A DNA stretch of 64,000 nt. Source: Mycobacteriaceae bacterium (GTDB lineage Bacteria; Pseudomonadota; Gammaproteobacteria; Burkholderiales; Burkholderiaceae_D). Of the stretch, positions 1 to 64,000 are shown in pieces (positions within the stretch are counted from its first letter, which is position 1; each line of letters begins with the position of its first letter). The position numbers and the translations under genes are program-made. The notes beneath the pieces are model-generated. The model did not search any database, was not told the DNA's origin, and saw only the letters and a program-made list of their open reading frames with translations. The DNA is taken from the NCBI GenBank assembly GCA_903970145.1, contig CAJCHO010000060.1, forward strand, positions 1 to 64,000, given 5' to 3'.

Positions 1-27
1 GGCGACGCAGTCCTCTGCTTCGGTTAA
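1..27 (+). CDS. Double-glycine-leader peptide, 3' end of a copy (partial)
   Basis: Only the last eight codons and the TAA stop are inside the window. They encode GDAVLCFG, identical at the DNA level to the same codons in the next two copies. The gene starts upstream of base 1. It shows that the array continues to the left. Confidence 0.7.
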   Translation, partial: GDAVLCFG

Positions 28-55
28 TTCACCCCAACACACCCAGGAGTTGAAC

Positions 56-187
56 ATGGAACAGTTCGTCATCGAATCCGCTGAAGTCCTCGAAGTTGTT
101 ACTGAACAATCGCCTGCTGTTACTGAACTCTCGCTCTCCGAGCTCGCTTATGTCGGCGGCGGCGACGCAGTCCTCTGCTTCGGTTAA
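56..187 (+). CDS. Double-glycine-leader peptide, array copy 1
   Basis: A 43-residue peptide starting MEQFVIESAEVLEV and ending GGGDAVLCFG. The start ATG lies six bases after an AGGAG ribosome binding site. The N-terminal 24 residues are acidic and hydrophobic, with no signal peptide or membrane segment. Residues 25-36 (LSLSELAYVGGG) match the double-glycine leader consensus of C39-peptidase/ABC exporters: L at -12, S at -11, E at -8, L at -7, V at -4, G at -2 and -1, if the cut follows G36. That would release DAVLCFG, with one cysteine at residue 41. No maturation or export gene is in the window. Function unknown; a secreted or modified short peptide (signal, bacteriocin-like or RiPP product) is inference. 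The gene is below the length cutoff of most gene callers. Confidence 0.8.
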   Translation: MEQFVIESAEVLEVVTEQSPAVTELSLSELAYVGGGDAVLCFG

Positions 188-215
188 TTCACCCCAACAC
201 ACCCAGGAGTTGAAC

Positions 216-347
216 ATGGAACAGTTCGTCATCGAATCCGCTGAAGTCCTCGAAGTTGCACCCGAACAATCGGCTGCTGTTACTGAGCTCTCGCTCTCCG
301 AACTCGCCTATGTCGGCGGCGGCGACGCAGTCCTCTGCTTCGGTTAA
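216..347 (+). CDS. Double-glycine-leader peptide, array copy 2
   Basis: A 43-residue paralogue of the preceding peptide, 160 bp downstream, with the same spacer and the same AGGAG site six bases before the ATG. It differs from copy 1 only at residues 15, 16 and 20 (V to A, T to P, P to A). Four further base changes are silent or neighbouring. Residues 21-43, including the LSLSELAYVGGG processing region and the DAVLCFG tail, are identical. Silent changes in the conserved half alongside replacements in the variable half suggest protein-level constraint on the C-terminal half. Product unknown; see copy 1 for the leader argument. Confidence 0.8.
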   Translation: MEQFVIESAEVLEVAPEQSAAVTELSLSELAYVGGGDAVLCFG

Positions 348-376
348 TTCACCCCAACACGCCCAGGAAAATGAAC

Positions 377-508
377 ATGGAACAGTTCGTCAACGAATCC
401 GCTGAAGCCCTCGAAGTCGCACCCGAACAATCGCCTGCTGTTACTGAACTCTCGCTCTCCGAACTCGCCTATGTCGGCGGCGGCGATGCAGTCCTCTGCT
501 TCGGTTGA
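377..508 (+). CDS. Double-glycine-leader peptide, array copy 3 (last)
   Basis: The last 43-residue copy, starting MEQFVNESAEALEV. It differs from copy 2 at residues 6, 11 and 20, and carries a silent GAC-to-GAT change in the tail, yet still encodes GGGDAVLCFG. The ribosome binding site is altered to AGGAAA and an in-frame ATG appears six bases earlier (371-373), so initiation could be at 371 or 377; 377 is chosen by homology with the other copies. The stop is TGA instead of TAA. A hairpin follows at 517-538 and the next gene, metZ, is convergent. Confidence 0.78.
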   Translation: MEQFVNESAEALEVAPEQSPAVTELSLSELAYVGGGDAVLCFG

Positions 509-516
509 GTAGACTA

Positions 517-538
517 GGCGTCGCAACAATTGCGCGCC
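517..538 (+). terminator. Hairpin at the 3' end of the peptide array
   Basis: Inverted repeat 8 bases after the last peptide stop: GGCG, a one-base bulge, CGCAA, a three-base loop CAA, TTGCG, CGCC. This gives nine pairs around a bulge. No T-run follows, so it is not a standard intrinsic terminator. It could end transcription with Rho or protect the 3' end of the array transcript. Confidence 0.4.
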
Positions 539-594
539 AGGGAAGTCGGAAACTTGCAGTGGAGAACAGCTCGCTACCCGATCCAGGGAGAGAG

Positions 595-1788
595 CTAGGC
601 CGTGGCAAGTCCGCGTGCCAGGTCCGTTTGCAGATCCTTCACGTCTTCGAGTCCCACAGCGACCCTCAGTAGTCCCTCCCCGATTCCTGCTGCCTGCCTT
701 GCCTCCGGCGTTACTCTGACGTGCGTTGTCGTTGCCGGATGGGTGATGGTAGAGCGTGTGTCCCCAAGATTAGCGGTGATCGAGATCACTCGACAGTGAT
801 CTATCAGATGCCACGCGCGTGCGCGCCTGCCGGCGTCATCCGAGGCATCCAACTCGAAGCTCAGTACCGCTCCACCACTATTTTGCTGGCGCCGCGCCAG
901 ATCAAATTGCGGATGTGACGCGAGCCCGGGGTAGTGCACGCGCGCGACACCCTTCTGGGACTCCAGCCAACGTGCAATCGCGAGCGCATTCTCCGACTGC
1001 CTCTCCATCCGGATCGACAGAGTCTCAAGTCCCTTGAGCAGCACCCAGGCGTTGAATGGCGAAAGGGACGGCCCGGTGGTACGCAGGATGGGCGCAATGC
1101 GCTCCTGAATGAACTGTTCAGATCCAAGTATTGCCCCTCCAAGCACCCGGCCCTGGCCATCGATGTACTTGGTTGCCGAGTGAATGACTACATCCGCACC
1201 GTGCTCGAAGGGCTTTTGCAGCGCCGGAGTACAAAAGCAATTGTCGACGACGAGCAGGACACCTGCCTGCTGCGCGACCGCTTTGAGTGCCTCGATGTCG
1301 GCCAGCTCGGTGAGCGGATTGGACGGCGTCTCGACATAAAATAGCTTGGTGTTGGGTCGTACCGCTGCGGCCCACTCCTGGACATTGGCGCCACTGACGT
1401 AGCTCGTGGTGATGCCAAAGCGCGCCAGCACGGTATTGAACAACTGCACGGTCGCGCCAAAGATACTGTGGGACGAGACGATGTGATCGCCGGCAGCGAG
1501 AGTACCGAGACAACACGACAGGATCGCACTCATTCCCGAGGCGGTCGCCAGGCAGGCTTCGGCTCCCTCGAGTGCCGCCAGGCGTTGCTGGAACATCGCA
1601 ACCGTCGGATTCGAGAAGCGCGAGTAGGTGTAGCCCTCCCCCGTCGCCTGGAAGCGCTGTGCCGCCTGTGCGGCGTTCTCGAATACAAAACTCGATGTCA
1701 GGAACAGGGCCTCGGAATGCTCTGAGAACTGCGAGCGCAGCGTCCCCGACCGGATGGCGAGGGTGTCAAAATGGAGGTCATCGCTCAT
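595..1788 (-). CDS. metZ: O-succinylhomoserine sulfhydrylase
   Basis: PLP enzyme of the Cys/Met metabolism family that makes homocysteine from O-succinylhomoserine and sulfide in direct-sulfhydrylation methionine synthesis. The 397-residue protein from MSDDLHFDT has the expected length. YSRFSNPT at 55-62, VVDN around D182 and the PLP lysine in SATKYIDG (K207) are present. The open frame extends 26 codons upstream to another ATG at 1866, but that stretch contains a terminator-type hairpin and lacks family similarity, so the ATG at 1788 is preferred. metZ downstream of the purF region is usual in betaproteobacteria. A leader with competing hairpins suggests methionine- or sulfur-responsive control. 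cysM is at the other end of the window. Confidence 0.95.
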   Translation of the reverse strand: MSDDLHFDTLAIRSGTLRSQFSEHSEALFLTSSFVFENAAQAAQRFQATGEGYTYSRFSNPTVAMFQQRLAALEGAEACLATASGMSAILSCCLGTLAAGDHIVSSHSIFGATVQLFNTVLARFGITTSYVSGANVQEWAAAVRPNTKLFYVETPSNPLTELADIEALKAVAQQAGVLLVVDNCFCTPALQKPFEHGADVVIHSATKYIDGQGRVLGGAILGSEQFIQERIAPILRTTGPSLSPFNAWVLLKGLETLSIRMERQSENALAIARWLESQKGVARVHYPGLASHPQFDLARRQQNSGGAVLSFELDASDDAGRRARAWHLIDHCRVISITANLGDTRSTITHPATTTHVRVTPEARQAAGIGEGLLRVAVGLEDVKDLQTDLARGLATA

Positions 1789-1802
1789 GGCAAATCCGCA
1801 AT

Positions 1803-1837
1803 AAAAAACCCGCTCTGCCGGGAAGCTAAAGCGGGTT
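1803..1837 (-). terminator. Intrinsic terminator (attenuator) in the metZ leader
   Basis: On the minus strand, arms AACCCGCT and AGCGGGTT (1830-1837 and 1807-1814) form a perfect 8-bp stem with a 15-base loop, followed by a run of T (1803-1808). It ends 15 bases before the metZ start codon. A terminator placed between promoter and gene is the hallmark of transcription attenuation. Confidence 0.7.
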
Positions 1838-1861
1838 GCGATGATCTGCAGCGACTTTAGC
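1825..1861 (-). promoter_or_regulatory. Candidate antiterminator of the metZ leader switch
   Basis: GCTAAAG (1855-1861 read on the minus strand) is perfectly complementary to CTTTAGC (1825-1831). Pairing these would occupy bases that belong to the 5' arm and loop of the metZ terminator hairpin, so the two structures exclude each other. The trigger is unknown: a SAM-type riboswitch, an RNA-binding protein or translation of a leader peptide are possible. I could not match it to a known SAM riboswitch consensus by eye. Confidence 0.5.
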
Positions 1862-1908
1862 GGCATTTTTAAAGCGCCCGCAAGCGGTACAAATCGGCGC
1901 TGGTAATC

Positions 1909-1937
1909 ATTCTAGCGCGTTCCGCGCCGACTGAGAA
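1909..1937 (-). promoter_or_regulatory. Predicted sigma70 promoter of metZ
   Basis: On the minus strand, TTCTCA (1932-1937) and TAGAAT (1909-1914) are separated by 17 bases. The -10 matches 5 of 6 and the -35 4 of 6 consensus bases. Transcription would start near 1902 and give a leader of roughly 110 bases containing the competing hairpins. Confidence 0.45.
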
Positions 1938-1959
1938 ATGCCGCTCCCGGATCAGCTGG

Positions 1960-3507
1960 TTAGGGACGCAGGCCGAACTGGCTTGGCCCGGTGCGCAGAA
2001 TCGGCGCAGCCAGATCGACAAATTCGCATAGGCGGCGGCGTGTCGTGCGCGGGTCGATGATCTCTTCGATCAAAAATCCCTCCGCGCTGCGAATTGGAGA
2101 AGTCAGCGCGATCAGGCGCTCCTCGATTTCCGCCAGGCGCTGCGCGCGATCGGCTGCCGCGTCGAGCTCGGCGCGATAGGCGGCCTCGAGGCCGCCTGCG
2201 ATCGGCAAGGATCCCCACTCGGCCGAAGGCCACGCGAAGCGCATGTTGAAGCGGCCGGTGGCTTGATGACTGGCACCTGCCACGCCAAAGGCGCGGCGCA
2301 GGATCACCGAGCACCACGGCACACTCGCCTGATAGATGGCAGCCATGGCACGCACGCCGGCGCGCAGAGTCGCCGCCTGCTCGGCTTCCAGGCCGATGTG
2401 AAAGCCAGGGATATCTACCAGATGGACCAGAGGCAGATGGAAGGTCTGCGCGAAATCGACAAAGCGCGTAATTTTTTCCGAAGACTTGGCCGTCCAGGCG
2501 CCAGCATGATGCATCGGATCGCTGGCAATGACAGCCACACTATGGCCATCGAGCCGGGCGAGACCGGTAACACACGAGCGTCCCCAGAAGCGTCCCATCT
2601 CGAACCAGCTGTCGCTATCGACCAGGGCCTCGATGATCGGGCGAATCTTGTAGACGCGCCGCGCGTCGCGCGGAATCGCGGTAAGCAGCGTCTCGTCGCT
2701 GCGCAGGCGATCATCACTGGACGGGCCGCGCGCGGCAAGCTCGTCAATATTGCGCGGCAGGCACGAGAGAAATTGACGGGTGCGCGCAAATGCCTCGATT
2801 TCGCTCTCGACTTCATCGTCCACCAAGCCGTTGCGCGTATGGATATGGCTGCCGCCCAGTTCTTCCTTGTCCAGTACTTCGCCCACGCGCGCGACCACCG
2901 GTGGTCCGGCCGTAAAAACCTGCGAGAGTCCCTTGACCATCATCGAATAGTGGGAGCTCGCGACGCGTGCCGCACCGAGGCCCGCGACCGATCCCAGCGC
3001 GAGACCCACGACCGGCACACGGGCCAGGTTCGCTACCGCGAACTCCCATCCCGGTACGGCCGGTACATAGGTGCGACCCATCTTCTCGATGGTCTTGACC
3101 GAGCCGCCCCCGCCAGTGCCATCGACCAGGCGAACCAGGGGCATGCGCAGCTCGTGCGCCATCCGCTCGGCGTACAGGAGCTTCTCGAACAGGCCGCCGT
3201 CATTGGCGCCCCCGCGCACGGTGAAGTCATCCCCGCACAAGGCCACCGGGCGCCCGGCGATGAGGCCGTGTCCGGTGACGGCGTTGGCCGGCATGAATTC
3301 GACCAGCTGGCCACTGGCGTCATAGCCCGCTACGCCAGCAATCGATCCGGCCTCGCGAAACGAACCCGGGTCGAGGAGCGCGTCGATGCGCTCGCGCACG
3401 GTGAGCTTGCCGTTGGCGCGATGACGCGCCACTTTTTCGGGGCCGCCCAAGCGGGCCGCAAGGCCACGTCTTCGTTCAAGATCGTCCAGCTCCGGCTGCC
3501 AGCTCAT
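1960..3507 (-). CDS. Acyl-CoA carboxylase, carboxyltransferase (beta) subunit
   Basis: 515-residue carboxyltransferase of the propionyl/methylcrotonyl/geranyl-CoA carboxylase beta family, which transfers carboxyl from biotin to an acyl-CoA. The N-terminal start resembles PccB-type proteins (RRRGLAARLGG, then TVRERIDALLDPGSF at 36-50). A glycine-rich oxyanion motif GTGGGGSV lies at 130-137, and a second crotonase-like half carries VDIPGFHIGLEAEQA near 365. No biotin carboxylase or biotin-carrier gene is adjacent, so the partner must be encoded elsewhere. It lies between an SDR gene and metZ on the same strand, eight bases from the SDR stop. The substrate cannot be assigned from the sequence. 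Confidence 0.85.
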   Translation of the reverse strand: MSWQPELDDLERRRGLAARLGGPEKVARHRANGKLTVRERIDALLDPGSFREAGSIAGVAGYDASGQLVEFMPANAVTGHGLIAGRPVALCGDDFTVRGGANDGGLFEKLLYAERMAHELRMPLVRLVDGTGGGGSVKTIEKMGRTYVPAVPGWEFAVANLARVPVVGLALGSVAGLGAARVASSHYSMMVKGLSQVFTAGPPVVARVGEVLDKEELGGSHIHTRNGLVDDEVESEIEAFARTRQFLSCLPRNIDELAARGPSSDDRLRSDETLLTAIPRDARRVYKIRPIIEALVDSDSWFEMGRFWGRSCVTGLARLDGHSVAVIASDPMHHAGAWTAKSSEKITRFVDFAQTFHLPLVHLVDIPGFHIGLEAEQAATLRAGVRAMAAIYQASVPWCSVILRRAFGVAGASHQATGRFNMRFAWPSAEWGSLPIAGGLEAAYRAELDAAADRAQRLAEIEERLIALTSPIRSAEGFLIEEIIDPRTTRRRLCEFVDLAAPILRTGPSQFGLRP

Positions 3508-3515
3508 GACTTGTC

Positions 3516-4187
3516 CTAGTAGACGATTTCGCCCAGGCGCGCGAGCTCATCCGATTCGACGATACGCACACCGGTCTCGGTGATCTTCAAGGCTCGAATC
3601 ATTGCGCGCGCCACGCTGCTCGCCTCGATCGGCCGCAGGCGCGGCGGAAGCATCAGACTGAGGGGCCCGCGCAGAAACTGCGCCAGCTGCTCGATCGGCC
3701 GACCTGGCTGGCCCAGCTTGGCGCGCTCGCCAATGAGCAACGACGGGCGCGCGATGATCGCCGCCGCATAGCCGAGCGCGCAAACATCGAGCTCAACCTC
3801 GCCTTTGACCCGACTGTAGAACACCTTGGATCGGGGATTGGCACCTGAAGCACTGACCAGGGCAAGGCGGGAGGCGCGGCCGCGCTGCGCGGCCCGCAAT
3901 GACTCCACGACATAGGCGTGGTCGACTTTGCGAAATGCATCGCGCGAACCGGCCACCTTGATGGTTGTTCCAAGACAGCAGAACACGTCATCTACGGGCG
4001 GCAGGGTTTGCGTCGAGAGCTGGTCGTAGTCGACAACCAACTGCATGAGGCGCGGATTGTAGTCGACTATCGGACGTCGGGTCAGGGTCGCGACCGAAAC
4101 ATAGGTGGCGTCGGCGAGCAGCTGGTCGGTCACCGCGCGTCCGACGAGTCCGGATGCTCCGATCACCAGGGCTCGTCTGACATTCAT
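3516..4187 (-). CDS. TIP30/HTATIP2-like atypical SDR oxidoreductase
   Basis: 223-residue NAD(P)-binding protein. The Rossmann motif GASGLVG is at 10-16, a C-C-L-G-T-T strand near 70-75, SASG at 112-115, and a YxxxK pair (Y124, K128) matches the short-chain dehydrogenase active site. Its length and the 'LVSASGANPRSKVFYSRVKGE' style region resemble the HTATIP2/TIP30 and YbjT-type atypical SDRs. Substrate unknown. It lies between purF and the acyl-CoA carboxylase gene on the same strand and may be co-transcribed with both. Confidence 0.75.
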   Translation of the reverse strand: MNVRRALVIGASGLVGRAVTDQLLADATYVSVATLTRRPIVDYNPRLMQLVVDYDQLSTQTLPPVDDVFCCLGTTIKVAGSRDAFRKVDHAYVVESLRAAQRGRASRLALVSASGANPRSKVFYSRVKGEVELDVCALGYAAAIIARPSLLIGERAKLGQPGRPIEQLAQFLRGPLSLMLPPRLRPIEASSVARAMIRALKITETGVRIVESDELARLGEIVY

Positions 4188-4229
4188 GCGCTGGCTGCTG
4201 CGATGTTGGCGAGCCGGTCTCTCACCGAT

Positions 4230-5741
4230 TCAATCGGAGACCAGATTCAGATTGAGCTGCGAGCGCGACTGCGCCTCCTCATCGGCATGCAGGCGCGAGT
4301 ACTCGATGCGATCCAGGTACTCCGGTGTGACATCGCCGGTGATATACGAGCCGTCGAAGCAGGAGGCTTCGAAGTTGGTCAAACCGGGACGAACATCGCG
4401 CACCGCGCTCTTCATGTCTTCGATGCTCTGGTAGACAAGCACGTCGGCGCCGATCGCATCCCGGATCTCCTCATCGCTGCGACCATAAGCGATGAGTTCC
4501 TTGCGCGTGGGCATATCGATGCCATAGACGTTTGGGAAACGCACGGGCGGCGCTGCCGAGGCGAAATAGACCTTGTTTGCGCCCGATTCGCGCGCCATCT
4601 GCACGATCTGGTTACTGGTCGTGCCGCGCACGATCGAGTCGTCGACAATCAGGACATTCTTGCCCTTGAATTCGACCCCGATCGGGTTGAGCTTCTGGCG
4701 CACCGATTTCTTGCGCACCGCCTGCCCGGGCATGATGAAGGTGCGACCGACATACCGGTTCTTGATAAAACCTTCGCGATACTCGAGGTTCAGCTTCATG
4801 GCCAACTGCATGGCAGCTGGCCGGCTGGAATCGGGAATCGGCATGACGACGTCAATCTCGCCGGCGCGCATTTCATTGCGGATACGCTCGGCGAGGTACT
4901 CGCCCATGCGCAGGCGTGCGGCATAGACTGACACGCCATCCATCAGCGAATCGGGTCGCGCAAGGTAAACATATTCAAATATGCACGGATTCAGGGAAGG
5001 ATTATCGGCGCACTGCTGCGAATAGAAGTTTCCGTCGACATCGATGAACACCGCCTCGCCCGGTGCGATATCGCGGATCAACTGGAAGCCCTGACCCTGC
5101 AGCACTACGGACTCGGAGGCAATCAGATAGTCGGTCCCCTCGTCGGTTTCGGCATAGCCGACCACCAGGGGTCTGATGCCAAACGGGTCGCGAAACGCCA
5201 GGACTCCGTAGCCGGCAATCTGGGAAACCACGGCATAGGAGCCGCGCACACGCTTGTGCAGACCCGCCACCGCTCGGAACACCGCGGCAGGGTCAAGCGA
5301 ATACCCGGCCGTCGACATCATCAACTCGTGGGCAAGCACATTGAGGAGCACTTCTGAATCCGACTCGGTGTTGATATGGCGCCGGTCGATGCGATACATC
5401 TCATCCTTGAGCTGATCGCAGTTGGTCAGATTGCCGTTGTGTGCGAGCGTGATCCCGAATGGCGCGTTGACGTAAAAGGGCTGCGCTTCCTGAGCATTGC
5501 CAGCCGAACCGGCTGTCGGGTAACGCACCTGGGCGATGCCCATGGTGCCCGGCAGATCGCGCATATTGCGGGTCCGGAAGACGTCGCGAACGAGTCCCGA
5601 TCCCTTGTACATGTTGAACGTCTTGCCCATGCCGGTGGCGATTCCGGCAGCATCCTGGCCGCGATGCTGAAGCAGCAACAGGCTGTCATAGAGCATCTGG
5701 TTAACCGGGCTGTGTCCGACTACCCCAACGATACCGCACAT
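4230..5741 (-). CDS. purF: Amidophosphoribosyltransferase
   Basis: First committed enzyme of purine synthesis: glutamine plus PRPP gives 5-phosphoribosylamine. The 503-residue protein starts MCGIVGVVG, so Cys2 becomes the N-terminal nucleophile of the glutaminase domain after Met removal. HNGNL at 101-105 and the type I PRPP-binding loop VLIVDDSIVRGTT at 363-375 are intact. It follows cvpA by about 30 bases on the same strand, the classical cvpA-purF arrangement. The ribosome binding region lies in that gap (AGGAAA on the minus strand). Confidence 0.98.
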   Translation of the reverse strand: MCGIVGVVGHSPVNQMLYDSLLLLQHRGQDAAGIATGMGKTFNMYKGSGLVRDVFRTRNMRDLPGTMGIAQVRYPTAGSAGNAQEAQPFYVNAPFGITLAHNGNLTNCDQLKDEMYRIDRRHINTESDSEVLLNVLAHELMMSTAGYSLDPAAVFRAVAGLHKRVRGSYAVVSQIAGYGVLAFRDPFGIRPLVVGYAETDEGTDYLIASESVVLQGQGFQLIRDIAPGEAVFIDVDGNFYSQQCADNPSLNPCIFEYVYLARPDSLMDGVSVYAARLRMGEYLAERIRNEMRAGEIDVVMPIPDSSRPAAMQLAMKLNLEYREGFIKNRYVGRTFIMPGQAVRKKSVRQKLNPIGVEFKGKNVLIVDDSIVRGTTSNQIVQMARESGANKVYFASAAPPVRFPNVYGIDMPTRKELIAYGRSDEEIRDAIGADVLVYQSIEDMKSAVRDVRPGLTNFEASCFDGSYITGDVTPEYLDRIEYSRLHADEEAQSRSQLNLNLVSD

Positions 5742-5771
5742 GGCTGTTTTCCTTCGTGAGCCTGCATTCTC

Positions 5772-6260
5772 TCAGAACCGGACATATCGTGCCCATGATT
5801 CTGGCAGATAGGGCTTAAGAGTATGTACTGCCTGCTCGCACGGTGCGGCGAGCAAGGCATCGCGCCACCAGGGCTGTTGGCTTGCGCGCGTCAGACCACC
5901 GAGTGTCACGACCATCAGCACAATCGCAACACCGCGCAGCAGCCCGAATAAGGCGCCCAGCCCTCGATCAACTACAGTGAGGCCGGAGCCGCGAATTACA
6001 ATGCCGATCAGCGTGCTGATAATGCTGCCGATCATCAAGGCACCAATGAAGAGCACCAGGAATGCCGCTATCAGTCGCAAACGCTCGTCGCTGATCGCTG
6101 CCGGCATGAGCACGGCAACCTGGTCCGCCCAGTGATTGGCGACGGCCAGTGCGACGACCCAGAAAACGAGCGATAGGATCTCGCGCACCAGCCCTCGCAG
6201 AATGGCCAGCAGTGTCGAGGCCAGGATGACGCCAATTACAGCGTAATCAAATAAGGTCAC
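5772..6260 (-). CDS. cvpA: CvpA family inner-membrane protein
   Basis: 162-residue protein with about four hydrophobic segments: residues 5-23, 28-46, 60-85 and 105-125. It matches the CvpA/colicin V production family in length, start (MTLFDYAVIGVI) and location immediately before purF. In E. coli cvpA shares an operon with purF and affects colicin V production and membrane processes; its molecular role is unsettled. Confidence 0.93.
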   Translation of the reverse strand: MTLFDYAVIGVILASTLLAILRGLVREILSLVFWVVALAVANHWADQVAVLMPAAISDERLRLIAAFLVLFIGALMIGSIISTLIGIVIRGSGLTVVDRGLGALFGLLRGVAIVLMVVTLGGLTRASQQPWWRDALLAAPCEQAVHTLKPYLPESWARYVRF

Positions 6261-6306
6261 GACGCGACCAACAAGGCAAAGGTGGCGATCAGCCCGACCT
6301 TACCCC

Positions 6307-7347
6307 TCATGGCGTCACGAGGATGCCGTCAAGACTCATGCTCTTGACGCGCGCAATCGCCTTTTGCGCGTCGTCCCGAGACTTGAACGGGCCGATGCGC
6401 ACTCGCGTTCGCACTCCCTGGGTCGTTTCCAGTTCCTCGGTATAAGTCTTGAACCCGGCACCGCTAAGACGCTCGAGCAACTCCTTGACCTTATCGGCAT
6501 TGGCGAACACGCCAATCTGGACCGCGAAAGTTCCGCTGGCAGGCCCAAGCTTGCCGGTCTTGGCCGCAGGGCTTGTCGCCGCCGGGCCAGACGCCGGAGT
6601 TGCCGCAGCCGTCTGCGGCGCCGCGTCGGGAACGCGTCCCTCGAGCGCCGCGACGGCGCGGGGATCGTCCACGCGTGCCGGCTTCTCAGCAACAGCGATC
6701 TTTTCGCCGGCAGATTTGTCGGCGGTCTTGGCTGTTGCCGTCTTGCTGGTAATCGTGTTGTCGGACGCAGGCTTGGCAGGAGTGGCGGGGGCGCCAACGG
6801 CAGGCCCCGGAACGGGCGCCGCCTTGGGAGGCGCAAGGGATGGGCTAGCGACAGGCCCTGGAATCGGCGCCGCAGCAGCAGGAAGCGTTGCGCTGGCGGA
6901 CTTGTCGTCCGACTTCAGAGGAGCAGCAGCCGCATTTACCCCAGCGTCGGCGCGCGGTCCACCGGTCGATGGGCTCTCGGCGGATGGATTTGCAGGAGCA
7001 AGCGGTGGTGGCGGTGCCAGCGCACCCGGAACCAGGGAATTGGCGCCGGCAGCCGGCTTGGTCAGCGGTTTGGCACCTACAAACGGGGTGTCCTTGTCCG
7101 GCAGTACGACCGTCATGTCTTCTCCGGCAGACGGCGGCTCGGAGTCGATGACCATCGGTAAAACGATCACGGCCGCCAGCGCCAGCGCAATCGCACCGAC
7201 GACTCGGCGACGCGCACGCTTGCGCAACAGGACGGCGGGGTCTAGCGGATCAGGGTCATCTTCGAGCAGCGGCCGACGTGCGCGGGACGGCCGGGAAGGT
7301 CGGGTCGTTGCCTCAGATTGGTCTTGCTTCTTCGAAAAAAGACCCAT
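6307..7347 (-). CDS. SPOR-domain cell-division/peptidoglycan-binding protein
   Basis: A 346-residue DedD-like protein. A basic cytoplasmic start (MGLFSKKQDQ) is followed by one membrane span near 48-66, a long Ala/Pro-rich periplasmic linker to about residue 255, and a C-terminal SPOR domain (FAVQIGVFANADKVKELLERL, ending RVKSMSLDGILVTP). SPOR domains bind denuded glycan strands at the septum. A TTG five codons upstream is in frame, but the ATG at 7347 is preferred. It starts 19 bases after the folC stop. The order folC-SPOR-cvpA-purF is conserved in proteobacteria. The low-complexity linker is normal for the family. Confidence 0.92.
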   Translation of the reverse strand: MGLFSKKQDQSEATTRPSRPSRARRPLLEDDPDPLDPAVLLRKRARRRVVGAIALALAAVIVLPMVIDSEPPSAGEDMTVVLPDKDTPFVGAKPLTKPAAGANSLVPGALAPPPPLAPANPSAESPSTGGPRADAGVNAAAAPLKSDDKSASATLPAAAAPIPGPVASPSLAPPKAAPVPGPAVGAPATPAKPASDNTITSKTATAKTADKSAGEKIAVAEKPARVDDPRAVAALEGRVPDAAPQTAAATPASGPAATSPAAKTGKLGPASGTFAVQIGVFANADKVKELLERLSGAGFKTYTEELETTQGVRTRVRIGPFKSRDDAQKAIARVKSMSLDGILVTP

Positions 7348-7366
7348 TAGCAGACCTGTCAACTCA

Positions 7367-8668
7367 CTATCGTTGGGAGCCGCGCGCAGCCAGGACGGCA
7401 GCTACCGTATAAAACGATCCAAACACGATAATTCTATCATCCTCATGGGCTCGTCCCAGCGCCGCGCGCAGTGCATCGGCCGGCTCATCGAACAGCGCCA
7501 TGCTGCGTTCGTTGCCATCGGCCACAAAGCCCGTCGCCTTCAATGCCTCGCCCAGTTGTGCAGCAGTCGCAGCGCGTGCGGTGGGCAGGCCGGTGAGAAG
7601 CCAGTGATCCACGCGCTTACCCATCGCTCTCAGGATGCCGTCGATATCCTTGTCCTGCATCGCCCCAAAAACCGCCAGGGTATAGCGAAAAAAACCCATG
7701 TTTTCGAGATTCGCGGCAAGCGCCGCGGCGGCGTGGGGATTGTGTGCAACATCGAGAATCACCGTGGGCCGGCCCGGCAGCACCTGGAAGCGACCGGTCA
7801 ACTCGACCGTCGCGAGACCGGAACGGACCGCCTGCTGTTCGATGGGCAGTCGCTCGCGTAGCGCCTGCAGCCCGGCCAGCGCAGCCGAGGCATTGAGCAG
7901 CTGGTTGGCCCCGCGCAGAGCCGGATAGGCAAGACTCGAGCGACGCATGCCGCGGGCCGCAAAATTCCACTGCACCTTGTCCCCGGAGTAATTGAAATCG
8001 CGACCGAAGAGCCACAAATCCGCGCCGACGGAGGCGGCGTGCTCGAGCAGTGACTGGGGTGGCATGGGATCGGCGCAAATCGCCGGTCGACCGGAGCGGA
8101 ATATCCCCGCTTTTTCGCGACCGATCGCCTCGCGTGTGCTTCCCAGATAATCGACGTGATCGATATCTATGCTGGTGACGATGGCGCAGTCCGCGTCGAT
8201 CAGGTTCACGGTATCGAGGCGCCCGCCCAGTCCGACTTCAAGTACGACCACATCAAGCGGCAGGCTCGCGAACAGCAGCATGATCGCGAGAGTCGTGAAT
8301 TCGTAGTAGGTCAACTCGATGGCCGGCACCACGCTGGTTCGCGCCGCCTCGACGCGCGCAAACTGCTCGATCAGGGCCTCGTCGCTTGCCTCGCTGCCGT
8401 TGATACGCGCCCGCTCATTAAAGCGCAGAAAGTGCGGCTTGATATACAGGCCGACGCGATAACCGGATGCACACAGAATCGACTCGAGCATGGTGCAGGT
8501 CGAGCCCTTGCCATTGGTACCGCCGACCGTGATGACAGGGACCTCGATGCTTAGTCCGAGAATGTCTGCGACCCGCCGGCTGCGCTCAAGGCCCATGGCG
8601 ATGCTGCGCGGATGCAGCGATGCGACGTAATCAAGCCAGCCTGCCAGCGAATCGGGACGCCTCGTCAA
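7367..8668 (-). CDS. folC: Bifunctional folylpolyglutamate/dihydrofolate synthase
   Basis: 433-residue Mur-ligase-fold enzyme that adds glutamate to dihydropteroate and to tetrahydrofolates. The ATP P-loop VGGTNGKGST is at 48-57 and the family signature GLGGRLDTVN at 146-155. The start codon is TTG at 8668, seven bases after GGAG; no upstream ATG fits. It is separated from the P-II gene by an intrinsic terminator, so its promoter should lie between that terminator and 8668 or come from read-through. It heads the folC-SPOR-cvpA-purF cluster. Confidence 0.96.
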   Translation of the reverse strand: MTRRPDSLAGWLDYVASLHPRSIAMGLERSRRVADILGLSIEVPVITVGGTNGKGSTCTMLESILCASGYRVGLYIKPHFLRFNERARINGSEASDEALIEQFARVEAARTSVVPAIELTYYEFTTLAIMLLFASLPLDVVVLEVGLGGRLDTVNLIDADCAIVTSIDIDHVDYLGSTREAIGREKAGIFRSGRPAICADPMPPQSLLEHAASVGADLWLFGRDFNYSGDKVQWNFAARGMRRSSLAYPALRGANQLLNASAALAGLQALRERLPIEQQAVRSGLATVELTGRFQVLPGRPTVILDVAHNPHAAAALAANLENMGFFRYTLAVFGAMQDKDIDGILRAMGKRVDHWLLTGLPTARAATAAQLGEALKATGFVADGNERSMALFDEPADALRAALGRAHEDDRIIVFGSFYTVAAVLAARGSQR

Positions 8669-8682
8669 GAATTGACTCCATT

Positions 8683-8706
8683 AAAAAAGGGCGCCCTGCG
8701 GCGCCC
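8683..8706 (-). terminator. Intrinsic terminator of the P-II gene
   Basis: On the minus strand GGGCGCC (8700-8706), a four-base loop GCAG and GGCGCCC (8689-8695) form a perfect 7-bp GC stem followed by six T (8683-8688). It lies 21 bases past the P-II stop and ends the transcript before folC. Confidence 0.9.
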
Positions 8707-8726
8707 CCTGGTGCGCGGACACACGC

Positions 8727-9131
<405 letters not shown>

Positions 9132-9304
9132 TCAGCGGCTCCCGAGGGCCGGTTTGGCGCGCCCGTGCAACGGTTCGTCTGTCATAGCGCCTCGGGCAGA
9201 GCCCCGTTGCAACGCATACAATGATAACGAAAGTCGCGAAAAGCGGGCCCGCTATATATCCCGCCGCGCTTGCCCTATCGAGCAACCCTCCACCTGGCAG
9301 AAAC

Positions 9305-10456
9305 ATGACCGCGCGCGCGCCGCTTGAGATTCGCCTGGTCGGGCAATTGCGCGAAATCGGCGCACAGCGCTGGAACGCTCTGGTTGCGCACGATGCCCCC
9401 AACGAGCCTTTCCTGAGTTACCAGTTCTTGAGTGCACTCGAAGAAAGCGGCTGCGCAAGTCGTGCGAGCGGCTGGACGCCCCAATTCCTGACGCTCTGGG
9501 ACAAGGACGAACTCGCCGCTGCCATACCCTTGTACCTCAAGACCCACTCCTATGGGGAATACGTTTTCGACTGGGCCTGGGCCGATGCCTACGAGCGCAA
9601 CGGATTGCGCTATTACCCCAAACTCCTTTCGGCCATTCCCTTCACGCCAGTCAGTGGCGCACGGCTGCTGGCTCGCGATGAAGCCGTACGCGCGCAGCTG
9701 GCGGCTCACGTTCTGGCCCTGGCACAGCAGTCCGGAGTGTCCTCTTTGCATATCCTGCTGCCGCGCAAGGCCGATGCCGCGCTGCTTGGCGAAGTTGGCC
9801 TGATGCGCCGACAGGCGGTGCAATTTCACTGGAACAATCGCGGCTTCGCGTCATTCGACGATTTTCTGGCCACGCTTGAGCGCAAGAAGCGTAAAAATAT
9901 TCTGGCCGAGCGGCGCCACGTCAGGGATGCCGGAGTCACCCTGGAGCGTCGCAGCGGCACCGAGATCAGCCAGGCCGACTGGGAGTTCTTCCTGCGCTGC
10001 TATGAGAACACCTACCGCGAGCACTACTCGAGCCCCTACCTCAATCTCGACTTTTTCGAGCGTGTCGGTCGCACCATGCCCGACAATTTCCTCCTCGTGA
10101 TCGCCTCACGCGGTGGGCGCAGAATCGCGAGCTCCCTGATCGTGACCACCGCCAAGCGCATCTACGGGCGTTACTGGGGCACCCTCGAACATGTGCCCTG
10201 TCTGCACTTTGAATGCGCCTACTACCAGCCCCTCGAGTACTGCATTGAGCGCGGCATCGAGGTTTTCGAAGGGGGCGCCCAGGGCGAACACAAGATGGCG
10301 CGCGGGTTCTTGCCGGTGGTGACGCATTCCCTGCATTGGCTCGCGCATCCGGCATTTGCCGCCGCCGTCGATGAATTCCTGGCGCGCGAAACGCGAGGCG
10401 TGTCTCACTACTTCGACGAGCTCAATGAGCGCAACCCCTACAAGTCTGACAAATGA
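9305..10456 (+). CDS. FemAB-like predicted N-acyltransferase (COG3146/DUF482)
   Basis: 383-residue GNAT-fold protein of the peptidogalycan-biosynthesis/FemAB-like family. Characteristic stretches are PFLSYQFLSALEESG near 37-51, YLKTHSYGEYVFDWAWA and YYPKLLSAIPFTPVSGARLL in the first half, and FEGGAQGEHKMARGF in the second. The first ATG in the frame is 84 bases upstream, but family similarity begins near MTARAPLEI, so 9305 is chosen. Substrate unknown; relatives are thought to acylate amino groups in the cell envelope. The stop overlaps the EamA start (ATGA), indicating translational coupling. Confidence 0.85.
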   Translation: MTARAPLEIRLVGQLREIGAQRWNALVAHDAPNEPFLSYQFLSALEESGCASRASGWTPQFLTLWDKDELAAAIPLYLKTHSYGEYVFDWAWADAYERNGLRYYPKLLSAIPFTPVSGARLLARDEAVRAQLAAHVLALAQQSGVSSLHILLPRKADAALLGEVGLMRRQAVQFHWNNRGFASFDDFLATLERKKRKNILAERRHVRDAGVTLERRSGTEISQADWEFFLRCYENTYREHYSSPYLNLDFFERVGRTMPDNFLLVIASRGGRRIASSLIVTTAKRIYGRYWGTLEHVPCLHFECAYYQPLEYCIERGIEVFEGGAQGEHKMARGFLPVVTHSLHWLAHPAFAAAVDEFLARETRGVSHYFDELNERNPYKSDK

Positions 10457-11316
10457 GTCCAGCGCACATCCTGCTCGCGATATCCGTAGTGGCGATCTGG
10501 GGGTTCAATTTTGCTGTCATGAAGCTTGGCCTCGCTAGCCTGCCGCCCCTTATCTTCTCGGGGCTGCGATTCATCTTCGCAGCACTGCCGCTGGTGTTCT
10601 TCCTGCCGCGTCCGTGCATCAGCTGGCAACTGTTGGTCGCATTCGGGACCTTCCAGTTCAGCGTCCAGTTCGCGCTCATCTTTGGTGGCCTGAATGTGGG
10701 CATGCCGGCGGGGCTCGCCTCTCTGGTCGTGCAGCTGCAGGCATTTTTTACCATTGCGCTGGCCGCCTGGCTATTGCACGAGAAAGTTACGAGCCTGCAG
10801 ATCGCCGGGTGCGTGGTTGGTTCAGCCGGGATTGTGCTGGTCGCGGCCAAGCTCGGTGGCGACGCCACATTGGCCGGCTTTCTCATGGTCGTTGGTGGCG
10901 GCGCTTCGTGGGCCTGCGCCAACATGCTCTCCAAGCGCATGCAGGGGGTTGATACGCTCGCGCTGGTCACCTGGGCGAGCCTGGTCGCTGCCCCGGAGTT
11001 GCTCCTGCTCTCGCTATTGGTCGATGGTCCGTCCGCGCTTGTCACCGCTGTCACTCACAGCGACTGGCGCGCCTGGGGCGCGATCCTCTTTCAGTCCTAT
11101 CCAAACACGATATTCGGCTTTGCCATCTGGTCGATGCTCATGCGCCGCTACCCGGCTGCGACGGTGGCGCCCTTCGGCCTGCTGATACCGGTGGCAGGGA
11201 TGCTTTCCGGCGCCCTCGTGCTGGGTGAATCGCTAAGCTGGTGGAAGATCTGCGCCGCCGGTCTAGTGCTGGTGGGTTTGGCGATGACCCAGATTCACCC
11301 GAGGAGCAGCGCATGA
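10453..11316 (+). CDS. EamA/DMT-superfamily transporter
   Basis: 287-residue protein with ten predicted membrane helices in two EamA repeats (about residues 1-140 and 145-285). The first is recognisable from the start region with GFNFAVMKLGL, the second from GGGASWACANMLSKR. Close relatives include the O-acetylserine/cysteine exporter EamA; the true substrate is unknown. It is coupled to the upstream acyltransferase by a 4-base overlap. A 150-bp gap with a promoter-like site separates it from the next gene. Confidence 0.88.
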   Translation: MSPAHILLAISVVAIWGFNFAVMKLGLASLPPLIFSGLRFIFAALPLVFFLPRPCISWQLLVAFGTFQFSVQFALIFGGLNVGMPAGLASLVVQLQAFFTIALAAWLLHEKVTSLQIAGCVVGSAGIVLVAAKLGGDATLAGFLMVVGGGASWACANMLSKRMQGVDTLALVTWASLVAAPELLLLSLLVDGPSALVTAVTHSDWRAWGAILFQSYPNTIFGFAIWSMLMRRYPAATVAPFGLLIPVAGMLSGALVLGESLSWWKICAAGLVLVGLAMTQIHPRSSA

Positions 11317-11364
11317 TTGGCAGCTATCGAGGCGGCCCCAAGCATCGCGCCAGGCGATGCACTT

Positions 11365-11383
11365 TATACTATCGGCGATCGCC
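11365..11383 (+). promoter_or_regulatory. Possible promoter and palindrome upstream of the acyl-CoA ligase
   Basis: TATACT at 11365-11370 resembles a -10 box, but no good -35 lies 16-18 bases upstream. It is followed by the perfect 10-bp palindrome GGCGATCGCC at 11374-11383, near the expected start of transcription. A repressor site is possible. Confidence 0.3.
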
Positions 11384-11466
11384 AGTCCTTGCGAGTCATT
11401 GCCAGGCGCCCCTGGCTGGCATCCGACCTGAGTCTGGCTCTCTAAACCGTAACAACCACCAAAATC

Positions 11467-13020
11467 ATGAGTAAGCCCATTGAAGCAGCAAGCGCCACGG
11501 CTCCCGAATTTCGGCCCATCGCGGATCTCATCAAAGAGCACGCACGCGAAGCGCCAGATCGAATGGCAATCGTCGATAGCAAGACCTCCCTGGACTACGG
11601 CGGGCTCAACGCGCTCATCGATCGCATCGCTGCGACCCTGCAGCGCGGGGGATTAAAGGCCGGAGACTCCATCTCGATCTGTGCGGCCAACTCAGCCAGT
11701 TACGCGGCAATTTTTCTGGGCGCGCTGCGTGCCGGCGTGGTCGTAGCACCGCTGGCTGCATCGGTCACGCCGGCAAGTTTTCGCGCCATGCTCGACGATG
11801 CCGAGGCAAAGCTGCTCTTTGTTGACGAGACTGCGGCGGCTATGCTCGGCAGTCCTGAGCACTTGCCCGAGCTCGTGTCGATCGGAGTGCTGGGCCCCGG
11901 CGTGCCATTCGAGAGCTGGCTCGCGCCCGCAGGCAGTACACCAAGCCCCGTGGCAGTCTCCCCCGAGATGCCGTTCAATATCATCTATTCGTCTGGCACC
12001 ACCGGCACGCCCAAGGGAATCGTGCAGTCGCATGCCATGCGCTGGGCGCACGTGATGCGCGGCGCGGACTCCGGTTACGGTTCCCAGGCAGTGACCCTGT
12101 TGGCAACACCTCTCTACTCGAATACGACGCTGGTCTCTTTTTTTCCTACCCTGGCGTGGGGCGGCTGCGTGGTTCTGATGGAAAAGTTCAACGTCGATCG
12201 TTATCTCGATCTCGCCCAACACCATCGCGTCACGCACACCATGCTGGTCCCGGTCCAGTATCAACGCCTCATGGCGAGTCCGAACTTCGGGCGCCATGAC
12301 CTCAGTAGCTTTCATATGAAGTTCTGTACCAGTGCACCATTCGCAGCGGCCCTGAAAGCCGATGTCCTGGCACGCTGGCCAGGCGGCCTTATCGAGTACT
12401 ACGGAATGACCGAAGGCGGCGGCACCTGCATCCTTGCTGTCCATGAACATCCAGGCAAACTGCATACAGTCGGTCAACCCGGCGAGGGGCACGACATCCG
12501 CGTCATCGATGAGGAGGGTCGCGAGTTGCCGCGTGGCTCGATCGGAGAGATCGTCGGCTCCTCACCTGCCATGATGACCGGCTACAAGCATCAGCCGCAA
12601 AAGACTGCCGAAGCCGAGTGGTTCGACTCGAGCGGCAAGCGTTTTATCCGCACCGGGGACGTCGGTCGCTTCGATGAAGATGGCTTCATGACACTGCTCG
12701 ATCGGCGCAAAGACATGATCATCAGCGGTGGCTTTAACATCTATCCGAGCGATCTTGAAGTGGTTTTGCGCGAGCATCCTTCGGTCGCCGAAGCGGCCGT
12801 GGCCGGGGTTGCTTCGGAACTATGGGGCGAGACCCCGGCCGCCTGGGTCGTGGCACGGAGCGGAATAAGCGTGGACGCCGATGAATTGCGCAACTGGGCA
12901 AATGAGCGTCTGGGCAAGACTCAGCGCATCAGTTATCTGACGATCATCGACGAGCTGCCGCGCAGCGCCATCGGCAAGATCCTGAAAACCGAACTGCGCA
13001 AGAGCGCTCGTCTGGCTTAG
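11467..13020 (+). CDS. Class I adenylate-forming acyl-CoA ligase
   Basis: 517-residue ANL-superfamily enzyme that activates a carboxylic acid with ATP and transfers it to CoA. Seen motifs: the P-loop YSSGTTGTPKG at 174-184, YYGMTEGGG in the middle domain, TGDVGRFDEDGF with the hinge, and the C-terminal catalytic lysine K504 in PRSAIGK. It resembles long-chain/aromatic acyl-CoA synthetases; the substrate cannot be read from the sequence. Nine bases separate it from the PLP dehydratase, so the two probably share a transcript. Confidence 0.88.
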   Translation: MSKPIEAASATAPEFRPIADLIKEHAREAPDRMAIVDSKTSLDYGGLNALIDRIAATLQRGGLKAGDSISICAANSASYAAIFLGALRAGVVVAPLAASVTPASFRAMLDDAEAKLLFVDETAAAMLGSPEHLPELVSIGVLGPGVPFESWLAPAGSTPSPVAVSPEMPFNIIYSSGTTGTPKGIVQSHAMRWAHVMRGADSGYGSQAVTLLATPLYSNTTLVSFFPTLAWGGCVVLMEKFNVDRYLDLAQHHRVTHTMLVPVQYQRLMASPNFGRHDLSSFHMKFCTSAPFAAALKADVLARWPGGLIEYYGMTEGGGTCILAVHEHPGKLHTVGQPGEGHDIRVIDEEGRELPRGSIGEIVGSSPAMMTGYKHQPQKTAEAEWFDSSGKRFIRTGDVGRFDEDGFMTLLDRRKDMIISGGFNIYPSDLEVVLREHPSVAEAAVAGVASELWGETPAAWVVARSGISVDADELRNWANERLGKTQRISYLTIIDELPRSAIGKILKTELRKSARLA

Positions 13021-13029
13021 CTGGCCTCA

Positions 13030-13986
13030 ATGGCGGCCTTGCCGACCTATGATGATGTAATCGCGGCGGCGCAGCGCCTGGCCGGCCACGCGCATCGCAC
13101 TCCGGTGATGACTTCACGGATCGCCGACCAGGAGTGCGGCGCCTCTGTTTTTTTCAAGTGCGAGAATTTTCAGCGCACCGGCTCGTTCAAGTTTCGTGGT
13201 GCCTTCAATGCCTTGTCGCAGTTCGACGCCAGACAACGGGTGGCGGGCGTGGTGGCATTCTCTTCGGGCAACCACGCCCAGGCCATCGCGCTGTCTGCCC
13301 GCATTCTCGATATCCCGGCAACGATCGTCATGCCCCATGACTCACCGGCCCCCAAGCTGGCAGCAAGCCGTGAATATGGGGCCGAGGTGCTTATCTATGA
13401 TCGCTACAGCGAAGATCGGGAGGCCATTGGCGCCCGCCTTGCGCGCGAGCGTGGCATGACCCTCATCCCGCCCTATGATCACCCGCATGTGGTCGCCGGC
13501 CAGGGAACCGCTGCTATGGAAATGCTTGAGGAGACGGGGCCGCTCGACGCATTGTTTGCGCCCCTTGGCGGTGGCGGCCTTTTGAGTGGTACCGCGCTGG
13601 CGGCAGGCGCCCTATCACCGGGTACCAGGATTTTTGGTGTCGAACCCGAAGCCGGCAACGACGGGCAGCGCTCCTTGCGCAGCGGCGCAATAGTACACAT
13701 TGACACGCCAACGACCATCGCCGATGGCGTGCAGACCCAGCATCTGGGCGTGATCCCCTTCGAGATCCTGCGACAACGGGTGACGGACGTCATGACGGTG
13801 ACTGACGCCGAGCTTATTGAGTGCATGAAGTTTTTTGCGAGCCGCATGAAGATCTTCGTCGAGCCGACCGGCTGCCTCGGTCTTGCCGCTGCACGGGACT
13901 ATGCCCGCACCCACCCCGGCCAGCGCATCGGGGTGGTAATCAGCGGCGGCAATGCCGACTTCGCCCATCTGCTCAAGCAGGCTTGA
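13030..13986 (+). CDS. Threonine/hydroxyaspartate dehydratase family PLP enzyme
   Basis: 318-residue fold-type II PLP enzyme. The PLP lysine is K54 in GSFKFRGA, the substrate/cofactor loop SSGNHAQA is at 78-85, and the phosphate-binding GGGGLLSG at 180-187. It lacks the C-terminal regulatory ACT domain of biosynthetic IlvA, so it fits catabolic threonine dehydratase, serine racemase or threo-3-hydroxyaspartate ammonia-lyase. Which of these is not decidable here. It is probably transcribed with the acyl-CoA ligase. Convergent with the symporter gene. Confidence 0.85.
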   Translation: MAALPTYDDVIAAAQRLAGHAHRTPVMTSRIADQECGASVFFKCENFQRTGSFKFRGAFNALSQFDARQRVAGVVAFSSGNHAQAIALSARILDIPATIVMPHDSPAPKLAASREYGAEVLIYDRYSEDREAIGARLARERGMTLIPPYDHPHVVAGQGTAAMEMLEETGPLDALFAPLGGGGLLSGTALAAGALSPGTRIFGVEPEAGNDGQRSLRSGAIVHIDTPTTIADGVQTQHLGVIPFEILRQRVTDVMTVTDAELIECMKFFASRMKIFVEPTGCLGLAAARDYARTHPGQRIGVVISGGNADFAHLLKQA

Positions 13987-14085
13987 GCCAGGCGGCTTGT
14001 CCGGCAAGGACAGCCCGGACCCGAAGAACCGGTGGCTAGCCGCGCGCCGATCCAGCAGTTTTCTCGCGGCAATCGCGTCAGGCCC

Positions 14086-15378
14086 TCAGGCAACTTGCGG
14101 CTTCGCTTCGGGCACAGCCGTTGCGCCGTCGTCGTGGGTGATGGCATTTTCCCATTTCGCAACCACGCCTGTCGCGATCGCGTTGCCAAGAACGTTGGTC
14201 ACCGTGCGTCCCATATCGAGGAACTGGTCAATCCCGAGGATCAGAAGCAGGCCCGCTTCGGGCAGGTGGAACATCGGCAATACCGCGGCCACCACGACCA
14301 GAGACGCTCGCGGAACGCCCGCAATGCCTTTGCTCGACACCATCAACACGAGGAGCATGGTGAGCTGTTCGCCCAGTGAAAGTGGGATATTGTAGGCCTG
14401 CGATATGAACAGGGCGACAAAACCCGTGTACATCATCGAGCCATCCAGATTGAATGAATAACCCAGGGGCAGCACGAAACCGGTAACGCGATTCTCGATC
14501 CCGAACTCCTCAAGTTGCTCCATCAGCTTCGGATAGGCCGCTTCACTGCTTGCTGTCGAAAACCCGACGATCATCGGTCCGCGGATCATCTTGATGAGCG
14601 TGAATAGGCGCTTGCCGAGCACCAGGTAGCCGGCGCCAACCAGGCACAGCCAGAGCACCGCAAGCGCAATGTAGAAACTTCCCATGAAGCGCCCATAGAC
14701 CCACAGCACTCCGAGACCCTGGACCGCGATCGCAGCTGCGACCGCGGCGAACACCCCCAGCGGTGCGAAACGCATTACATAGTCAGTAACCTTGAGCATG
14801 ACCTGGACGATGTCTTCCATCGTGGTCACAAGACTTTTCGCAGCCTTGTTGTTTACCTGGCCGAGAGCCAAGCCGAAGAACACGGCGAACACCAGGATCT
14901 GCAGTACTTCATTGCCCGCCATCGCTTCGGTAATGCTTCTCGGAAATACATGGGTGATGAAATCCTTGAGGTTGAGCGCACCCGCCTTCAGTCCGGAGCT
15001 CGCATTGGCCTCTGGCAGCGGAACCTGCAGGGACGCACCCGGTTCAAGCAGATTGGCAAACAGGAGACCGATGAGCAGCGAAGTAAGCGAAGCAGCAAGG
15101 AACCAGCCGAGTGCCCTCAGACCAATCCGTCCAACAGTCTTGGAGTCACTCATCCCCGCAAGACCCGATACCAGCGTCGCGAAGACCAAAGGTGCGATGA
15201 TCATCTTGATCATCCGCAGAAAGACATCGGTCACGATGCCAAGGTAGCCAGCGATTTCCTTGGCATCGGTGGTACTGCTGGCGAGCGAGTTGCACAGATA
15301 GCCGACGACGATACCGAGTACGAGTGCGATGCCAACTTGCGTGGTCAGTTTGGGAGTTCGCACTGGAGTGGTCGCCAA
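14086..15378 (-). CDS. Dicarboxylate/amino acid:cation symporter (DAACS)
   Basis: Secondary transporter of the GltP/DctA family importing glutamate, aspartate or C4-dicarboxylates with protons or sodium. It has eight or more hydrophobic helices. Seen family signatures are the serine-rich hairpin STASSEAAYPKL, GYSFNLDGSMMY (substrate/cation site) and SKGIAGVPRAS. The start is uncertain: the frame stays open to an ATG at 15516, but that extension is not family-like. A TTG at 15378 (MATTPVRTPK) gives 430 residues, the normal length. No strong ribosome binding site marks either choice. Confidence 0.9.
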   Translation of the reverse strand: MATTPVRTPKLTTQVGIALVLGIVVGYLCNSLASSTTDAKEIAGYLGIVTDVFLRMIKMIIAPLVFATLVSGLAGMSDSKTVGRIGLRALGWFLAASLTSLLIGLLFANLLEPGASLQVPLPEANASSGLKAGALNLKDFITHVFPRSITEAMAGNEVLQILVFAVFFGLALGQVNNKAAKSLVTTMEDIVQVMLKVTDYVMRFAPLGVFAAVAAAIAVQGLGVLWVYGRFMGSFYIALAVLWLCLVGAGYLVLGKRLFTLIKMIRGPMIVGFSTASSEAAYPKLMEQLEEFGIENRVTGFVLPLGYSFNLDGSMMYTGFVALFISQAYNIPLSLGEQLTMLLVLMVSSKGIAGVPRASLVVVAAVLPMFHLPEAGLLLILGIDQFLDMGRTVTNVLGNAIATGVVAKWENAITHDDGATAVPEAKPQVA

Positions 15379-15602
15379 AAGGTCTATCGAGCCCCGAATC
15401 TGCCACAAGGCAGGCTGATGCGTCCAGCAAAGCTGGGGCGAGTTTCTGGGCCCAGATACCCTGGTGGCGGCCAAGGTCCTTTCGGAAACGTCTACCGGCC
15501 GGTGGACGGGTCCCAATCGCTATCTGATGACGCGCGCGACGTGCTGCACCAGCGCGTCGTCCAAATCGTTCAGGCGACGGCGATACTTAAGCTGCTACCC
15601 GG
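15379..15602 (-). other. Spacer between ppa and the symporter gene
   Basis: 224 bases between the ppa stop and the preferred symporter start. I see small imperfect hairpins (for example CCAGCAAAGCTGG near 15423-15435) but no intrinsic terminator, convincing promoter or conserved small gene. The symporter promoter should lie here. Confidence 0.5.
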
Positions 15603-16190
15603 TTATTTTTTCTTGGCTGACTTCTTTTCCGAGGATTTGCGCTTGGCCTTGCCCGCGGCATTCTTGCCGGCGAGGCTGGCGACACCGGCGAGAATCAGGC
15701 GACGCGCCTCATCGGGGCCGGCCCAGCCTTCTACCTTGACCCACTTGCCCTTTTCCAGATCCTTGTAGTGCTCAAAGAAATGGCGGATCGAATGCAGGCG
15801 TTCCGGTGAGATATCGTCCGGTCGCTTCCAGTGTTTGTACCACGGCAGGATGCGGTCAATCGGCACGGCGAGGATCTTGGCATCCTCACCAGCCTCATCA
15901 GTCATCTTGAGTACGCCGACTGGACGGCACTGCACGACTACTCCGATGGCCAGCGGAAAAGGCGTGATGACCAATACGTCGACCGGATCGCCGTCATCCG
16001 AAATGGTGTGCGGGATATAGCCATAATTGCACGGATAGTTCATCGCCACGCCCATGAATCGGTCGACGTAGAGGGTCCCTGTTTCCTTATCGACTTCGTA
16101 CTTGATCGGATCCGAATTCATCGGAATTTCGATGACCACGTTGAAGTCGTCAGGCAGGTCGCGCCCGGCAGGAACCTTATCGAATCGCAT
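15603..16190 (-). CDS. ppa: Inorganic pyrophosphatase (family I) with Lys-rich tail
   Basis: Soluble Mg-dependent enzyme that hydrolyses pyrophosphate to phosphate. The metal-binding signature DDGDPVDVL lies at 65-73, with YGYIPHT before it and a catalytic-domain end at about residue 175. The protein is 195 residues, about 20 longer than E. coli Ppa, because of a C-terminal extension (residues 176-195) made almost entirely of Lys, Ala and Ser, with about ten lysines. The tail is not needed for the fold; nucleic-acid or membrane association is a guess. A perfect TATAAT box lies upstream. Confidence 0.95.
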
Positions 16191-16222
16191 TCTGGGTACT
16201 CGCTTTTTCGGAATTGGCCACC

Positions 16223-16228
16223 ATTATA
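16223..16228 (-). promoter_or_regulatory. -10 box of the ppa promoter
   Basis: A perfect TATAAT on the minus strand, 33 bases before the ppa start. The -35 region is poor (GGTGCA at 17 bases spacing). It also sits just past the 3' end of hemY, so ppa is probably transcribed from its own promoter. Confidence 0.5.
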
Positions 16229-16279
16229 GCGTCCATTTGCTGCATTGCACCAATTGGCCCGATTTCAATCGCCTCTCGC

Positions 16280-17470
16280 TCAGCGGGTCGGGCCTGAGGC
16301 GAGTGCCGCGCGTCGATAGTGCTCAGCCGCACGGGGCGCTTCACCCAGAGTTTCGAACAGGCCCGCGAGTGCCAGTTCGATGCGCCCCGCCAGTGCCCCT
16401 CCCTGGTCGTCCACCAGCGCCTCGTCGAGATAACTCTGTGCCTTGCCCCACAGTCCGGCGCGAATGCACAGCACTCCGAGCGTGTACTCAAGATGTGCAT
16501 CGCGAGGGTGGACAGCGAGCCAGTTCTCGGCCCGCTCAATCTGCGCTGCGCCGCTCTCTTCAACGCAGCGTCCGTACTCTTCGACCAGGCGCGCATCCCA
16601 GGTGTGGCCGAGAGCCGATTCGATGATCGTGCGCGCCTGGTAGCCCAACTGCGCACCATTAAAGGCGCGTGCCGCCGACAGAGCGATCTCAGGCACGCGA
16701 CGGTCCCCCGCGGGTACCTCCTGCCAAAATGCGATCAGGGCATAGCCATCGCCGCTTCTCGCATCGAGCAGGTAACGGTAGGCCAGCACCTTGATCTCGC
16801 GCACGGCGGCCGGGTGCAACGCATCGCGCTTGTTGAGCATGCGCAACAGGCGCAGTACTTCGTCCCACTTGCCTGCGTACTGATTGGCCTTCAGGGCCAG
16901 CCGCAGCGACTGGATGTGGCGCGCACCGGCAGCGTGGAACTGCCCGACCACAGCCAGGGCGCGCGCGCTGTCGCGTGCGTCAACCAGGCACTCTGCTTCG
17001 GTCATCAGGCGTGCTGCACGCAAGCCGTCAGCGCCGTCGGCGCGGCGCAGCCAGGCGTCGCGCCGCAAGTTCTCGGTCATGCGGTGGGCGGCGCGCGCCC
17101 CGATGAGCGCTGCCAGACCCGCGACTTCCGGCAGGTCCTGCGCTTCCTCGGCATGGCGCTCGGCCTGACCAAAGCGTCCCTCGAAGTAGGCCTGCAATGC
17201 GCCGCGCAACGCGCGATTGGAACGCTTCTCAAGCTGGCGCAGCCGATAGTCGGCGACCCGCTGCGGCATCTCATAGGTCTTGCGCGCCAGGCGCAGCAGC
17301 ACATAAAAAAAGCCGAAGGACAGTACCGCAATCAGTGCGAACAGATTGAGCGACAGATCGATGCGATACGGCGGATAGAAGAGCACCACATTGCCCGAGT
17401 CGAGCTGGGCGACGAGCGCCAGACCGACTGCCGCAGCAAAAAGCAGGACCAGTATGAACAGTAGACGCAC
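16280..17470 (-). CDS. hemY: HemY-like inner-membrane TPR protein
   Basis: 396 residues. Two N-terminal membrane helices (about 3-22 and 40-60) and a long alpha-helical TPR-like region match the HemY_N family of proteobacteria, encoded after hemX. It is not protoporphyrinogen oxidase despite the shared name. Proposed to help later haem synthesis, mechanism unsettled. 12 bases follow the hemX stop, consistent with one hemCDXY transcript. No strong terminator follows the gene. Confidence 0.9.
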   Translation of the reverse strand: MRLLFILVLLFAAAVGLALVAQLDSGNVVLFYPPYRIDLSLNLFALIAVLSFGFFYVLLRLARKTYEMPQRVADYRLRQLEKRSNRALRGALQAYFEGRFGQAERHAEEAQDLPEVAGLAALIGARAAHRMTENLRRDAWLRRADGADGLRAARLMTEAECLVDARDSARALAVVGQFHAAGARHIQSLRLALKANQYAGKWDEVLRLLRMLNKRDALHPAAVREIKVLAYRYLLDARSGDGYALIAFWQEVPAGDRRVPEIALSAARAFNGAQLGYQARTIIESALGHTWDARLVEEYGRCVEESGAAQIERAENWLAVHPRDAHLEYTLGVLCIRAGLWGKAQSYLDEALVDDQGGALAGRIELALAGLFETLGEAPRAAEHYRRAALASGPTR

Positions 17471-17482
17471 GGCGCAAGGCTC

Positions 17483-18628
17483 CTAGTGGTCGTGCGGCGC
17501 CTTGAAACTGCGCACGGCGGCCAGGCTGTCAGCGAGCGTTGGCAGCTCCACCGACGTGTTGCTGGTCTCGACCTGCTTGAGCATCTGCAGTGCGCCAACC
17601 GTCTGGCGCGAGCGCAGATCGAAGTATTTCTGGAGCATCTCCTCGGCGCGCAGCAAATCGGAGCGATAGATCGATTCCTGGCGTGCAAGCAGGGCCAGGC
17701 GCGCATTGAGCAGGCGCAGCTTGAGGTTCTCGCGCAGGAAATACGACTGGCTCGGCGTGAGCAGGATCGACTCCGGCTGGTCGACTTCGCGCACGCGCAC
17801 CAGTTGCTGGAACTCCTCCCAGGCTTCGGCGCTCAGATAGCGCCAGGCATCCTGTATGCGCTCGCCGAGCGTAGGCGCGCTCACCTGGGGTTTGCCGTCC
17901 TTGCCCGGCGTGACGTGCGCGCCGCGCTCGAGCGGATGTGCATCCAGTCGTGGCGCCGGCGCCGGCCTTTCGTCGGAGAGCAGCGGCAGGCCATCGACCA
18001 TGCCGACGAGGCTGTCGATGCGCAAGGCGTTGCCGGCCAGATCGACAGAGGGGAGCGCGCGCAGCCGCTCCATGTCGCGCGCGATAGCCCGACGCAATGC
18101 GATGAACTGCGGTCGATCGGCGCGCGCCAGGCGGTTGTCGGCATTCTGCAGGGCGATCAAGGCGCCCTGCACGTTACCAGCGAGCTGCAGCTGTTGCGAC
18201 GCCACCGAGAGAATCTGCTCGACTTCGGCGAGCGCCCAATCATCGCGGGTGCGCGAGAGGTCCTGATAAAGCTGCTCGAGCGAAGCTTGCTGGCTCTGCG
18301 ACTCGGCAAGCTTGGCTTCGAGGACCGACATGTGGGACTGCAGAGCGATGGCCTCGTCGGCGGCCTGTTTGGCCATCACGTGTGACTCGTTGTCACGGGT
18401 GTCGGCGTCCTGCAGGCGTCGCGCGATCTCCCGCTCGGCACTCTCGAGGCGCGCGAAGCCAGCCCACCAGAGCACGATCGAAAGTGAGCTCAGCACTATG
18501 GCGGCAATGCTCAACCATTGCACCAGGCGCGTGCGCGATCCCGTCGCAGACGACATCTGGGAATTGGAACTCGCGGACGCTAAGGCGCCGGACGCGTCGG
18601 AGGCGGTGGGTTGTGAGACGTTTTCCAT
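17483..18628 (-). CDS. hemX: HemX, uroporphyrinogen-III methyltransferase-like membrane protein
   Basis: 381 residues. A Ser/Ala-rich cytoplasmic start, one membrane helix at about 36-59, a coiled-coil at about 60-135 rich in Glu, Gln and Ala, then a periplasmic domain of HemX type. Despite the traditional name the methyltransferase motifs are absent. Lies between hemD and hemY with a 21-base gap to hemD, the standard proteobacterial order. Confidence 0.9.
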   Translation of the reverse strand: MENVSQPTASDASGALASASSNSQMSSATGSRTRLVQWLSIAAIVLSSLSIVLWWAGFARLESAEREIARRLQDADTRDNESHVMAKQAADEAIALQSHMSVLEAKLAESQSQQASLEQLYQDLSRTRDDWALAEVEQILSVASQQLQLAGNVQGALIALQNADNRLARADRPQFIALRRAIARDMERLRALPSVDLAGNALRIDSLVGMVDGLPLLSDERPAPAPRLDAHPLERGAHVTPGKDGKPQVSAPTLGERIQDAWRYLSAEAWEEFQQLVRVREVDQPESILLTPSQSYFLRENLKLRLLNARLALLARQESIYRSDLLRAEEMLQKYFDLRSRQTVGALQMLKQVETSNTSVELPTLADSLAAVRSFKAPHDH

Positions 18629-18649
18629 GGCTGACGCGGACCTAAGGCG

Positions 18650-19438
18650 TCATTTTAGCGCCTCTATGAGTTGTGAGTCGCCCTGTCCGCAGATTTCCGC
18701 CTGGGTGAATCCGAGCGCTGTTGCGTTTTGGGCAATGCGCGAATGTCCGGTCAGAAGTCTCTGGGAAAACAGCCAGCCGCGCGCTCCGGGGCCGGCGACC
18801 TCTTCGACCAGTCCAACGAGGTTGTGAAGCCCTTCGGAGCTGCTGACCACCAATTGGACCACGCGCCTCTCGGCGATCCACGCGGACAGCTTCGCGCGCG
18901 CCGCCGTATCGGGTCTCCCGCGGCTGCGCTCGTAGCATTGCACCGTGGTGACCGCTGCGCCGGCCGCGAGAAGCGCCTCGGCCAGCCAGGTGCGGCCGCC
19001 ATTTCCCTTAAAAATCAGGATGGGGCCGCCTGTCGCGCTGCTGCGTTCGAGCTCGCCATACAGGCTCTCGGAATCATAACGTGCGTACCCTTCCTCACCC
19101 TCCTCGTCCGAAGGCGTGAAGATCCGATAGCCTGGCGTGGCGATACCCCGAGCCGCCAGCGCGGCGAGACTGCCGGGGCCCATGACGGCCAGGGCCACCT
19201 CTTCCGGCCAAGGCCGGTCGAGCTGCGCAAAGGTCGCCTCGATCGCGTTCGGACTCACGAAAATCGCCAGACCGAAGGATTCGAGCCGCCCGAGCATGGC
19301 CCGCAGTGGTTCGGCATCCGACAGCGGGCCCACTTCGAGCGCCGGGAAGAGCAGCACTTCATGACCTTGGGCGCCCAAGGCCGCAGCGAGCGCGCCCACT
19401 TGCCCTGTCGCCCGCGTGAGAATGACCGGTGCGCCCAT
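18650..19438 (-). CDS. hemD: Uroporphyrinogen-III synthase
   Basis: 262 residues. Cyclises hydroxymethylbilane to uroporphyrinogen III with ring-D inversion. Two Rossmann-like halves are expected; seen are the weakly conserved N-terminal 'VILTRATGQ' and the C-terminal 'VVSSSEGLHNLVGLV' signature. The start is one base after the hemC stop, so the two genes are translationally linked. Confidence 0.93.
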   Translation of the reverse strand: MGAPVILTRATGQVGALAAALGAQGHEVLLFPALEVGPLSDAEPLRAMLGRLESFGLAIFVSPNAIEATFAQLDRPWPEEVALAVMGPGSLAALAARGIATPGYRIFTPSDEEGEEGYARYDSESLYGELERSSATGGPILIFKGNGGRTWLAEALLAAGAAVTTVQCYERSRGRPDTAARAKLSAWIAERRVVQLVVSSSEGLHNLVGLVEEVAGPGARGWLFSQRLLTGHSRIAQNATALGFTQAEICGQGDSQLIEALK

Positions 19439-19439
19439 C

Positions 19440-20393
19440 TCAGGCGGGGGTGATCAGGGCGAGCGCATTGTTTTCGATGAGCTCGGTGGCAAGCCCCTGG
19501 CCCAGCCCCTCAGGATCCACGGCCGGACCGTGCGCTTGACAGCGCAGCACCTCGCTGCCGTCTTCGCGCGCCACCAGGGCGCGCAGCCAGAGCGTCTCGG
19601 GGTCGCTAAAAACCGCGTGCGCCGCCAGCGCCACTGTACAGCTGCCACCCAGGCCCCGCGACACCGCGCGCTCGGCGCGCACGGCTGCAGCCGTGCGTGG
19701 ATCATTGAGCAATGCCAGCACGGCAAAGAGTTCCGTGCGATGCGCGCCGATCTCTATTCCAAGAGCCCCCTGGCCGGGGGCCGGCAGGCACTCGTCAAAG
19801 TCGAGATAGCCACGAATCCGGTCGGCCAGGCCAAGGCGCCGCAGACCCGCCGCGGCGAGGATGATCGCCTCGAACCCGCCCTCATCAAGCTTGCGAATCC
19901 GTGTGTCGAGATTGCCGCGCAGAGCATGAATCGCCAGCGTCGGGTAGCGTTCGCGCAGCTGCGCGGCGCGCCGCAGACTGGAGGTCCCGACGCGTGCACC
20001 AGGCGGCAGCTCGGCCAGACTTGCGTAATTGCCTGAAACCAGCGCGTCGCGCGCGTCCTCACGCTCCATGACGGCCGCCAGGGCAAACTGCTCGTCGAGC
20101 GTCATCGGCACATCTTTTAGGGAATGGACGGCAAGATCGGCCCGACCATCCAGGAGTGCCATCTCCAGCTCTTTGACGAAAAGCCCCTTGCCTCCGACCT
20201 TTGCGAGACTGCGATCGAGGATCTGGTCACCCCGCGTGGTCATCGCGGCAATGCGCACCGCGCAGTGCGGCAAGAGGCTCTCGAGCCGTGCCTTGACATG
20301 CTCGGCCTGCCAGAGCGCCAGACGACTCTCGCGCGAGGCTATGACCAACGACGACGGCAACTGCCGATCTGGCAAGCTCAGCGTGGCGGACAT
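19440..20393 (-). CDS. hemC: Hydroxymethylbilane synthase (porphobilinogen deaminase)
   Basis: 317 residues. Polymerises four porphobilinogens on a dipyrromethane cofactor. The cofactor-carrying cysteine is C252 in [13 protein letters not shown], and the catalytic-aspartate region [14 protein letters not shown] is at 83-96. Family starts such as [15 protein letters not shown] at 16-30 show the first 15 residues are an extension; a later start is possible. First gene of the hemCDXY series. Confidence 0.96.
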
Positions 20394-20476
20394 GGAAGTT
20401 GGGGTCGGGGACGGCAGCGCAGCGCCGGGAGCGCCTTGCGGGGGTGCGAGTTTAGCACGCGACCCCGGCAGATCGA

Positions 20477-20857
20477 TCAGGCGTGAATCAGACGGCCACC
20501 GGAGAAAGACCAGTTCTCCCAGCGCGTCTCGCAGAAAACGATCATGACATTCTCCGGATCAAATCCCCCCGCCTGCAGGCGCGTCACGATGTCATGAGTT
20601 ATCTGGCGCTTGACTTTCACGCTACGCCCGACCGAGAGCAGGATTTCGATGAGCACGAAGCGATCATCGCGCTGGCTCGCCACGTCCGGGTACTTGGGAT
20701 CAAAGCGGAAATCGCTCGCATCCAGTTCGAGCACGCGATGAAACAGATCATCCTTGGGAACACCGGAAGTAAGCAGTGCGGCGTGTACTGAATCAAGGAC
20801 GGCATTCTTGAATCCCGCGTCCTTGGGACGTCGAACGGTCAGGGTAACGAGCGGCAT
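20477..20857 (-). CDS. Tautomerase-superfamily protein
   Basis: 126 residues. The start [11 protein letters not shown] places a proline second, the catalytic Pro1 of the 4-oxalocrotonate tautomerase superfamily after Met removal; ATG at 20857 is chosen for this reason over an upstream ATG at 20878. Length is that of the two-domain-like tautomerase_2/malonate-semialdehyde decarboxylase-like group rather than the 62-residue 4-OT. The substrate is unknown. Inserted between the LytTR regulator and hemC on the same strand, where Pseudomonas has algR directly beside hemC. Confidence 0.82.
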
Positions 20858-20894
20858 GGAGTAGCTCCTATCGAACACACAAGCTGAAGAGGAC

Positions 20895-21707
20895 TTAACG
20901 CCTTAAAAGGCCCTTGACGATCGGCCACTGGCGACGGCTGACTGGCAGGCGCTCGTCGATGCCGCGCACCATTACCTCCCAGTGCGGCTCGCCAGCTGCA
21001 TCCTCGTCGGTTGCCCCTTCGACCCGCTCGAAGCCGGCGATGGCTCCGCGCGCGACCAGGGCATTTCGATGCACGCGCACCATCGACTCGCGAAACTCCT
21101 CTTCCAGGGCCACCAGCGACTCTTCGGTGAGGTACTGCTTTTGCGCGGTGCGGATCGTGACGTATTTCTGTTCGGCCTTCAGATAGAGGATATCGACCAC
21201 CGGCACCAGCACGACACGGCCGCGCTCATGAACCCCGACAAACTCGCGCGCACGCTGATCGCTCGATTGATTGAGCGCCTCGATGGCCGCGGTTTGCGGC
21301 CGTGTCAGTCGGGCGATGCGTTGCAGGGTTTCGAGCAGGCGTTGCGCACGCACCGGCTTGACAAGAAAATCAAGCGCGTGCACCTCGAAGGCTTTGAGCG
21401 CGAATTCGTCATACGCAGTCACGAACACCACCGCCGGAGGCCGTGGCAGGCTGGCGAGGTGGCGCGCGAGCTCAATGCCATTCATGCGCGGCATTTGGAC
21501 GTCGATGATCATCAGGTCGACGGACTCGGCGGCAAGCAGCTCGATGGCCTGTGCGCCATGACCGGCTTCGGCCACGATCCGGTGCGCGAACTGCGCCTCG
21601 ATGTCGCCGAGGATCGCGCGCAAGCGCTGGCGCGCAAGATCCTCGTCATCAACGATCATGATGCGCATCGCTGCGCCAGCCGGATTCTCAAGCGTGGATG
21701 GGTTCAT
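20895..21707 (-). CDS. LytTR-family response regulator (AlgR-like)
   Basis: 270 residues. An N-terminal receiver with the acidic pair D20/D21, the phosphoacceptor D69 in MIIDVQMP, and a C-terminal LytTR DNA-binding domain at about 165-265 with VDILYLKAEQKYVTIRT. The start at 21707 overlaps the kinase stop as ATGA; an internal ATG at 21668 (MRIMIVDDE) is also possible. Position next to hemCD and argH matches the Pseudomonas algZ-algR region. AlgR in Pseudomonas controls alginate and type IV pili; targets here are unknown. Confidence 0.92.
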   Translation of the reverse strand: MNPSTLENPAGAAMRIMIVDDEDLARQRLRAILGDIEAQFAHRIVAEAGHGAQAIELLAAESVDLMIIDVQMPRMNGIELARHLASLPRPPAVVFVTAYDEFALKAFEVHALDFLVKPVRAQRLLETLQRIARLTRPQTAAIEALNQSSDQRAREFVGVHERGRVVLVPVVDILYLKAEQKYVTIRTAQKQYLTEESLVALEEEFRESMVRVHRNALVARGAIAGFERVEGATDEDAAGEPHWEVMVRGIDERLPVSRRQWPIVKGLLRR

Positions 21708-22798
21708 GTCCGAGTGTGAAATGGCAAACGCACGCGCACTTCGAAGCGCTCGTCGCGCACGCCGGCCGTCAGCTGTGCCTCGAGATCGAACAACAGGTTC
21801 AGGCGCTGGCGCACGTTGTCCAGCCCGATCTGGTTGCCGCGTGGACTGCCGCCGTCTCCGAGCCACGGATTGGTGATACGAATGTCGACGAAATTGCCCA
21901 CGCGCGCTACCTCGATATCGATCCGTCCGGGTTCCTCGCGTGGCTCGATGCCGTGGTGGACGGCATTTTCCACGAGCGGCTGCAACAGCAGCAAGGGCAC
22001 GAGCATGTCACTGGTGTTGTCGTCGACACTCCAATGAACCTGCAGTCGTGTCCCCAGGCGCAGACCCTCGATGGCCAGATACTGGCGGCACAAGGCCAGC
22101 TCTTCGGCCAGGCTCACCTGATCGCGACGATCGCGCATCAGGGCCCGAAACAGATCGGCCAGGTCTTCGAGTAGCGATTCGGCGCGCCGCGGATCGCTTC
22201 GCATGAGTCCGAGCACGGCATTCAGACTGTTGAAAAGAAAATGCGGGCGAATGCGCGCTTGCAGCGCCTGCAGGCGCGCCTCGGCCAGGGCAGGCAGGTC
22301 CGACAGGCTGCGCAGATAAGCCCAATAGAGCACCAACGCGCACACGCCGGACGCGGACAGACCATCGCGCCAGGCAAGCGTCCAGCGATCCGGGAAAAGC
22401 GGCCCGAGAAGGATTTCGTAGAGCATGGTCAGGGTGCCGGGAACGAGTACCGTGACAAGCAGCTGCTGGCGATGCGAGAAGTCTTTCCCGTGACGACGCA
22501 AAAGGCAGCCCGCCAGAAGGCTCGCCATCAGCACGGGCTCGACGACAGCAGCGGCGCCAAGGCAGGTCTCGAGCCAGCCCTCCCAGGATTTTGCCTGCGA
22601 GCCCAGGATCGCAAAAACGAGGGCATTGACGCCGAGCGCGACGCGCAGGGTCACTCCGAGGTTGCACCAGTCCGGCAAGGGGTCGTAGGCGAGAGAGTCG
22701 GACAGTCGTCGACGCGGCGCGCCGGGCACAATGCCCGACGGCGCGGTCGCGCCGAGCGCCTGCTTTATACTAGTCTGGTTGTCGCGAACCGTATCCAC
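21704..22798 (-). CDS. LytS/AlgZ-type sensor histidine kinase
   Basis: 364 residues. Several N-terminal membrane helices (about 48-66, 84-101, 114-132, 147-164) are followed by the His_kinase (PF06580) signature RPHFLFNSLNAVLG with H186, and an ATPase domain ending in GGSPRGNQIGLDNVRQRL. The start is GTG at 22798; an internal GTG at 22729 is possible. It is coupled to the LytTR regulator by a 4-base overlap. Divergent from argH, the two starts are about 100 bases apart. Confidence 0.92.
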   Translation of the reverse strand: MDTVRDNQTSIKQALGATAPSGIVPGAPRRRLSDSLAYDPLPDWCNLGVTLRVALGVNALVFAILGSQAKSWEGWLETCLGAAAVVEPVLMASLLAGCLLRRHGKDFSHRQQLLVTVLVPGTLTMLYEILLGPLFPDRWTLAWRDGLSASGVCALVLYWAYLRSLSDLPALAEARLQALQARIRPHFLFNSLNAVLGLMRSDPRRAESLLEDLADLFRALMRDRRDQVSLAEELALCRQYLAIEGLRLGTRLQVHWSVDDNTSDMLVPLLLLQPLVENAVHHGIEPREEPGRIDIEVARVGNFVDIRITNPWLGDGGSPRGNQIGLDNVRQRLNLLFDLEAQLTAGVRDERFEVRVRLPFHTRT

Positions 22799-22897
22799 TG
22801 AACACTCTGGCTCCGGAGGAGCTTTCCCCTCAACTGGCGCTTTGCAACAGTTGCGGGCCCGCGATATCTGGCAATGTCTCCCGCGTTCCCGGCGATT

Positions 22898-24298
22898 ATG
22901 ACAGAACAGCTTTCCAAGAAGAACGAAGCCTGGTCGGGACGGTTCTCAGAGCCGGTCGCTGAACTGGTTCAGCAATACACGGCGTCGATCGACTTCGACA
23001 AACGACTCGCGCACTACGACATTCAGGCGTCGCTCGCGCATGCGGCGATGCTCGCAAAGTGCGGCCTGATCAGCCAGGCCGATCTGGCCGCCATCGAAAC
23101 CGGCATGGCGCGTATCGCCGCAGAAATAAGCGCTGGCAGTTTCAAATGGTCGATCGAGCTTGAGGACGTACACCTGAATATAGAGAAGCGCCTCACCGAA
23201 CTGATCGGTGACGCCGGCAAGCGCCTGCATACCGCGCGCTCGCGCAATGACCAGGTGGCGACCGACATTCGCCTGTGGCTGCGTGCAACGATCGATGAAC
23301 TATGCGCTGCGCTAGTCGCCGTGCAGGGCGCCCTGCTGGATCTGGCCGAACCCCACGCCGCCACGGTAATGCCCGGATTCACGCATCTGCAGGTGGCACA
23401 GCCGATAAGCTTTGGTCACCACCTTCTCGCCTATGTCGAGATGTTCAGTCGCGATGTCACGCGCCTGACCGACTGCCGGGCCCGCGCCAATTTCCTGCCG
23501 CTCGGCGCCGCCGCCCTCGCCGGAACCAGCTTTGCGATCGATCGCGATCAGCTCGCCACTGCCCTCGGCTTTTCCGGGGTCTGCCACAATTCGCTCGATG
23601 CGGTGTCGGACCGCGACTTCGCGGTCGAATTCTGCGCCGCCTGCACCCTGATCATGACGCACATCTCGCGCCTGTCAGAAGAAATCATCCTGTGGATGAA
23701 TCCGGCTTTCGCGTTCATCGATCTCGCGGACCGCTTTTGTACCGGATCGTCGATCATGCCGCAAAAGAAGAATCCGGATGTCGCCGAACTCGCGCGTGGC
23801 AAGAGCGCGCGGGCACTCGGCAATCTGGTTGCGCTCGTGACGCTCATAAAAGCCCAGCCGCTGGCCTACAACAAGGACAATCAGGAAGACAAGGAACCGC
23901 TATTTGACAGCGCGGACACGGTTCTAATGACCTTGCGCATCTACGCTGACATGATCGCCGGAATCAGGGTGAACGCCAAAGCGATGCGCAGTGCCGCCGA
24001 GCGCGGCTTTGCCACCGCGACTGATCTGGCCGACTATCTGGTGCGACGCGGTCTCGCGTTTCGCGATGCCCACGAGATCGTCGCCCGCGCGGTTCGCGAT
24101 TGCGCCGCGCGCGGTATAGGTCTGGACGGCTTGTCGGACGCCGAACTTCTCGCGCTGTCCCCCCTGATCGAGCCCGCGGCGCGGGCCAGCCTCACCCTGG
24201 AAGGCTCGATTGCAGCGCGCAACCACGTCGGTGGAACCGCACCGGTTCGTGTCAAGGCCGAGATCGAAGCTCATCGCAAGCGTCTGGCAACGGCCTAG
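22898..24298 (+). CDS. argH: Argininosuccinate lyase
   Basis: 466 residues, the last step of arginine synthesis: argininosuccinate to arginine and fumarate. The superfamily signature [12 protein letters not shown] at 283-294 contains the catalytic serine loop, FTHLQ is at 161-165, and [12 protein letters not shown] at 112-123. The ATG at 22898 is chosen because family similarity starts near [11 protein letters not shown]; an upstream ATG adds eight residues. The Ser/Thr kinase gene follows 27 bases later on the same strand. Confidence 0.97.
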
Positions 24299-24325
24299 CT
24301 GGCCCCGCAAAGGAGCAGCGCACGC

Positions 24326-25624
24326 ATGGAACGCATCGGAAAATACGAGATCAGGCAGCTGCTCGGCGAAGGCGCCTCGAGCCTTGTTTATCTCGCGCAC
24401 GACCCTTTTGGCGACCGTCTGGTCGCCGTGAAGGTTCCCAAGGCCGAGGTACTGCGTGACCCGCAGCATGGTCAGATGTATCGCAAGCTGTTTGCCGCCG
24501 AAGCGGCCCTTGCCGGCCGCATGAACCATCCCCACATCGCCTCGATCCTCGATGCGGTACACGACGCAGAACACCCCTATCTGGTGGTCGAGTATGTGCC
24601 GGGCGGCACGCTCGAGCCTTTCGTCGCGCGCGACAACCTGCTCTCGCCGGAGCGCGCTGTCGAAGTCATCTTCAAGTGCTCGCGCGCCCTAGAGTTTGCG
24701 CATCGCGTCGGCGTGACCCATCGCGACATCAAGCCGGCCAACATCCTGATCGACAACTCGGATGGAGCGATCCGCGATATCAAGATCACCGACTTCGGCG
24801 CGGCGATGTCGAGCTCGAGCGACGTAACGGTGGTCTCGGGGATTGGTTCACCGGCCTATATGTCGCCCGAACAGATCAAGGACCATCCTCTGGATCATCG
24901 CACGGACATTTATTCGCTGGGCATTGTGCTCTACCAGCTCCTGGTGGGCCGACTGCCATTTGAGGCTACCAGCAATGCCGGGATGGTGTACCAGATCATC
25001 AACACCGAGCCGACCACACCCTCGACGCTGCGCACCGGCCTTCCCAAGCGCCTGGACGAGATCGTCGCGCGGGCGATGTGCAAGGATCTTGAGGCCCGCT
25101 ACCAGCAGTGGTCCGAGTTCTCCTTCGATCTGGCCGATATCTATCGCGATCGCGATGCGCTGGCGATGACCGACGAGGAAATTGCCGATTCGGAGAAGTT
25201 CACGACCCTGCGCGCCCTGTCATTTTTCCGCGAATTCTCGGATGTCGAACTCTGGGAGGTCGTGCGCCTGTCGGAATGGGGCAAACATCCCGCCGGCACC
25301 AATCTGATCAAGGAAGGCGATCACGGAAAGTTTTTCTTCATCCTTGCCGGCGGCCAGGCCAAGGTTACCAAACGCGGCAAGCTGCTCAACGTGATCGAGA
25401 CCGGCGAGTGCGTGGGCGAGATGGCATATCTGGCAACGGCCGGTTCGCCAGCGGCTGAACAGCGCGGCGCCGATGTGGTCACCCTGTCGCCGACGACGAC
25501 GATTCGCCTCGACAATGAGAAACTGCTCAACGCCTCGACCAGCTGTCGCTATCACTTCGATCGCTCGTTTATCAACATCCTGGTCGAACGACTGACGCTT
25601 GCCAACCAGCGCCTCGCGCAGTGA
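24326..25624 (+). CDS. Ser/Thr protein kinase fused to a cyclic-nucleotide-binding domain
   Basis: 432 residues. Residues 1-265 form a Hanks-type kinase with all catalytic motifs: GEGASSLVY (14-22), K36 in VAVKVPK, HRDIKPAN (132-139), DFG (156-158), SPEQ (180-183). Residues about 290-425 form a cNMP-binding domain with the FFFILAGGQAKVTKRG and GECVGEMAYLA stretches. No membrane helix, unlike PASTA or most bacterial receptor kinases, so it is cytoplasmic. The key phosphate-binding Arg of classical cNMP pockets is not clearly present, so the ligand may not be cAMP. Downstream of argH, convergent with pmbA four bases away. Targets unknown. Confidence 0.9.
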   Translation: MERIGKYEIRQLLGEGASSLVYLAHDPFGDRLVAVKVPKAEVLRDPQHGQMYRKLFAAEAALAGRMNHPHIASILDAVHDAEHPYLVVEYVPGGTLEPFVARDNLLSPERAVEVIFKCSRALEFAHRVGVTHRDIKPANILIDNSDGAIRDIKITDFGAAMSSSSDVTVVSGIGSPAYMSPEQIKDHPLDHRTDIYSLGIVLYQLLVGRLPFEATSNAGMVYQIINTEPTTPSTLRTGLPKRLDEIVARAMCKDLEARYQQWSEFSFDLADIYRDRDALAMTDEEIADSEKFTTLRALSFFREFSDVELWEVVRLSEWGKHPAGTNLIKEGDHGKFFFILAGGQAKVTKRGKLLNVIETGECVGEMAYLATAGSPAAEQRGADVVTLSPTTTIRLDNEKLLNASTSCRYHFDRSFINILVERLTLANQRLAQ

Positions 25625-25628
25625 GCGC

Positions 25629-27017
25629 CTAGGATCCGGCGATGGTCAGGCCATCGATCAGAACCGAGCCGATTTCCTTGTTGCCATAAATGAGCTTGTC
25701 GGCGCCGATGGCGAGAACATTGCGGAACATATCGCGCAGATTCCCGGCGATGGTGATTTCCTCGACCGGATAGGCGATCTCGCCATTTTCCACCCAGAAG
25801 CCGCTGGCCCCGCGTGAATAGTCGCCGGTTACGTAATTCACGCCCTGCCCCATGAGCTCGGTAACCATCAGTCCGGTACCGAGCTTGCGCAGCATGGCGA
25901 CGAAATCGTCCTCGGGACGCGTGAGCCTGCTGCGCAAGGCGAGATTGTGCGAGCCTCCGGCATTCCCGGTGGTCGATAGTCCGAGCTTGCGCGCCGAATA
26001 ACACGACAGGAAGTAACCCTGCAGCACACCGCCCGAGACCACCTCGCGGCGCTGCGTACGCACCCCCTCATCGTCAAAATCCGCGCTGCCCATGCCCTTC
26101 TGAATGAAGGGATCGTCAACGATATCGACGTGCGAGGCAAAGATCTGTTCGCCCAGGCGGTCGACCAGAAACGAAGATTTGCGATACAGGGGGCCACCGC
26201 TGGCGGCCTGGGTGAAGGACCCCAGAATGCCGCTGGCAATTGGCGCTTCGAACAGCACCGGTACCTGGCGCGTGGTGAGCTGGCGCGCGTTCAGGCGGGC
26301 CAGCGCCCGTCGCGCGGCGTAACTGCCGATATCACCGGCTTCAGGCAGCTCACTGGGGTCGCGCAGCGAAACCCACCAGGCGTCGCGCTGCATGCCGTCA
26401 CTGCCACGGGCGCTGCGCCGTGCGATCGGTGCCACGCCAATGCTGTGACGGGAATAGGGATAGCCACCACAAAAACCCCGTGAATTCGCGCTCACGAACT
26501 GGGCATGCTGCAGCGACACCGATGCGCCATCGCTGTTACGGATCATCGGGCTTACCGCGAGTGCCGCTGCCTCGGCACGATGGGCGATCGCCACCGCCTC
26601 GTCGGTATCGATGTCCCACGGGTGAAACAGGTCGAAGTCGCGCGGCTTGCGTTGCAGGAGCGTCTCCTCGGGCAGACTGGCGCAGTCGTCTTCAGCCGTA
26701 AAGCGCGCGATATCGTAGGCGGCCTGCACGGCATCCTCGATGGCTTTGCGGGAGAAATCGGAGCTGCTGGCAAAGCCGCGGCGCACCGCGCGGCCGCCAC
26801 CGAGCATCACGGTAACCGAGAGACTCTTGTCACGATTCTGCTCGATCGTCTCGACCTCGCCCATGCGCACTGACACCGACAAGCCGTTCGCCTCGCTGAT
26901 GTCGGCAGCGCAGTCGTTTGCGCCGATGCGACGCGCGTGACTGAGCACGTCGCTCGTGATCTGGCGCAGACCATCATGGGAGTAGCTGAATTGCCGGCTC
27001 TGGGCGGAGCTCTTCAT
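25629..27017 (-). CDS. pmbA: TldE/PmbA-type metalloprotease subunit
   Basis: 462 residues. Partner of TldD, involved in maturation of microcin B17 and in CcdA turnover in E. coli. The start MKSSAQSRQF at 27017 is chosen; the frame runs 73 codons further, through the yjgA promoter region, without family similarity. The N-terminal domain (VSVRMGEVETIEQNRDKSL near 51-69) and the C-terminal end (GFWVENGEIAYPVEEITIAGNL) are characteristic. PmbA lacks the HExxxH zinc site of TldD, and none is seen. Divergent from darP. TldD/TldE also trims some RiPP leaders, worth noting given the peptide array. Confidence 0.93.
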   Translation of the reverse strand: MKSSAQSRQFSYSHDGLRQITSDVLSHARRIGANDCAADISEANGLSVSVRMGEVETIEQNRDKSLSVTVMLGGGRAVRRGFASSSDFSRKAIEDAVQAAYDIARFTAEDDCASLPEETLLQRKPRDFDLFHPWDIDTDEAVAIAHRAEAAALAVSPMIRNSDGASVSLQHAQFVSANSRGFCGGYPYSRHSIGVAPIARRSARGSDGMQRDAWWVSLRDPSELPEAGDIGSYAARRALARLNARQLTTRQVPVLFEAPIASGILGSFTQAASGGPLYRKSSFLVDRLGEQIFASHVDIVDDPFIQKGMGSADFDDEGVRTQRREVVSGGVLQGYFLSCYSARKLGLSTTGNAGGSHNLALRSRLTRPEDDFVAMLRKLGTGLMVTELMGQGVNYVTGDYSRGASGFWVENGEIAYPVEEITIAGNLRDMFRNVLAIGADKLIYGNKEIGSVLIDGLTIAGS

Positions 27018-27142
27018 GGGTGCCTGTGGGGAGGGTGCGGCAGAGCAGGGCAAGGGCGCAGCTGCGCCGCCATTGGTCGCCAGCAAAAGCATTATCATAT
27101 CAGCCCAGCCCCAGATCCCCGCCGACCCAGCGGCGCACTGCT

Positions 27143-27700
27143 TTGCCACCAGCCACCCCCACCGACGCGCCCGATCCCGAAGAGGATGGGTATTCGCGAC
27201 CCTCGAAGTCGCAGCGCAAGCGTGACATGACGGCACTCCAGGATCTGGGCGAGGAACTGCTTGCCCTGCCGCCAGAGCAGCTGCGCGCGGTCGATCTGCC
27301 GGAGCGCCTGCTGGACGCCATCGACGCGGTACGTCGGATCACCGATCACGAAGGGCGCCGCCGCCAGATGCAGTTCATCGGGCGACTGATGCGCGATGTC
27401 GATCCTGAGCCCCTGCGCGCGCTGGTTGACGCATCCAAGGTACAGTCCAAGCGCGCCACGGCGCAATTGCACCTCGTCGAGAACTGGCGCGATCGCCTGC
27501 TCGCCGACGACGACTCACTGACTCGCCTCATCGAGCAGCTGGGTGGGCGCCTTGCGGCGCACGATATCCGCGAATTGCGAAACTGCGTGCGCCAGGCGCG
27601 CGAGGAGCGCAAGCAGGCTCGCCCACCGCGCCATGCACGTGAACTCTTCCAGCTGGTGCGGCGCCACCTGGTCGAAGCGGGGGCAAGTCACGATGAGTGA
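27143..27700 (+). CDS. darP: Dual-action ribosomal maturation protein DarP (YjgA family)
   Basis: About 185 residues if the TTG at 27143 is the start. The acidic beginning (DAPDPEEDGYSRPSKSQRKRD) then 'LQDLGEELLALP', 'HEGRRRQMQFIGRLMRD' and a C-terminal 'RQAREERKQARPPRHARELFQLVRR' match YjgA, a 50S subunit assembly factor. An ATG at 27020 is in frame but would add an unconserved Arg/Pro-rich 41 residues overlapping the pmbA promoter, and an ATG at 27224 would cut off conserved sequence. The stop overlaps the mog start. pmbA-darP-mog is a common betaproteobacterial arrangement. Confidence 0.85.
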   Translation: MPPATPTDAPDPEEDGYSRPSKSQRKRDMTALQDLGEELLALPPEQLRAVDLPERLLDAIDAVRRITDHEGRRRQMQFIGRLMRDVDPEPLRALVDASKVQSKRATAQLHLVENWRDRLLADDDSLTRLIEQLGGRLAAHDIRELRNCVRQAREERKQARPPRHARELFQLVRRHLVEAGASHDE

Positions 27701-28298
27701 AATGCTGCGTATCGGCATCATCTCGATTTCCGACCGCGCAGCGCGGGGTAGCTATGCGGACGAGGGAGTCCCGGCCCTGACCGAGTGGTTTGAAAGTGCT
27801 CTTGCCACTACCTTCGAAGTCGAGCCGCGCTTGATCCCGGATGAGCAGACTCTGATCGAAGCCACGCTCATCGACCTCTGTGATGGCAGGCGTTGCCATC
27901 TGATCGTCACGACTGGCGGCACCGGACCGACGCGTCGCGATGTAACACCGGAGGCTACACTCGCGGTAGCAACGCGCATCCTGCCAGGCTTTGGTGAACA
28001 GATGCGCCAGATATCCCTGCACTATGTGCCGACCGCAATCCTGTCGCGCCAGGTGGGTGCGCTGCGCGAAATTGACGGCCATGCAGCACTCATCATCAAC
28101 CTCCCGGGACAGCCCAAGTCGATCCGTGAGACTTTGGAGGGGGTCAAGGCGCAAGGGACAGTAATCGTACCGGGCATCTTCGCCGCAGTGCCCTATTGTC
28201 TGGACCTCATCGGCGGACCCTATATCGAGACCCGCGAGAATGTGGTCAAGGCCTTTCGTCCCAAGAGCGCGCAGCGCCCTCCCTCCTCCCAAACCTGA
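27693..28298 (+). CDS. mog: Molybdopterin adenylyltransferase
   Basis: 201 residues. Activates molybdopterin with ATP for molybdenum insertion. The MoCF signature TTGGTGPTRRD at 73-83 and the LPGQPKSIRE motif are present. The ATG at 27693 overlaps the darP stop by eight bases (ATGAGTGA), so translation is coupled; an earlier ATG lies inside darP and is rejected. No other molybdenum-cofactor gene is in the window. Confidence 0.95.
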   Translation: MSEMLRIGIISISDRAARGSYADEGVPALTEWFESALATTFEVEPRLIPDEQTLIEATLIDLCDGRRCHLIVTTGGTGPTRRDVTPEATLAVATRILPGFGEQMRQISLHYVPTAILSRQVGALREIDGHAALIINLPGQPKSIRETLEGVKAQGTVIVPGIFAAVPYCLDLIGGPYIETRENVVKAFRPKSAQRPPSSQT

Positions 28299-28309
28299 GT
28301 GCCCCTCTC

Positions 28310-28975
28310 ATGTCCCTTGAAGTCATCGAAGTTCAAACGTCCTCGTCACCTGCCGCGAGCGTGATCTGGTTGCATGGCCTTGGTGCCGATGGCAATGATT
28401 TCGTGCCGATCGTGCGCGAACTTGATCTTGGCGGTGTGTTGCCGATCCGCTTTGTATTTCCGCATGCCCCGCAGATACCGGTCACCATCAATGGTGGCTA
28501 CGTGATGCGCGCCTGGTACGACATTCTCGGAATGGAAATCGTGCGACGCGAGGACGCAGCGGGTCTGCGGCGCTCGCAGGCTTTGGTTGAGGAACTTATC
28601 GCAGGCGAGAAGGCGCGCGGCATTGCACCGGAGCGCATTGTCCTGGCAGGCTTCTCGCAGGGCTGTGCGATGACCCTTCTGACCGGCCTGCGCCATCCTG
28701 AACGACTGGCCGGATTGATGTGCCTGTCGGGTTACCTGCCGCTGGCTGCCAGTACGGCCGCCGAAGCGAGCCCGGCCAATCGCGATGTGCCGATTTTCAT
28801 GGCCCACGGCAGCCAGGATCCGGTGATCGCAATGGCGCGCAGCGCCGAGTCCTGCAAGGCGCTCGTCGCCCTTGGATATTCTGTAGAGTGGCACGAGTAT
28901 CCGATGCCGCATTCAGTCTGCCAGGAGGAGATAGCGGACATCTCCAGCTGGCTGCGCAGAATTCTGCCGCAATAG
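28310..28975 (+). CDS. Carboxylesterase/phospholipase (alpha/beta hydrolase)
   Basis: 221 residues. Matches the EstB/acyl-protein-thioesterase family: the nucleophile elbow GFSQG at 114-118 (S116), and the likely acid and base D170 (GSQDPV) and H201 (MPHSVC). LHGLGADGNDF at 21-31 is the typical oxyanion strand. The start at 28310 lies 11 bases after the mog stop; an earlier ATG is inside mog. Substrate probably short acyl esters; not determined. Confidence 0.92.
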   Translation: MSLEVIEVQTSSSPAASVIWLHGLGADGNDFVPIVRELDLGGVLPIRFVFPHAPQIPVTINGGYVMRAWYDILGMEIVRREDAAGLRRSQALVEELIAGEKARGIAPERIVLAGFSQGCAMTLLTGLRHPERLAGLMCLSGYLPLAASTAAEASPANRDVPIFMAHGSQDPVIAMARSAESCKALVALGYSVEWHEYPMPHSVCQEEIADISSWLRRILPQ

Positions 28976-29003
28976 ACCTCGTTTCCATAACAGCTCTCGA
29001 TCC

Positions 29004-29981
29004 ATGACACCTGCTCAGAAAAACGCCCTCCTGGATTCACTCGCCCTGCCCGTGCTCGCCGCGCCGATGTTCATCGTGTCCGGCCCGGAACTGGTGATCG
29101 CCCAATGCAAGGCCGGAATAGTGGGGTCCTTTCCGGCGCTCAATGCGCGACCGGCTGCGGCACTCGATGAATGGCTCACCCAGATCGAAACCGAATTGGT
29201 CGCTGAGCGAAAGCTCCATCCAACGCGCAAGATCGCGCCCTATGCCGTCAATCAGATCGTGCACAGCTCCAACGCGCGGCTGGAAGAGGACATGGCGACG
29301 TGTGTAGCGCATCGCGTACCCATCGTGATCACCAGCCTGCGGGCGCCCGATGAGGTCGTCAAGCACGTTCACGGGTATGGCGGGGTGGTATTTCACGACG
29401 TCATCAGCGTGCGCCATGCGCAACGTGCCCTTGAGGCAGGGGTCGACGGCCTGATTCTGGTGTGTGCCGGCGCCGGCGGCCACGCGGGCACCCTCTCGCC
29501 GTTTGCGCTCGTCCCGGAGGTGCGGCGCTTTTTTGATGGACCGATCATGCTCTCGGGCGCCATCGCCAGCGGATCATCGATCCTCGCCGCCCAGGCAGCC
29601 GGGGCCGATCTGGCCTACATGGGTACGCGCTTTATCGCGACCCGTGAAGCGCGGGCTCAGGCGGAGTACAAGGACATGCTCGTCGAAGCCAGCGCCGCTG
29701 ACATCGTCTACACGTCCTTATTTACCGGAGTGCACGGCAACTATATCAAGCAGAGCATCGTGCGTGCTGGTCTTGATCCGGACAATCTTCCGGTCGGCGA
29801 CAAGCGCACCATGAATTTTGGTTCGGGTGACATTACCGAAGCCAAGGCCTGGCGCGACATCTGGGGCGCGGGCCAGGGCATCGGACAGATCAGCAATGTT
29901 CCCAGCACAGCGGAACTCGTCAGCCAGCTCGCCAGTGAATATCACGCCGCGCGCTCGCGCCTGTCCCTCCTGCAAGCCTAG
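29004..29981 (+). CDS. Nitronate monooxygenase / 2-nitropropane dioxygenase family
   Basis: 325 residues. FMN-dependent TIM-barrel of the NPD/NMO group. The catalytic-region motif CAGAGGHAGTLSPF at 154-167 contains H160, and GADLAYMGTRF is the phosphate-binding region. Start follows the esterase by 28 bases. May detoxify propionate-3-nitronate or have another oxidoreductase role; the family is loosely assigned. A strong hairpin follows it at 29997-30034. Confidence 0.88.
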   Translation: MTPAQKNALLDSLALPVLAAPMFIVSGPELVIAQCKAGIVGSFPALNARPAAALDEWLTQIETELVAERKLHPTRKIAPYAVNQIVHSSNARLEEDMATCVAHRVPIVITSLRAPDEVVKHVHGYGGVVFHDVISVRHAQRALEAGVDGLILVCAGAGGHAGTLSPFALVPEVRRFFDGPIMLSGAIASGSSILAAQAAGADLAYMGTRFIATREARAQAEYKDMLVEASAADIVYTSLFTGVHGNYIKQSIVRAGLDPDNLPVGDKRTMNFGSGDITEAKAWRDIWGAGQGIGQISNVPSTAELVSQLASEYHAARSRLSLLQA

Positions 29982-29996
29982 CGAAGCCCGTTGCGA

Positions 29997-30034
29997 GGTC
30001 CGTCAGGTGCACCAGGCGGCGCGCCTGACGGACC
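29997..30034 (+). terminator. Strong hairpin between convergent genes
   Basis: GGTCCGTCAGG (29997-30007) and CCTGACGGACC (30024-30034) pair perfectly over 11 bases. A further wobble and two GC pairs extend the stem to 14, leaving a ten-base loop. No T-run follows on either strand. It sits between the convergent nitronate monooxygenase and lipoprotein genes, so transcription ending in both directions is likely. Confidence 0.6.
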
Positions 30035-30053
30035 ACGCTCTCATCAATTGCCA

Positions 30054-30194
30054 TTAACGCACCCAGTAGGGCTCTTCGTAACCGCGGTGGTAGTAATAGC
30101 CATGCTCAGGCACCACCACGCAGCCCGAGGTTGAAACAAGGACCACGGCACCGGCCACAGTCAGATAGACAATTCGACGTAAGAGCTTGTTCAT
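30054..30194 (-). CDS. Small lipoprotein-like secreted protein
   Basis: 46 residues, too short for many gene callers. The start MNKLLRRIVY follows AGGAG by six bases. A hydrophobic stretch at 9-21 ends in STSGC (C25), a loose lipobox because -3 is Thr rather than Leu. The mature tail is VVVPEHGYYYHRGYEEPYWVR, rich in Tyr, His and Pro, similar in style to small YXXD/YHR-type cell-envelope proteins. Function unknown; no partner is visible. The longer open frame upstream has no similarity and is rejected. Confidence 0.65.
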   Translation of the reverse strand: MNKLLRRIVYLTVAGAVVLVSTSGCVVVPEHGYYYHRGYEEPYWVR

Positions 30195-30452
30195 TTTCCA
30201 CTCCTGTAGGAGCGCGTTCTTGCTCGACCTGCACGCGCCTGAACGCCGGAGATCCGGCTTCTGTCCATGACCCATGGTGCTCGCTGAACGCGCTACGGTC
30301 TGTGCGATGGCGGACGCACGATTGCGCGACAAATCGATGATGGATGACTGGTGGTGTGGCACTGTACGTTCGCGTTACTGACGCCCGCGCCGCTCACTAC
30401 GCCCCGTCAAGGGCGCACTGACCAAAGGCAGGCAGCGGGTCCGGTAAAGGAG

Positions 30453-30866
30453 TCAGTGCGGATCGGGTTCGCCGTGCAGCGCTGCCTTGGCACTCACGAA
30501 ATCGAGTAGGTCGTCGAGCTGAAAGGACTTGTCGAAGAACGCGGAAGCACCCAGGCTGGTGCACATCGCTTGCACGGCGGGTTGCGAATGATTGGTGTAA
30601 ACGACCAGGGTAGGATGTCCGAACTTCTCCGGAGAGCGTGAAACTGTCGAGAGGATCCTCAAGCCGCTGCCAGGTTTGAGTTCCAGATCAATGACGACCA
30701 GATCGGGTTGCAGGTCCGCCAGAAGCGCTACAGCCTCGACCTCGCTCGAGGCCCGTCCGACCAGCTCAATATCCTTCAGATTATCAAATAGACTGCGCAT
30801 CAACTGGCAAAGGATTTCCGAATCCTCTATCAGCACGATTCGCATCGGTGCTTTGAACGTGGTCAT
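30453..30866 (-). CDS. Single-domain receiver response regulator
   Basis: 137 residues. CheY-like receiver with acidic residues E14/D15, the phosphoacceptor D60 in LVVIDLELK, T91 and K113 (FDKSF), and no output domain. Start at MTTFKAPMRI (30866) is chosen; ATG at 30845 (MRIVLIEDSE) is also possible, while upstream extension is not conserved. There is no adjacent kinase; the LuxR regulator and its kinase are 0.9-1.5 kb away. It may act by protein-protein contact. Confidence 0.82.
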   Translation of the reverse strand: MTTFKAPMRIVLIEDSEILCQLMRSLFDNLKDIELVGRASSEVEAVALLADLQPDLVVIDLELKPGSGLRILSTVSRSPEKFGHPTLVVYTNHSQPAVQAMCTSLGASAFFDKSFQLDDLLDFVSAKAALHGEPDPH

Positions 30867-31266
30867 GGCTGCAATACTATCAATGCTTGCGAGCGGCATT
30901 TGGTCCTTTCGCCCGGCAAGAGGATCAAGTCCAATTGAGCCTCCAGCGACTGCGGCGCCGGACAAGAAACTAAACATATCCCGGCCGCTCGGAGGCGTAT
31001 GCAGGAGTCCTCCTACAAGCACTCGCGCATTGGTGTAATCGCAACATGTTTGACTGGCTTTTTCCTCGCGTGACAGTTGACGCGAGACCGACGGGTGGTT
31101 TTGCATCTTGAGCATTGACTCGGTGTGCACAACGGTTCTTCGGAGATGATTACTAAACGTGCGCTAAACTGTGCGCAGGCAAGGCTTTTTTGCTCGGAGC
31201 GGGGGAATAGTGCACTGCAACGAGGATGAATCGGTACAAGGCTCCAGGGCAAGCCTGCGAGCGGGT
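30867..31266. other. 400-bp gene-free stretch with palindromes
   Basis: No conserved reading frame. It holds the inverted repeat CTCGCGT-8-ACGCGAG at 31065-31086, an AGGAGTCCTCCT near 31004, a TGTGCACA at 31124-31131, and a run of T6 at about 31188. The promoter of the lone receiver should lie here, and the BON transcript probably ends here. A small RNA cannot be excluded. Confidence 0.5.
31065..31086. promoter_or_regulatory. Inverted repeat, possible operator
   Basis: Arms CTCGCGT (31065-31071) and ACGCGAG (31080-31086) around an 8-base spacer, about 200 bases upstream of the lone receiver start. It lacks a T-run on either strand, so a terminator is unlikely; a dimeric regulator site is possible. 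Confidence 0.3.
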
Positions 31267-31578
31267 CTAGTTCTGTACGACAATTTCGTTGCGCACGCTC
31301 TTTACACCTTCTACCGATTTTGCAATTATTTCCGCGCGAGCCCGTTCATGCTCGGACTTCGCCAGACCCGACAGCTGAACCTCGCCATTGACGGTATCAA
31401 CGCTAATCGAGCTGGCCCTTACAACCTCGTCTTCGGCCTGCCTGGCTTTGATCTTCGCGGTAATCGTCGCGTCGTCGACGAAGTTTTCGGCAGTGGTAGC
31501 ATCGGCGCAGTATGCGGGTCCGGCGGCACCAAGCATGAACAGAGCGGCAAACAAGGGGGCGGCAATTTTTTTGTACAT
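31267..31578 (-). CDS. BON-domain periplasmic protein
   Basis: 103 residues. A signal peptide at 1-25 (MYKKIAAPLFAALFMLGAAG) is followed by one BON domain at about 35-103, with INTVNGEVQLSGLAKS-like strand and ARAEIIAKSVEGVKSVRNEI. BON proteins such as OsmY and Kbp bind phospholipid or attach to membranes under osmotic and envelope stress. ATG at 31578 has a GGAG ribosome binding site six bases away; the longer frame upstream is not family-like. Divergent from the LuxR regulator, 186 bases between starts. Confidence 0.85.
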   Translation of the reverse strand: MYKKIAAPLFAALFMLGAAGPAYCADATTAENFVDDATITAKIKARQAEDEVVRASSISVDTVNGEVQLSGLAKSEHERARAEIIAKSVEGVKSVRNEIVVQN

Positions 31579-31764
31579 GAAAATCTCCGCAAATTTGAAA
31601 TGAAGGCGCACGCGACGTCTGGCAAACTGTGCGGGCCATTGAATTCTAGGCCGGCACACACAGCCGCCCTGTCCGACAACGACGCGATTGGGCGTAGGAC
31701 TGCGCCGAGCAAGAAAGGTCACGCTTGTGGATCGCGCTGACGCGCGGTTGGAGAGGGGATTCTG

Positions 31765-32400
31765 ATGCTCAGCATTGCCATCGTCGATGATCACAGCATC
31801 GTGCGGGCCGGTTTTCGCGAGATGCTCGAAGACGAGATGGGGATAGCAATCGCCTTCGAGGCCGCTTCCGGCGAACAAGCCCTGGAGATACTGCGCAGTC
31901 AGTCCTGCGACGTCCTCTTGCTTGACCTCTCGCTGCCTGGCCAGAGCGGCGTCGATGTGCTGCGTGCGGTGCGCCAGCGCTATGAAAACATCAAGGTCCT
32001 CGTCCTGAGCGGCTTTCCCGAGGAACGCTATGCGCTGCCGATGATCCGCAATGGCGCAAACGGCTATCTGTCCAAGGATTGCGAGCGCGCCGAATTGCTC
32101 GCTGCGATTCGCACGGTGGCCCAGGGGCGACGCTACATATCACCCAAGACTGCGGAATTGCTGGCTGGCGACCTGGCCGGTGAAACCAGCGGGCCACCGC
32201 ACGAGAGTCTGTCGGAGCGGGAGTTTCAGGTCTTTTTGCGACTCGCGCAGGGCGAATCCGTTTCCAGCATCGCCGAGGTCCTGAACATCAGCGTGAAAAC
32301 GGTCAGTACCTACCGCACCCGCCTTCTGGAAAAGCTCAACGTATCTAGCAACGCGGAACTGGCGATGTATGCCGTTCAGCAGGGCCTCATCATTGCTTGA
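31765..32400 (+). CDS. NarL/FixJ (LuxR-type) response regulator
   Basis: 211 residues. Receiver with acidic pair D8/D9 and phosphoacceptor D54 in LLLDLSLPG; C-terminal LuxR helix-turn-helix at about 150-211 with LSEREFQVFLRLAQGESVSSIAEVLNISVKTVSTYRTRL-type recognition helix. AGGGG lies six bases upstream of the ATG. Its 3' end overlaps the histidine kinase gene by 11 bases in convergent orientation, so the two are a likely cognate pair. Output genes unknown; the stress genes nearby are candidates. Confidence 0.93.
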   Translation: MLSIAIVDDHSIVRAGFREMLEDEMGIAIAFEAASGEQALEILRSQSCDVLLLDLSLPGQSGVDVLRAVRQRYENIKVLVLSGFPEERYALPMIRNGANGYLSKDCERAELLAAIRTVAQGRRYISPKTAELLAGDLAGETSGPPHESLSEREFQVFLRLAQGESVSSIAEVLNISVKTVSTYRTRLLEKLNVSSNAELAMYAVQQGLIIA

Positions 32401-33793
32401 AAAGCGCTGATCCTGGAGCCGTCCACGTTACCGGCAGATCGGCCGTGATGCGTGTACCCGCCCCGGGGGCCGAGCGCACATGAAAGCTGCCGCCAAACAT
32501 CTGTGCGCGGTGTTTCATGCCGGCCAAACCATGGTGATTCACCTGCGGTGAGTTCGGGTTAAAGCCCACGCCGTCGTCGGTCACGGTCAGTACCAGCCTG
32601 CCTGCCCCGGCGTGCAGCCCCACGCGCACTCGCGTCGCCCGCGCATATTTGCGGATATTGGTGAAAGCCTCCTGGACAATCCGGTACAGCGCGAGCGCCT
32701 GGTCTTCGGACAGATCGGGCAATGCATCGGTCAACTCGGCCGTGACTGGGACTTCGCGCGAGAAGGCCTCTATCAGCAGATGCAGGGCCTCGGTCAGTCC
32801 CAGACCCTGCAGCAGGGCCGGCCGCAGATCGTCGATGATACGCCGCTTGATGGTGATTGACAGCCCGATCTGCTCGATCGCATGGCCAAGCCGTTCGCGC
32901 ATCTGCTGATCGAGTTCGGCTCCGTATTTGCGCAGTACCCAGTTGACATCCATGCGCGCCGAAGTCAGGAGTGCGCCCATCTCATCGTGCAGTTCGCGTG
33001 CTAGGTGCTCGCGTTCCGCCTCCCGGGTAGTGGTCAGATAGGTTGCGAGCTGGGATAGCTCGGAGGTTCGGCGCGCGACACGCGCTTCGAGCCGGACATT
33101 TTCAGTCTCGAGCAGCGCCGACAGGCGCCGCCGCAACTCGTTGCGGCGCTGCTGGATGACAAACAGCCACAGAGTCATTCCCAGCGAAGCAATCGAGAGC
33201 CCCGTGACAATCTCTTCGGTAAGGTCAAAACGATCCACCGAGCCTTCGAAGGCCGAGGCGTCCTCGGCCTCGCGTCTGGCTTTGATGGTTGCAACGATCT
33301 CGCGCAATGCATCCATCTTGATCTTGCCCGGGCCGCTGCCCTCTACGCGGACGGTTTGCGGATGGCCGCGCGCAACACCCTGCTCGAGGACCGCCATTTT
33401 CTCCTGAACCAGCTCCCGGAGCACCTCGTAGTCGGCCTTGTCATGAGGATAAAGTGTCGCATCCTTGGCAATGAGCGACATCAGCCCGGGAACATCCTTC
33501 ACGCTCTTCTGATAGGGATCCAGATACTCCGGGCTGCCGACGAGCAGGTAGCCGCGCACCCCCGTTTCAGCGTCCGTCATCGCCTGCAGCAACAGATCCA
33601 GGCGTTGCATCTCCACACGCCGAGTCTGCAGATCGTGCAGGGCATTGGTCGCAAATTCGACGTGCGAGCGCATGACGTTAAACAGCAGGGCAAGCACGGT
33701 GCAGCCAGCCACGAGCAGCAGCATCGGCCGCACGCTAGGTGGCTTTAGCGTCCCGCCCACGTCGAGCCAGGCTCCGTTGTCGCCCTTTGGCAT
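32390..33793 (-). CDS. CHASE3-type NarL-family sensor histidine kinase
   Basis: 467 residues. Membrane helices near 23-43 and 197-214 bracket a periplasmic CHASE3-like domain (TDAETGVRGYLLVGSPEYLDPY at 73-94). The HisKA_3 region EREHLARELHDEMGALL has H269; a HATPase domain follows, with RVGLHAGAGRLVLTVTDDGVGF. Start at ATG 33793, with GGGA six bases away; an in-frame GTG at 33805 is possible. Convergent and overlapping with its likely partner, the LuxR regulator. Confidence 0.9.
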   Translation of the reverse strand: MPKGDNGAWLDVGGTLKPPSVRPMLLLVAGCTVLALLFNVMRSHVEFATNALHDLQTRRVEMQRLDLLLQAMTDAETGVRGYLLVGSPEYLDPYQKSVKDVPGLMSLIAKDATLYPHDKADYEVLRELVQEKMAVLEQGVARGHPQTVRVEGSGPGKIKMDALREIVATIKARREAEDASAFEGSVDRFDLTEEIVTGLSIASLGMTLWLFVIQQRRNELRRRLSALLETENVRLEARVARRTSELSQLATYLTTTREAEREHLARELHDEMGALLTSARMDVNWVLRKYGAELDQQMRERLGHAIEQIGLSITIKRRIIDDLRPALLQGLGLTEALHLLIEAFSREVPVTAELTDALPDLSEDQALALYRIVQEAFTNIRKYARATRVRVGLHAGAGRLVLTVTDDGVGFNPNSPQVNHHGLAGMKHRAQMFGGSFHVRSAPGAGTRITADLPVTWTAPGSALFKQ

Positions 33794-33848
33794 ATCGCTT
33801 CCCACCTGGCTAAGTAGCCGACGCTCGCATCGGCGGATGAAACGTCCA

Positions 33849-33882
33849 AACCCCGCCTGGCCTACTCGAGCCAGGCGGGGTT
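33849..33882 (-). terminator. Strong hairpin terminator after the DUF1328 gene
   Basis: AACCCCGCCTGGC (33849-33861) and GCCAGGCGGGGTT (33870-33882) form a perfect 13-bp stem with an 8-base loop, followed on the minus strand by a short T-containing stretch. It ends the CsbD-DUF1328 transcript before the histidine kinase. Confidence 0.75.
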
Positions 33883-33898
33883 GAATGGATCTGGCGCT

Positions 33899-34066
33899 CT
33901 AGCGCTCTTGACGCGCTGTGCTGACCAGCAATCCTCCGATAACGAGTCCAAAAAAGACGATAAACAGGAACTTCGCAACTTCAGCAGATCCGGCCGCGAG
34001 GCCACCAAACCCCATCGCCGCAGCGGACCAGGAGATGACGAAGAACATGAAGACCAGAGCAAGCAT
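33899..34066 (-). CDS. DUF1328 (YtjA-like) small membrane protein
   Basis: 55 residues, two membrane helices (about 4-22 and 32-50). Starts MLALVFMFFVISWSAAAMGFGGLA, which matches the DUF1328/YtjA family of short proteobacterial membrane proteins. GGAGG is eight bases before the ATG. Follows the CsbD gene by 26 bases, so probably one transcript ending at the hairpin 33849-33882. Function unknown; often in stress regulons. Confidence 0.88.
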   Translation of the reverse strand: MLALVFMFFVISWSAAAMGFGGLAAGSAEVAKFLFIVFFGLVIGGLLVSTARQER

Positions 34067-34092
34067 GACAATGTCCTCCGAAAGGGTTGGGC

Positions 34093-34296
34093 TCACTGCG
34101 TGAGCTGCTTTTCCCACTCGGTCAGGCTTCTCTCGACTTCCTCCTCGCTTACACCATAGCGTGCCTGGATCCTGCCCGCCAGCATCTCGAGGCGCCCGTC
34201 GGCTGCTTCCAATTCGTCGCCGATGATCAGGCCCCATTGCTCGTGCAGCTTGCCGCGCAATACTTTCAGATTGCCGTCGATAATGTTCTTGTCCAT
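34093..34296 (-). CDS. CsbD family stress protein
   Basis: 67-68 residues. Family start MDKNIIDGNLKVLRGKLHEQWG and the DELEAADGRLEMLAGRIQARYG core identify CsbD, a small helical general-stress protein (SigB-controlled in Bacillus). Two ATGs are adjacent (34299 and 34296); AGGAG lies six bases before the second, so 34296 is chosen. First gene of a two-gene unit with DUF1328. An inverted repeat in its promoter may be an operator. Confidence 0.9.
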   Translation of the reverse strand: MDKNIIDGNLKVLRGKLHEQWGLIIGDELEAADGRLEMLAGRIQARYGVSEEEVERSLTEWEKQLTQ

Positions 34297-34363
34297 CATA
34301 GACTCCTTTGGCCAGTTGGGAAATGAACGCTATCCGCGCATCTCCCGAGCCCCCTTTTCCTTC

Positions 34364-34391
34364 ACTATAGGTGCGCACTCTCGACGCACCT
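34364..34391 (-). promoter_or_regulatory. CsbD promoter with an inverted repeat
   Basis: On the minus strand, TATAGT (34364-34369) resembles a -10. Immediately upstream, arms AGGTGCG and CGCACCT (34369-34375 and 34385-34391) form an inverted repeat with a 9-base spacer between -10 and -35. A repressor or activator site is possible. Confidence 0.4.
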
Positions 34392-34438
34392 GTCATCCCT
34401 CTCCGCAATTGCTGCAGGATTCACCCGACACGTGCCCC

Positions 34439-36100
34439 CTAGTTGCGCGCCGCGCTGACCAGAGCCGGTCGGACCGTAAAACCACGCAATGCGGAGTGCG
34501 ACGGCGCCGCGACCTGTTCGGAGGCGACCGGAATTTCGAAGTGCGTCACCATCGAATACAGGCTGTTGTCGCTAAATCGATTCACCCGTACGCAGTGGCG
34601 CGACGAGTCGGACGGCCATTCGCTCGCGAATTCGTGGACGAATTCGTTGGTCAAGCCACGAACCACCGATCGAATACCCGAGGCCACCCGCGGCGCGTCA
34701 TCCGAATCGGCTCCGATGATCGATTCACACAAAGCGGCATAATTCTTCCCGACCAGATCATTGTCTTTCCCGCCGTCCTTGCGCAGGGCCTGATTGATCG
34801 CAACGATCTTGCCGGCACCGTCGATCACACCAACCTGCGCGGGCAGCGCGTCGATCAGGGAAAGGGCAAACGAATGGGATTCCTTGAGAATCCGCTCCGT
34901 CTCCTTTTGCGCCGTGATGTCGATTAACATCAGGCGCAATTCGCGAGCGCTTTCGTCGGTTCCGGCTTGCACGCGGACCCAGGCCTCGGCGCGCTGTGCG
35001 CTCGCTGCAAGGACCAGTTCGCACTGGGCGTTTGCCTTGCCCGTCAGGACGTCGTCCTCGAATTTCTCGAACGTCGCCATGCATTCGGGCTTTATGAAGC
35101 TCGTAAATTCGTAGTTCGCGCTCTCGGAACCCTTGATACCCAACAGGATAGCGCCCGCCAGGTTGATTCTTTGAATCGCTCCGTCCTCACCCACCGTAAC
35201 CTGGGCGATAGGTGAGAAGTCGTAAATCTCCATGTATTGCGCGCCTGCATCGTTTGCCGGCCCGGAGGCGCTCTCAAGGCCGTCCTCGAACTCGTTCTCC
35301 TGCCGGTCGAGTTGCGTCCCCGCGCTGTCGCCTTCAGAGTCGAAGCGTGCGCTCACATGGAGTTGAGTGGCGTCACAGGCATGGGAACTGACATCAAACA
35401 GGCGCTCGTATTCCGACTTGACCCCGCAATAGCACTCGCAGGCCCGCGACTCAAGAGCGGCGCGATCGGTGACGATTATGTGACCGCGGTAATATTTGAT
35501 GATACCCGCCGTCTGCAATTTGGTCGCCGCGCCCGTAATGGTTTCACGACGTCGGCCGAGCAGTTCGGCGATCGATTCATGCGTCATGTCGATCTGGTCC
35601 CCGGGCAAGCGGTCCAGGCTCTGCAACAGCCAGCGCGAGAGTTGCTGGTCGGCTGTATGGTGGCGGTTGCACACGACGCTTTGCGCCATCTGCGTCATCA
35701 GGGCCTGGGCATAGCCAAGCGCAAGCCGGTTGAGCTCACCAGCTTCGGCGAGTTCACGGGCGAAGGCATCAGCACGCATCCGATAGGCCTCGCCGGCGGT
35801 TTGCACAACCGCACTGTGCGTGGTTGTAAGACCGCCAAGTACCAGCGGAATGCCGACCAGCCCATCGTTGCCCGTCATCGCCAGTTCCGACGACGCACCG
35901 TTTTCGGTGGAGACAATTAGCGAAACCAGGCAGGAGGTCGGAAAGTAGACGAATTTCTGACTGTCGTCGGACTCGTAGAGGATCTGGCCAAGCTCAACTT
36001 GAGTGAGCTCAAGCGAAGCTGCCAGCCTTCTGGCCTGCGTCGCGGGCAATGCTGCCAATAGCCGGTTGGGATTCGGATTCTGCGTGAACTGGCTCGACAT
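34439..36100 (-). CDS. Crp/Fnr-type regulator fused to two PAS-like regions
   Basis: 553 residues. Residues 1-235 form a Crp/Fnr regulator: the effector domain with KFVYFPTSCLVSLIVS, the H-T-H with HESIAELLGRRRETITGAATKL, and a Cys-rich end (C221, C223, C225 in CECYC). Residues about 287-400 and 405-525 look like two PAS domains (EIYDFSPIAQVTVGEDGAIQRIN, and SLIDALPAQVGVIDGAGKIVAINQAL). An acidic linker joins them. The usual Crp/Fnr protein ends near 230, so the C-terminal sensor pair is an addition. Start ATG at 36100 is preferred. No kinase or cyclase domain follows. Ligands and targets unknown. Confidence 0.82.
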   Translation of the reverse strand: MSSQFTQNPNPNRLLAALPATQARRLAASLELTQVELGQILYESDDSQKFVYFPTSCLVSLIVSTENGASSELAMTGNDGLVGIPLVLGGLTTTHSAVVQTAGEAYRMRADAFARELAEAGELNRLALGYAQALMTQMAQSVVCNRHHTADQQLSRWLLQSLDRLPGDQIDMTHESIAELLGRRRETITGAATKLQTAGIIKYYRGHIIVTDRAALESRACECYCGVKSEYERLFDVSSHACDATQLHVSARFDSEGDSAGTQLDRQENEFEDGLESASGPANDAGAQYMEIYDFSPIAQVTVGEDGAIQRINLAGAILLGIKGSESANYEFTSFIKPECMATFEKFEDDVLTGKANAQCELVLAASAQRAEAWVRVQAGTDESARELRLMLIDITAQKETERILKESHSFALSLIDALPAQVGVIDGAGKIVAINQALRKDGGKDNDLVGKNYAALCESIIGADSDDAPRVASGIRSVVRGLTNEFVHEFASEWPSDSSRHCVRVNRFSDNSLYSMVTHFEIPVASEQVAAPSHSALRGFTVRPALVSAARN

Positions 36101-36229
36101 CTCAGCACCTCGGTTGGTTGGAGTAACTGAGTGCAAGTGTGAAGATCTCGTTGGATCACGGATGTGAGTACAGCGCGCAAATGTGCGTAGGAAATTGCCG
36201 ACAACTGCGGCCCCTCGAATAAGACTGGC

Positions 36230-36235
36230 AGTATA
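36230..36235 (-). promoter_or_regulatory. -10-like box of the Crp-PAS gene
   Basis: TATACT on the minus strand, about 130 bases before the start codon. The -35 at 17 bases spacing (GGCTCG) is poor, so an activator may be needed. Confidence 0.3.
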
Positions 36236-36295
36236 GTGCAGGCCATGTCCCGCGAGCCGAGGCTTCCCGATAAAAATCAATTAGCTACGGACACG

Positions 36296-36311
36296 GCGCG
36301 ATATATCGCGC
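36296..36311. promoter_or_regulatory. Perfect 16-bp palindrome GCGCGATATATCGCGC
   Basis: A perfect palindrome about 200 bases upstream of the Crp-PAS gene and 105 bases past the VOC stop. Long perfect palindromes usually bind dimeric regulators. No T-run follows, so a terminator is unlikely. Confidence 0.45.
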
Positions 36312-36416
36312 GCCATCGCCAGCCGGTCGCTCGGCGCAGTCGTTGGCCAATCCGGGGCGCATGTGAACAAAACTGACCCACCGCCCTGGCAGGCCGCTCG
36401 CGTTCTTCATTAATGG

Positions 36417-36836
36417 CTAAGCCTCGGCGACGATGCCCCGGCAGACCGCTGCGAGCTTGTTGCCGTCCGGATCCCGGACATAGGCCGCAAAGAAGTCTGC
36501 GTTGTACTGTGGCCGAAGGCCGGGGGCGCCCTCGGAGGATCCGCCATTGCGAAGCGCCCCCTCATGGAAGGCACGCACTTCGGACCAGCTGCGCGCGCGA
36601 AATGCGAGCATCGTCCCATTCCCGGCAGATGCGGGTGCGCCATTGAAGGGTTGACACACCCAGAGTGCCATCTCGTTAAGGCCAGCCGATTCGTAGGTCC
36701 CCCAACCGGCCCACCCTTCCCAATCGTCTTCTCCCTGCGTGGAGCATCGTGCAAGTCCGAGCGGACCGAGCACCGCATCGTAAAAGCGGATGGCGCGCGC
36801 CAGGTCGTTCGTACCAAGTGTTATATAGGTGAACAA
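36417..36836 (-). CDS. VOC-family (glyoxalase/bleomycin resistance-like) protein
   Basis: 139 residues. Starts MFTYITLGTNDLARAIRFYDAVLGPLG, typical of the vicinal-oxygen-chelate fold, with a second half containing FAAYVRDPDGNKLAAVCRG. Expected metal ligands are a His and Glu pair per half, but the first-half His is replaced by Thr (TLGTND), so metal binding may be altered. Substrate unknown. Stands alone. Confidence 0.85.
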   Translation of the reverse strand: MFTYITLGTNDLARAIRFYDAVLGPLGLARCSTQGEDDWEGWAGWGTYESAGLNEMALWVCQPFNGAPASAGNGTMLAFRARSWSEVRAFHEGALRNGGSSEGAPGLRPQYNADFFAAYVRDPDGNKLAAVCRGIVAEA

Positions 36837-36965
36837 GGCTTCTCTCCGGACAGTGGCGATGCGGATTCTAGGTCGTGCAAGCGGTTGCGGGACCTAAGCC
36901 TATTGACCTGGCTTTTATCGCTTGACCGCCGCAGCGCGGGACCGGTCTCACGGTCGCAGGGCTTG

Positions 36966-37109
36966 CTAGGGATTGTCCCTGACCAGTTGGTCCGCGAATT
37001 CATCGGCCACCCGCCGGCCAATCGCTTCGCGATCTGGGCTTGTATCACTGACGATGGCGCTGACCACTGCAATGCGCCCCTTGAGAACAAGGAAATCGGC
37101 CTGTATCAC
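36966..37109 (-). CDS. Small ORF or gene remnant downstream of the acyl-CoA dehydrogenase
   Basis: A GTG-initiated 47-residue frame ten bases past the acyl-CoA dehydrogenase stop. It reads VIQADFLVLKGRIAVV, then SDTSPDREAIGRRVADEF, ending LVRDNP. Roughly 64% of third positions are G or C, and the sequence is evenly composed and plausible as protein, but there is no ribosome binding site and no other copy. The end resembles the last helix of porphobilinogen deaminases ('GRRVADEF' like 'GQGLATEL' in hemC here), so a remnant of that kind is possible. Real gene, fossil and chance cannot be separated by eye. Confidence 0.3.
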   Translation of the reverse strand: MIQADFLVLKGRIAVVSAIVSDTSPDREAIGRRVADEFADQLVRDNP

Positions 37110-37119
37110 TGCGGCGCTA

Positions 37120-38925
37120 CTAGAATTCCTCGCCAGCCAAGGCCAGAACGCCTGCGGCGCCCTGGGTAATCGACAGTGCGATCCCAGGAGCTGTCAGCAC
37201 GTGGTAATCCGAAAAGAATCGGGCGGTGGCGATCTTGGAGCGCAGGAACACCGAGTCACCTGTCCCTTTGTCGAGTGCGGCGCGCGCAGCGAGCGCGGCG
37301 CGTCCCATCTGCCAGCCCGAGAGCACCGTGAAGGCAAGCTTCAGATAAGGCACCGAGCCTGCGAAGACCGCCCTGATGTCGCTCTTGTAGGTTGCGACCA
37401 TGTAATCGACTACCGTGCCGAGCGCGTCGTGCCCCGCCTTGAGCGCGATCGCAATCTCACGCAGATCGGTATCCGGGCTCGCGTCGAGCTTTGCCACTGT
37501 GCCTGCCACCTGGGCGAGAATCGCACGCGCCACCGCGCCGCCGTCGCGCGCGGTCTTGCGTCCGACCAGGTCGTTCGCCTGGATCGCGGTCGTTCCCTCG
37601 TAGATGGTCAGAATGCGGGCATCCCGATAGTACTGGGCCGCACCGGTCTCTTCGATGAAGCCCATGCCACCATGGACCTGTACGCCCAGCGAAGCCACAT
37701 CGATGGACATCTCGGTTGAACCACCCTTGTGGATGGGCACCATGAATTCGTAGAAGGCCTGATTGGCAGCGCGCGTCTGGGGATCGGGATGATGGTAGGC
37801 GCAGTCGTAGGCCGCCGCTGTGACATAGGCGAGTGCCCGGGCCGCTTCGGTCTGGGCGCGCATTGACATCAGCATGCGACGCACGTCCGGATGATGAATG
37901 ATGGCAACGGGACCGGGTGAGCCCGCGACGTCACGGCTTTGGACGCGATCGCGCGCGAAGCCAACCGCCTTCTGGTACGCGCGCTCGGCAAGCGCCACGC
38001 CCTGCATGCCGACCGCAAAACGTGCAGCGTTCATCATGATGAACATGTACTCGAGGCCGCGATTCTCCGCGCCGATGAGCGTACCGATCGCGCCGGCACC
38101 GACTTCTCCCTTGTCGTCGCCATAGATGAGCACGGCCGTCGGGCTCGCCTTGATGCCAAGCTTGTGCTCAATCGAGGCGCAATAGACGTCGTTGCGCTTG
38201 CCGATGGTGCCATCAGCCTTGACGAGAAACTTGGGGACGATGAAAAGTGAAATGCCCTTCACCCCTTCAGGTGCCCCGGGCGTGCGCGCGAGGACCAGAT
38301 GGATGATGTTGCTGGCCATGTCATGCTCACCGTAGGTGATGAAGATCTTCTGGCCAAATAATCGGTAGGTGCCGTCGCCTTGCGGCGTGGCGCGGGTACG
38401 CACCAGGGACAGGTCCGAGCCGGCCTGCGGTTCCGTGAGATTCATCGTGCCGGTCCACTCGCCACTGATGAGCTTGCCCAGAAACAACTCCTTCTGGGCA
38501 TCGCTACCGGCAGTCATCAGCGCTTCGATGGCACCGTCCGTGAGCAGAGGGCACAGCGCAAACGACAGGTTGGCCGCGTTGAGCATTTCGGTGCAGGCGG
38601 TTGCGACAAGCTTGGGCAAACCCTGGCCGCCATAGCGGGTCTCATGCTGCAATCCCTGCCAGCCCGCCTGACCATAACTGGCGAAGGCCTCTTTGAAGCC
38701 GGCACTGGTCGTAACGACACCATCGTGCCAGCTCGAGGGCTCGACGTCTCCCGAGCGATTCAGGGGTGCGATGACATCCTGAACAAAGCGCGCATTCTCC
38801 TCGAGGACCGCCTGCGCTGTGTCCAGGCTCGCGTCTTCGTATCCCGGCAGCTGGCTCACCTCGTTCAGACCGGCAAGCTCGGTCATTGCGAACAGCATGT
38901 CCTTGATCGGTGCCAGATAGCTCAT
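37120..38925 (-). CDS. Acyl-CoA dehydrogenase (FadE/AcdA-type, long form)
   Basis: 601 residues. FAD-dependent first step of fatty-acid beta-oxidation, handing electrons to ETF. FAD motif TEPQAGSDLS at 164-173, active-site region IYEGTTAIQ at 441-449 with the catalytic Glu E443, and GGMGFIEE at 419-426. About 200 residues longer than medium-chain enzymes because of the C-terminal DUF4009-like domain seen in long-chain acyl-CoA dehydrogenases of this type. Lies directly downstream of etfBA, an arrangement consistent with one electron-transfer unit. Chain-length preference not determined. Confidence 0.93.
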   Translation of the reverse strand: MSYLAPIKDMLFAMTELAGLNEVSQLPGYEDASLDTAQAVLEENARFVQDVIAPLNRSGDVEPSSWHDGVVTTSAGFKEAFASYGQAGWQGLQHETRYGGQGLPKLVATACTEMLNAANLSFALCPLLTDGAIEALMTAGSDAQKELFLGKLISGEWTGTMNLTEPQAGSDLSLVRTRATPQGDGTYRLFGQKIFITYGEHDMASNIIHLVLARTPGAPEGVKGISLFIVPKFLVKADGTIGKRNDVYCASIEHKLGIKASPTAVLIYGDDKGEVGAGAIGTLIGAENRGLEYMFIMMNAARFAVGMQGVALAERAYQKAVGFARDRVQSRDVAGSPGPVAIIHHPDVRRMLMSMRAQTEAARALAYVTAAAYDCAYHHPDPQTRAANQAFYEFMVPIHKGGSTEMSIDVASLGVQVHGGMGFIEETGAAQYYRDARILTIYEGTTAIQANDLVGRKTARDGGAVARAILAQVAGTVAKLDASPDTDLREIAIALKAGHDALGTVVDYMVATYKSDIRAVFAGSVPYLKLAFTVLSGWQMGRAALAARAALDKGTGDSVFLRSKIATARFFSDYHVLTAPGIALSITQGAAGVLALAGEEF

Positions 38926-38976
38926 CGCTTCACTCCATGGGACAGGCGCCAGCCCGCAATGCGCGCGCTAGCTCTT

Positions 38977-39909
38977 CTAGCCAAGTTCCTTGACTAGTTC
39001 AGGTACTACCGTGAACAGATCCCCAACGAGGCCATAGTCGGCAACGCCGAAGATCGGCGCCTCGGGATCCTTGTTGATCGCCACGATCACCTTGGAGTCC
39101 TTCATGCCGGCTAAGTGCTGGATTGCCCCGGATATACCGATGGCGATATAGAGCTCGGGGGCGACGATCTTGCCAGTCTGTCCGACCTGGAAATCGTTGG
39201 GGACGAAGCCCGCGTCAACGGCAGCGCGCGAGGCGCCGAGCGCGGCGCCAAGCTTGTCGGCGAGCGGCTCGAGCACGGCGTGATAATTCTCGCCACTGCC
39301 AACCCCGCGGCCACCAGAGACTATGATCTTGGCGGCGGTCAGCTCCGGACGGTCATTCTTGGCGATCTCGCGGCTCACGAACTGCGACTTGCCGCTGTCG
39401 GGCACGGCGCTGACGGTCTCGACGCTTGCCGAGCCAGCCAATGCGGCCGCATCAAAACCGGTCGCACGTACCGTCACGATTATTTTCGCGTCGCCAGCCT
39501 GCACGGTGGCAATCGCGTTGCCCGCGTAGATCGGACGGGTGAAGGTATCGGGCGAGACCACCCCGATGATATCCGAGACCTGCGCGACATCGAGCAATGC
39601 GGCGATGCGTGGTGCAACCGTGCGCCCGAACGCAGTCGCCGGCAGAAATATGTGGCTGTAGGCCCCGGCCAATGCCAGCGCCTGGTCTGCCAGGTTTTCA
39701 GCCAGTCCGTCCCCGAAATAGGCAGCGTCAGCGAGCACCACCTTGGTAACGCCACTGATCCTGGCCGCGGCATCGGCGGCGGCACGGGCATTGGCGCCGG
39801 CTACGAGGACGTGCACCTCGCCACCGACGGCCAGTGCCGCGCTGACGGTATTAAGAGTAGCCGGCTTGATGGCGTTGTTATCGTGTTCAGCAATGACAAG
39901 GGAAGCCAT
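38977..39909 (-). CDS. etfA: Electron transfer flavoprotein alpha subunit
   Basis: 310 residues. Carries FAD; signatures [12 protein letters not shown] at 198-209 and [21 protein letters not shown] at 241-261. Accepts electrons from acyl-CoA dehydrogenases and passes them to ETF-quinone oxidoreductase. Start overlaps the etfB stop by one base. 51 bases to the acyl-CoA dehydrogenase. Confidence 0.97.
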
Positions 39910-40658
39910 CAGATCACCTTCGCTTCGTTTTTGAGTTTCGCAATCAGCGTGGCAACGTCCGGTACTTTCACGCCAGCCTTGCGTACTGGCGGCTCGCTGA
40001 CCTTCAGGGTCTTGATGCGCGGCTTCACGTCCACGCCAAGGTCTTCGGGTTTGACCACGTCAAGCTGCTTTTTCTTGGCCTTCATGATGTTGGGCAAGGT
40101 GACGTAGCGCGGCTCGTTAAGGCGCAAATCGGTCGTCACCACCGCGGGCAGGGTCAACGAGAGGGTCTCAAGGCCGCCATCGACTTCGCGCGTCACGCTC
40201 GCACGTCCGTCGGCGACGACTACCTTTGAAGCAAATGTCGCCTGGGCAAGGCCGGCCAGTGCCGCCAGCATCTGACCGGTCTGGTTGCAGTCGTCATCGA
40301 TCGCCTGCTTGCCAACGATCACCAGTTGCGGACCTTCCTTCTTGACGATCGCCGCCAAGAGCTTGGCAACGGCAAGCGGTTGCAGGTCCTCAGTCGATTC
40401 GACGAGAATGGCCCGATCAGCACCGATCGCCAGAGCGGTGCGCAGGGTCTCCTGGCACTGGGTGACACCACACGACACCGCGATGACTTCGGTCGCCACG
40501 CCCGCTTCCTTGAGGCGCACGGCTTCTTCGACAGCGATCTCGTCAAAGGGATTCATCGACATCTTGACGTTGGCGATGTCTACCCCGGTCTGATCTGACT
40601 TCACGCGGACCTTGACGTTGTAGTCAACCACGCGCTTGACGGCAACAATGATTTTCAT
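39909..40658 (-). CDS. etfB: Electron transfer flavoprotein beta subunit
   Basis: 249 residues. Starts [20 protein letters not shown]; the ETF-beta signature around [24 protein letters not shown] is present. First gene of the etfBA-acyl-CoA dehydrogenase unit. Upstream is a perfect -10 and a striking palindromic block that may be an operator. Confidence 0.97.
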
Positions 40659-40738
40659 AGGAACTTTCGGTGAGAAGGGGTCTCGTCTTGGACTTTGCGC
40701 CTGGCCTGCCCGCGCCCTGCTATGCGGCCAGTCGGCGG

Positions 40739-40798
40739 ATTATAGGTTCGCCGTGGATCGGGTGAGGCGGCAAATTTAGCACGATCGTTCGCAAATTT
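40739..40798 (-). promoter_or_regulatory. etfB promoter with a palindromic operator candidate
   Basis: On the minus strand TATAAT (40739-40744) is a perfect -10, about 80 bases before etfB. Further upstream, at 40772-40798, AAATTT, three bases, the palindrome ACGATCGT, four bases and AAATTT form a nearly symmetric block. Fatty-acid and branched-chain catabolism genes, including etfBA, are controlled by TetR-type repressors in beta- and gammaproteobacteria, so such an operator is plausible here; the regulator is not in the window. Confidence 0.45.
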
Positions 40799-40822
40799 CC
40801 AGACCCGGCCATTAATCCGCCA

Positions 40823-41818
40823 CTAGGCCTGGGCCAATGCCCGCACGTGCGCAACCACACTGCGCCCGAGCGCCGACAGGTTGTAACCCCCTTCCAGGCA
40901 GCTCACCACCCGTCCAGCGGCGTGGCGCTCGGCGATCTCGAGGATGCGCTCGGTCAGCCAGGTGTAATCCTCTTCGACGAGGCGCATCTGGCCCAGATCG
41001 TCTTCCCGATGCGCGTCAAACCCCGCCGAGATAAAGATCATCTGCGGCCGGAAAGCCTCCAGCGCTGGCAGCCACTTCTGCTCGACCACGCTACGCACTG
41101 CCGCACCGTCCGAGTAGGCCGGCAGTGGCACATTGATCATATTGCGGGCCGGCGCATCGATGCCCGTATAGGGATAAAACGGATGTTGGAAGATGCTGAC
41201 CATCAGGACGCGCTCATCGCCCGCGAAAATATCCTCGGTGCCATTGCCGTGATGCACGTCAAAGTCGACGATCGCCACGCGTTCGATACCGCGAGCGCCA
41301 AGCGCATGTCGGGCAGCTACGGCGACGTTGTTGACCACACAGAATCCCATCGCGCGCTCGACGCAGGCGTGATGTCCGGGCGGGCGTATGGCGCAAAAGG
41401 CGTTGCGTACCACCCCGTCGATCACGGCATCCGTGGCGGCGACTGCCGCACCTGCGGCCAGGCGCACCGCCTCGAGCGTACCGGGACCCATCAGGGTATC
41501 CGCATCGAGCGCCACGTAACCGGCCTTGGGTGCCATCGCAAAAATGCGATCCAGATAGGCGCGCGGATGGACTCGCTCAAGGTCCTCGCGGGAAGCTGGG
41601 CTGCACTCGCGCGTCACCACCAGCGAGGCCAGACCGCTGGCGATCATCTGGTCCTCGATCGCTGCCAGGCGTTGCGGACATTCGGGGTGCCAGCTGCCCA
41701 TCTCGTGCAGGGCGCATTGCTGTGGCGCATAGAAGGCCGTCAGGGGTACGACACTCCGGACCCCTGCCCGGGCACTGTCCGGGGCGCGCGCGTCTTCGAG
41801 GTCGAGCCGTTGATTCAT
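40823..41818 (-). CDS. Histone deacetylase-family hydrolase (acetoin-utilization type)
   Basis: 331 residues. Zinc-dependent amidohydrolase fold of the class II HDAC/acetylpolyamine amidohydrolase group. HPECPQRL at 44-51, the paired His H149/H150 in RPPGHHA, DFDVHHGNGT at 185-194 with likely zinc ligands D187 and H189, and SAGFDAH near 273. The ATG at 41818 is preferred to one at 41836. Substrate unknown (acetylated polyamine or protein). Divergent from the MoxR gene with about 50 bases between starts. Confidence 0.92.
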   Translation of the reverse strand: MNQRLDLEDARAPDSARAGVRSVVPLTAFYAPQQCALHEMGSWHPECPQRLAAIEDQMIASGLASLVVTRECSPASREDLERVHPRAYLDRIFAMAPKAGYVALDADTLMGPGTLEAVRLAAGAAVAATDAVIDGVVRNAFCAIRPPGHHACVERAMGFCVVNNVAVAARHALGARGIERVAIVDFDVHHGNGTEDIFAGDERVLMVSIFQHPFYPYTGIDAPARNMINVPLPAYSDGAAVRSVVEQKWLPALEAFRPQMIFISAGFDAHREDDLGQMRLVEEDYTWLTERILEIAERHAAGRVVSCLEGGYNLSALGRSVVAHVRALAQA

Positions 41819-41867
41819 CGTACAATTATCTCTCAATTACCTGCGCCAGAGGTCGTCAGCCGCCGTC

Positions 41868-42800
41868 ATGCAACCCACTCTCGAAGCCCTCGCTGCACAA
41901 CTCTCGAAGGTCATCCTCGGCAAGGACGCAGCGATTCGCCAGAGTATCACCTGCCTGATCGCCGGAGGACATCTGCTCATCGAAGATCTGCCCGGAGTGG
42001 GCAAGACAACGCTGGCTCACGCGCTGGCGATTTCGCTGGGCTTGCGGTTTTCGCGGGTCCAGTTCACGAGCGATCTCCTGCCAGGCGATATCACCGGCGT
42101 CTCGGTCTTCGAGCGCCCCAGTCAGTCGGGCGAGGGCGGCCGTTTCGTGTTTCACGCCGGACCGATCTTCTCCAACGTACTCCTGGCCGACGAAGTCAAT
42201 CGGGCCACGCCCAAGACCCAGAGCGCGCTGCTCGAGGCGATGGAAGAGCACCAGGTCTCGGTCGACGGGACGACGCACATCCTGCCAGAGCCGTTTTTCG
42301 TCATCGCCACACAGAACCCATTTCATCAGGTCGGCACCTTTCCGCTACCGGAATCGCAACTCGACCGTTTTCTGATGTGCGTCGAACTGGGATACCCGGA
42401 CCAGCGGGCCGAACGCGCGCTGCTCGAGGGTGAAGACCGGCGCGTGCTCATGCGCACGCTGCCGCAGATGTTCGATCCCGCCCAACTGGTTGGCCTGCAG
42501 GCCGAGGTCGCGCGTGTGCACGCCGCACCGGCCCTGCTCGATTACCTGCAGGCCCTGATCAGCGCTTCGCGCACTTCGCCGCTGTTTGCCGAAGGCTTGT
42601 CGCCGCGCGGCGGCCTGGCCTTGTTGCAGGCAGCGCGAGCCTGGGCGCTGCTCTCGCACCGCAATCACATCATTCCCGAGGACGTGCAGGCCGTCTGGGT
42701 GGCGGTCACCAACCACCGCCTGCAGCCGGCCCATGCAGAAGCACGCGGCGCACAGCGCGAGCTCGCGGCCCAGCTGCTCGCCTCGGTTGCGATTCCTTAA
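41868..42800 (+). CDS. MoxR-family AAA+ ATPase
   Basis: 310 residues. Chaperone-like ATPase. Walker A LPGVGKTT at 41-48, Walker B VLLADEVNRA at 103-112, and the sensor region FVIATQNPF. First gene of a MoxR-DUF58-transglutaminase unit, a common combination thought to assemble or activate partner proteins. Targets here unknown. Confidence 0.95.
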   Translation: MQPTLEALAAQLSKVILGKDAAIRQSITCLIAGGHLLIEDLPGVGKTTLAHALAISLGLRFSRVQFTSDLLPGDITGVSVFERPSQSGEGGRFVFHAGPIFSNVLLADEVNRATPKTQSALLEAMEEHQVSVDGTTHILPEPFFVIATQNPFHQVGTFPLPESQLDRFLMCVELGYPDQRAERALLEGEDRRVLMRTLPQMFDPAQLVGLQAEVARVHAAPALLDYLQALISASRTSPLFAEGLSPRGGLALLQAARAWALLSHRNHIIPEDVQAVWVAVTNHRLQPAHAEARGAQRELAAQLLASVAIP

Positions 42801-42821
42801 GCCCACCCTTTTTTTCGTTCC

Positions 42822-43871
42822 GTGGCGCAGCCAAGAACGCCAAGCACCCACCCGGCGCCCCAGGGAGCGACGCCCGGTTGGCGCGCGCGCATCGCGCAAA
42901 GCGCCTTTGGTCAGCGCGTGGCCAAGCAGATCTTCCAGACACGCGGACCAGAAAGCGGCATCGCCTTCCTGAATCAACGGCGCGTGTTCGTGCTGCCAAG
43001 CTCGGCGGGCCTGATGTATGCGGTGATGCTGGTCGCCCTGCTGCTGGGCTCGATCAACTACTCGCTCTCGCTCGGCTTTGCCCTGACCTTCTTTCTGGCC
43101 AGCGTCGCCTGGGTGGGCATGTTCTTTACCTTTCGCAACCTCGCCCATCTGCATCTGCGCGGGGCGCGCGTCGAGTCGGTCTTTGCCGGCGATGTCGCGC
43201 AATTTCAGGTAGTGCTCATCAATCGCAACGGCTTTGACCGCTTCGCGGTGCGCCTGCGTGCCGATCCTGGCCTTGCGCCGGTATTTGCCAATCCGCTGGC
43301 GCGCTCTGAGACGCTCGCCACGGTTCCTGTGCAGATCGCGCGCCGCGGCTGGCAAACGATGCCGCGCATCACGCTCAATACGCGCTTTCCTCTGGGGCTC
43401 TGGCACGCCTGGGCCTACTGGCAACCCGACCTGCGCGTGCTTGCTTACCCGACCCCGGCGCCTGCCGGCGAAGCCCTGCCGGTCGGCAACGCGGACGGCA
43501 GCGAGGATGCGAGCCACGGCGGGCCCGGTAGCGAAGACTATGCCGGCATCCGGCCCTACTTCGCCAGTGATTCGGTGCGCCATCTCGCCTGGAAGGCAAT
43601 GGCGCGCGTGCCTTCTGGCGAAGTCCTTACCAAGCTCTTCGATGGCGGCAGCCAGCGCGAAGTCTGGCTCGACCTCGCTCTGGTGCCCGCCCATATGGGC
43701 CTCGAGCCGGCGCTCTGTCTACTCACGCGCTGGGTGCTCGATTGCGAGTCCGGCCAGTCCAGCTACGGCCTGCGTCTGGGCAACAACGTCATCCAACCGG
43801 CGCGCGGCGCAGCGCATCGCGAAGCCTGCCTGATCGCATTGGCGCAATATGGCATCCCCCCTGCCCGCTGA
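42822..43871 (+). CDS. DUF58-domain membrane protein
   Basis: 349 residues, GTG start. Two membrane helices (about 60-85 and 86-105) are followed by a vWA-like region with the DUF58 signature GSEDYAGIRPYFASDSVRHLAWK near 225-247. Partner of MoxR ATPases. Stop overlaps the next gene by 23 bases, so the two are translated together. Confidence 0.92.
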   Translation: MAQPRTPSTHPAPQGATPGWRARIAQSAFGQRVAKQIFQTRGPESGIAFLNQRRVFVLPSSAGLMYAVMLVALLLGSINYSLSLGFALTFFLASVAWVGMFFTFRNLAHLHLRGARVESVFAGDVAQFQVVLINRNGFDRFAVRLRADPGLAPVFANPLARSETLATVPVQIARRGWQTMPRITLNTRFPLGLWHAWAYWQPDLRVLAYPTPAPAGEALPVGNADGSEDASHGGPGSEDYAGIRPYFASDSVRHLAWKAMARVPSGEVLTKLFDGGSQREVWLDLALVPAHMGLEPALCLLTRWVLDCESGQSSYGLRLGNNVIQPARGAAHREACLIALAQYGIPPAR

Positions 43872-45885
43872 TTTGCTCACGCGCAAGTGGTCGGCGCGTC
43901 TAGTCGAGCGCGAACGCGAGGTGCGCGACACGCTGTGCCTTTTGGGTGCGGTGGCATTTGTCCTCTTACCCATGTTGGGTGTTATTCCCGACTGGGCAAG
44001 TGGCGCGATCGTGCTCCTGATTGCCTGGCGTGCCTGGTTGACGCTCTCCGGCCGACGCCTGCCGGTGCGCTGGCTGCTCATTGCACTGATGGCCGCGTGC
44101 GGGACCGGGGTGCTGGTTCAATTCCACACGATATTTGGCAAGGATGCGGGCGTCACCTTCGTGGTCCTGCTGCTGTGCCTAAAACTGCTCGAGTTGCGCG
44201 CCCGGCGCGACATATTCGTGGCGATCTATCTGAGCCTGTTCATCATGCTCACCACCCTGTTCGAGTCGCAAAGCCCGGTGCGGGCCCTGTGGCTGTTTTG
44301 CGGTGTATTGGGTCTGGTCTACGCGATGGTGCGCGTCAACTATGCTGCAGCCGAACCTTCCGCGCGGGCCAAGATTGTCCTCGCGAGCAAGATCTGCTTT
44401 CTGGCCGTGCCACTCATGATCGTGCTCTTCGTGCTCTTCCCGCGCGTCGAGGGGCCGCTGTGGGGCATGCCGGCCGACGCGCAGAGCGCGCACATGGGAC
44501 TGTCGGACACCATGCAGCCGGGCAGCTTCTCGCACCTCATCGAATCGGGTGAAACAGCCTTCACCGTGGAATTCCAGAATCGGGTTCCAGCGCCCGAGCA
44601 GCGCTACTGGCGGGGACCGGTTCTGGAGTTCTATGACGGACACACCTGGCACTCGCTGCATCCGCGCGGCAGCGGCACTCCCAACACGGCGCCGGAGATC
44701 ATCGCCGAGACCGGCTCTGCCTTTGTCTATCGCGTGACCCTCGGACCCACGGCACGACCGATCGTGACGCTACTCGAGGCGCCGCTCGAGGCACCCCCCA
44801 GCCCGCAGCTCGGTGCGACGCTATTGCCGGACCTCGAAATTGTCGTACACGGCCCCTTGCGCGAACGCACCGAATTCGAGGCGCGCTCCCAGCCGACATT
44901 TCGTTACGGTGTCCGGGAAGCGCCACGGCGGCTGGCCGAAGACACGCTCTTGCCACCCGGAAATCCACGCACCCGGGCACTGGCTGCGCAATGGCTTGCC
45001 TCCAGTCCGCAGCCCGACCAACTCGTGGCGCGCGCGCTGCGCTGGCTGCATGACGAGAAGTTCTACTACACCACCGAGCCACCGCTTCTGACGAGCGCCA
45101 ATGGCATCGATGAGTTCCTGTTCGATTCACGGCGCGGCTTTTGCGAGCACTATGCCGGCTCCTTCACCTATCTGATGCGCGCCGCGGGGATCCCGGCACG
45201 CGTGGTCACTGGCTACCAGGGCGGTGATATCAATCCGGTGGATGGGGTCATGACTCTGCGTCAGAGCGATGCGCACGCCTGGGTCGAAGTATGGATGCCC
45301 GATCGCGGCTGGGTGCGCGCCGATCCGACCGCTGCGGTCGCTCCGGAGCGCATCGAGCACGGGTTCGAGCAGGGTTTTGAAGGCAGTCAGGGATTGACCG
45401 GCGCCCTGCGCGTGACCGGGCGTGGCTGGATGCGCTATCTGCAATACCATCTCGACGCCCTGAACGCCGACTGGAATCGCTGGGTGGTGAGTTACTCGAG
45501 CGACGCCCAGCACACGATGCTCAAGAACTGGGGCATCCCCGACGTGGACTGGCAAAGTCTGACCATCGCGCTCATGGCAAGCTTTGCGCTGGTAGCGGCG
45601 ATACTGGCGCGCCAGATACTTGTCTCGCGACCGCGGGTCGAGCCGGCGCAGGCGTTATACTTGAGGCTCTGTGAGCAACTCGGCAAGCGTGGTATCAAGC
45701 GCCACCCCAACGAAGGGCCACGTGACTATCTGCAGCGTGTGCGCCCCGGCCTTGACGATATCTCCCGAAGTACCGCCGATCGAGCCTTCGAACTCTACGA
45801 ATCCCTGCGCTACGCGCGCGCCGGCGAGGGCCACGCCGCCCTGCTTGACGGGCTGCGCGCATGCGTGAACTCGCTCAAACTCTGA
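43849..45885 (+). CDS. TgpA-like transglutaminase-domain membrane protein
   Basis: 678 residues. N-terminal half with about six to eight membrane helices, then a periplasmic transglutaminase core with C432 (RRGFCEHYAGSF), H476 (SDAHAWVE) and D near 491 (RADPTAAV), and a further C-terminal helix near 560-580 with a DUF4129-like tail. TgpA of Pseudomonas is essential for growth; its substrate is unknown. Starts inside DUF58 and overlaps the mltB start by 25 bases. Confidence 0.92.
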   Translation: MASPLPADLLTRKWSARLVEREREVRDTLCLLGAVAFVLLPMLGVIPDWASGAIVLLIAWRAWLTLSGRRLPVRWLLIALMAACGTGVLVQFHTIFGKDAGVTFVVLLLCLKLLELRARRDIFVAIYLSLFIMLTTLFESQSPVRALWLFCGVLGLVYAMVRVNYAAAEPSARAKIVLASKICFLAVPLMIVLFVLFPRVEGPLWGMPADAQSAHMGLSDTMQPGSFSHLIESGETAFTVEFQNRVPAPEQRYWRGPVLEFYDGHTWHSLHPRGSGTPNTAPEIIAETGSAFVYRVTLGPTARPIVTLLEAPLEAPPSPQLGATLLPDLEIVVHGPLRERTEFEARSQPTFRYGVREAPRRLAEDTLLPPGNPRTRALAAQWLASSPQPDQLVARALRWLHDEKFYYTTEPPLLTSANGIDEFLFDSRRGFCEHYAGSFTYLMRAAGIPARVVTGYQGGDINPVDGVMTLRQSDAHAWVEVWMPDRGWVRADPTAAVAPERIEHGFEQGFEGSQGLTGALRVTGRGWMRYLQYHLDALNADWNRWVVSYSSDAQHTMLKNWGIPDVDWQSLTIALMASFALVAAILARQILVSRPRVEPAQALYLRLCEQLGKRGIKRHPNEGPRDYLQRVRPGLDDISRSTADRAFELYESLRYARAGEGHAALLDGLRACVNSLKL

Positions 45886-46997
45886 GGCGCAGTCGTCAGT
45901 CCCTTGCCCTTGCTCTGTGTCTTGGTCTCGCAGCGTTCGCGCCGGCTGCCGCCGCTTCGCAGCAGCCAGGTGAGGTCCCCGTCACGACTGGCGTTTCCGA
46001 TCCGGGAAACTACGGCCAGCGCGCCGACGTGCAGGCATTCGTCAACAGCATGGTCGCACGCCACGGATTTGCCCGTGACGATCTCATGGCGACCCTGGCG
46101 CGCGCCCACTATGATGAGACCGTAGCGCGGCTGCTCAGCCCGAGCGTGACGAGCACGCCGCTCGTCTGGAGCGAGTACCGCGCACGCTTCGTGGAAACCC
46201 AACGCATCTCCGGGGGCGTGCGTTTCTGGCGCGATCATGCCGGTGATCTCGAGCGCGCCGAGAAGACCTACGGAGTTCCTGCCGAGATTATCGTGGCCAT
46301 CATCGGCGTCGAGACTCTCTATGGACGCAACATGGGCAAGTTCCGCATGCTCGACGCGCTATGCACTCTCGCCTTCGATTATCCCAACAAGGCCCACGAC
46401 CGCTCGAATTTCTTCAAACAGGAACTTGAGGAACTGCTGGTCATGGCGCGCGACCAATCGCTGGACCTGGACGGTCTGCGCGGCTCTTACGCCGGCGCCA
46501 TGGGCATGACCCAGTTCATGCCGAGCAGCTACCTGAAATACGGAGTGGATTTTGATGGCGATGGCAAGGTCGATCTGCGCAACAGCGCCGCGGACGCCAT
46601 CGGCAGCGTTGCCAATTTTCTCGCCAAGCACGGCTGGCAGCACGACGGGCGGCTGTTTTATCGGGTGCAACTGGTATCGATTCAACCCGATACCGCGCTG
46701 ATTGACCACCTGCTTGCGGCCGGCAGTGAACCGAGCCTGACTGCGGCCACCCTGCGCGCGGCGGGGTTTATCGCGATCGACGAAGTGGACCCCCACGAAC
46801 GCGTTGCCCTGATCGATTTGCCCGACGGACCCGACCTGACCCACTATTACCTGGGCACGCATAACTTCTTCGTGCTCTCGCGCTACAACCGCAGCTACGC
46901 CTACGTCATGTCCGTGATCGAGCTGGCCGATGCGATCAAATTCGAATTGCAGAACCCGGATCCGCCTCAGACCGGAAATACACCGGTCGATAAATAG
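45861..46997 (+). CDS. mltB: Membrane-bound lytic transglycosylase B
   Basis: 378 residues. Signal peptide at about 1-32 (SLALALCLGLAAFAPAAAA), no lipobox Cys at the usual site, so possibly soluble periplasmic. The SLT domain has catalytic Glu E151 in IGVETLYGRN, and GAMGMTQFMPSSYLKYGVDFDGDGKVDL is characteristic. Cleaves peptidoglycan to 1,6-anhydro products. Starts 25 bases inside tgpA; its end overlaps cysM by 31 bases in convergent orientation. Confidence 0.94.
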   Translation: MRELAQTLRRSRQSLALALCLGLAAFAPAAAASQQPGEVPVTTGVSDPGNYGQRADVQAFVNSMVARHGFARDDLMATLARAHYDETVARLLSPSVTSTPLVWSEYRARFVETQRISGGVRFWRDHAGDLERAEKTYGVPAEIIVAIIGVETLYGRNMGKFRMLDALCTLAFDYPNKAHDRSNFFKQELEELLVMARDQSLDLDGLRGSYAGAMGMTQFMPSSYLKYGVDFDGDGKVDLRNSAADAIGSVANFLAKHGWQHDGRLFYRVQLVSIQPDTALIDHLLAAGSEPSLTAATLRAAGFIAIDEVDPHERVALIDLPDGPDLTHYYLGTHNFFVLSRYNRSYAYVMSVIELADAIKFELQNPDPPQTGNTPVDK

Positions 46998-47887
46998 CGG
47001 TCGCCGCGGTCGCACACCACAAATACGATGGTCGCGTTGCGCAGCTGGCGCGCGACACGCAAGGCAATGCACAGCGCGCCGGCCGCCGAGATGCCGCAGA
47101 ACAGGCCTTCCTCGGCCGCGCAGCGACGCGCCATCGCTTCAGCTTCGGACTGGCTGATGAACTCGATCTGGTCGACGCGCTTGGGGTCATAGATACGCGG
47201 CAGGTACTCAAGGGGCCACTTGCGGATGCCGGGGATCTGCGAACCCTCATCAGGCTGCGCACCGATGATTCGAATCTCTGGATTGCGCTCCTTCAGATAG
47301 CGCGAGACGCCCATGATGGTCCCAGTCGTGCCCATGCTCGAAACGAAATGCGTGATCGTGCCCTCTGTGTCCTGCCAGATCTCGGGGCCGGTGGTCTCAT
47401 AGTGGGCCAGCGGATTGTCGGGGTTGGCGAACTGGTCCAGGATCACCCCTCGCCCTTCTGCCTGCATGCGCTCAGCCAGATCACGCGCGAATTCCATGCC
47501 ACCGGATTTGGGCGTCAGGACAATCTCGGCACCGAAGGCGCGCATCGTCTGGCGCCTCTCCGCCGATAGATGCTCGGGCATGACCAGCACCATGCGATAC
47601 CCGCGCATGGCGGCCGCCATGGCAAGCGCGATACCGGTGTTGCCGCTGGTGGCCTCGATCAGGGTATCGCCAGGCTTGATCTGGCCGCGCTCCTCGGCGC
47701 GTCTGACCATCGAGACCGCCGGTCGATCCTTGACCGAACCGGCCGGATTATTGCCTTCGAGCTTGCCGAGGATGATGTTGCCGCGTTCGGCATTCTCGGC
47801 GCCGGGCAGCCGCACCAGGCGAACCAGCGGCGTCTTGCCAACGGTATCCTCGAGAGTCTGGTAACGAATCGCTGCGGGACGGTTCAT
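46967..47887 (-). CDS. cysM: Cysteine synthase B
   Basis: 306 residues. PLP enzyme making cysteine from O-acetylserine and sulfide or thiosulfate. PLP lysine K53 in GSVKDRPA, SGNTG at 82-86, and the phosphate-binding SSMGTTGT loop. CysM-type. Its 3' end overlaps mltB convergently. Last gene of the conserved superblock; 60 bases from hldD. Confidence 0.95.
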   Translation of the reverse strand: MNRPAAIRYQTLEDTVGKTPLVRLVRLPGAENAERGNIILGKLEGNNPAGSVKDRPAVSMVRRAEERGQIKPGDTLIEATSGNTGIALAMAAAMRGYRMVLVMPEHLSAERRQTMRAFGAEIVLTPKSGGMEFARDLAERMQAEGRGVILDQFANPDNPLAHYETTGPEIWQDTEGTITHFVSSMGTTGTIMGVSRYLKERNPEIRIIGAQPDEGSQIPGIRKWPLEYLPRIYDPKRVDQIEFISQSEAEAMARRCAAEEGLFCGISAAGALCIALRVARQLRNATIVFVVCDRGDRYLSTGVFPV

Positions 47888-47948
47888 GCCGGCGGGGCAA
47901 ATTCTATCGGGCCTTTAGTGTAGCCCCTTGCAGCATTCGGCGTTGCCG

Positions 47949-48938
47949 CTAGCCGCGCCCGACAAGCCAGGATACGTAGCGCTCGACGCCCTCTTCGACC
48001 GAGAGGAACTTGCCATCGTAGCCGGCCGCGCGCAGGCGCGTGAGATCGGCCTGGGTGAAACTCTGGTACTTGCCCTTGAGGTCCTCGGGGAAATCGACAT
48101 ACTCGATTACGCCGGCTGCCACCAGTTGATCGAGCCCCTGGGCGCGCTCGCCGGCGCGACTGCGCAGCGCGTTGACCGTAGCCACGGCGAGGTCATTGAA
48201 GGTCTGCGCCCGGCCGGTGCCCAGATTGAAAATGCCCGAGAGCCGCGATTGGGCGAAATGCAGATTCACGCGTACCACATCCTCAACCGACACGAAGTCG
48301 CGCTGCTGCATGCCCGCCGCGAATCCAGCCCAGCCTCCGAAGAGCCTTACCTTGCCAGCGGCGAGATACTGCTTGTAGTGGTGAAACGCCACCGACGCCA
48401 TGCGCCCCTTGTGCTCTTCGCGTGCACCGTAGACGTTGAAGTAGCGAAATCCCGTGATCTGAATCTTGCTCGACGCGAGTCGGCGCCGCACCACCTGGTC
48501 AAACAGCAGCTTCGAATAGCCGTAAACGTTTAGCGGCCCCTCGGCCCCGGGCTCTTCGACAAAACGCGTTCCCGCCCCATAGGTTGCAGCCGAGGACGCG
48601 TAGATCAGATCGATCCGCTGGGCTTCGCAGGCCTCGAGGACCGCGAGCGAGTAGCGAAAATTGTTGTCCATCATGTAGCGCCCGTCGCGCTCGGTGGTAT
48701 CCGAGCAGGCGCCTTCATGAAAGACCCTCTCTACACCCTGAAACTGGCCGCGGGCAAAGCGCTCGAGGAAGTCGCGCTTGTCAAAATAATCGCTGATCTC
48801 GCAGTCAACCAGATTGCGGAACTTGTCGGCCGCGGTGAGATTGTCGACGGCGATGATGTCGCGCTCACCCGCGTCATTGAGAGCCTTGACGATATTGCTG
48901 CCGATGAATCCGGCTGCCCCGGTGACAATCACAGTCAT
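47949..48938 (-). CDS. hldD: ADP-L-glycero-D-manno-heptose 6-epimerase
   Basis: 329 residues. Last step in ADP-heptose supply for LPS core. Rossmann GAAGFIG at 7-13; YxxxK pair Y139/K143; S115/S116 in YASSA. Start overlaps the rfaE1 stop (ATGA). Together with ugd, lapAB and rfaE1 it links envelope sugar supply. Confidence 0.96.
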
Positions 48939-49903
48939 GATCCGCTTTCCTTGTGCGCGTGCGAGTCGAACAGTTCCGCGTGGGTGACGACCGAGGTACC
49001 GAGTTTGCCGACCACGATACCGGCGGCGCGATTGGCAATTGCCACGGCCTCACGCAGGCTCACGCCCGCGGCAAGCATGACCGCAAGGGTCGCAATCACT
49101 GTGTCACCTGCACCGGTGACGTCAAATACTTCCCGCGTCTGCGCAGCTACATCCAGTCGCCCCGCCGCATCAAAGAGCGTCATGCCCTCTTCGGAACGCG
49201 TCAAAAGCAGGCCGCCCAGATCGAGTTGCGCGCAGAGCGATGCGGCGCGCTTGGCGAGCTCGTCTTCGCTATGCCAGCGACCAATCACCTCCCGCAACTC
49301 GGCGCGATTCGGGGTCAGAAGGGTCGCGCCGCGATAGCGCGAGTAGTCGTCGCCCTTGGGATCGACCAGAATGCTGCGCGAACGCGAGCGCGCCGAGTCG
49401 ATCATGCGGCCAATGTGGGCAAGACCGCCCTTGCCGTAGTCGGACATCAGTACGATGTCATAGTCGGCGAGGAGCGCCTCAAACTGGTCGAGCTTGCCGT
49501 CGAGCACTTCGCGGCTTGGCTGGTCCTCGAAATCGATGCGCAGCAGCTGCTGCTGGCGGCCGATCACGCGCAATTTGATGGTCGTTGGCAGGGTCGCATC
49601 GCGGTGCAGATAGGAACGAATCGTCGACTCGGCCAACAGACTCTCGATGCGTGCACCCGGCTCGTCAGTTCCGACGACGCTTAAGAGACCAACCTGGGCG
49701 CCGAGAGCAGCGGCATTCTTGGCGACATTGGCCGCACCGCCAAGTCGGTCTTCCTGGCGCTCGACGTGCACCACCGGTACCGGCGCCTCGGGTGAGATGC
49801 GGTGCGCATCGCCAAACCAGTAGCGATCGAGCATCACGTCCCCGACCACCAGGACGCGCGCGGCCGCCAGACGCTCTTGCTCGATGCGGGGCAGACCGCT
49901 CAT
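48935..49903 (-). CDS. rfaE1: D-glycero-beta-D-manno-heptose-7-phosphate kinase
   Basis: 322 residues. PfkB/ribokinase fold that phosphorylates heptose-7-phosphate at O1. The catalytic loop DVTGAGDT at 261-268 has D267; GGAANVA at 56-62 is the substrate region. Only the kinase half of E. coli HldE is present, so the nucleotidyltransferase (RfaE2) must be separate, as in other betaproteobacteria. Overlaps ugd by one base and hldD by four. Confidence 0.95.
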
Positions 49904-51270
49904 CAGGGGTTCCCCGGACGTCCTATAGGGGCATAGCGCAGGCCGGCCCCGGCCACTACCGTGGGGTCATACAGATTGCGACCATCGATGATCAGTCCGT
50001 CCTTCAGGCGCTCTTTGACGAGGACGAAATCGGGACTGCGAAAGGTCTTCCACTCGGTGATGATGATCAGCGCATCGGCGCCTTGAAGGGCGTCTTCGGC
50101 TTGCTCGCAATAGCGCAACTGCGCGATGAGTTCGGGACGATCCTGCAAGTCAAGCCCGATGACCCGGCGCGCCTCGTCCATCGCCACAGGATCATGGGCC
50201 TGGATCGAGGCGCCGGCCATGAGCAGGGAACGGATCAACACCCGTGAAGGTGCCTCGCGCATGTCATCGGTATTGGGCTTGAAGGACAGGCCCCACAGCG
50301 CGAAAGTGCGCCCCGACAGGTCGGCGCCATAAAAGCCCGTCACCTTGCGAGCCAGCACGCGCTTTTGTTCCTCGTTGGCGGCTTCGACGGCCTCCAGGAT
50401 GCGCGATGGCACTCCCGCCGTCTCGCTGGTACGGGCCAGTGCCTGGACGTCCTTAGGAAAGCATGAACCACCGTAACCGGCACCCGGATACAGAAAGTCA
50501 TAGCCGATGCGCGGGTCCGAGCCGATGCCGCGCCTTACCAGCTCGATATCAGCACCTAGGCGCTCGGCCAGATTGGCAAGCTCGTTCATGAACGAGATGC
50601 GCGTAGCCAGCATGGCGTTCGCCGCGTACTTGGTCAATTCGGCCGAGCGCACGTCCATGAACAGCATGCGTTCATGGTTGCGCTGGAAGGGTGCATACAG
50701 GGTGCGCATCACCTGACAGGCGCGTTGCCCATGGCTGTCGTCGGTCGCACCGATGACGATGCGATCGGGGCGCATGAAATCCTCGATGGCAACACCCTCC
50801 TTGAGGAACTCCGGATTCGAGACGACCGTGAAATCGATCTTCGAGCCGCGCCGCGCAAGCTCTTCGGAAATCGCTGCCCGAACCTTGTCGGCCGTGCCGA
50901 CCGGCACGGTCGACTTGTCGACGACGATCTTGAATCCGTCCATGTGGCGCCCGATGTTACGCGCGGCCGCAGTCACATATTTCAGATCGGCCGAACCGTC
51001 CTCGTCCGGTGGCGTGCCGACCGCGATGAACTGCACTTCGCCCCATGCCACCGCCTGCGCCGTGTCGGTCGTGAACGCGATTCGCCCGGCGGCGCGATTG
51101 CGGCGCACCATCTCGAGCAGACCGGGTTCGTGAATCGGGATGCCGCCGCCGTTGAGAATGTCGATTTTGGATTGATCAACATCCAGGCACAGCACCTGGT
51201 TGCCGACTTCGGCCAGACACGCACCGGTGACCAGCCCTACATAACCACTTCCGACAATCGTGATTTTCAT
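49903..51270 (-). CDS. ugd: UDP-glucose 6-dehydrogenase
   Basis: 455 residues. Two-step NAD-dependent oxidation of UDP-glucose to UDP-glucuronate for LPS or capsule sugars. [10 protein letters not shown] at 7-16, catalytic cysteine C270 in [10 protein letters not shown], and the second dinucleotide region [10 protein letters not shown]. Overlaps lapB and rfaE1 by a few bases, so one transcript. Confidence 0.97.
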
Positions 51271-52451
51271 GGGAGATTCTGTGAATCAAGTTCTTCGCTG
51301 CGACGCGGCGGATAGGTCTCCCAACCCGCACACCCGGTACATTGCCAGTGAAACTGGCGCGCCTTGAAGCCGCAATTCGAACAGGTGTAGCGGCCGATTC
51401 GGCGCGTGTAATTATGAATAAGATTCCTGACAACTTCGAGATCGTCGCGCTCAGACGGCGCGGCCATCTGGGCGCGCACATCAAGATACTGGGCCAGCGC
51501 AAGCAGACTCGGGGCGCGGTGCAAGGCCTCGCGCGCCAGAACGCGCGCTGCTTCGGCACCCTCCTCCTCGGCGGTCGCCCGCAGCACGACCTCGAGCAGG
51601 TCGATCGACGGGCTCGCGTCCAGATAGGAGCGCAGGAGCTTCAATCCCTCGGTTGGACGGCCAAGGCGCCGATGCGCGTCCAGCATGCGCTCGGCAACGA
51701 GGGCAGTATGGGGTGTCGATAGCTGGTCGACGCGTTTGAAGACAGCAATGGCATCTTCGTCAAGACCGCGCTGCACGGCGACGTCGCCCAGCATGATCAA
51801 GGCGCGCACACTCTTGCGGTTGGCAGCCAGACCCGCCTCCAGTTCGCGCTCGGCGTCATCCAGGCGCGATTCATTGATGGCACTCTGGGCAAGCTCGCAG
51901 TGGAAATGGGCGATGCGCAGCTGATGCGAGCCGCTGCCGCTGGCCTGCAATTCTTCGGCCGCGCCGATCGCCTTGTTCCATTCCTTTTCGAGCTGAAAGA
52001 TCTCCAGCAGATGGCGCTGTGCCTCGGTCGCATAGCTGGACGAGTCGAGCTGGCGAAAGGCTTCCTCGGCGCGGTCGAGCAACCCCGCCTTCAGATAGTC
52101 CTGCCCGAGCTCGAACATGGCGTGACCGCGCTGCTCGGCCGGCAGATCCGGGCGCGACAGCAGATTCTGGTGCATGCGGATGGCCCGCTCGGTCTCGCCG
52201 CGCCGGCGAAACAGGTTGCCAAGCGCAAAGTGCAGCTCGATGGTCTCCGGATCGAGCTTGACCACCTCGATGAAGGCGTCGATGGCGCGATCGGGCTGTT
52301 CGTTGAGCAGGAAATTGAGCCCCTGGAAGTAGGAGCTGGGCAGGCTGCGCGACTCGGTTAACAGGTGCCGGATGTCAACGCGTGCGGCAACCCAGCCCAG
52401 CCCGAACAGGACAAACGGCGCCAACGCCAGCCACCACGGTATCGAATCCAT
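51267..52451 (-). CDS. lapB: LapB/YciM LPS-assembly TPR protein
   Basis: 394 residues. One N-terminal membrane helix (about 3-22), about eight TPR repeats, and a C-terminal rubredoxin-like metal knot with C357, C360, C371 and C374 (YTCSNCG and CTGCAGW). Adapts LpxC for FtsH degradation and so balances LPS synthesis in E. coli. Directly after lapA, the normal order. Confidence 0.94.
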
Positions 52452-52457
52452 CCGTGG

Positions 52458-52790
52458 CTAGGAAGTCGCTCGGGCACTTTGTGCCACGGACTGGATAGTA
52501 TCGGGGCCTGCGGGATTCTTGCTCGACGACTTGGAGGGCTGCGGATGTGACTGGCGCAACGCCTCGCGCTGGCGCGCGACTTTCAGGCGCAGACGAACCC
52601 ACGAGGGCAGCATGGCAAGCATGCCGAAGGCGACGCCGCCAAGAAAGAATATCAAGAGGAAAGCAACCAGGGGCGCCTGCCAGACCACGCCGCCGAGCAT
52701 GCGCAACTCGACCGTGGCCGTGTTGGACAGGGCAAAGAAAAACAGCAGCAGAAAGAGCACTGCCGCTAGAAAGAAGGCCAGCACGCGCAT
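52458..52790 (-). CDS. lapA: LapA/YciS-like small inner-membrane protein (DUF1049)
   Basis: 110 residues. Two membrane helices (about 4-22 and 42-65) with a basic cytoplasmic tail rich in Arg, Gln and Ser. Matches LapA, encoded just before lapB. A terminator separates it from ihfB, so it probably has its own promoter. Confidence 0.9.
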   Translation of the reverse strand: MRVLAFFLAAVLFLLLFFFALSNTATVELRMLGGVVWQAPLVAFLLIFFLGGVAFGMLAMLPSWVRLRLKVARQREALRQSHPQPSKSSSKNPAGPDTIQSVAQSARATS

Positions 52791-52821
52791 GGCAGGATCC
52801 TACTAGTTGGCAAACAAAGTA

Positions 52822-52848
52822 CCATCGCCCGCGCTAGACGGGCGATGG
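52822..52848 (-). terminator. Intrinsic-type terminator after ihfB
   Basis: CCATCGCCCG (52822-52831) and CGGGCGATGG (52839-52848) form a perfect 10-bp stem with a 7-base loop. On the minus strand it is followed by TACTTTGTTT, a T-rich stretch. It ends two bases before the ihfB stop codon on the coordinate axis, between ihfB and lapA. Confidence 0.8.
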
Positions 52849-52850
52849 CG

Positions 52851-53192
52851 TCACTCTTTGACCGACTGGACCGCGCTCGATCCGGCGCCGGCGGCAGCAG
52901 GCCGCGCTCCTTGCTGGGCGTCGACGCGCTCGCGCAATTCCTTGCCGGCCTTGAAGTGCGGTACCCGCTTTTCCGGGACCATCACTTTTTCGCCAGACTT
53001 GGGATTGCGACCGATGCGCGGTGGCCGACGGTTCAGGGCGAAGCTGCCAAAACCGCGGATCTCGATACGATGTCCTTCGGCAAGTGCCTTGGACATCGCA
53101 TCAAGAATCGTGTTGACCGCAAAATCGGCATCCTTGGCGATCAACTGCGGATAGCGCTCCGCCAGACGGGCAATCAGCTCGGATTTCGTCAT
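52851..53192 (-). CDS. ihfB: Integration host factor beta subunit
   Basis: 113 residues. DNA-bending HU/IHF fold with [13 protein letters not shown] start and the beta-arm [15 protein letters not shown], whose P64 intercalates DNA. A 15-20 residue Ala/Gly-rich C-terminal extension (about 94-113) exceeds the E. coli protein. The ATG at 53192 is chosen over one 24 bases upstream. Follows rpsA by 27 bases, the usual rpsA-ihfB pair. Confidence 0.96.
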
Positions 53193-53219
53193 CGAAGGAC
53201 CGGCGGAAGATTCCACGCC

Positions 53220-54938
53220 TTAGCTCTGGTTGCTGTCGAGCTTTGCCTTGAGCAGCGCACCAAGATTGGTGGTGCCGCTCGCCGCGCCGCTTTCGGCGGC
53301 CATCTTGGCCATCGCTTCCTGGGTATCGACAGTGTCACGCGCCTTGATCGACAGGTTGATGCTGCGGTTCTTGCGATCGATGTTGATCACCATCGCCGTT
53401 ACCGAATCACCTTCCTTGATGTGGTTGCGCGCGTCCTCAACCCGGTCACGGGCGATTTCCGAGGCGCGCAGGTAGCCTTCGACATCGTTGGCCAGCTGGA
53501 TGACCGCTCCCTTGGCGTCGACGCTCTTGACGGTACCGGCAACGACAGCACCCTTGTCGAAGGTCGCGGCAAAGTTCGAGAACGGATCGCCCTCGAGCTG
53601 CTTGACACCCAGCGAAATGCGCTCGCGCTCGACATCGATGGCCAGAACCATGGCTTCGAGTTCATCACCCTTCTTGAACTTGCGCACGGCCTCTTCGCCC
53701 GGCTCGGTCCAAGACAGATCAGACAGATGTACGAGGCCGTCGATGGCACCCGGCAGCCCGATGAATACGCCAAAGTCGGTGATCGACTTGATCGCGCCAC
53801 GAACCTTGTCGCCCTTCTTGTGGTTCAGGCTGAAGTCTTCCCAGGGATTGGGCTTGCACTGCTTCATGCCCAGGCTGATGCGACGACGGTCTTCGTCGAT
53901 CTCGAGGACCATGACCTCGACTTCGTCGCCCAGTTGCACAACCTTGCTCGGGGCGATGTTCTTGTTGGTCCAGTCCATTTCCGAGACGTGCACGAGGCCT
54001 TCGATACCCTGCTCGACTTCAACGAATGCGCCGTAGTCGGTCAGGTTGGTGACCTTGCCAAACAGGCGCGTGCTTTGCGGGTAGCGACGCGACAGACCGA
54101 CCCACGGGTCTTCGCCGAGCTGCTTGACGCCCAGCGACACGCGATTCTTTTCCTGGTCGAACTTGAGGACCTTGGCGGTGATTTCCTGACCCACCGAAAT
54201 CACTTCGGAGGGATGACGCACCCGGCGCCATGCCAGATCCGTAATGTGCAATAGACCGTCGATACCGCCGAGGTCGACGAACGCACCGTAGTCGGTGATG
54301 TTCTTGACCACACCGGTCACGATGGTGCCTTCCTTGAGAGTCTCAAGGAGCTTGGCGCGCTCTTCGCCCATCGACGCTTCGATCACGGCACGGCGTGACA
54401 GCACGACATTGTTGCGCTTGCGATCAAGCTTGATAACCTTGAACTCGAGGGTCTTGCCTTCGAACGGAGTCGTATCCTTGACCGGACGGGTATCGACGAG
54501 CGATCCCGGCAGGAAGGCGCGAATGCCGTTGGTCATGACGGTCAGGCCGCCCTTGACCTTGCCGGTGATGGTGCCCGATACCAGATCGCCGGTTTCGAGT
54601 GCCTTTTCGAGCGCCATCCAGGAGGCAAGGCGCTTGGCTTTGTCGCGCGAGAGCAGCGTATCGCCAAAGCCGTTTTCGAGCGATTCGATGGCCACGCTGA
54701 CATAGTCGCCGGGCTTGACATCGATTTCGCCCATGTCGTTCTTGAATTCGTCGACCGGGATGAAGCTTTCGGATTTCAGGCCAGCATTGACGACCACGAA
54801 GTTGTAGTCGACCCGAACCACTTCGGCGGTGATCACTTCTCCGGCGCGCATGTCATGGCGCGTCAGACTTTCTTCGAAGAGTGCGGCAAAGCTTTCGGCT
54901 GGGTTGGTGCTGGGAATGGAGGCTGCGAGAGAAGACAT
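53220..54938 (-). CDS. rpsA: 30S ribosomal protein S1
   Basis: 572 residues. Six S1 RNA-binding repeats from about 35 onward, each with the [13 protein letters not shown]-type strand pattern. Helps recruit mRNA with weak Shine-Dalgarno sequences. Its own start has no Shine-Dalgarno; a hairpin sits just upstream, as expected for S1 autoregulation. Confidence 0.98.
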
Positions 54939-54951
54939 AAGTGGTTAAACA

Positions 54952-54968
54952 CTGCACAAGGTGTGCAG
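54952..54968 (-). promoter_or_regulatory. Hairpin in the rpsA translation-initiation region
   Basis: CTGCACA (54952-54958) and TGTGCAG (54962-54968) form a perfect 7-bp stem with a 3-base loop, 13 bases before the rpsA ATG. No Shine-Dalgarno sequence lies in between. E. coli rpsA is also SD-less with hairpins and is autoregulated by S1. Confidence 0.55.
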
Positions 54969-55059
54969 ACCCTGAGGTTAGATTAAATGGAACTGCAAAA
55001 TGGCCTGCGCACGAAGCGCAAGCCCCCAAACGCGGCCACGGCCGACCGAACTGGCGGAT

Positions 55060-55728
55060 TCAGGGAGCCGATCCCAAACCGCGCTTAGCCGCGCAGTCGA
55101 GCACCTGTGCTACCACCTCTTCAATACCAAGCTCGGAACTGTCGATCGTCACTGCATCCTCTGCCTTCACCAGGGGAGCCGCGGCGCGCTGTGTGTCGCG
55201 CGCGTCGCGTTCTCGAAGATCGTGCAAAAGGGACGACATATTAGCAATAATTCCGTTTTCTATCAACTGCTTAGTGCGGCGTTGCACGCGCGCCTCGACA
55301 CTTGCAATCAGATAGATCTTCAGTTGCGCGTCGGGAAATACCACAGTACCCATGTCGCGGCCGTCGGCAACGAGCCCTGGCGCCATCCGAAAAGCGCGCT
55401 GGCGCTCCAGAAGTGCGGTGCGAACCGCCGGGAAAACCGCAATTTTGGACGCGCTCGAACCCACTTCCTCGGCGCGCAAGCCGAGGCTGACCTCGACTCC
55501 CTCGAGATAGATCTTCTGACCGGCAAAGCGCACATCCAGCCGCGCCGCAATCTCGCCCAGAGCCTTGGCATCGTCGAGCGCCTGATGCCGCTGCAAGGCC
55601 GCCAGGGCTGTCAGCCGATAGAGTGCTCCACTGTCCAGACAGTGGTAGCCAAGCGCCTGGGCGACGCGATGGGCGACCGTCCCCTTGCCCGAGGCGGTCG
55701 GTCCGTCGATCGTGACGACCGGGATCAC
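55060..55728 (-). CDS. cmk: Cytidylate kinase
   Basis: 222 residues. Phosphorylates CMP and dCMP. P-loop [10 protein letters not shown] at 9-18 and the CMP-binding YRLTALAAL and [11 protein letters not shown] regions. Overlaps aroA by four bases. Confidence 0.97.
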
Positions 55729-57068
55729 GTGGCCTCGTGCCCTGGATTGGCAAGCCGCGCCAGTTCGACGAAAAACTCGGGAAATGTCTTAGCCACACAG
55801 CCTGGATCGTTGATCTCTACGGCGACTTCGCCACACGCGGCTAGGGCAAAACTCATCGCCATACGGTGGTCGTCATAGGTGTCTATAGTTGCCGGATTGA
55901 TGCGCTTGGGTGGGTCGATGCGCAAAAAATCAGCCCCGGCGGTAACGTGGGCACCCAGCTTGGCAAGCTCAACCGCCATGGCGGCGATGCGATCGGTCTC
56001 CTTGACCCGCCAGCTGCCGATATTGCGCAGGGTCGACGGTCCATTGGCAAACATCGCCAGCATGGCGACCGTCATCGCAGCATCGGGCATGTGGTTGAAA
56101 TCGGCGTCGATCGGACGCAGGCGGTAGCCGCTCGCCATTCCTGGCGAAGCCGCCTCGATCCAGTCCGGTCCATAGCTCAAGGTTGCGCCCATCTGGTCAA
56201 GGACCTCGGCAAAACGCACATCCGCCTGCTTGCTGGTGCGGCCGATTCCCATGACCCGCACCGGTCCCCCCGCAAGCGCGCCGAGCGCCAGAAAATAGCT
56301 GGCCGACGATGCATCGCCCTCGACAGCAAATTCCTCGGGGGCTCGATAGTGCGAATCCTGCGGCACCTCGAATACCGGCTCAGGCGCGCCCGGATCGCCC
56401 GCAATGTCGACGCCAAAGTGCGCCATCAGATCGATAGTCAGCGCCACGTATGGCCGCGAGATCAGCGGTCCCTCGACCATGATCGAGACCGGGCCGCCCG
56501 CGCTCATCAAGGGTGCTGCCTGGAGAATGCCGGTCAGGAACTGGCTCGAGGCATCGCCGCGCACGCTCAGCCGACGCGAGTGGCCCAGTTGGGCCGGCTC
56601 AACGAACAGGGGAAAATAGCCGCTCTTGCCCAGATAGTGGATCTGCGCCCCGAGCGGACGCAGGGCATCGACCAGATCGCTGATGGGTCGCTCATGCATG
56701 CGCGCAACGCCCGACATGCGATAGCGGCTGCCCGTAAACGCCAGCACAGCCAGGAGCGAGCGCGCGCTCAGGCCCGAATTGCCAAGCTGGATATCGGCCT
56801 CGCGACGTGGTAACTGTGCGGCCCCACTGATCTCGAAGACACCGGGCGCGGGATTGCGGATCGGAACGCCACAGGCTGCCAGCGCGCCGCGCATGACCGC
56901 CGTGTCGTCCGATTCGAGCACGCCCGTCAAGCGCGTCGCGCCCTGCGCGAGTGCTGCGAGCAGCAGAGCGCGAATCGAAATGCTCTTGGATCCCGGCAGC
57001 ACGATCGAGCCACGCACCGTGCGCAAAGGCGCGACGGTGAGGCTCTCGCCTGACGGACCGGCGTTCAC
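55725..57068 (-). CDS. aroA: EPSP synthase (3-phosphoshikimate 1-carboxyvinyltransferase)
   Basis: 447 residues. Sixth step of the shikimate pathway, the glyphosate target. The N-terminal region [21 protein letters not shown] (about 24-44) replaces the usual SKS(V/L)(T/S)NR with SKSISIR, so Asn is Ile/Arg shifted; the second loop is LGNSGLSAR at 96-104 where many enzymes have GN(A/S)GT. Overlaps tyrA and cmk by four bases each. Confidence 0.95.
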
Positions 57069-57946
57069 GAGCGCAGCTCCGGCGGCGCAAGCTTGGCCAG
57101 TTCTTCGCGAGCAGCGCGGGCGCGCTCGAAGGTAGCAAGGAGGAGCTGCGCGTCGCCGCCGGCAAGCGCCTCACGCAGGCCGGCACATTGCGCGAGAAAG
57201 CCGTCGAGCTCGGCAAGGAGCGCCGCGCGATTGGCCAGGGCGATGTCGCGCCACATCTCCGGATTGCTCGCCGCGATGCGCGAAAAGTCGCGCAGCCCGC
57301 TGCCCGCGTAATCGAACAACTCGCGCACATTGGGCGCCACAGCAAGGTGCGCCATGGCGGCAAAGGCGATCATGTGCGGGGCATGGCTGACGGCTGCGAG
57401 CACGCGGTCATGTCGGGTCGCATCCATTTCGGTGACGTGCGCGCCGCATGCCTGCCAGGCCGAGCGCACCAGTGCGAGGGCCTTGCCATCCGTCTCGGCA
57501 AGTGGCGTGAGTACGACCCGCTTACCGACGAACAGATCAGCGCGCGCGGCCGCAGGACCGCTTTCGTGCGCGCCGGCGATCGGGTGTCCCGGGACAAACC
57601 GGCCGAGCTGCGTAATCAGCACCTCGCGCGCCGCGCTCACCACATCGGCCTTGGTGCTTCCGGCGTCGGTCACGACCGTGTCCTTCCCGAGTCCCACGAG
57701 CAGGCCTTGCAGGATGGTCGCAGTCTGGGCAACCGGCGCCGCGATCAGCACCAGCTGGCTGCCCTCGAGCGCTGCGACCGGATCGCTCTCGATACGGTCG
57801 ATGATGCCAAGCTTTTGCGCCAGATCGAGGCTTGCGCGCGTGCGCCCCAAGCCGACGACTTCCCCGACTTCGCCACGCGACTTCAGGGCGAGCGCGAATG
57901 AGCCACCAATGAGCCCGACGCCGACCAGCGTGATGCGCCCAAGCAT
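57065..57946 (-). CDS. tyrA: Prephenate dehydrogenase
   Basis: 293 residues. NAD-dependent conversion of prephenate to hydroxyphenylpyruvate for tyrosine. GVGLIGGSFALAL at 9-21, HPIAGAHESG near 128. ATG at 57946 is chosen because the upstream in-frame ATG would start inside hisC and lacks similarity. Starts five bases after the hisC stop; overlaps aroA by four. Confidence 0.95.
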   Translation of the reverse strand: MLGRITLVGVGLIGGSFALALKSRGEVGEVVGLGRTRASLDLAQKLGIIDRIESDPVAALEGSQLVLIAAPVAQTATILQGLLVGLGKDTVVTDAGSTKADVVSAAREVLITQLGRFVPGHPIAGAHESGPAAARADLFVGKRVVLTPLAETDGKALALVRSAWQACGAHVTEMDATRHDRVLAAVSHAPHMIAFAAMAHLAVAPNVRELFDYAGSGLRDFSRIAASNPEMWRDIALANRAALLAELDGFLAQCAGLREALAGGDAQLLLATFERARAAREELAKLAPPELRS

Positions 57947-57950
57947 CGGC

Positions 57951-59081
57951 TCAGGCACGCAGCGCGGGGCCGAGCGCATCGATGAACTGCGCGTTTTCCG
58001 CGGGTAAGCCGATCGAGACGCGCAGCCATTGCGGCAGGCCGTAATTGGCTACCGGACGCACGATGATGCCCACTTTGAGCAGCGCCGCGCTCACGCGGAC
58101 ACCCGCCTGGTCGTCCTCACCGACACGAACCAGCACGAAATTGCCGAACGATGGGATATAGCGCAGGCCCATCTGATCGAATGACGCGCACAGCCGCTGG
58201 TTGCCGAGTGCATTGTTCTCGTAACTGCGCAAGAGGAATTCGTCATCCGCAAGTGCGGCAGCGGCAGCGGCCTGCGCGACGCTACTGACATTGAAGGGCT
58301 GGCGGATCCGATTGAGGATATCGGTGATCGCAGGCTGGGCAATTGCATAACCGACCCTAAGGCCAGCCAGGCCGTAGGCCTTGGAGAAGGTGCGCGCCAG
58401 GATCAGATTGGGAAAGCGCTCCACCCAGCGGGTCGAATCGAATCGCAGATGCTGCGGCAGGTACTCGTTGTAGGCCTCATCGAGCACTACGACGATATGG
58501 GAGGGTATCTCGCCGAGGAATGCCTCGATCGCATCACTGGCGACATAGGTGCCGGTCGGATTGTTGGGATTGGCGAGAAAGATCAACTGGGTGTCGTCGC
58601 TTACCGCCCTCGACATGGCCGCCAGATCATGGCCGAGACCGCCGTCGGCGCCAACCACGATGGCACGCGCTCCGACCGCCTGGGTGGCAAGCCCGTAGAC
58701 GACGAACGAGTATTGCGAGAACACCGCGCTCTTGCCCGGCTGCAAGAAAGCCTGCGCGGCGAGCACCAGGATGTCATTGCTGCCATTGCCAAGCGTCAGC
58801 CAGTCCAGGGGCACGTCAAAGCGCTTTGAGAGAGCTTCTTTGAGAACAAAGGCATTGCCATCCGGATAACGCGCGAGTTCACTCATCGCCTCAAGCATGG
58901 CCGCGCGCGCCGACTGCGGCATGCCAAGCGGATTCTCGTTGGACGCGAGCTTGACGATGCGCGCCGGATCAAGCCCGAATTCACGCGCCACTTCGTCGAT
59001 CGGCTTGCCCCCGACATAGGGTGCAATCGCCGCGACATAGTCGGCGACCGGCAGACGGCTGGCAGGCACAAACGCTGTCAT
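57951..59081 (-). CDS. hisC: Histidinol-phosphate / aromatic aminotransferase
   Basis: 376 residues. PLP lysine K234 in TFSKAYGLAG, SNENPLGMP at 47-55, NPNNPTGT at 171-178. In this betaproteobacterial cluster it is often called hisC2 and may serve in aromatic amino-acid transamination rather than histidine synthesis. 14 bases from pheA. Confidence 0.93.
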   Translation of the reverse strand: MTAFVPASRLPVADYVAAIAPYVGGKPIDEVAREFGLDPARIVKLASNENPLGMPQSARAAMLEAMSELARYPDGNAFVLKEALSKRFDVPLDWLTLGNGSNDILVLAAQAFLQPGKSAVFSQYSFVVYGLATQAVGARAIVVGADGGLGHDLAAMSRAVSDDTQLIFLANPNNPTGTYVASDAIEAFLGEIPSHIVVVLDEAYNEYLPQHLRFDSTRWVERFPNLILARTFSKAYGLAGLRVGYAIAQPAITDILNRIRQPFNVSSVAQAAAAAALADDEFLLRSYENNALGNQRLCASFDQMGLRYIPSFGNFVLVRVGEDDQAGVRVSAALLKVGIIVRPVANYGLPQWLRVSIGLPAENAQFIDALGPALRA

Positions 59082-59094
59082 CGCATTCCTTGAT

Positions 59095-60180
59095 TTAGCT
59101 CACCGGATACGAGCCAAGCAGTTTGTAGAATCCGGTCATGGACTGCAATTCGTGCAAGGCGGCGGCGACGGACGGATCGCTTCGATGTCCCGCTACGTCG
59201 ATGTAGAAGTAGTAACTCCACACACCCATGCGGGCCGGTCGAGACTCAAACCGTGTCATGGAAACGCCATGGTGCTTCAAGGGTCCCAGAATGTCATAGA
59301 CGGCACCCGGCTGGTTGGGTACCGAGACTATCAGCGAGGTGTGATCCCGGCCGGACGGGGCCGACTCCTCGCGTCCGAGGATCGCAAAGCGCGTCATATT
59401 GTGCACATCGTCCTGGATGTGATGCGCGAGCGCCTGCAATCCGTAGTAACTGCCGGCGATCTCGCCCGCAACCGCGGCCACTCCCGGTTCACTGGCAGCC
59501 AGGCGCGCAGCTTCGCCGTTGGACGAGACCGCGACGCGCTCAATGCCCGGATAGTGGCTATTGAGCCAGCGTGCGCACTGGGCGAGCGCCTGCGAGTGGG
59601 CGCAGATGCGGGTGATAGGCAGCGCGGCATCGCCTTTGCTCCACAGGTGATGCTCGATCTTCAATCCGATCTCGGCCGTGATCACGAGGTTGGTAGCGAG
59701 CAGCAGATCAAGGCTCTGCCCGACGACACCTTCGCTGGAATTCTCGACCGGCACCACGCCGTAATCGGCCGCCGAGGTCTCGACCTTGCGAAAAATCTCC
59801 TCGATGGACGCGCAGGCACTGGCCTCTACGCTCTGACCGAACTGGGTGCGCAAGGCCTGCTCGCTGAAGGTGCCGCGCGGTCCGAGATAAGCGACGACCA
59901 GCGTGCGCTCCAGGGCGCGACAGGCCGACATGATCTCGCGGTAGATATGCGCCACGCCGTCGTCACTCAGCGGCCCCTGATTGTGCTCGGCCAGGCGCGC
60001 CAGCACCTGCGCCTCGCGCTCGGGACGAAACACCGCAGCATTGCTGCGTTCTTTGGTCGCGCCGACGTCCTGAGCGATGCGCGCACGACGGTTTAGCGCC
60101 GCGAGGATCTCAAGATCGATCTCATCGATGCGCGCGCGCAGCGCTTCCAGTTCGGCTTGTTTGGGCTCTTGTTTGGCCAT
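59095..60180 (-). CDS. pheA: Bifunctional chorismate mutase / prephenate dehydratase
   Basis: 361 residues. N-terminal AroQ chorismate mutase (about 1-95, with RIDEIDLEILAALNRRARIA), then prephenate dehydratase (GPRGTFSEQA), then an ACT domain (PGAVYDILGPLKHHGVSMTRFESRP) for feedback by phenylalanine. 12 bases from serC. Confidence 0.96.
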   Translation of the reverse strand: MAKQEPKQAELEALRARIDEIDLEILAALNRRARIAQDVGATKERSNAAVFRPEREAQVLARLAEHNQGPLSDDGVAHIYREIMSACRALERTLVVAYLGPRGTFSEQALRTQFGQSVEASACASIEEIFRKVETSAADYGVVPVENSSEGVVGQSLDLLLATNLVITAEIGLKIEHHLWSKGDAALPITRICAHSQALAQCARWLNSHYPGIERVAVSSNGEAARLAASEPGVAAVAGEIAGSYYGLQALAHHIQDDVHNMTRFAILGREESAPSGRDHTSLIVSVPNQPGAVYDILGPLKHHGVSMTRFESRPARMGVWSYYFYIDVAGHRSDPSVAAALHELQSMTGFYKLLGSYPVS

Positions 60181-60192
60181 CTGTAGATCCGC

Positions 60193-61290
60193 TCAAGCGT
60201 GAAGCCGCGCAAACTCGGCGAGGTATGCGGTGAGTGCCTCGACGCCAGCCAGCGGCATAGCATTGTAGATCGAGGCGCGCATTCCGCCGACCGTCTTGTG
60301 GCCCTTCAAGCCGACGAGCTGGCGTTCGCGCGCACCCTCCAGAAAACGCGCGTCGAGCGCCGCATCCGGCAGGAAAAACGGTACATTCATGCGCGAGCGG
60401 TCGGCGGCCACCACCCGGGTGCGATAAAACGGCGTCGCGTCGAGTGCCCCATAGAGGAGGTGCGCCTTCCGAAGATTGCGCGCCTCAAGGGCAGCGACTC
60501 CCGACAAGGCGCCTTCGCGCTGGCGACTGATCCATTCGAATACCAATCCTGCAATGTAGATGGCATAGGTCGGCGGGGTGTTGTACATGGACTGGTTTTG
60601 CGCCACCAGCTGGTAATTGAACGCCGATGGGCACAGCGCATGCGCCGCACCGAGCAGGTCGTCGTGCACGATCACGATCGTCAATCCCGCTGGTCCGATG
60701 TTCTTCTGCGCACCCGCGTAGATCAGTCCGAAGCGTGCCACATCGATGCGACGCGACAGGATATTCGATGACATGTCGGCGACCAGAGGCACGTCGCGGG
60801 GTGGTTCCGGGACCCACGAATACTCAAGTCCGTCGATGGTCTCGTTGGCGCAGATGTGCAGATACGCCGCCTCGGGACGCATCTGCCATTGCTCGATAGG
60901 GGGGATGCGCGTGAATCCCGAATCTGCCCCTGAGGCCACTTCACGCACATCGCAGTAGCGCGCCGCCTCGCGGATCGATTTGGTCGACCAGGAACCCGTG
61001 TTGACATAATCGGCCTGGACGCGTCCACGCAACAGGTTCAGCGGAACGATGGCATTCTCGGCCAGAGCACCCCCCTGCATGAACAGGATCCGGTATTCGG
61101 AGGGGACGGAGAGCAGGCTGCGCAGATCCGCTTCGGCCTTTTGCGCGATCGAGCCGAACTCGGCACTGCGGTGACTCATCTCCATCACCGAGACGCCGCT
61201 GCCGCGCCAGTCCAGCATCTCGCGCGCGGCCTGCTCAAGCACTTCGCCTGGCAGGGCGGCCGGGCCCGCCGAAAAATTATGGACGCGCAA
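60193..61290 (-). CDS. serC: Phosphoserine aminotransferase
   Basis: 365 residues. Makes phosphoserine (serine synthesis) and 4-phosphohydroxythreonine (PLP synthesis). [14 protein letters not shown] start, PLP lysine K196 in [10 protein letters not shown]. 42 bases from gyrA, same strand. Confidence 0.97.
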
Positions 61291-61332
61291 GCTCAGCCCC
61301 GCGTCCGACCCGTGGCGCCGTGACGGGCCTGC

Positions 61333-63960
<2,628 letters not shown>

Positions 63961-64000
63961 TGAGGGGACGTTGAAAGAGGACTACGTACGCGCTGGCGGG

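Follow-up and report, generated by a model that had tools for sequence, protein, structure and literature searches.

The left edge of the DNA stretch analysed here, a window of 64,000 nucleotides, cuts through a tandem array of genes for very small peptides. The locus raises the question of what these peptides do, and through which partner they act. Tandem Repeats Finder places the array at window positions 1-506, with a period of 160, 3.2 copies, 94% matches and a score of 898; it lists just one further repeat in these 64 kb, at 13823-13866 (period 21, two copies, low score). Positions 1-508 hold the end of the array, which is composed of one cut unit and three full 160-bp units, arranged as follows.

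1..26, + strand: 3' part of a peptide unit truncated at the contig end, comprising the last bases of the GGG stretch, the DAVLCFG core and the stop
45..49, + strand: ribosome-binding site AGGAG of unit 1
56..187, + strand: peptide precursor of unit 1, 43 aa, core DAVLCFG after ...LAYVGGG
205..209, + strand: ribosome-binding site AGGAG of unit 2
216..347, + strand: peptide precursor of unit 2, 43 aa, core DAVLCFG
365..370, + strand: ribosome-binding site AGGAAA of unit 3
377..508, + strand: peptide precursor of unit 3, 43 aa, core DAVLCFG; alternative in-frame ATG start at 371
595..1866, - strand: Cys/Met metabolism PLP enzyme (Pfam PF01053), a flanking gene outside the system, which we take to be MetZ-like

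An earlier reading of the sequence alone (the sequence-only reading) had described at least four units of about 160 bp, each encoding a 43-residue peptide with its own ribosome-binding site. The repeat search and the sequence bear out this design; the count stands at three full units and one cut unit, not four full ones within the window. Each full unit ends in ...VGGGDAVLCFG. The leader, E-L-S-L-S-E-L-A-Y-V-G-G-G, agrees with the C39-type double-glycine consensus LSxxELxxVxGG, which is matched by ELSLSELAYVGGG with the third glycine at position -1, as the sequence-only reading had proposed. Cleavage at this predicted site, after the third glycine, would release the core peptide DAVLCFG. Searches of the peptide units against Pfam and NCBIfam returned no match in either, and membership of a known peptide family was rejected on that ground.

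The missing half of the locus

The first base of the window is also the first base of its contig, C60. A pattern search of the same genome found one further copy of the peptide on another contig, C130, where a protein search found four units, one of them cut; the end of C130 also falls within a peptide unit. Two of the C130 units carry the core DVFVDMA in an otherwise identical design. The identical tails had been read as more dose of one product, but the array encodes two products. Counting the units beyond the window edge, the array comprises at least seven (two DVFVDMA and five DAVLCFG) if the two cut units are parts of a single unit and the contigs represent one haplotype; the assembly breaks inside the array.

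Outward from the array, C130 carries the two DVFVDMA units, a divergent gene combining TPR and HD-GYP parts, a C39-ABC transporter and an HlyD protein. The TPR-HD-GYP protein, below called the receptor for its putative role, is 618 aa long, is encoded divergently and matches Pfam TPR_12 at 1.4e-13. The transporter (703 aa) has an N-terminal C39 peptidase (Peptidase_C39, 9.4e-34), whose catalytic Cys, His and Asp align with those of the solved exporter 8vp3. The HlyD protein has 416 aa. The sequence-only reading had pointed to the left of base 1 for a C39-peptidase ABC transporter with an HlyD-type protein, or a RiPP-modifying enzyme. The transporter and HlyD adjoin the array on C130 and in relatives; no RiPP-type enzyme was found among the ORFs between exporter, receptor and array of the window genome, most of the other fetched loci likewise have none there, and a YcaO-domain gene occurs in one relative, G050.

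We infer that C130 and C60 are neighbours because loci of two relatives link the flank to the module. The MetZ-like gene, receptor, array, exporter and HlyD gene of G035 all lie on one contig, and the exporter of G008 lies about 1.3 kb from the MetZ-like gene, which is thus a conserved tie between C60 and C130. At the far end of C130, an ORF that gives the impression of a recombinase from its sequence runs off the contig (L006:9747-10670). Tiny tandem genes at contig ends break assemblies and can hide a system of this kind.

Putative peptide-receptor pairs in relatives

A search of 148 genomes for the peptide, as the sequence-only reading had suggested, matched four, including the window genome; a TPR-HD-GYP gene adjoins the peptides in the other three (G050, G010 and G034). 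Part of the G050 array lies on a second contig, which carries the MetZ-like flank, the sole unit seen in G010 is cut, and the array and receptor of G034 are together, with the exporter on another contig. Receptor searches and reading of the flanks uncovered paralogous TPR-HD-GYP genes with peptides of their own, whose cores include MGSVVFDD, DSTAFNLY, TTSISF, AITNTL, YMAADY, YCAADY, QLLTPY and TAVVDY. The core is 6-8 residues long in most units.

The pairing was scored with an automatic rule, written after many of the scored loci had been seen: an ORF with a ribosome-binding site, ending in [VILA]GGG plus 4-14 residues, at most 1.5 kb from the receptor. Over the 64-kb window, the array is the only match. 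Set 1 consists of 22 receptors from eight genomes that match the TPR model A4 at E 3.3e-40 or better; the model was built partly from these receptors, several of which are its rows, and four receptors were first reached through the peptide search. G008 accounts for six matches to A4, two of them cut. The rule finds a GGG peptide at 17 of the 22 set-1 receptors, and at 15 of 18 without the four reached through peptides. Among the misses, L026 and L027 have a peptide that runs to the contig end, and the receptor gene of L067 is itself cut by a contig end. No peptide is found near L139 (3899-5890) and L140 (6235-4295), the most divergent receptors of the set (E 1.3e-42 and 3.3e-40), the former with HDIGE in place of HDIGK; these two are possible orphan receptors.

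Set 2 comprises 24 of 27 order-level rows, leaving out the window genome's own row and two cut rows of G565. The rule finds a peptide at 14 of these 24 receptors, two of the positives sharing one array (G109). Three misses are second receptors of loci whose array lies past the first receptor, two have short ORFs (one with a peptide about 1.9 kb off), one has an AAGG-type candidate only, and four have none. Another set of receptor loci gave peptides at 13 of 33, seven of them new places; many of its peptide-less loci are second receptors or have only one flank.

Applied to control loci, the same rule found nothing at 14 loci of other TPR proteins (137,729 bases) and nothing at 22 HD-GYP loci without TPR (77,297 bases, with flanks reaching only 1.5 kb from the HD match). 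The HD-GYP loci were 26 at first; four were receptor loci, one of them the single match, and were removed. Seven loci around exporters of 47-50% identity, from genomes lacking a known receptor, gave no peptide, and none lies within 1.5 kb of the exporters of G008, G049 and G073. A looser rule, GG[GA], gave two matches among the 14 TPR control loci.

Several further arrangements were seen around the receptors. A TPR-HD-GYP gene outside all counts (L187:3944-5563) has a divergent peptide at 3613-3470 with the core SGIYLF. At three loci (L177, L178 and L180) a single array adjoins a tandem pair of TPR-HD-GYP genes, of which the second may be a decoy, a partner or a further output for the same signal. 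Members of one subgroup (L179, L181, L190 and L195) have HDIGL, HDIGM or similar together with HHAxWDGxGYP motifs, and their GGG peptide, where found, lies on the far side of the gene and has a core with Trp and Pro (DSTPNW, DFEPEWP, DAGPNWP). The sequence AAAAGGGAACTTTT stands directly before two receptor starts (L088, about 796-811; L089, about 6935-6950), and ACTTTTC lies upstream of some peptide starts (L066, L070, L028); this could be a shared operator.

The same four parts occur in relatives from at least three families, and all carriers found come from one order. The TPR model matched 14 of 399 genomes of the order at E 1e-20, from four families, the window genome included. Six set-2 loci hold an exporter of about 66% identity with HlyD, and three loci of family f38 have an exporter of 46-48% with HlyD, with a peptide in only one. 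Model A5, which includes members of family f22, matched 24 of the 28 f22 genomes at E 1e-30. The same model at E 1e-25 matched only the window genome among 369 genomes drawn from the class, and members outside the order were accordingly set aside as a candidate. Plasmid-borne relatives of the G441 receptor were sought in 72,556 records, with none at E 1e-60, and phage-borne, arbitrium-like relatives were sought in viral contigs with one alignment, with none found. The matches of a genome-contig search, 13 loci of genomes already among these carriers, belong to five uncultured assemblies: four bear the label Betaproteobacteria or Burkholderiales, and the fifth, with two loci, Rhodospirillales. 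Array carriers on a single contig are G109, G441 and G536, which may be isolates.

Of the 294 genomes of the family, 86 encode a C39 exporter with an E value of at most 1e-180. Exporters of at least 71% identity occur in eight, the same eight in which receptors were found, the next best reaching 50%; exporters and receptors were scored on the best few candidates per genome, and the absence of receptors in the other 286 is therefore not exhaustive. The match between exporter and receptor is one of co-occurrence, not of independent gain, as the eight carriers may be related lineages.

Constraint on the core and predicted structure of the putative receptor

The cores are under purifying selection within arrays, and the upstream leader is near neutral. 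Pooled pairwise pN/pS over 44 units in 15 arrays is 0.12 in the core; in the 12-codon stretch that closes with GGG it is 0.19, and in the preceding 12 codons 0.77. This count splits the window genome's array by core and omits the L073 pair with differing cores, two G034 units (of five) and one G536 unit (of four). An inclusive count of 53 units in 17 groups, which sets the two cores of the window genome's array against each other and is still without two G034 units, gives 0.23, 0.24 and 0.76, the core and its preceding motif being equally conserved. Within-array pairs are not independent in either count. The contrast between 0.12-0.23 (core) or 0.19-0.24 (motif) and 0.76-0.77 indicates constraint on the core and the GGG motif, and none on the remaining leader. 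A dN/dS near 1 across copies, named beforehand as evidence against a functional array, is absent from the core in both counts. The four full DAVLCFG units differ in their core codons by six synonymous and no non-synonymous changes over six pairs. Three units of G668:C3 differ strongly in their leaders and share the core QAVMVFL; summed over the three pairs, their core codons show 13 synonymous differences and no non-synonymous one.

The HD-GYP half of the receptor aligns to 4mcw (E 7.8e-46) and keeps the HD and HHxxxDGxGYP motifs; in many relatives the D of the GYP motif is replaced by N, and HDIGL or HDIGM occurs in one subgroup. By sequence, the protein is likely a c-di-GMP phosphodiesterase. 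The other complete set-1 receptors have about 618-729 aa, with L074 set aside for a false N-terminal extension. Two relatives, L066 and L079, have no Pfam TPR match at E 0.01, and their solenoid is assigned from alignment and model. The structure was predicted for the relative L088 (mean pLDDT 71, pTM 0.58). The model contains a helical solenoid, with ten-residue blocks scoring 81-95 over residues 11 to 330; its HD-GYP half is poorly predicted. The four Foldseek matches at E 0.001 or better are 4mcw, twice, through HD-GYP, and two LGN chains. Lower matches include MalT domain III (TMt 0.66), NprR with NprX (4gpk, rank 31, TMt 0.64) and Rap of phi3T (8rtc, rank 38, TMt 0.58), the E values of NprR and Rap being 0.007-0.009; LGN and MalT match the predicted TPR fold as well as or better than NprR and Rap do.

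The TPR half changes faster than the catalytic half: across ten close receptor pairs, the fraction of differing sites is 0.57 in the first 110 residues versus 0.09 in the HD half, which could reflect relaxed constraint. Different species often have different cores, and so do receptors whose HD domains are nearly identical. The cores can be wholly different at an HD distance of 0.06 (DAVNGY vs CLVNCV), or one residue apart at 0.07 (YMAADY vs YCAADY). In a comparison of 33 receptors, each with a single core, core distance is associated with TPR distance once HD distance is accounted for (partial Mantel 0.142, P 0.013), a modest signal among rows that share ancestry, and is not associated with HD distance once TPR distance is accounted for (0.039, P 0.28). 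A bias of TPR change towards the groove was rejected, since the putative groove-side helices in the ten close pairs are not more variable (A 0.276, B 0.329, P 0.11).

A proposed signalling module and its alternatives

We propose, at a probability of about 0.58, that the array is the signal part of an exported short-pheromone module with a TPR receptor, a c-di-GMP phosphodiesterase output and an RRNPP-like logic. Its starting points, namely the anatomy, co-location and conservation of the parts, the selection on the core and the kept C39 and HD-GYP motifs, are direct observations. Each unit would yield a precursor of about 43 aa, which the C39 domain of the adjacent ABC exporter would cut after GGG. 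The exporter, HlyD and a presumed outer-membrane channel would release the 6-8-residue core, in the window genome DAVLCFG together with DVFVDMA from the two distal units, and multiple copies would raise the output. The core would re-enter the cell, perhaps through porins and then an oligopeptide permease, and bind the TPR domain of the divergently encoded protein. Binding would alter the phosphodiesterase activity, and population density or kin identity would thereby set c-di-GMP. The TPR-HD-GYP protein is likely the receptor for the array peptides. We put at even odds the broader claim that C39-exported peptides of 6-8 residues re-enter the cytoplasm and directly switch a TPR-fused phosphodiesterase, each genome having several separate channels and the signals being specific to the species, across several families of a single betaproteobacterial order. 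Several order-level receptors, as well as L139 and L140, have no nearby peptide, which speaks against the proposal, as do the YcaO gene at the G050 locus, the equal conservation of core and preceding motif in the inclusive count, the LGN and MalT fold matches and the lack of extra change in the putative groove-side helices.

The sequence-only reading had left the choice between a secreted signal, a bacteriocin-like product and a modified peptide, of which a signal is favoured. Class II microcins and bacteriocins are exported with a double-glycine leader, a C39 exporter and HlyD, all of which are present here, with several copies to give dose; the cores might thus inhibit neighbours, with the TPR-HD-GYP protein merely regulating production. 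We consider this rather unlikely, as cores of mostly 6-8 residues are far below the size of class II microcins, no immunity-like gene was noticed in reading the loci, 10 of the 17 peptide-bearing set-1 loci have a single copy, and several paralogous receptors of one genome each have their own peptide. An enzyme-processed core acting as a metabolite, toxin or modified signal is quite improbable. It would draw on the Cys, Ser or Thr of some cores and on a gene between exporter and receptor of G050 (L026:5005-6267, - strand, 420 aa), whose product matches the YcaO domain PF02624 (E 1.2e-6, 28.5 bits against a cut-off of 25.7); the YcaO family modifies RiPPs. Yet the protein has no NCBIfam match, tblastn with it over 233 loci matched only four overlapping fetches of G050:C171, the corresponding place in the congener G010 has no YcaO gene, the G050 core NGIMLFI contains neither Cys nor Ser nor Thr, and Pfam searches of ten further flanking ORFs at six loci revealed no RiPP enzyme. 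The YcaO gene could modify the peptide in G050 or belong to something else.

The signal might also never leave the cell. The receptor could bind the unexported precursor, by leader or core, and so report exporter activity, which would fit the lack of a noticed transmembrane part in the receptor and the conservation of the motif before the core within arrays (pN/pS 0.19 and 0.24). Such internal feedback is unlikely, considering that the exporter is unlinked in G034, that cores often differ between close receptors and that core distance tracks TPR distance. Finally, the linkage could be real while the peptide acts elsewhere, the TPR-HD-GYP gene being kept by shared history. Carriers from a single order and order-level receptors without a peptide are compatible with this, but paralogous receptor-peptide pairs at separate places in one genome are hard to explain so, and we regard it as very improbable. 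An exported signal read by the TPR-HD-GYP protein is the reading compared with known systems below.

The proposed module resembles the RRNPP systems of Firmicutes (Rap, Rgg, NprR, PlcR, PrgX), which share a small propeptide gene beside a TPR protein, a short core and several paralogous pairs per genome; the predicted TPR fold resembles that of NprR-NprX, among other TPR proteins. The propeptide gene lies within 1.5 kb of the receptor at the 17/22 and 14/24 loci given above, and TPR repeats are present in the receptor. The host here is, however, a betaproteobacterium, the output domain is HD-GYP and the peptides are often in tandem arrays. The accessible part of a survey that scanned only Firmicutes and viruses lists receptors of 250-500 aa and export by Sec or PptAB (PMC10075063), in contrast to 618 aa and, as predicted from sequence, a GGG leader with a C39 exporter here. 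As for cytoplasmic binding of a re-imported peptide, the window genome has four oligopeptide-binding (SBP_bac_5) proteins, which are supportive. Because receptor length and export route depart from those listed, we do not file the system as RRNPP; it is RRNPP-like in logic and a novel variant of peptide signalling.

The leader consensus, the C39-ABC exporter (8vp3 and ComA 8hf4 are among its matches) and HlyD recall ComA/ComC-type systems and class II microcins. The usual partner of double-glycine peptides is a histidine kinase or an immunity protein, whereas here it is a TPR-HD-GYP protein, and the core has only 6-8 residues in most units. Gram-negative GG-motif peptides or peptidase-containing exporters act in biofilm control in Synechococcus (PMC4997328) and cell differentiation through HetC in Nostoc (PMC10986499), as given in the accessible parts of these papers, which concern another phylum and mention no TPR-HD-GYP partner. 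The catalytic domain is like that of HD-GYP phosphodiesterases (4mcw, 4r8z) by sequence and fold, but its N-terminal part is a long TPR solenoid, where others seen had response-regulator or CHASE2 parts. The density signal of Azoarcus BH72, from the accessible part of PMC3262810, was dropped as a candidate, the best C39 match named there having an E value of only 0.51. Among the open-access papers listed in literature searches, none showed an account of the combination of peptide, C39 exporter and TPR-HD-GYP protein, and this recurring Gram-negative gene cluster has the look of a peptide signalling system not described before.

According to the accessible part of PMC10075063, Proteobacteria typically use small molecules for quorum sensing, and RRNPP systems belong to Firmicutes and their mobile elements. 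If the proposal is true, Gram-negative bacteria would gain a genetically encoded, easily diversified signal for decisions on biofilm or motility, and an HD-GYP phosphodiesterase would have a defined input. Since the genome sequence spells out each core, candidate ligands can be made synthetically and compared on their own and on foreign receptors.
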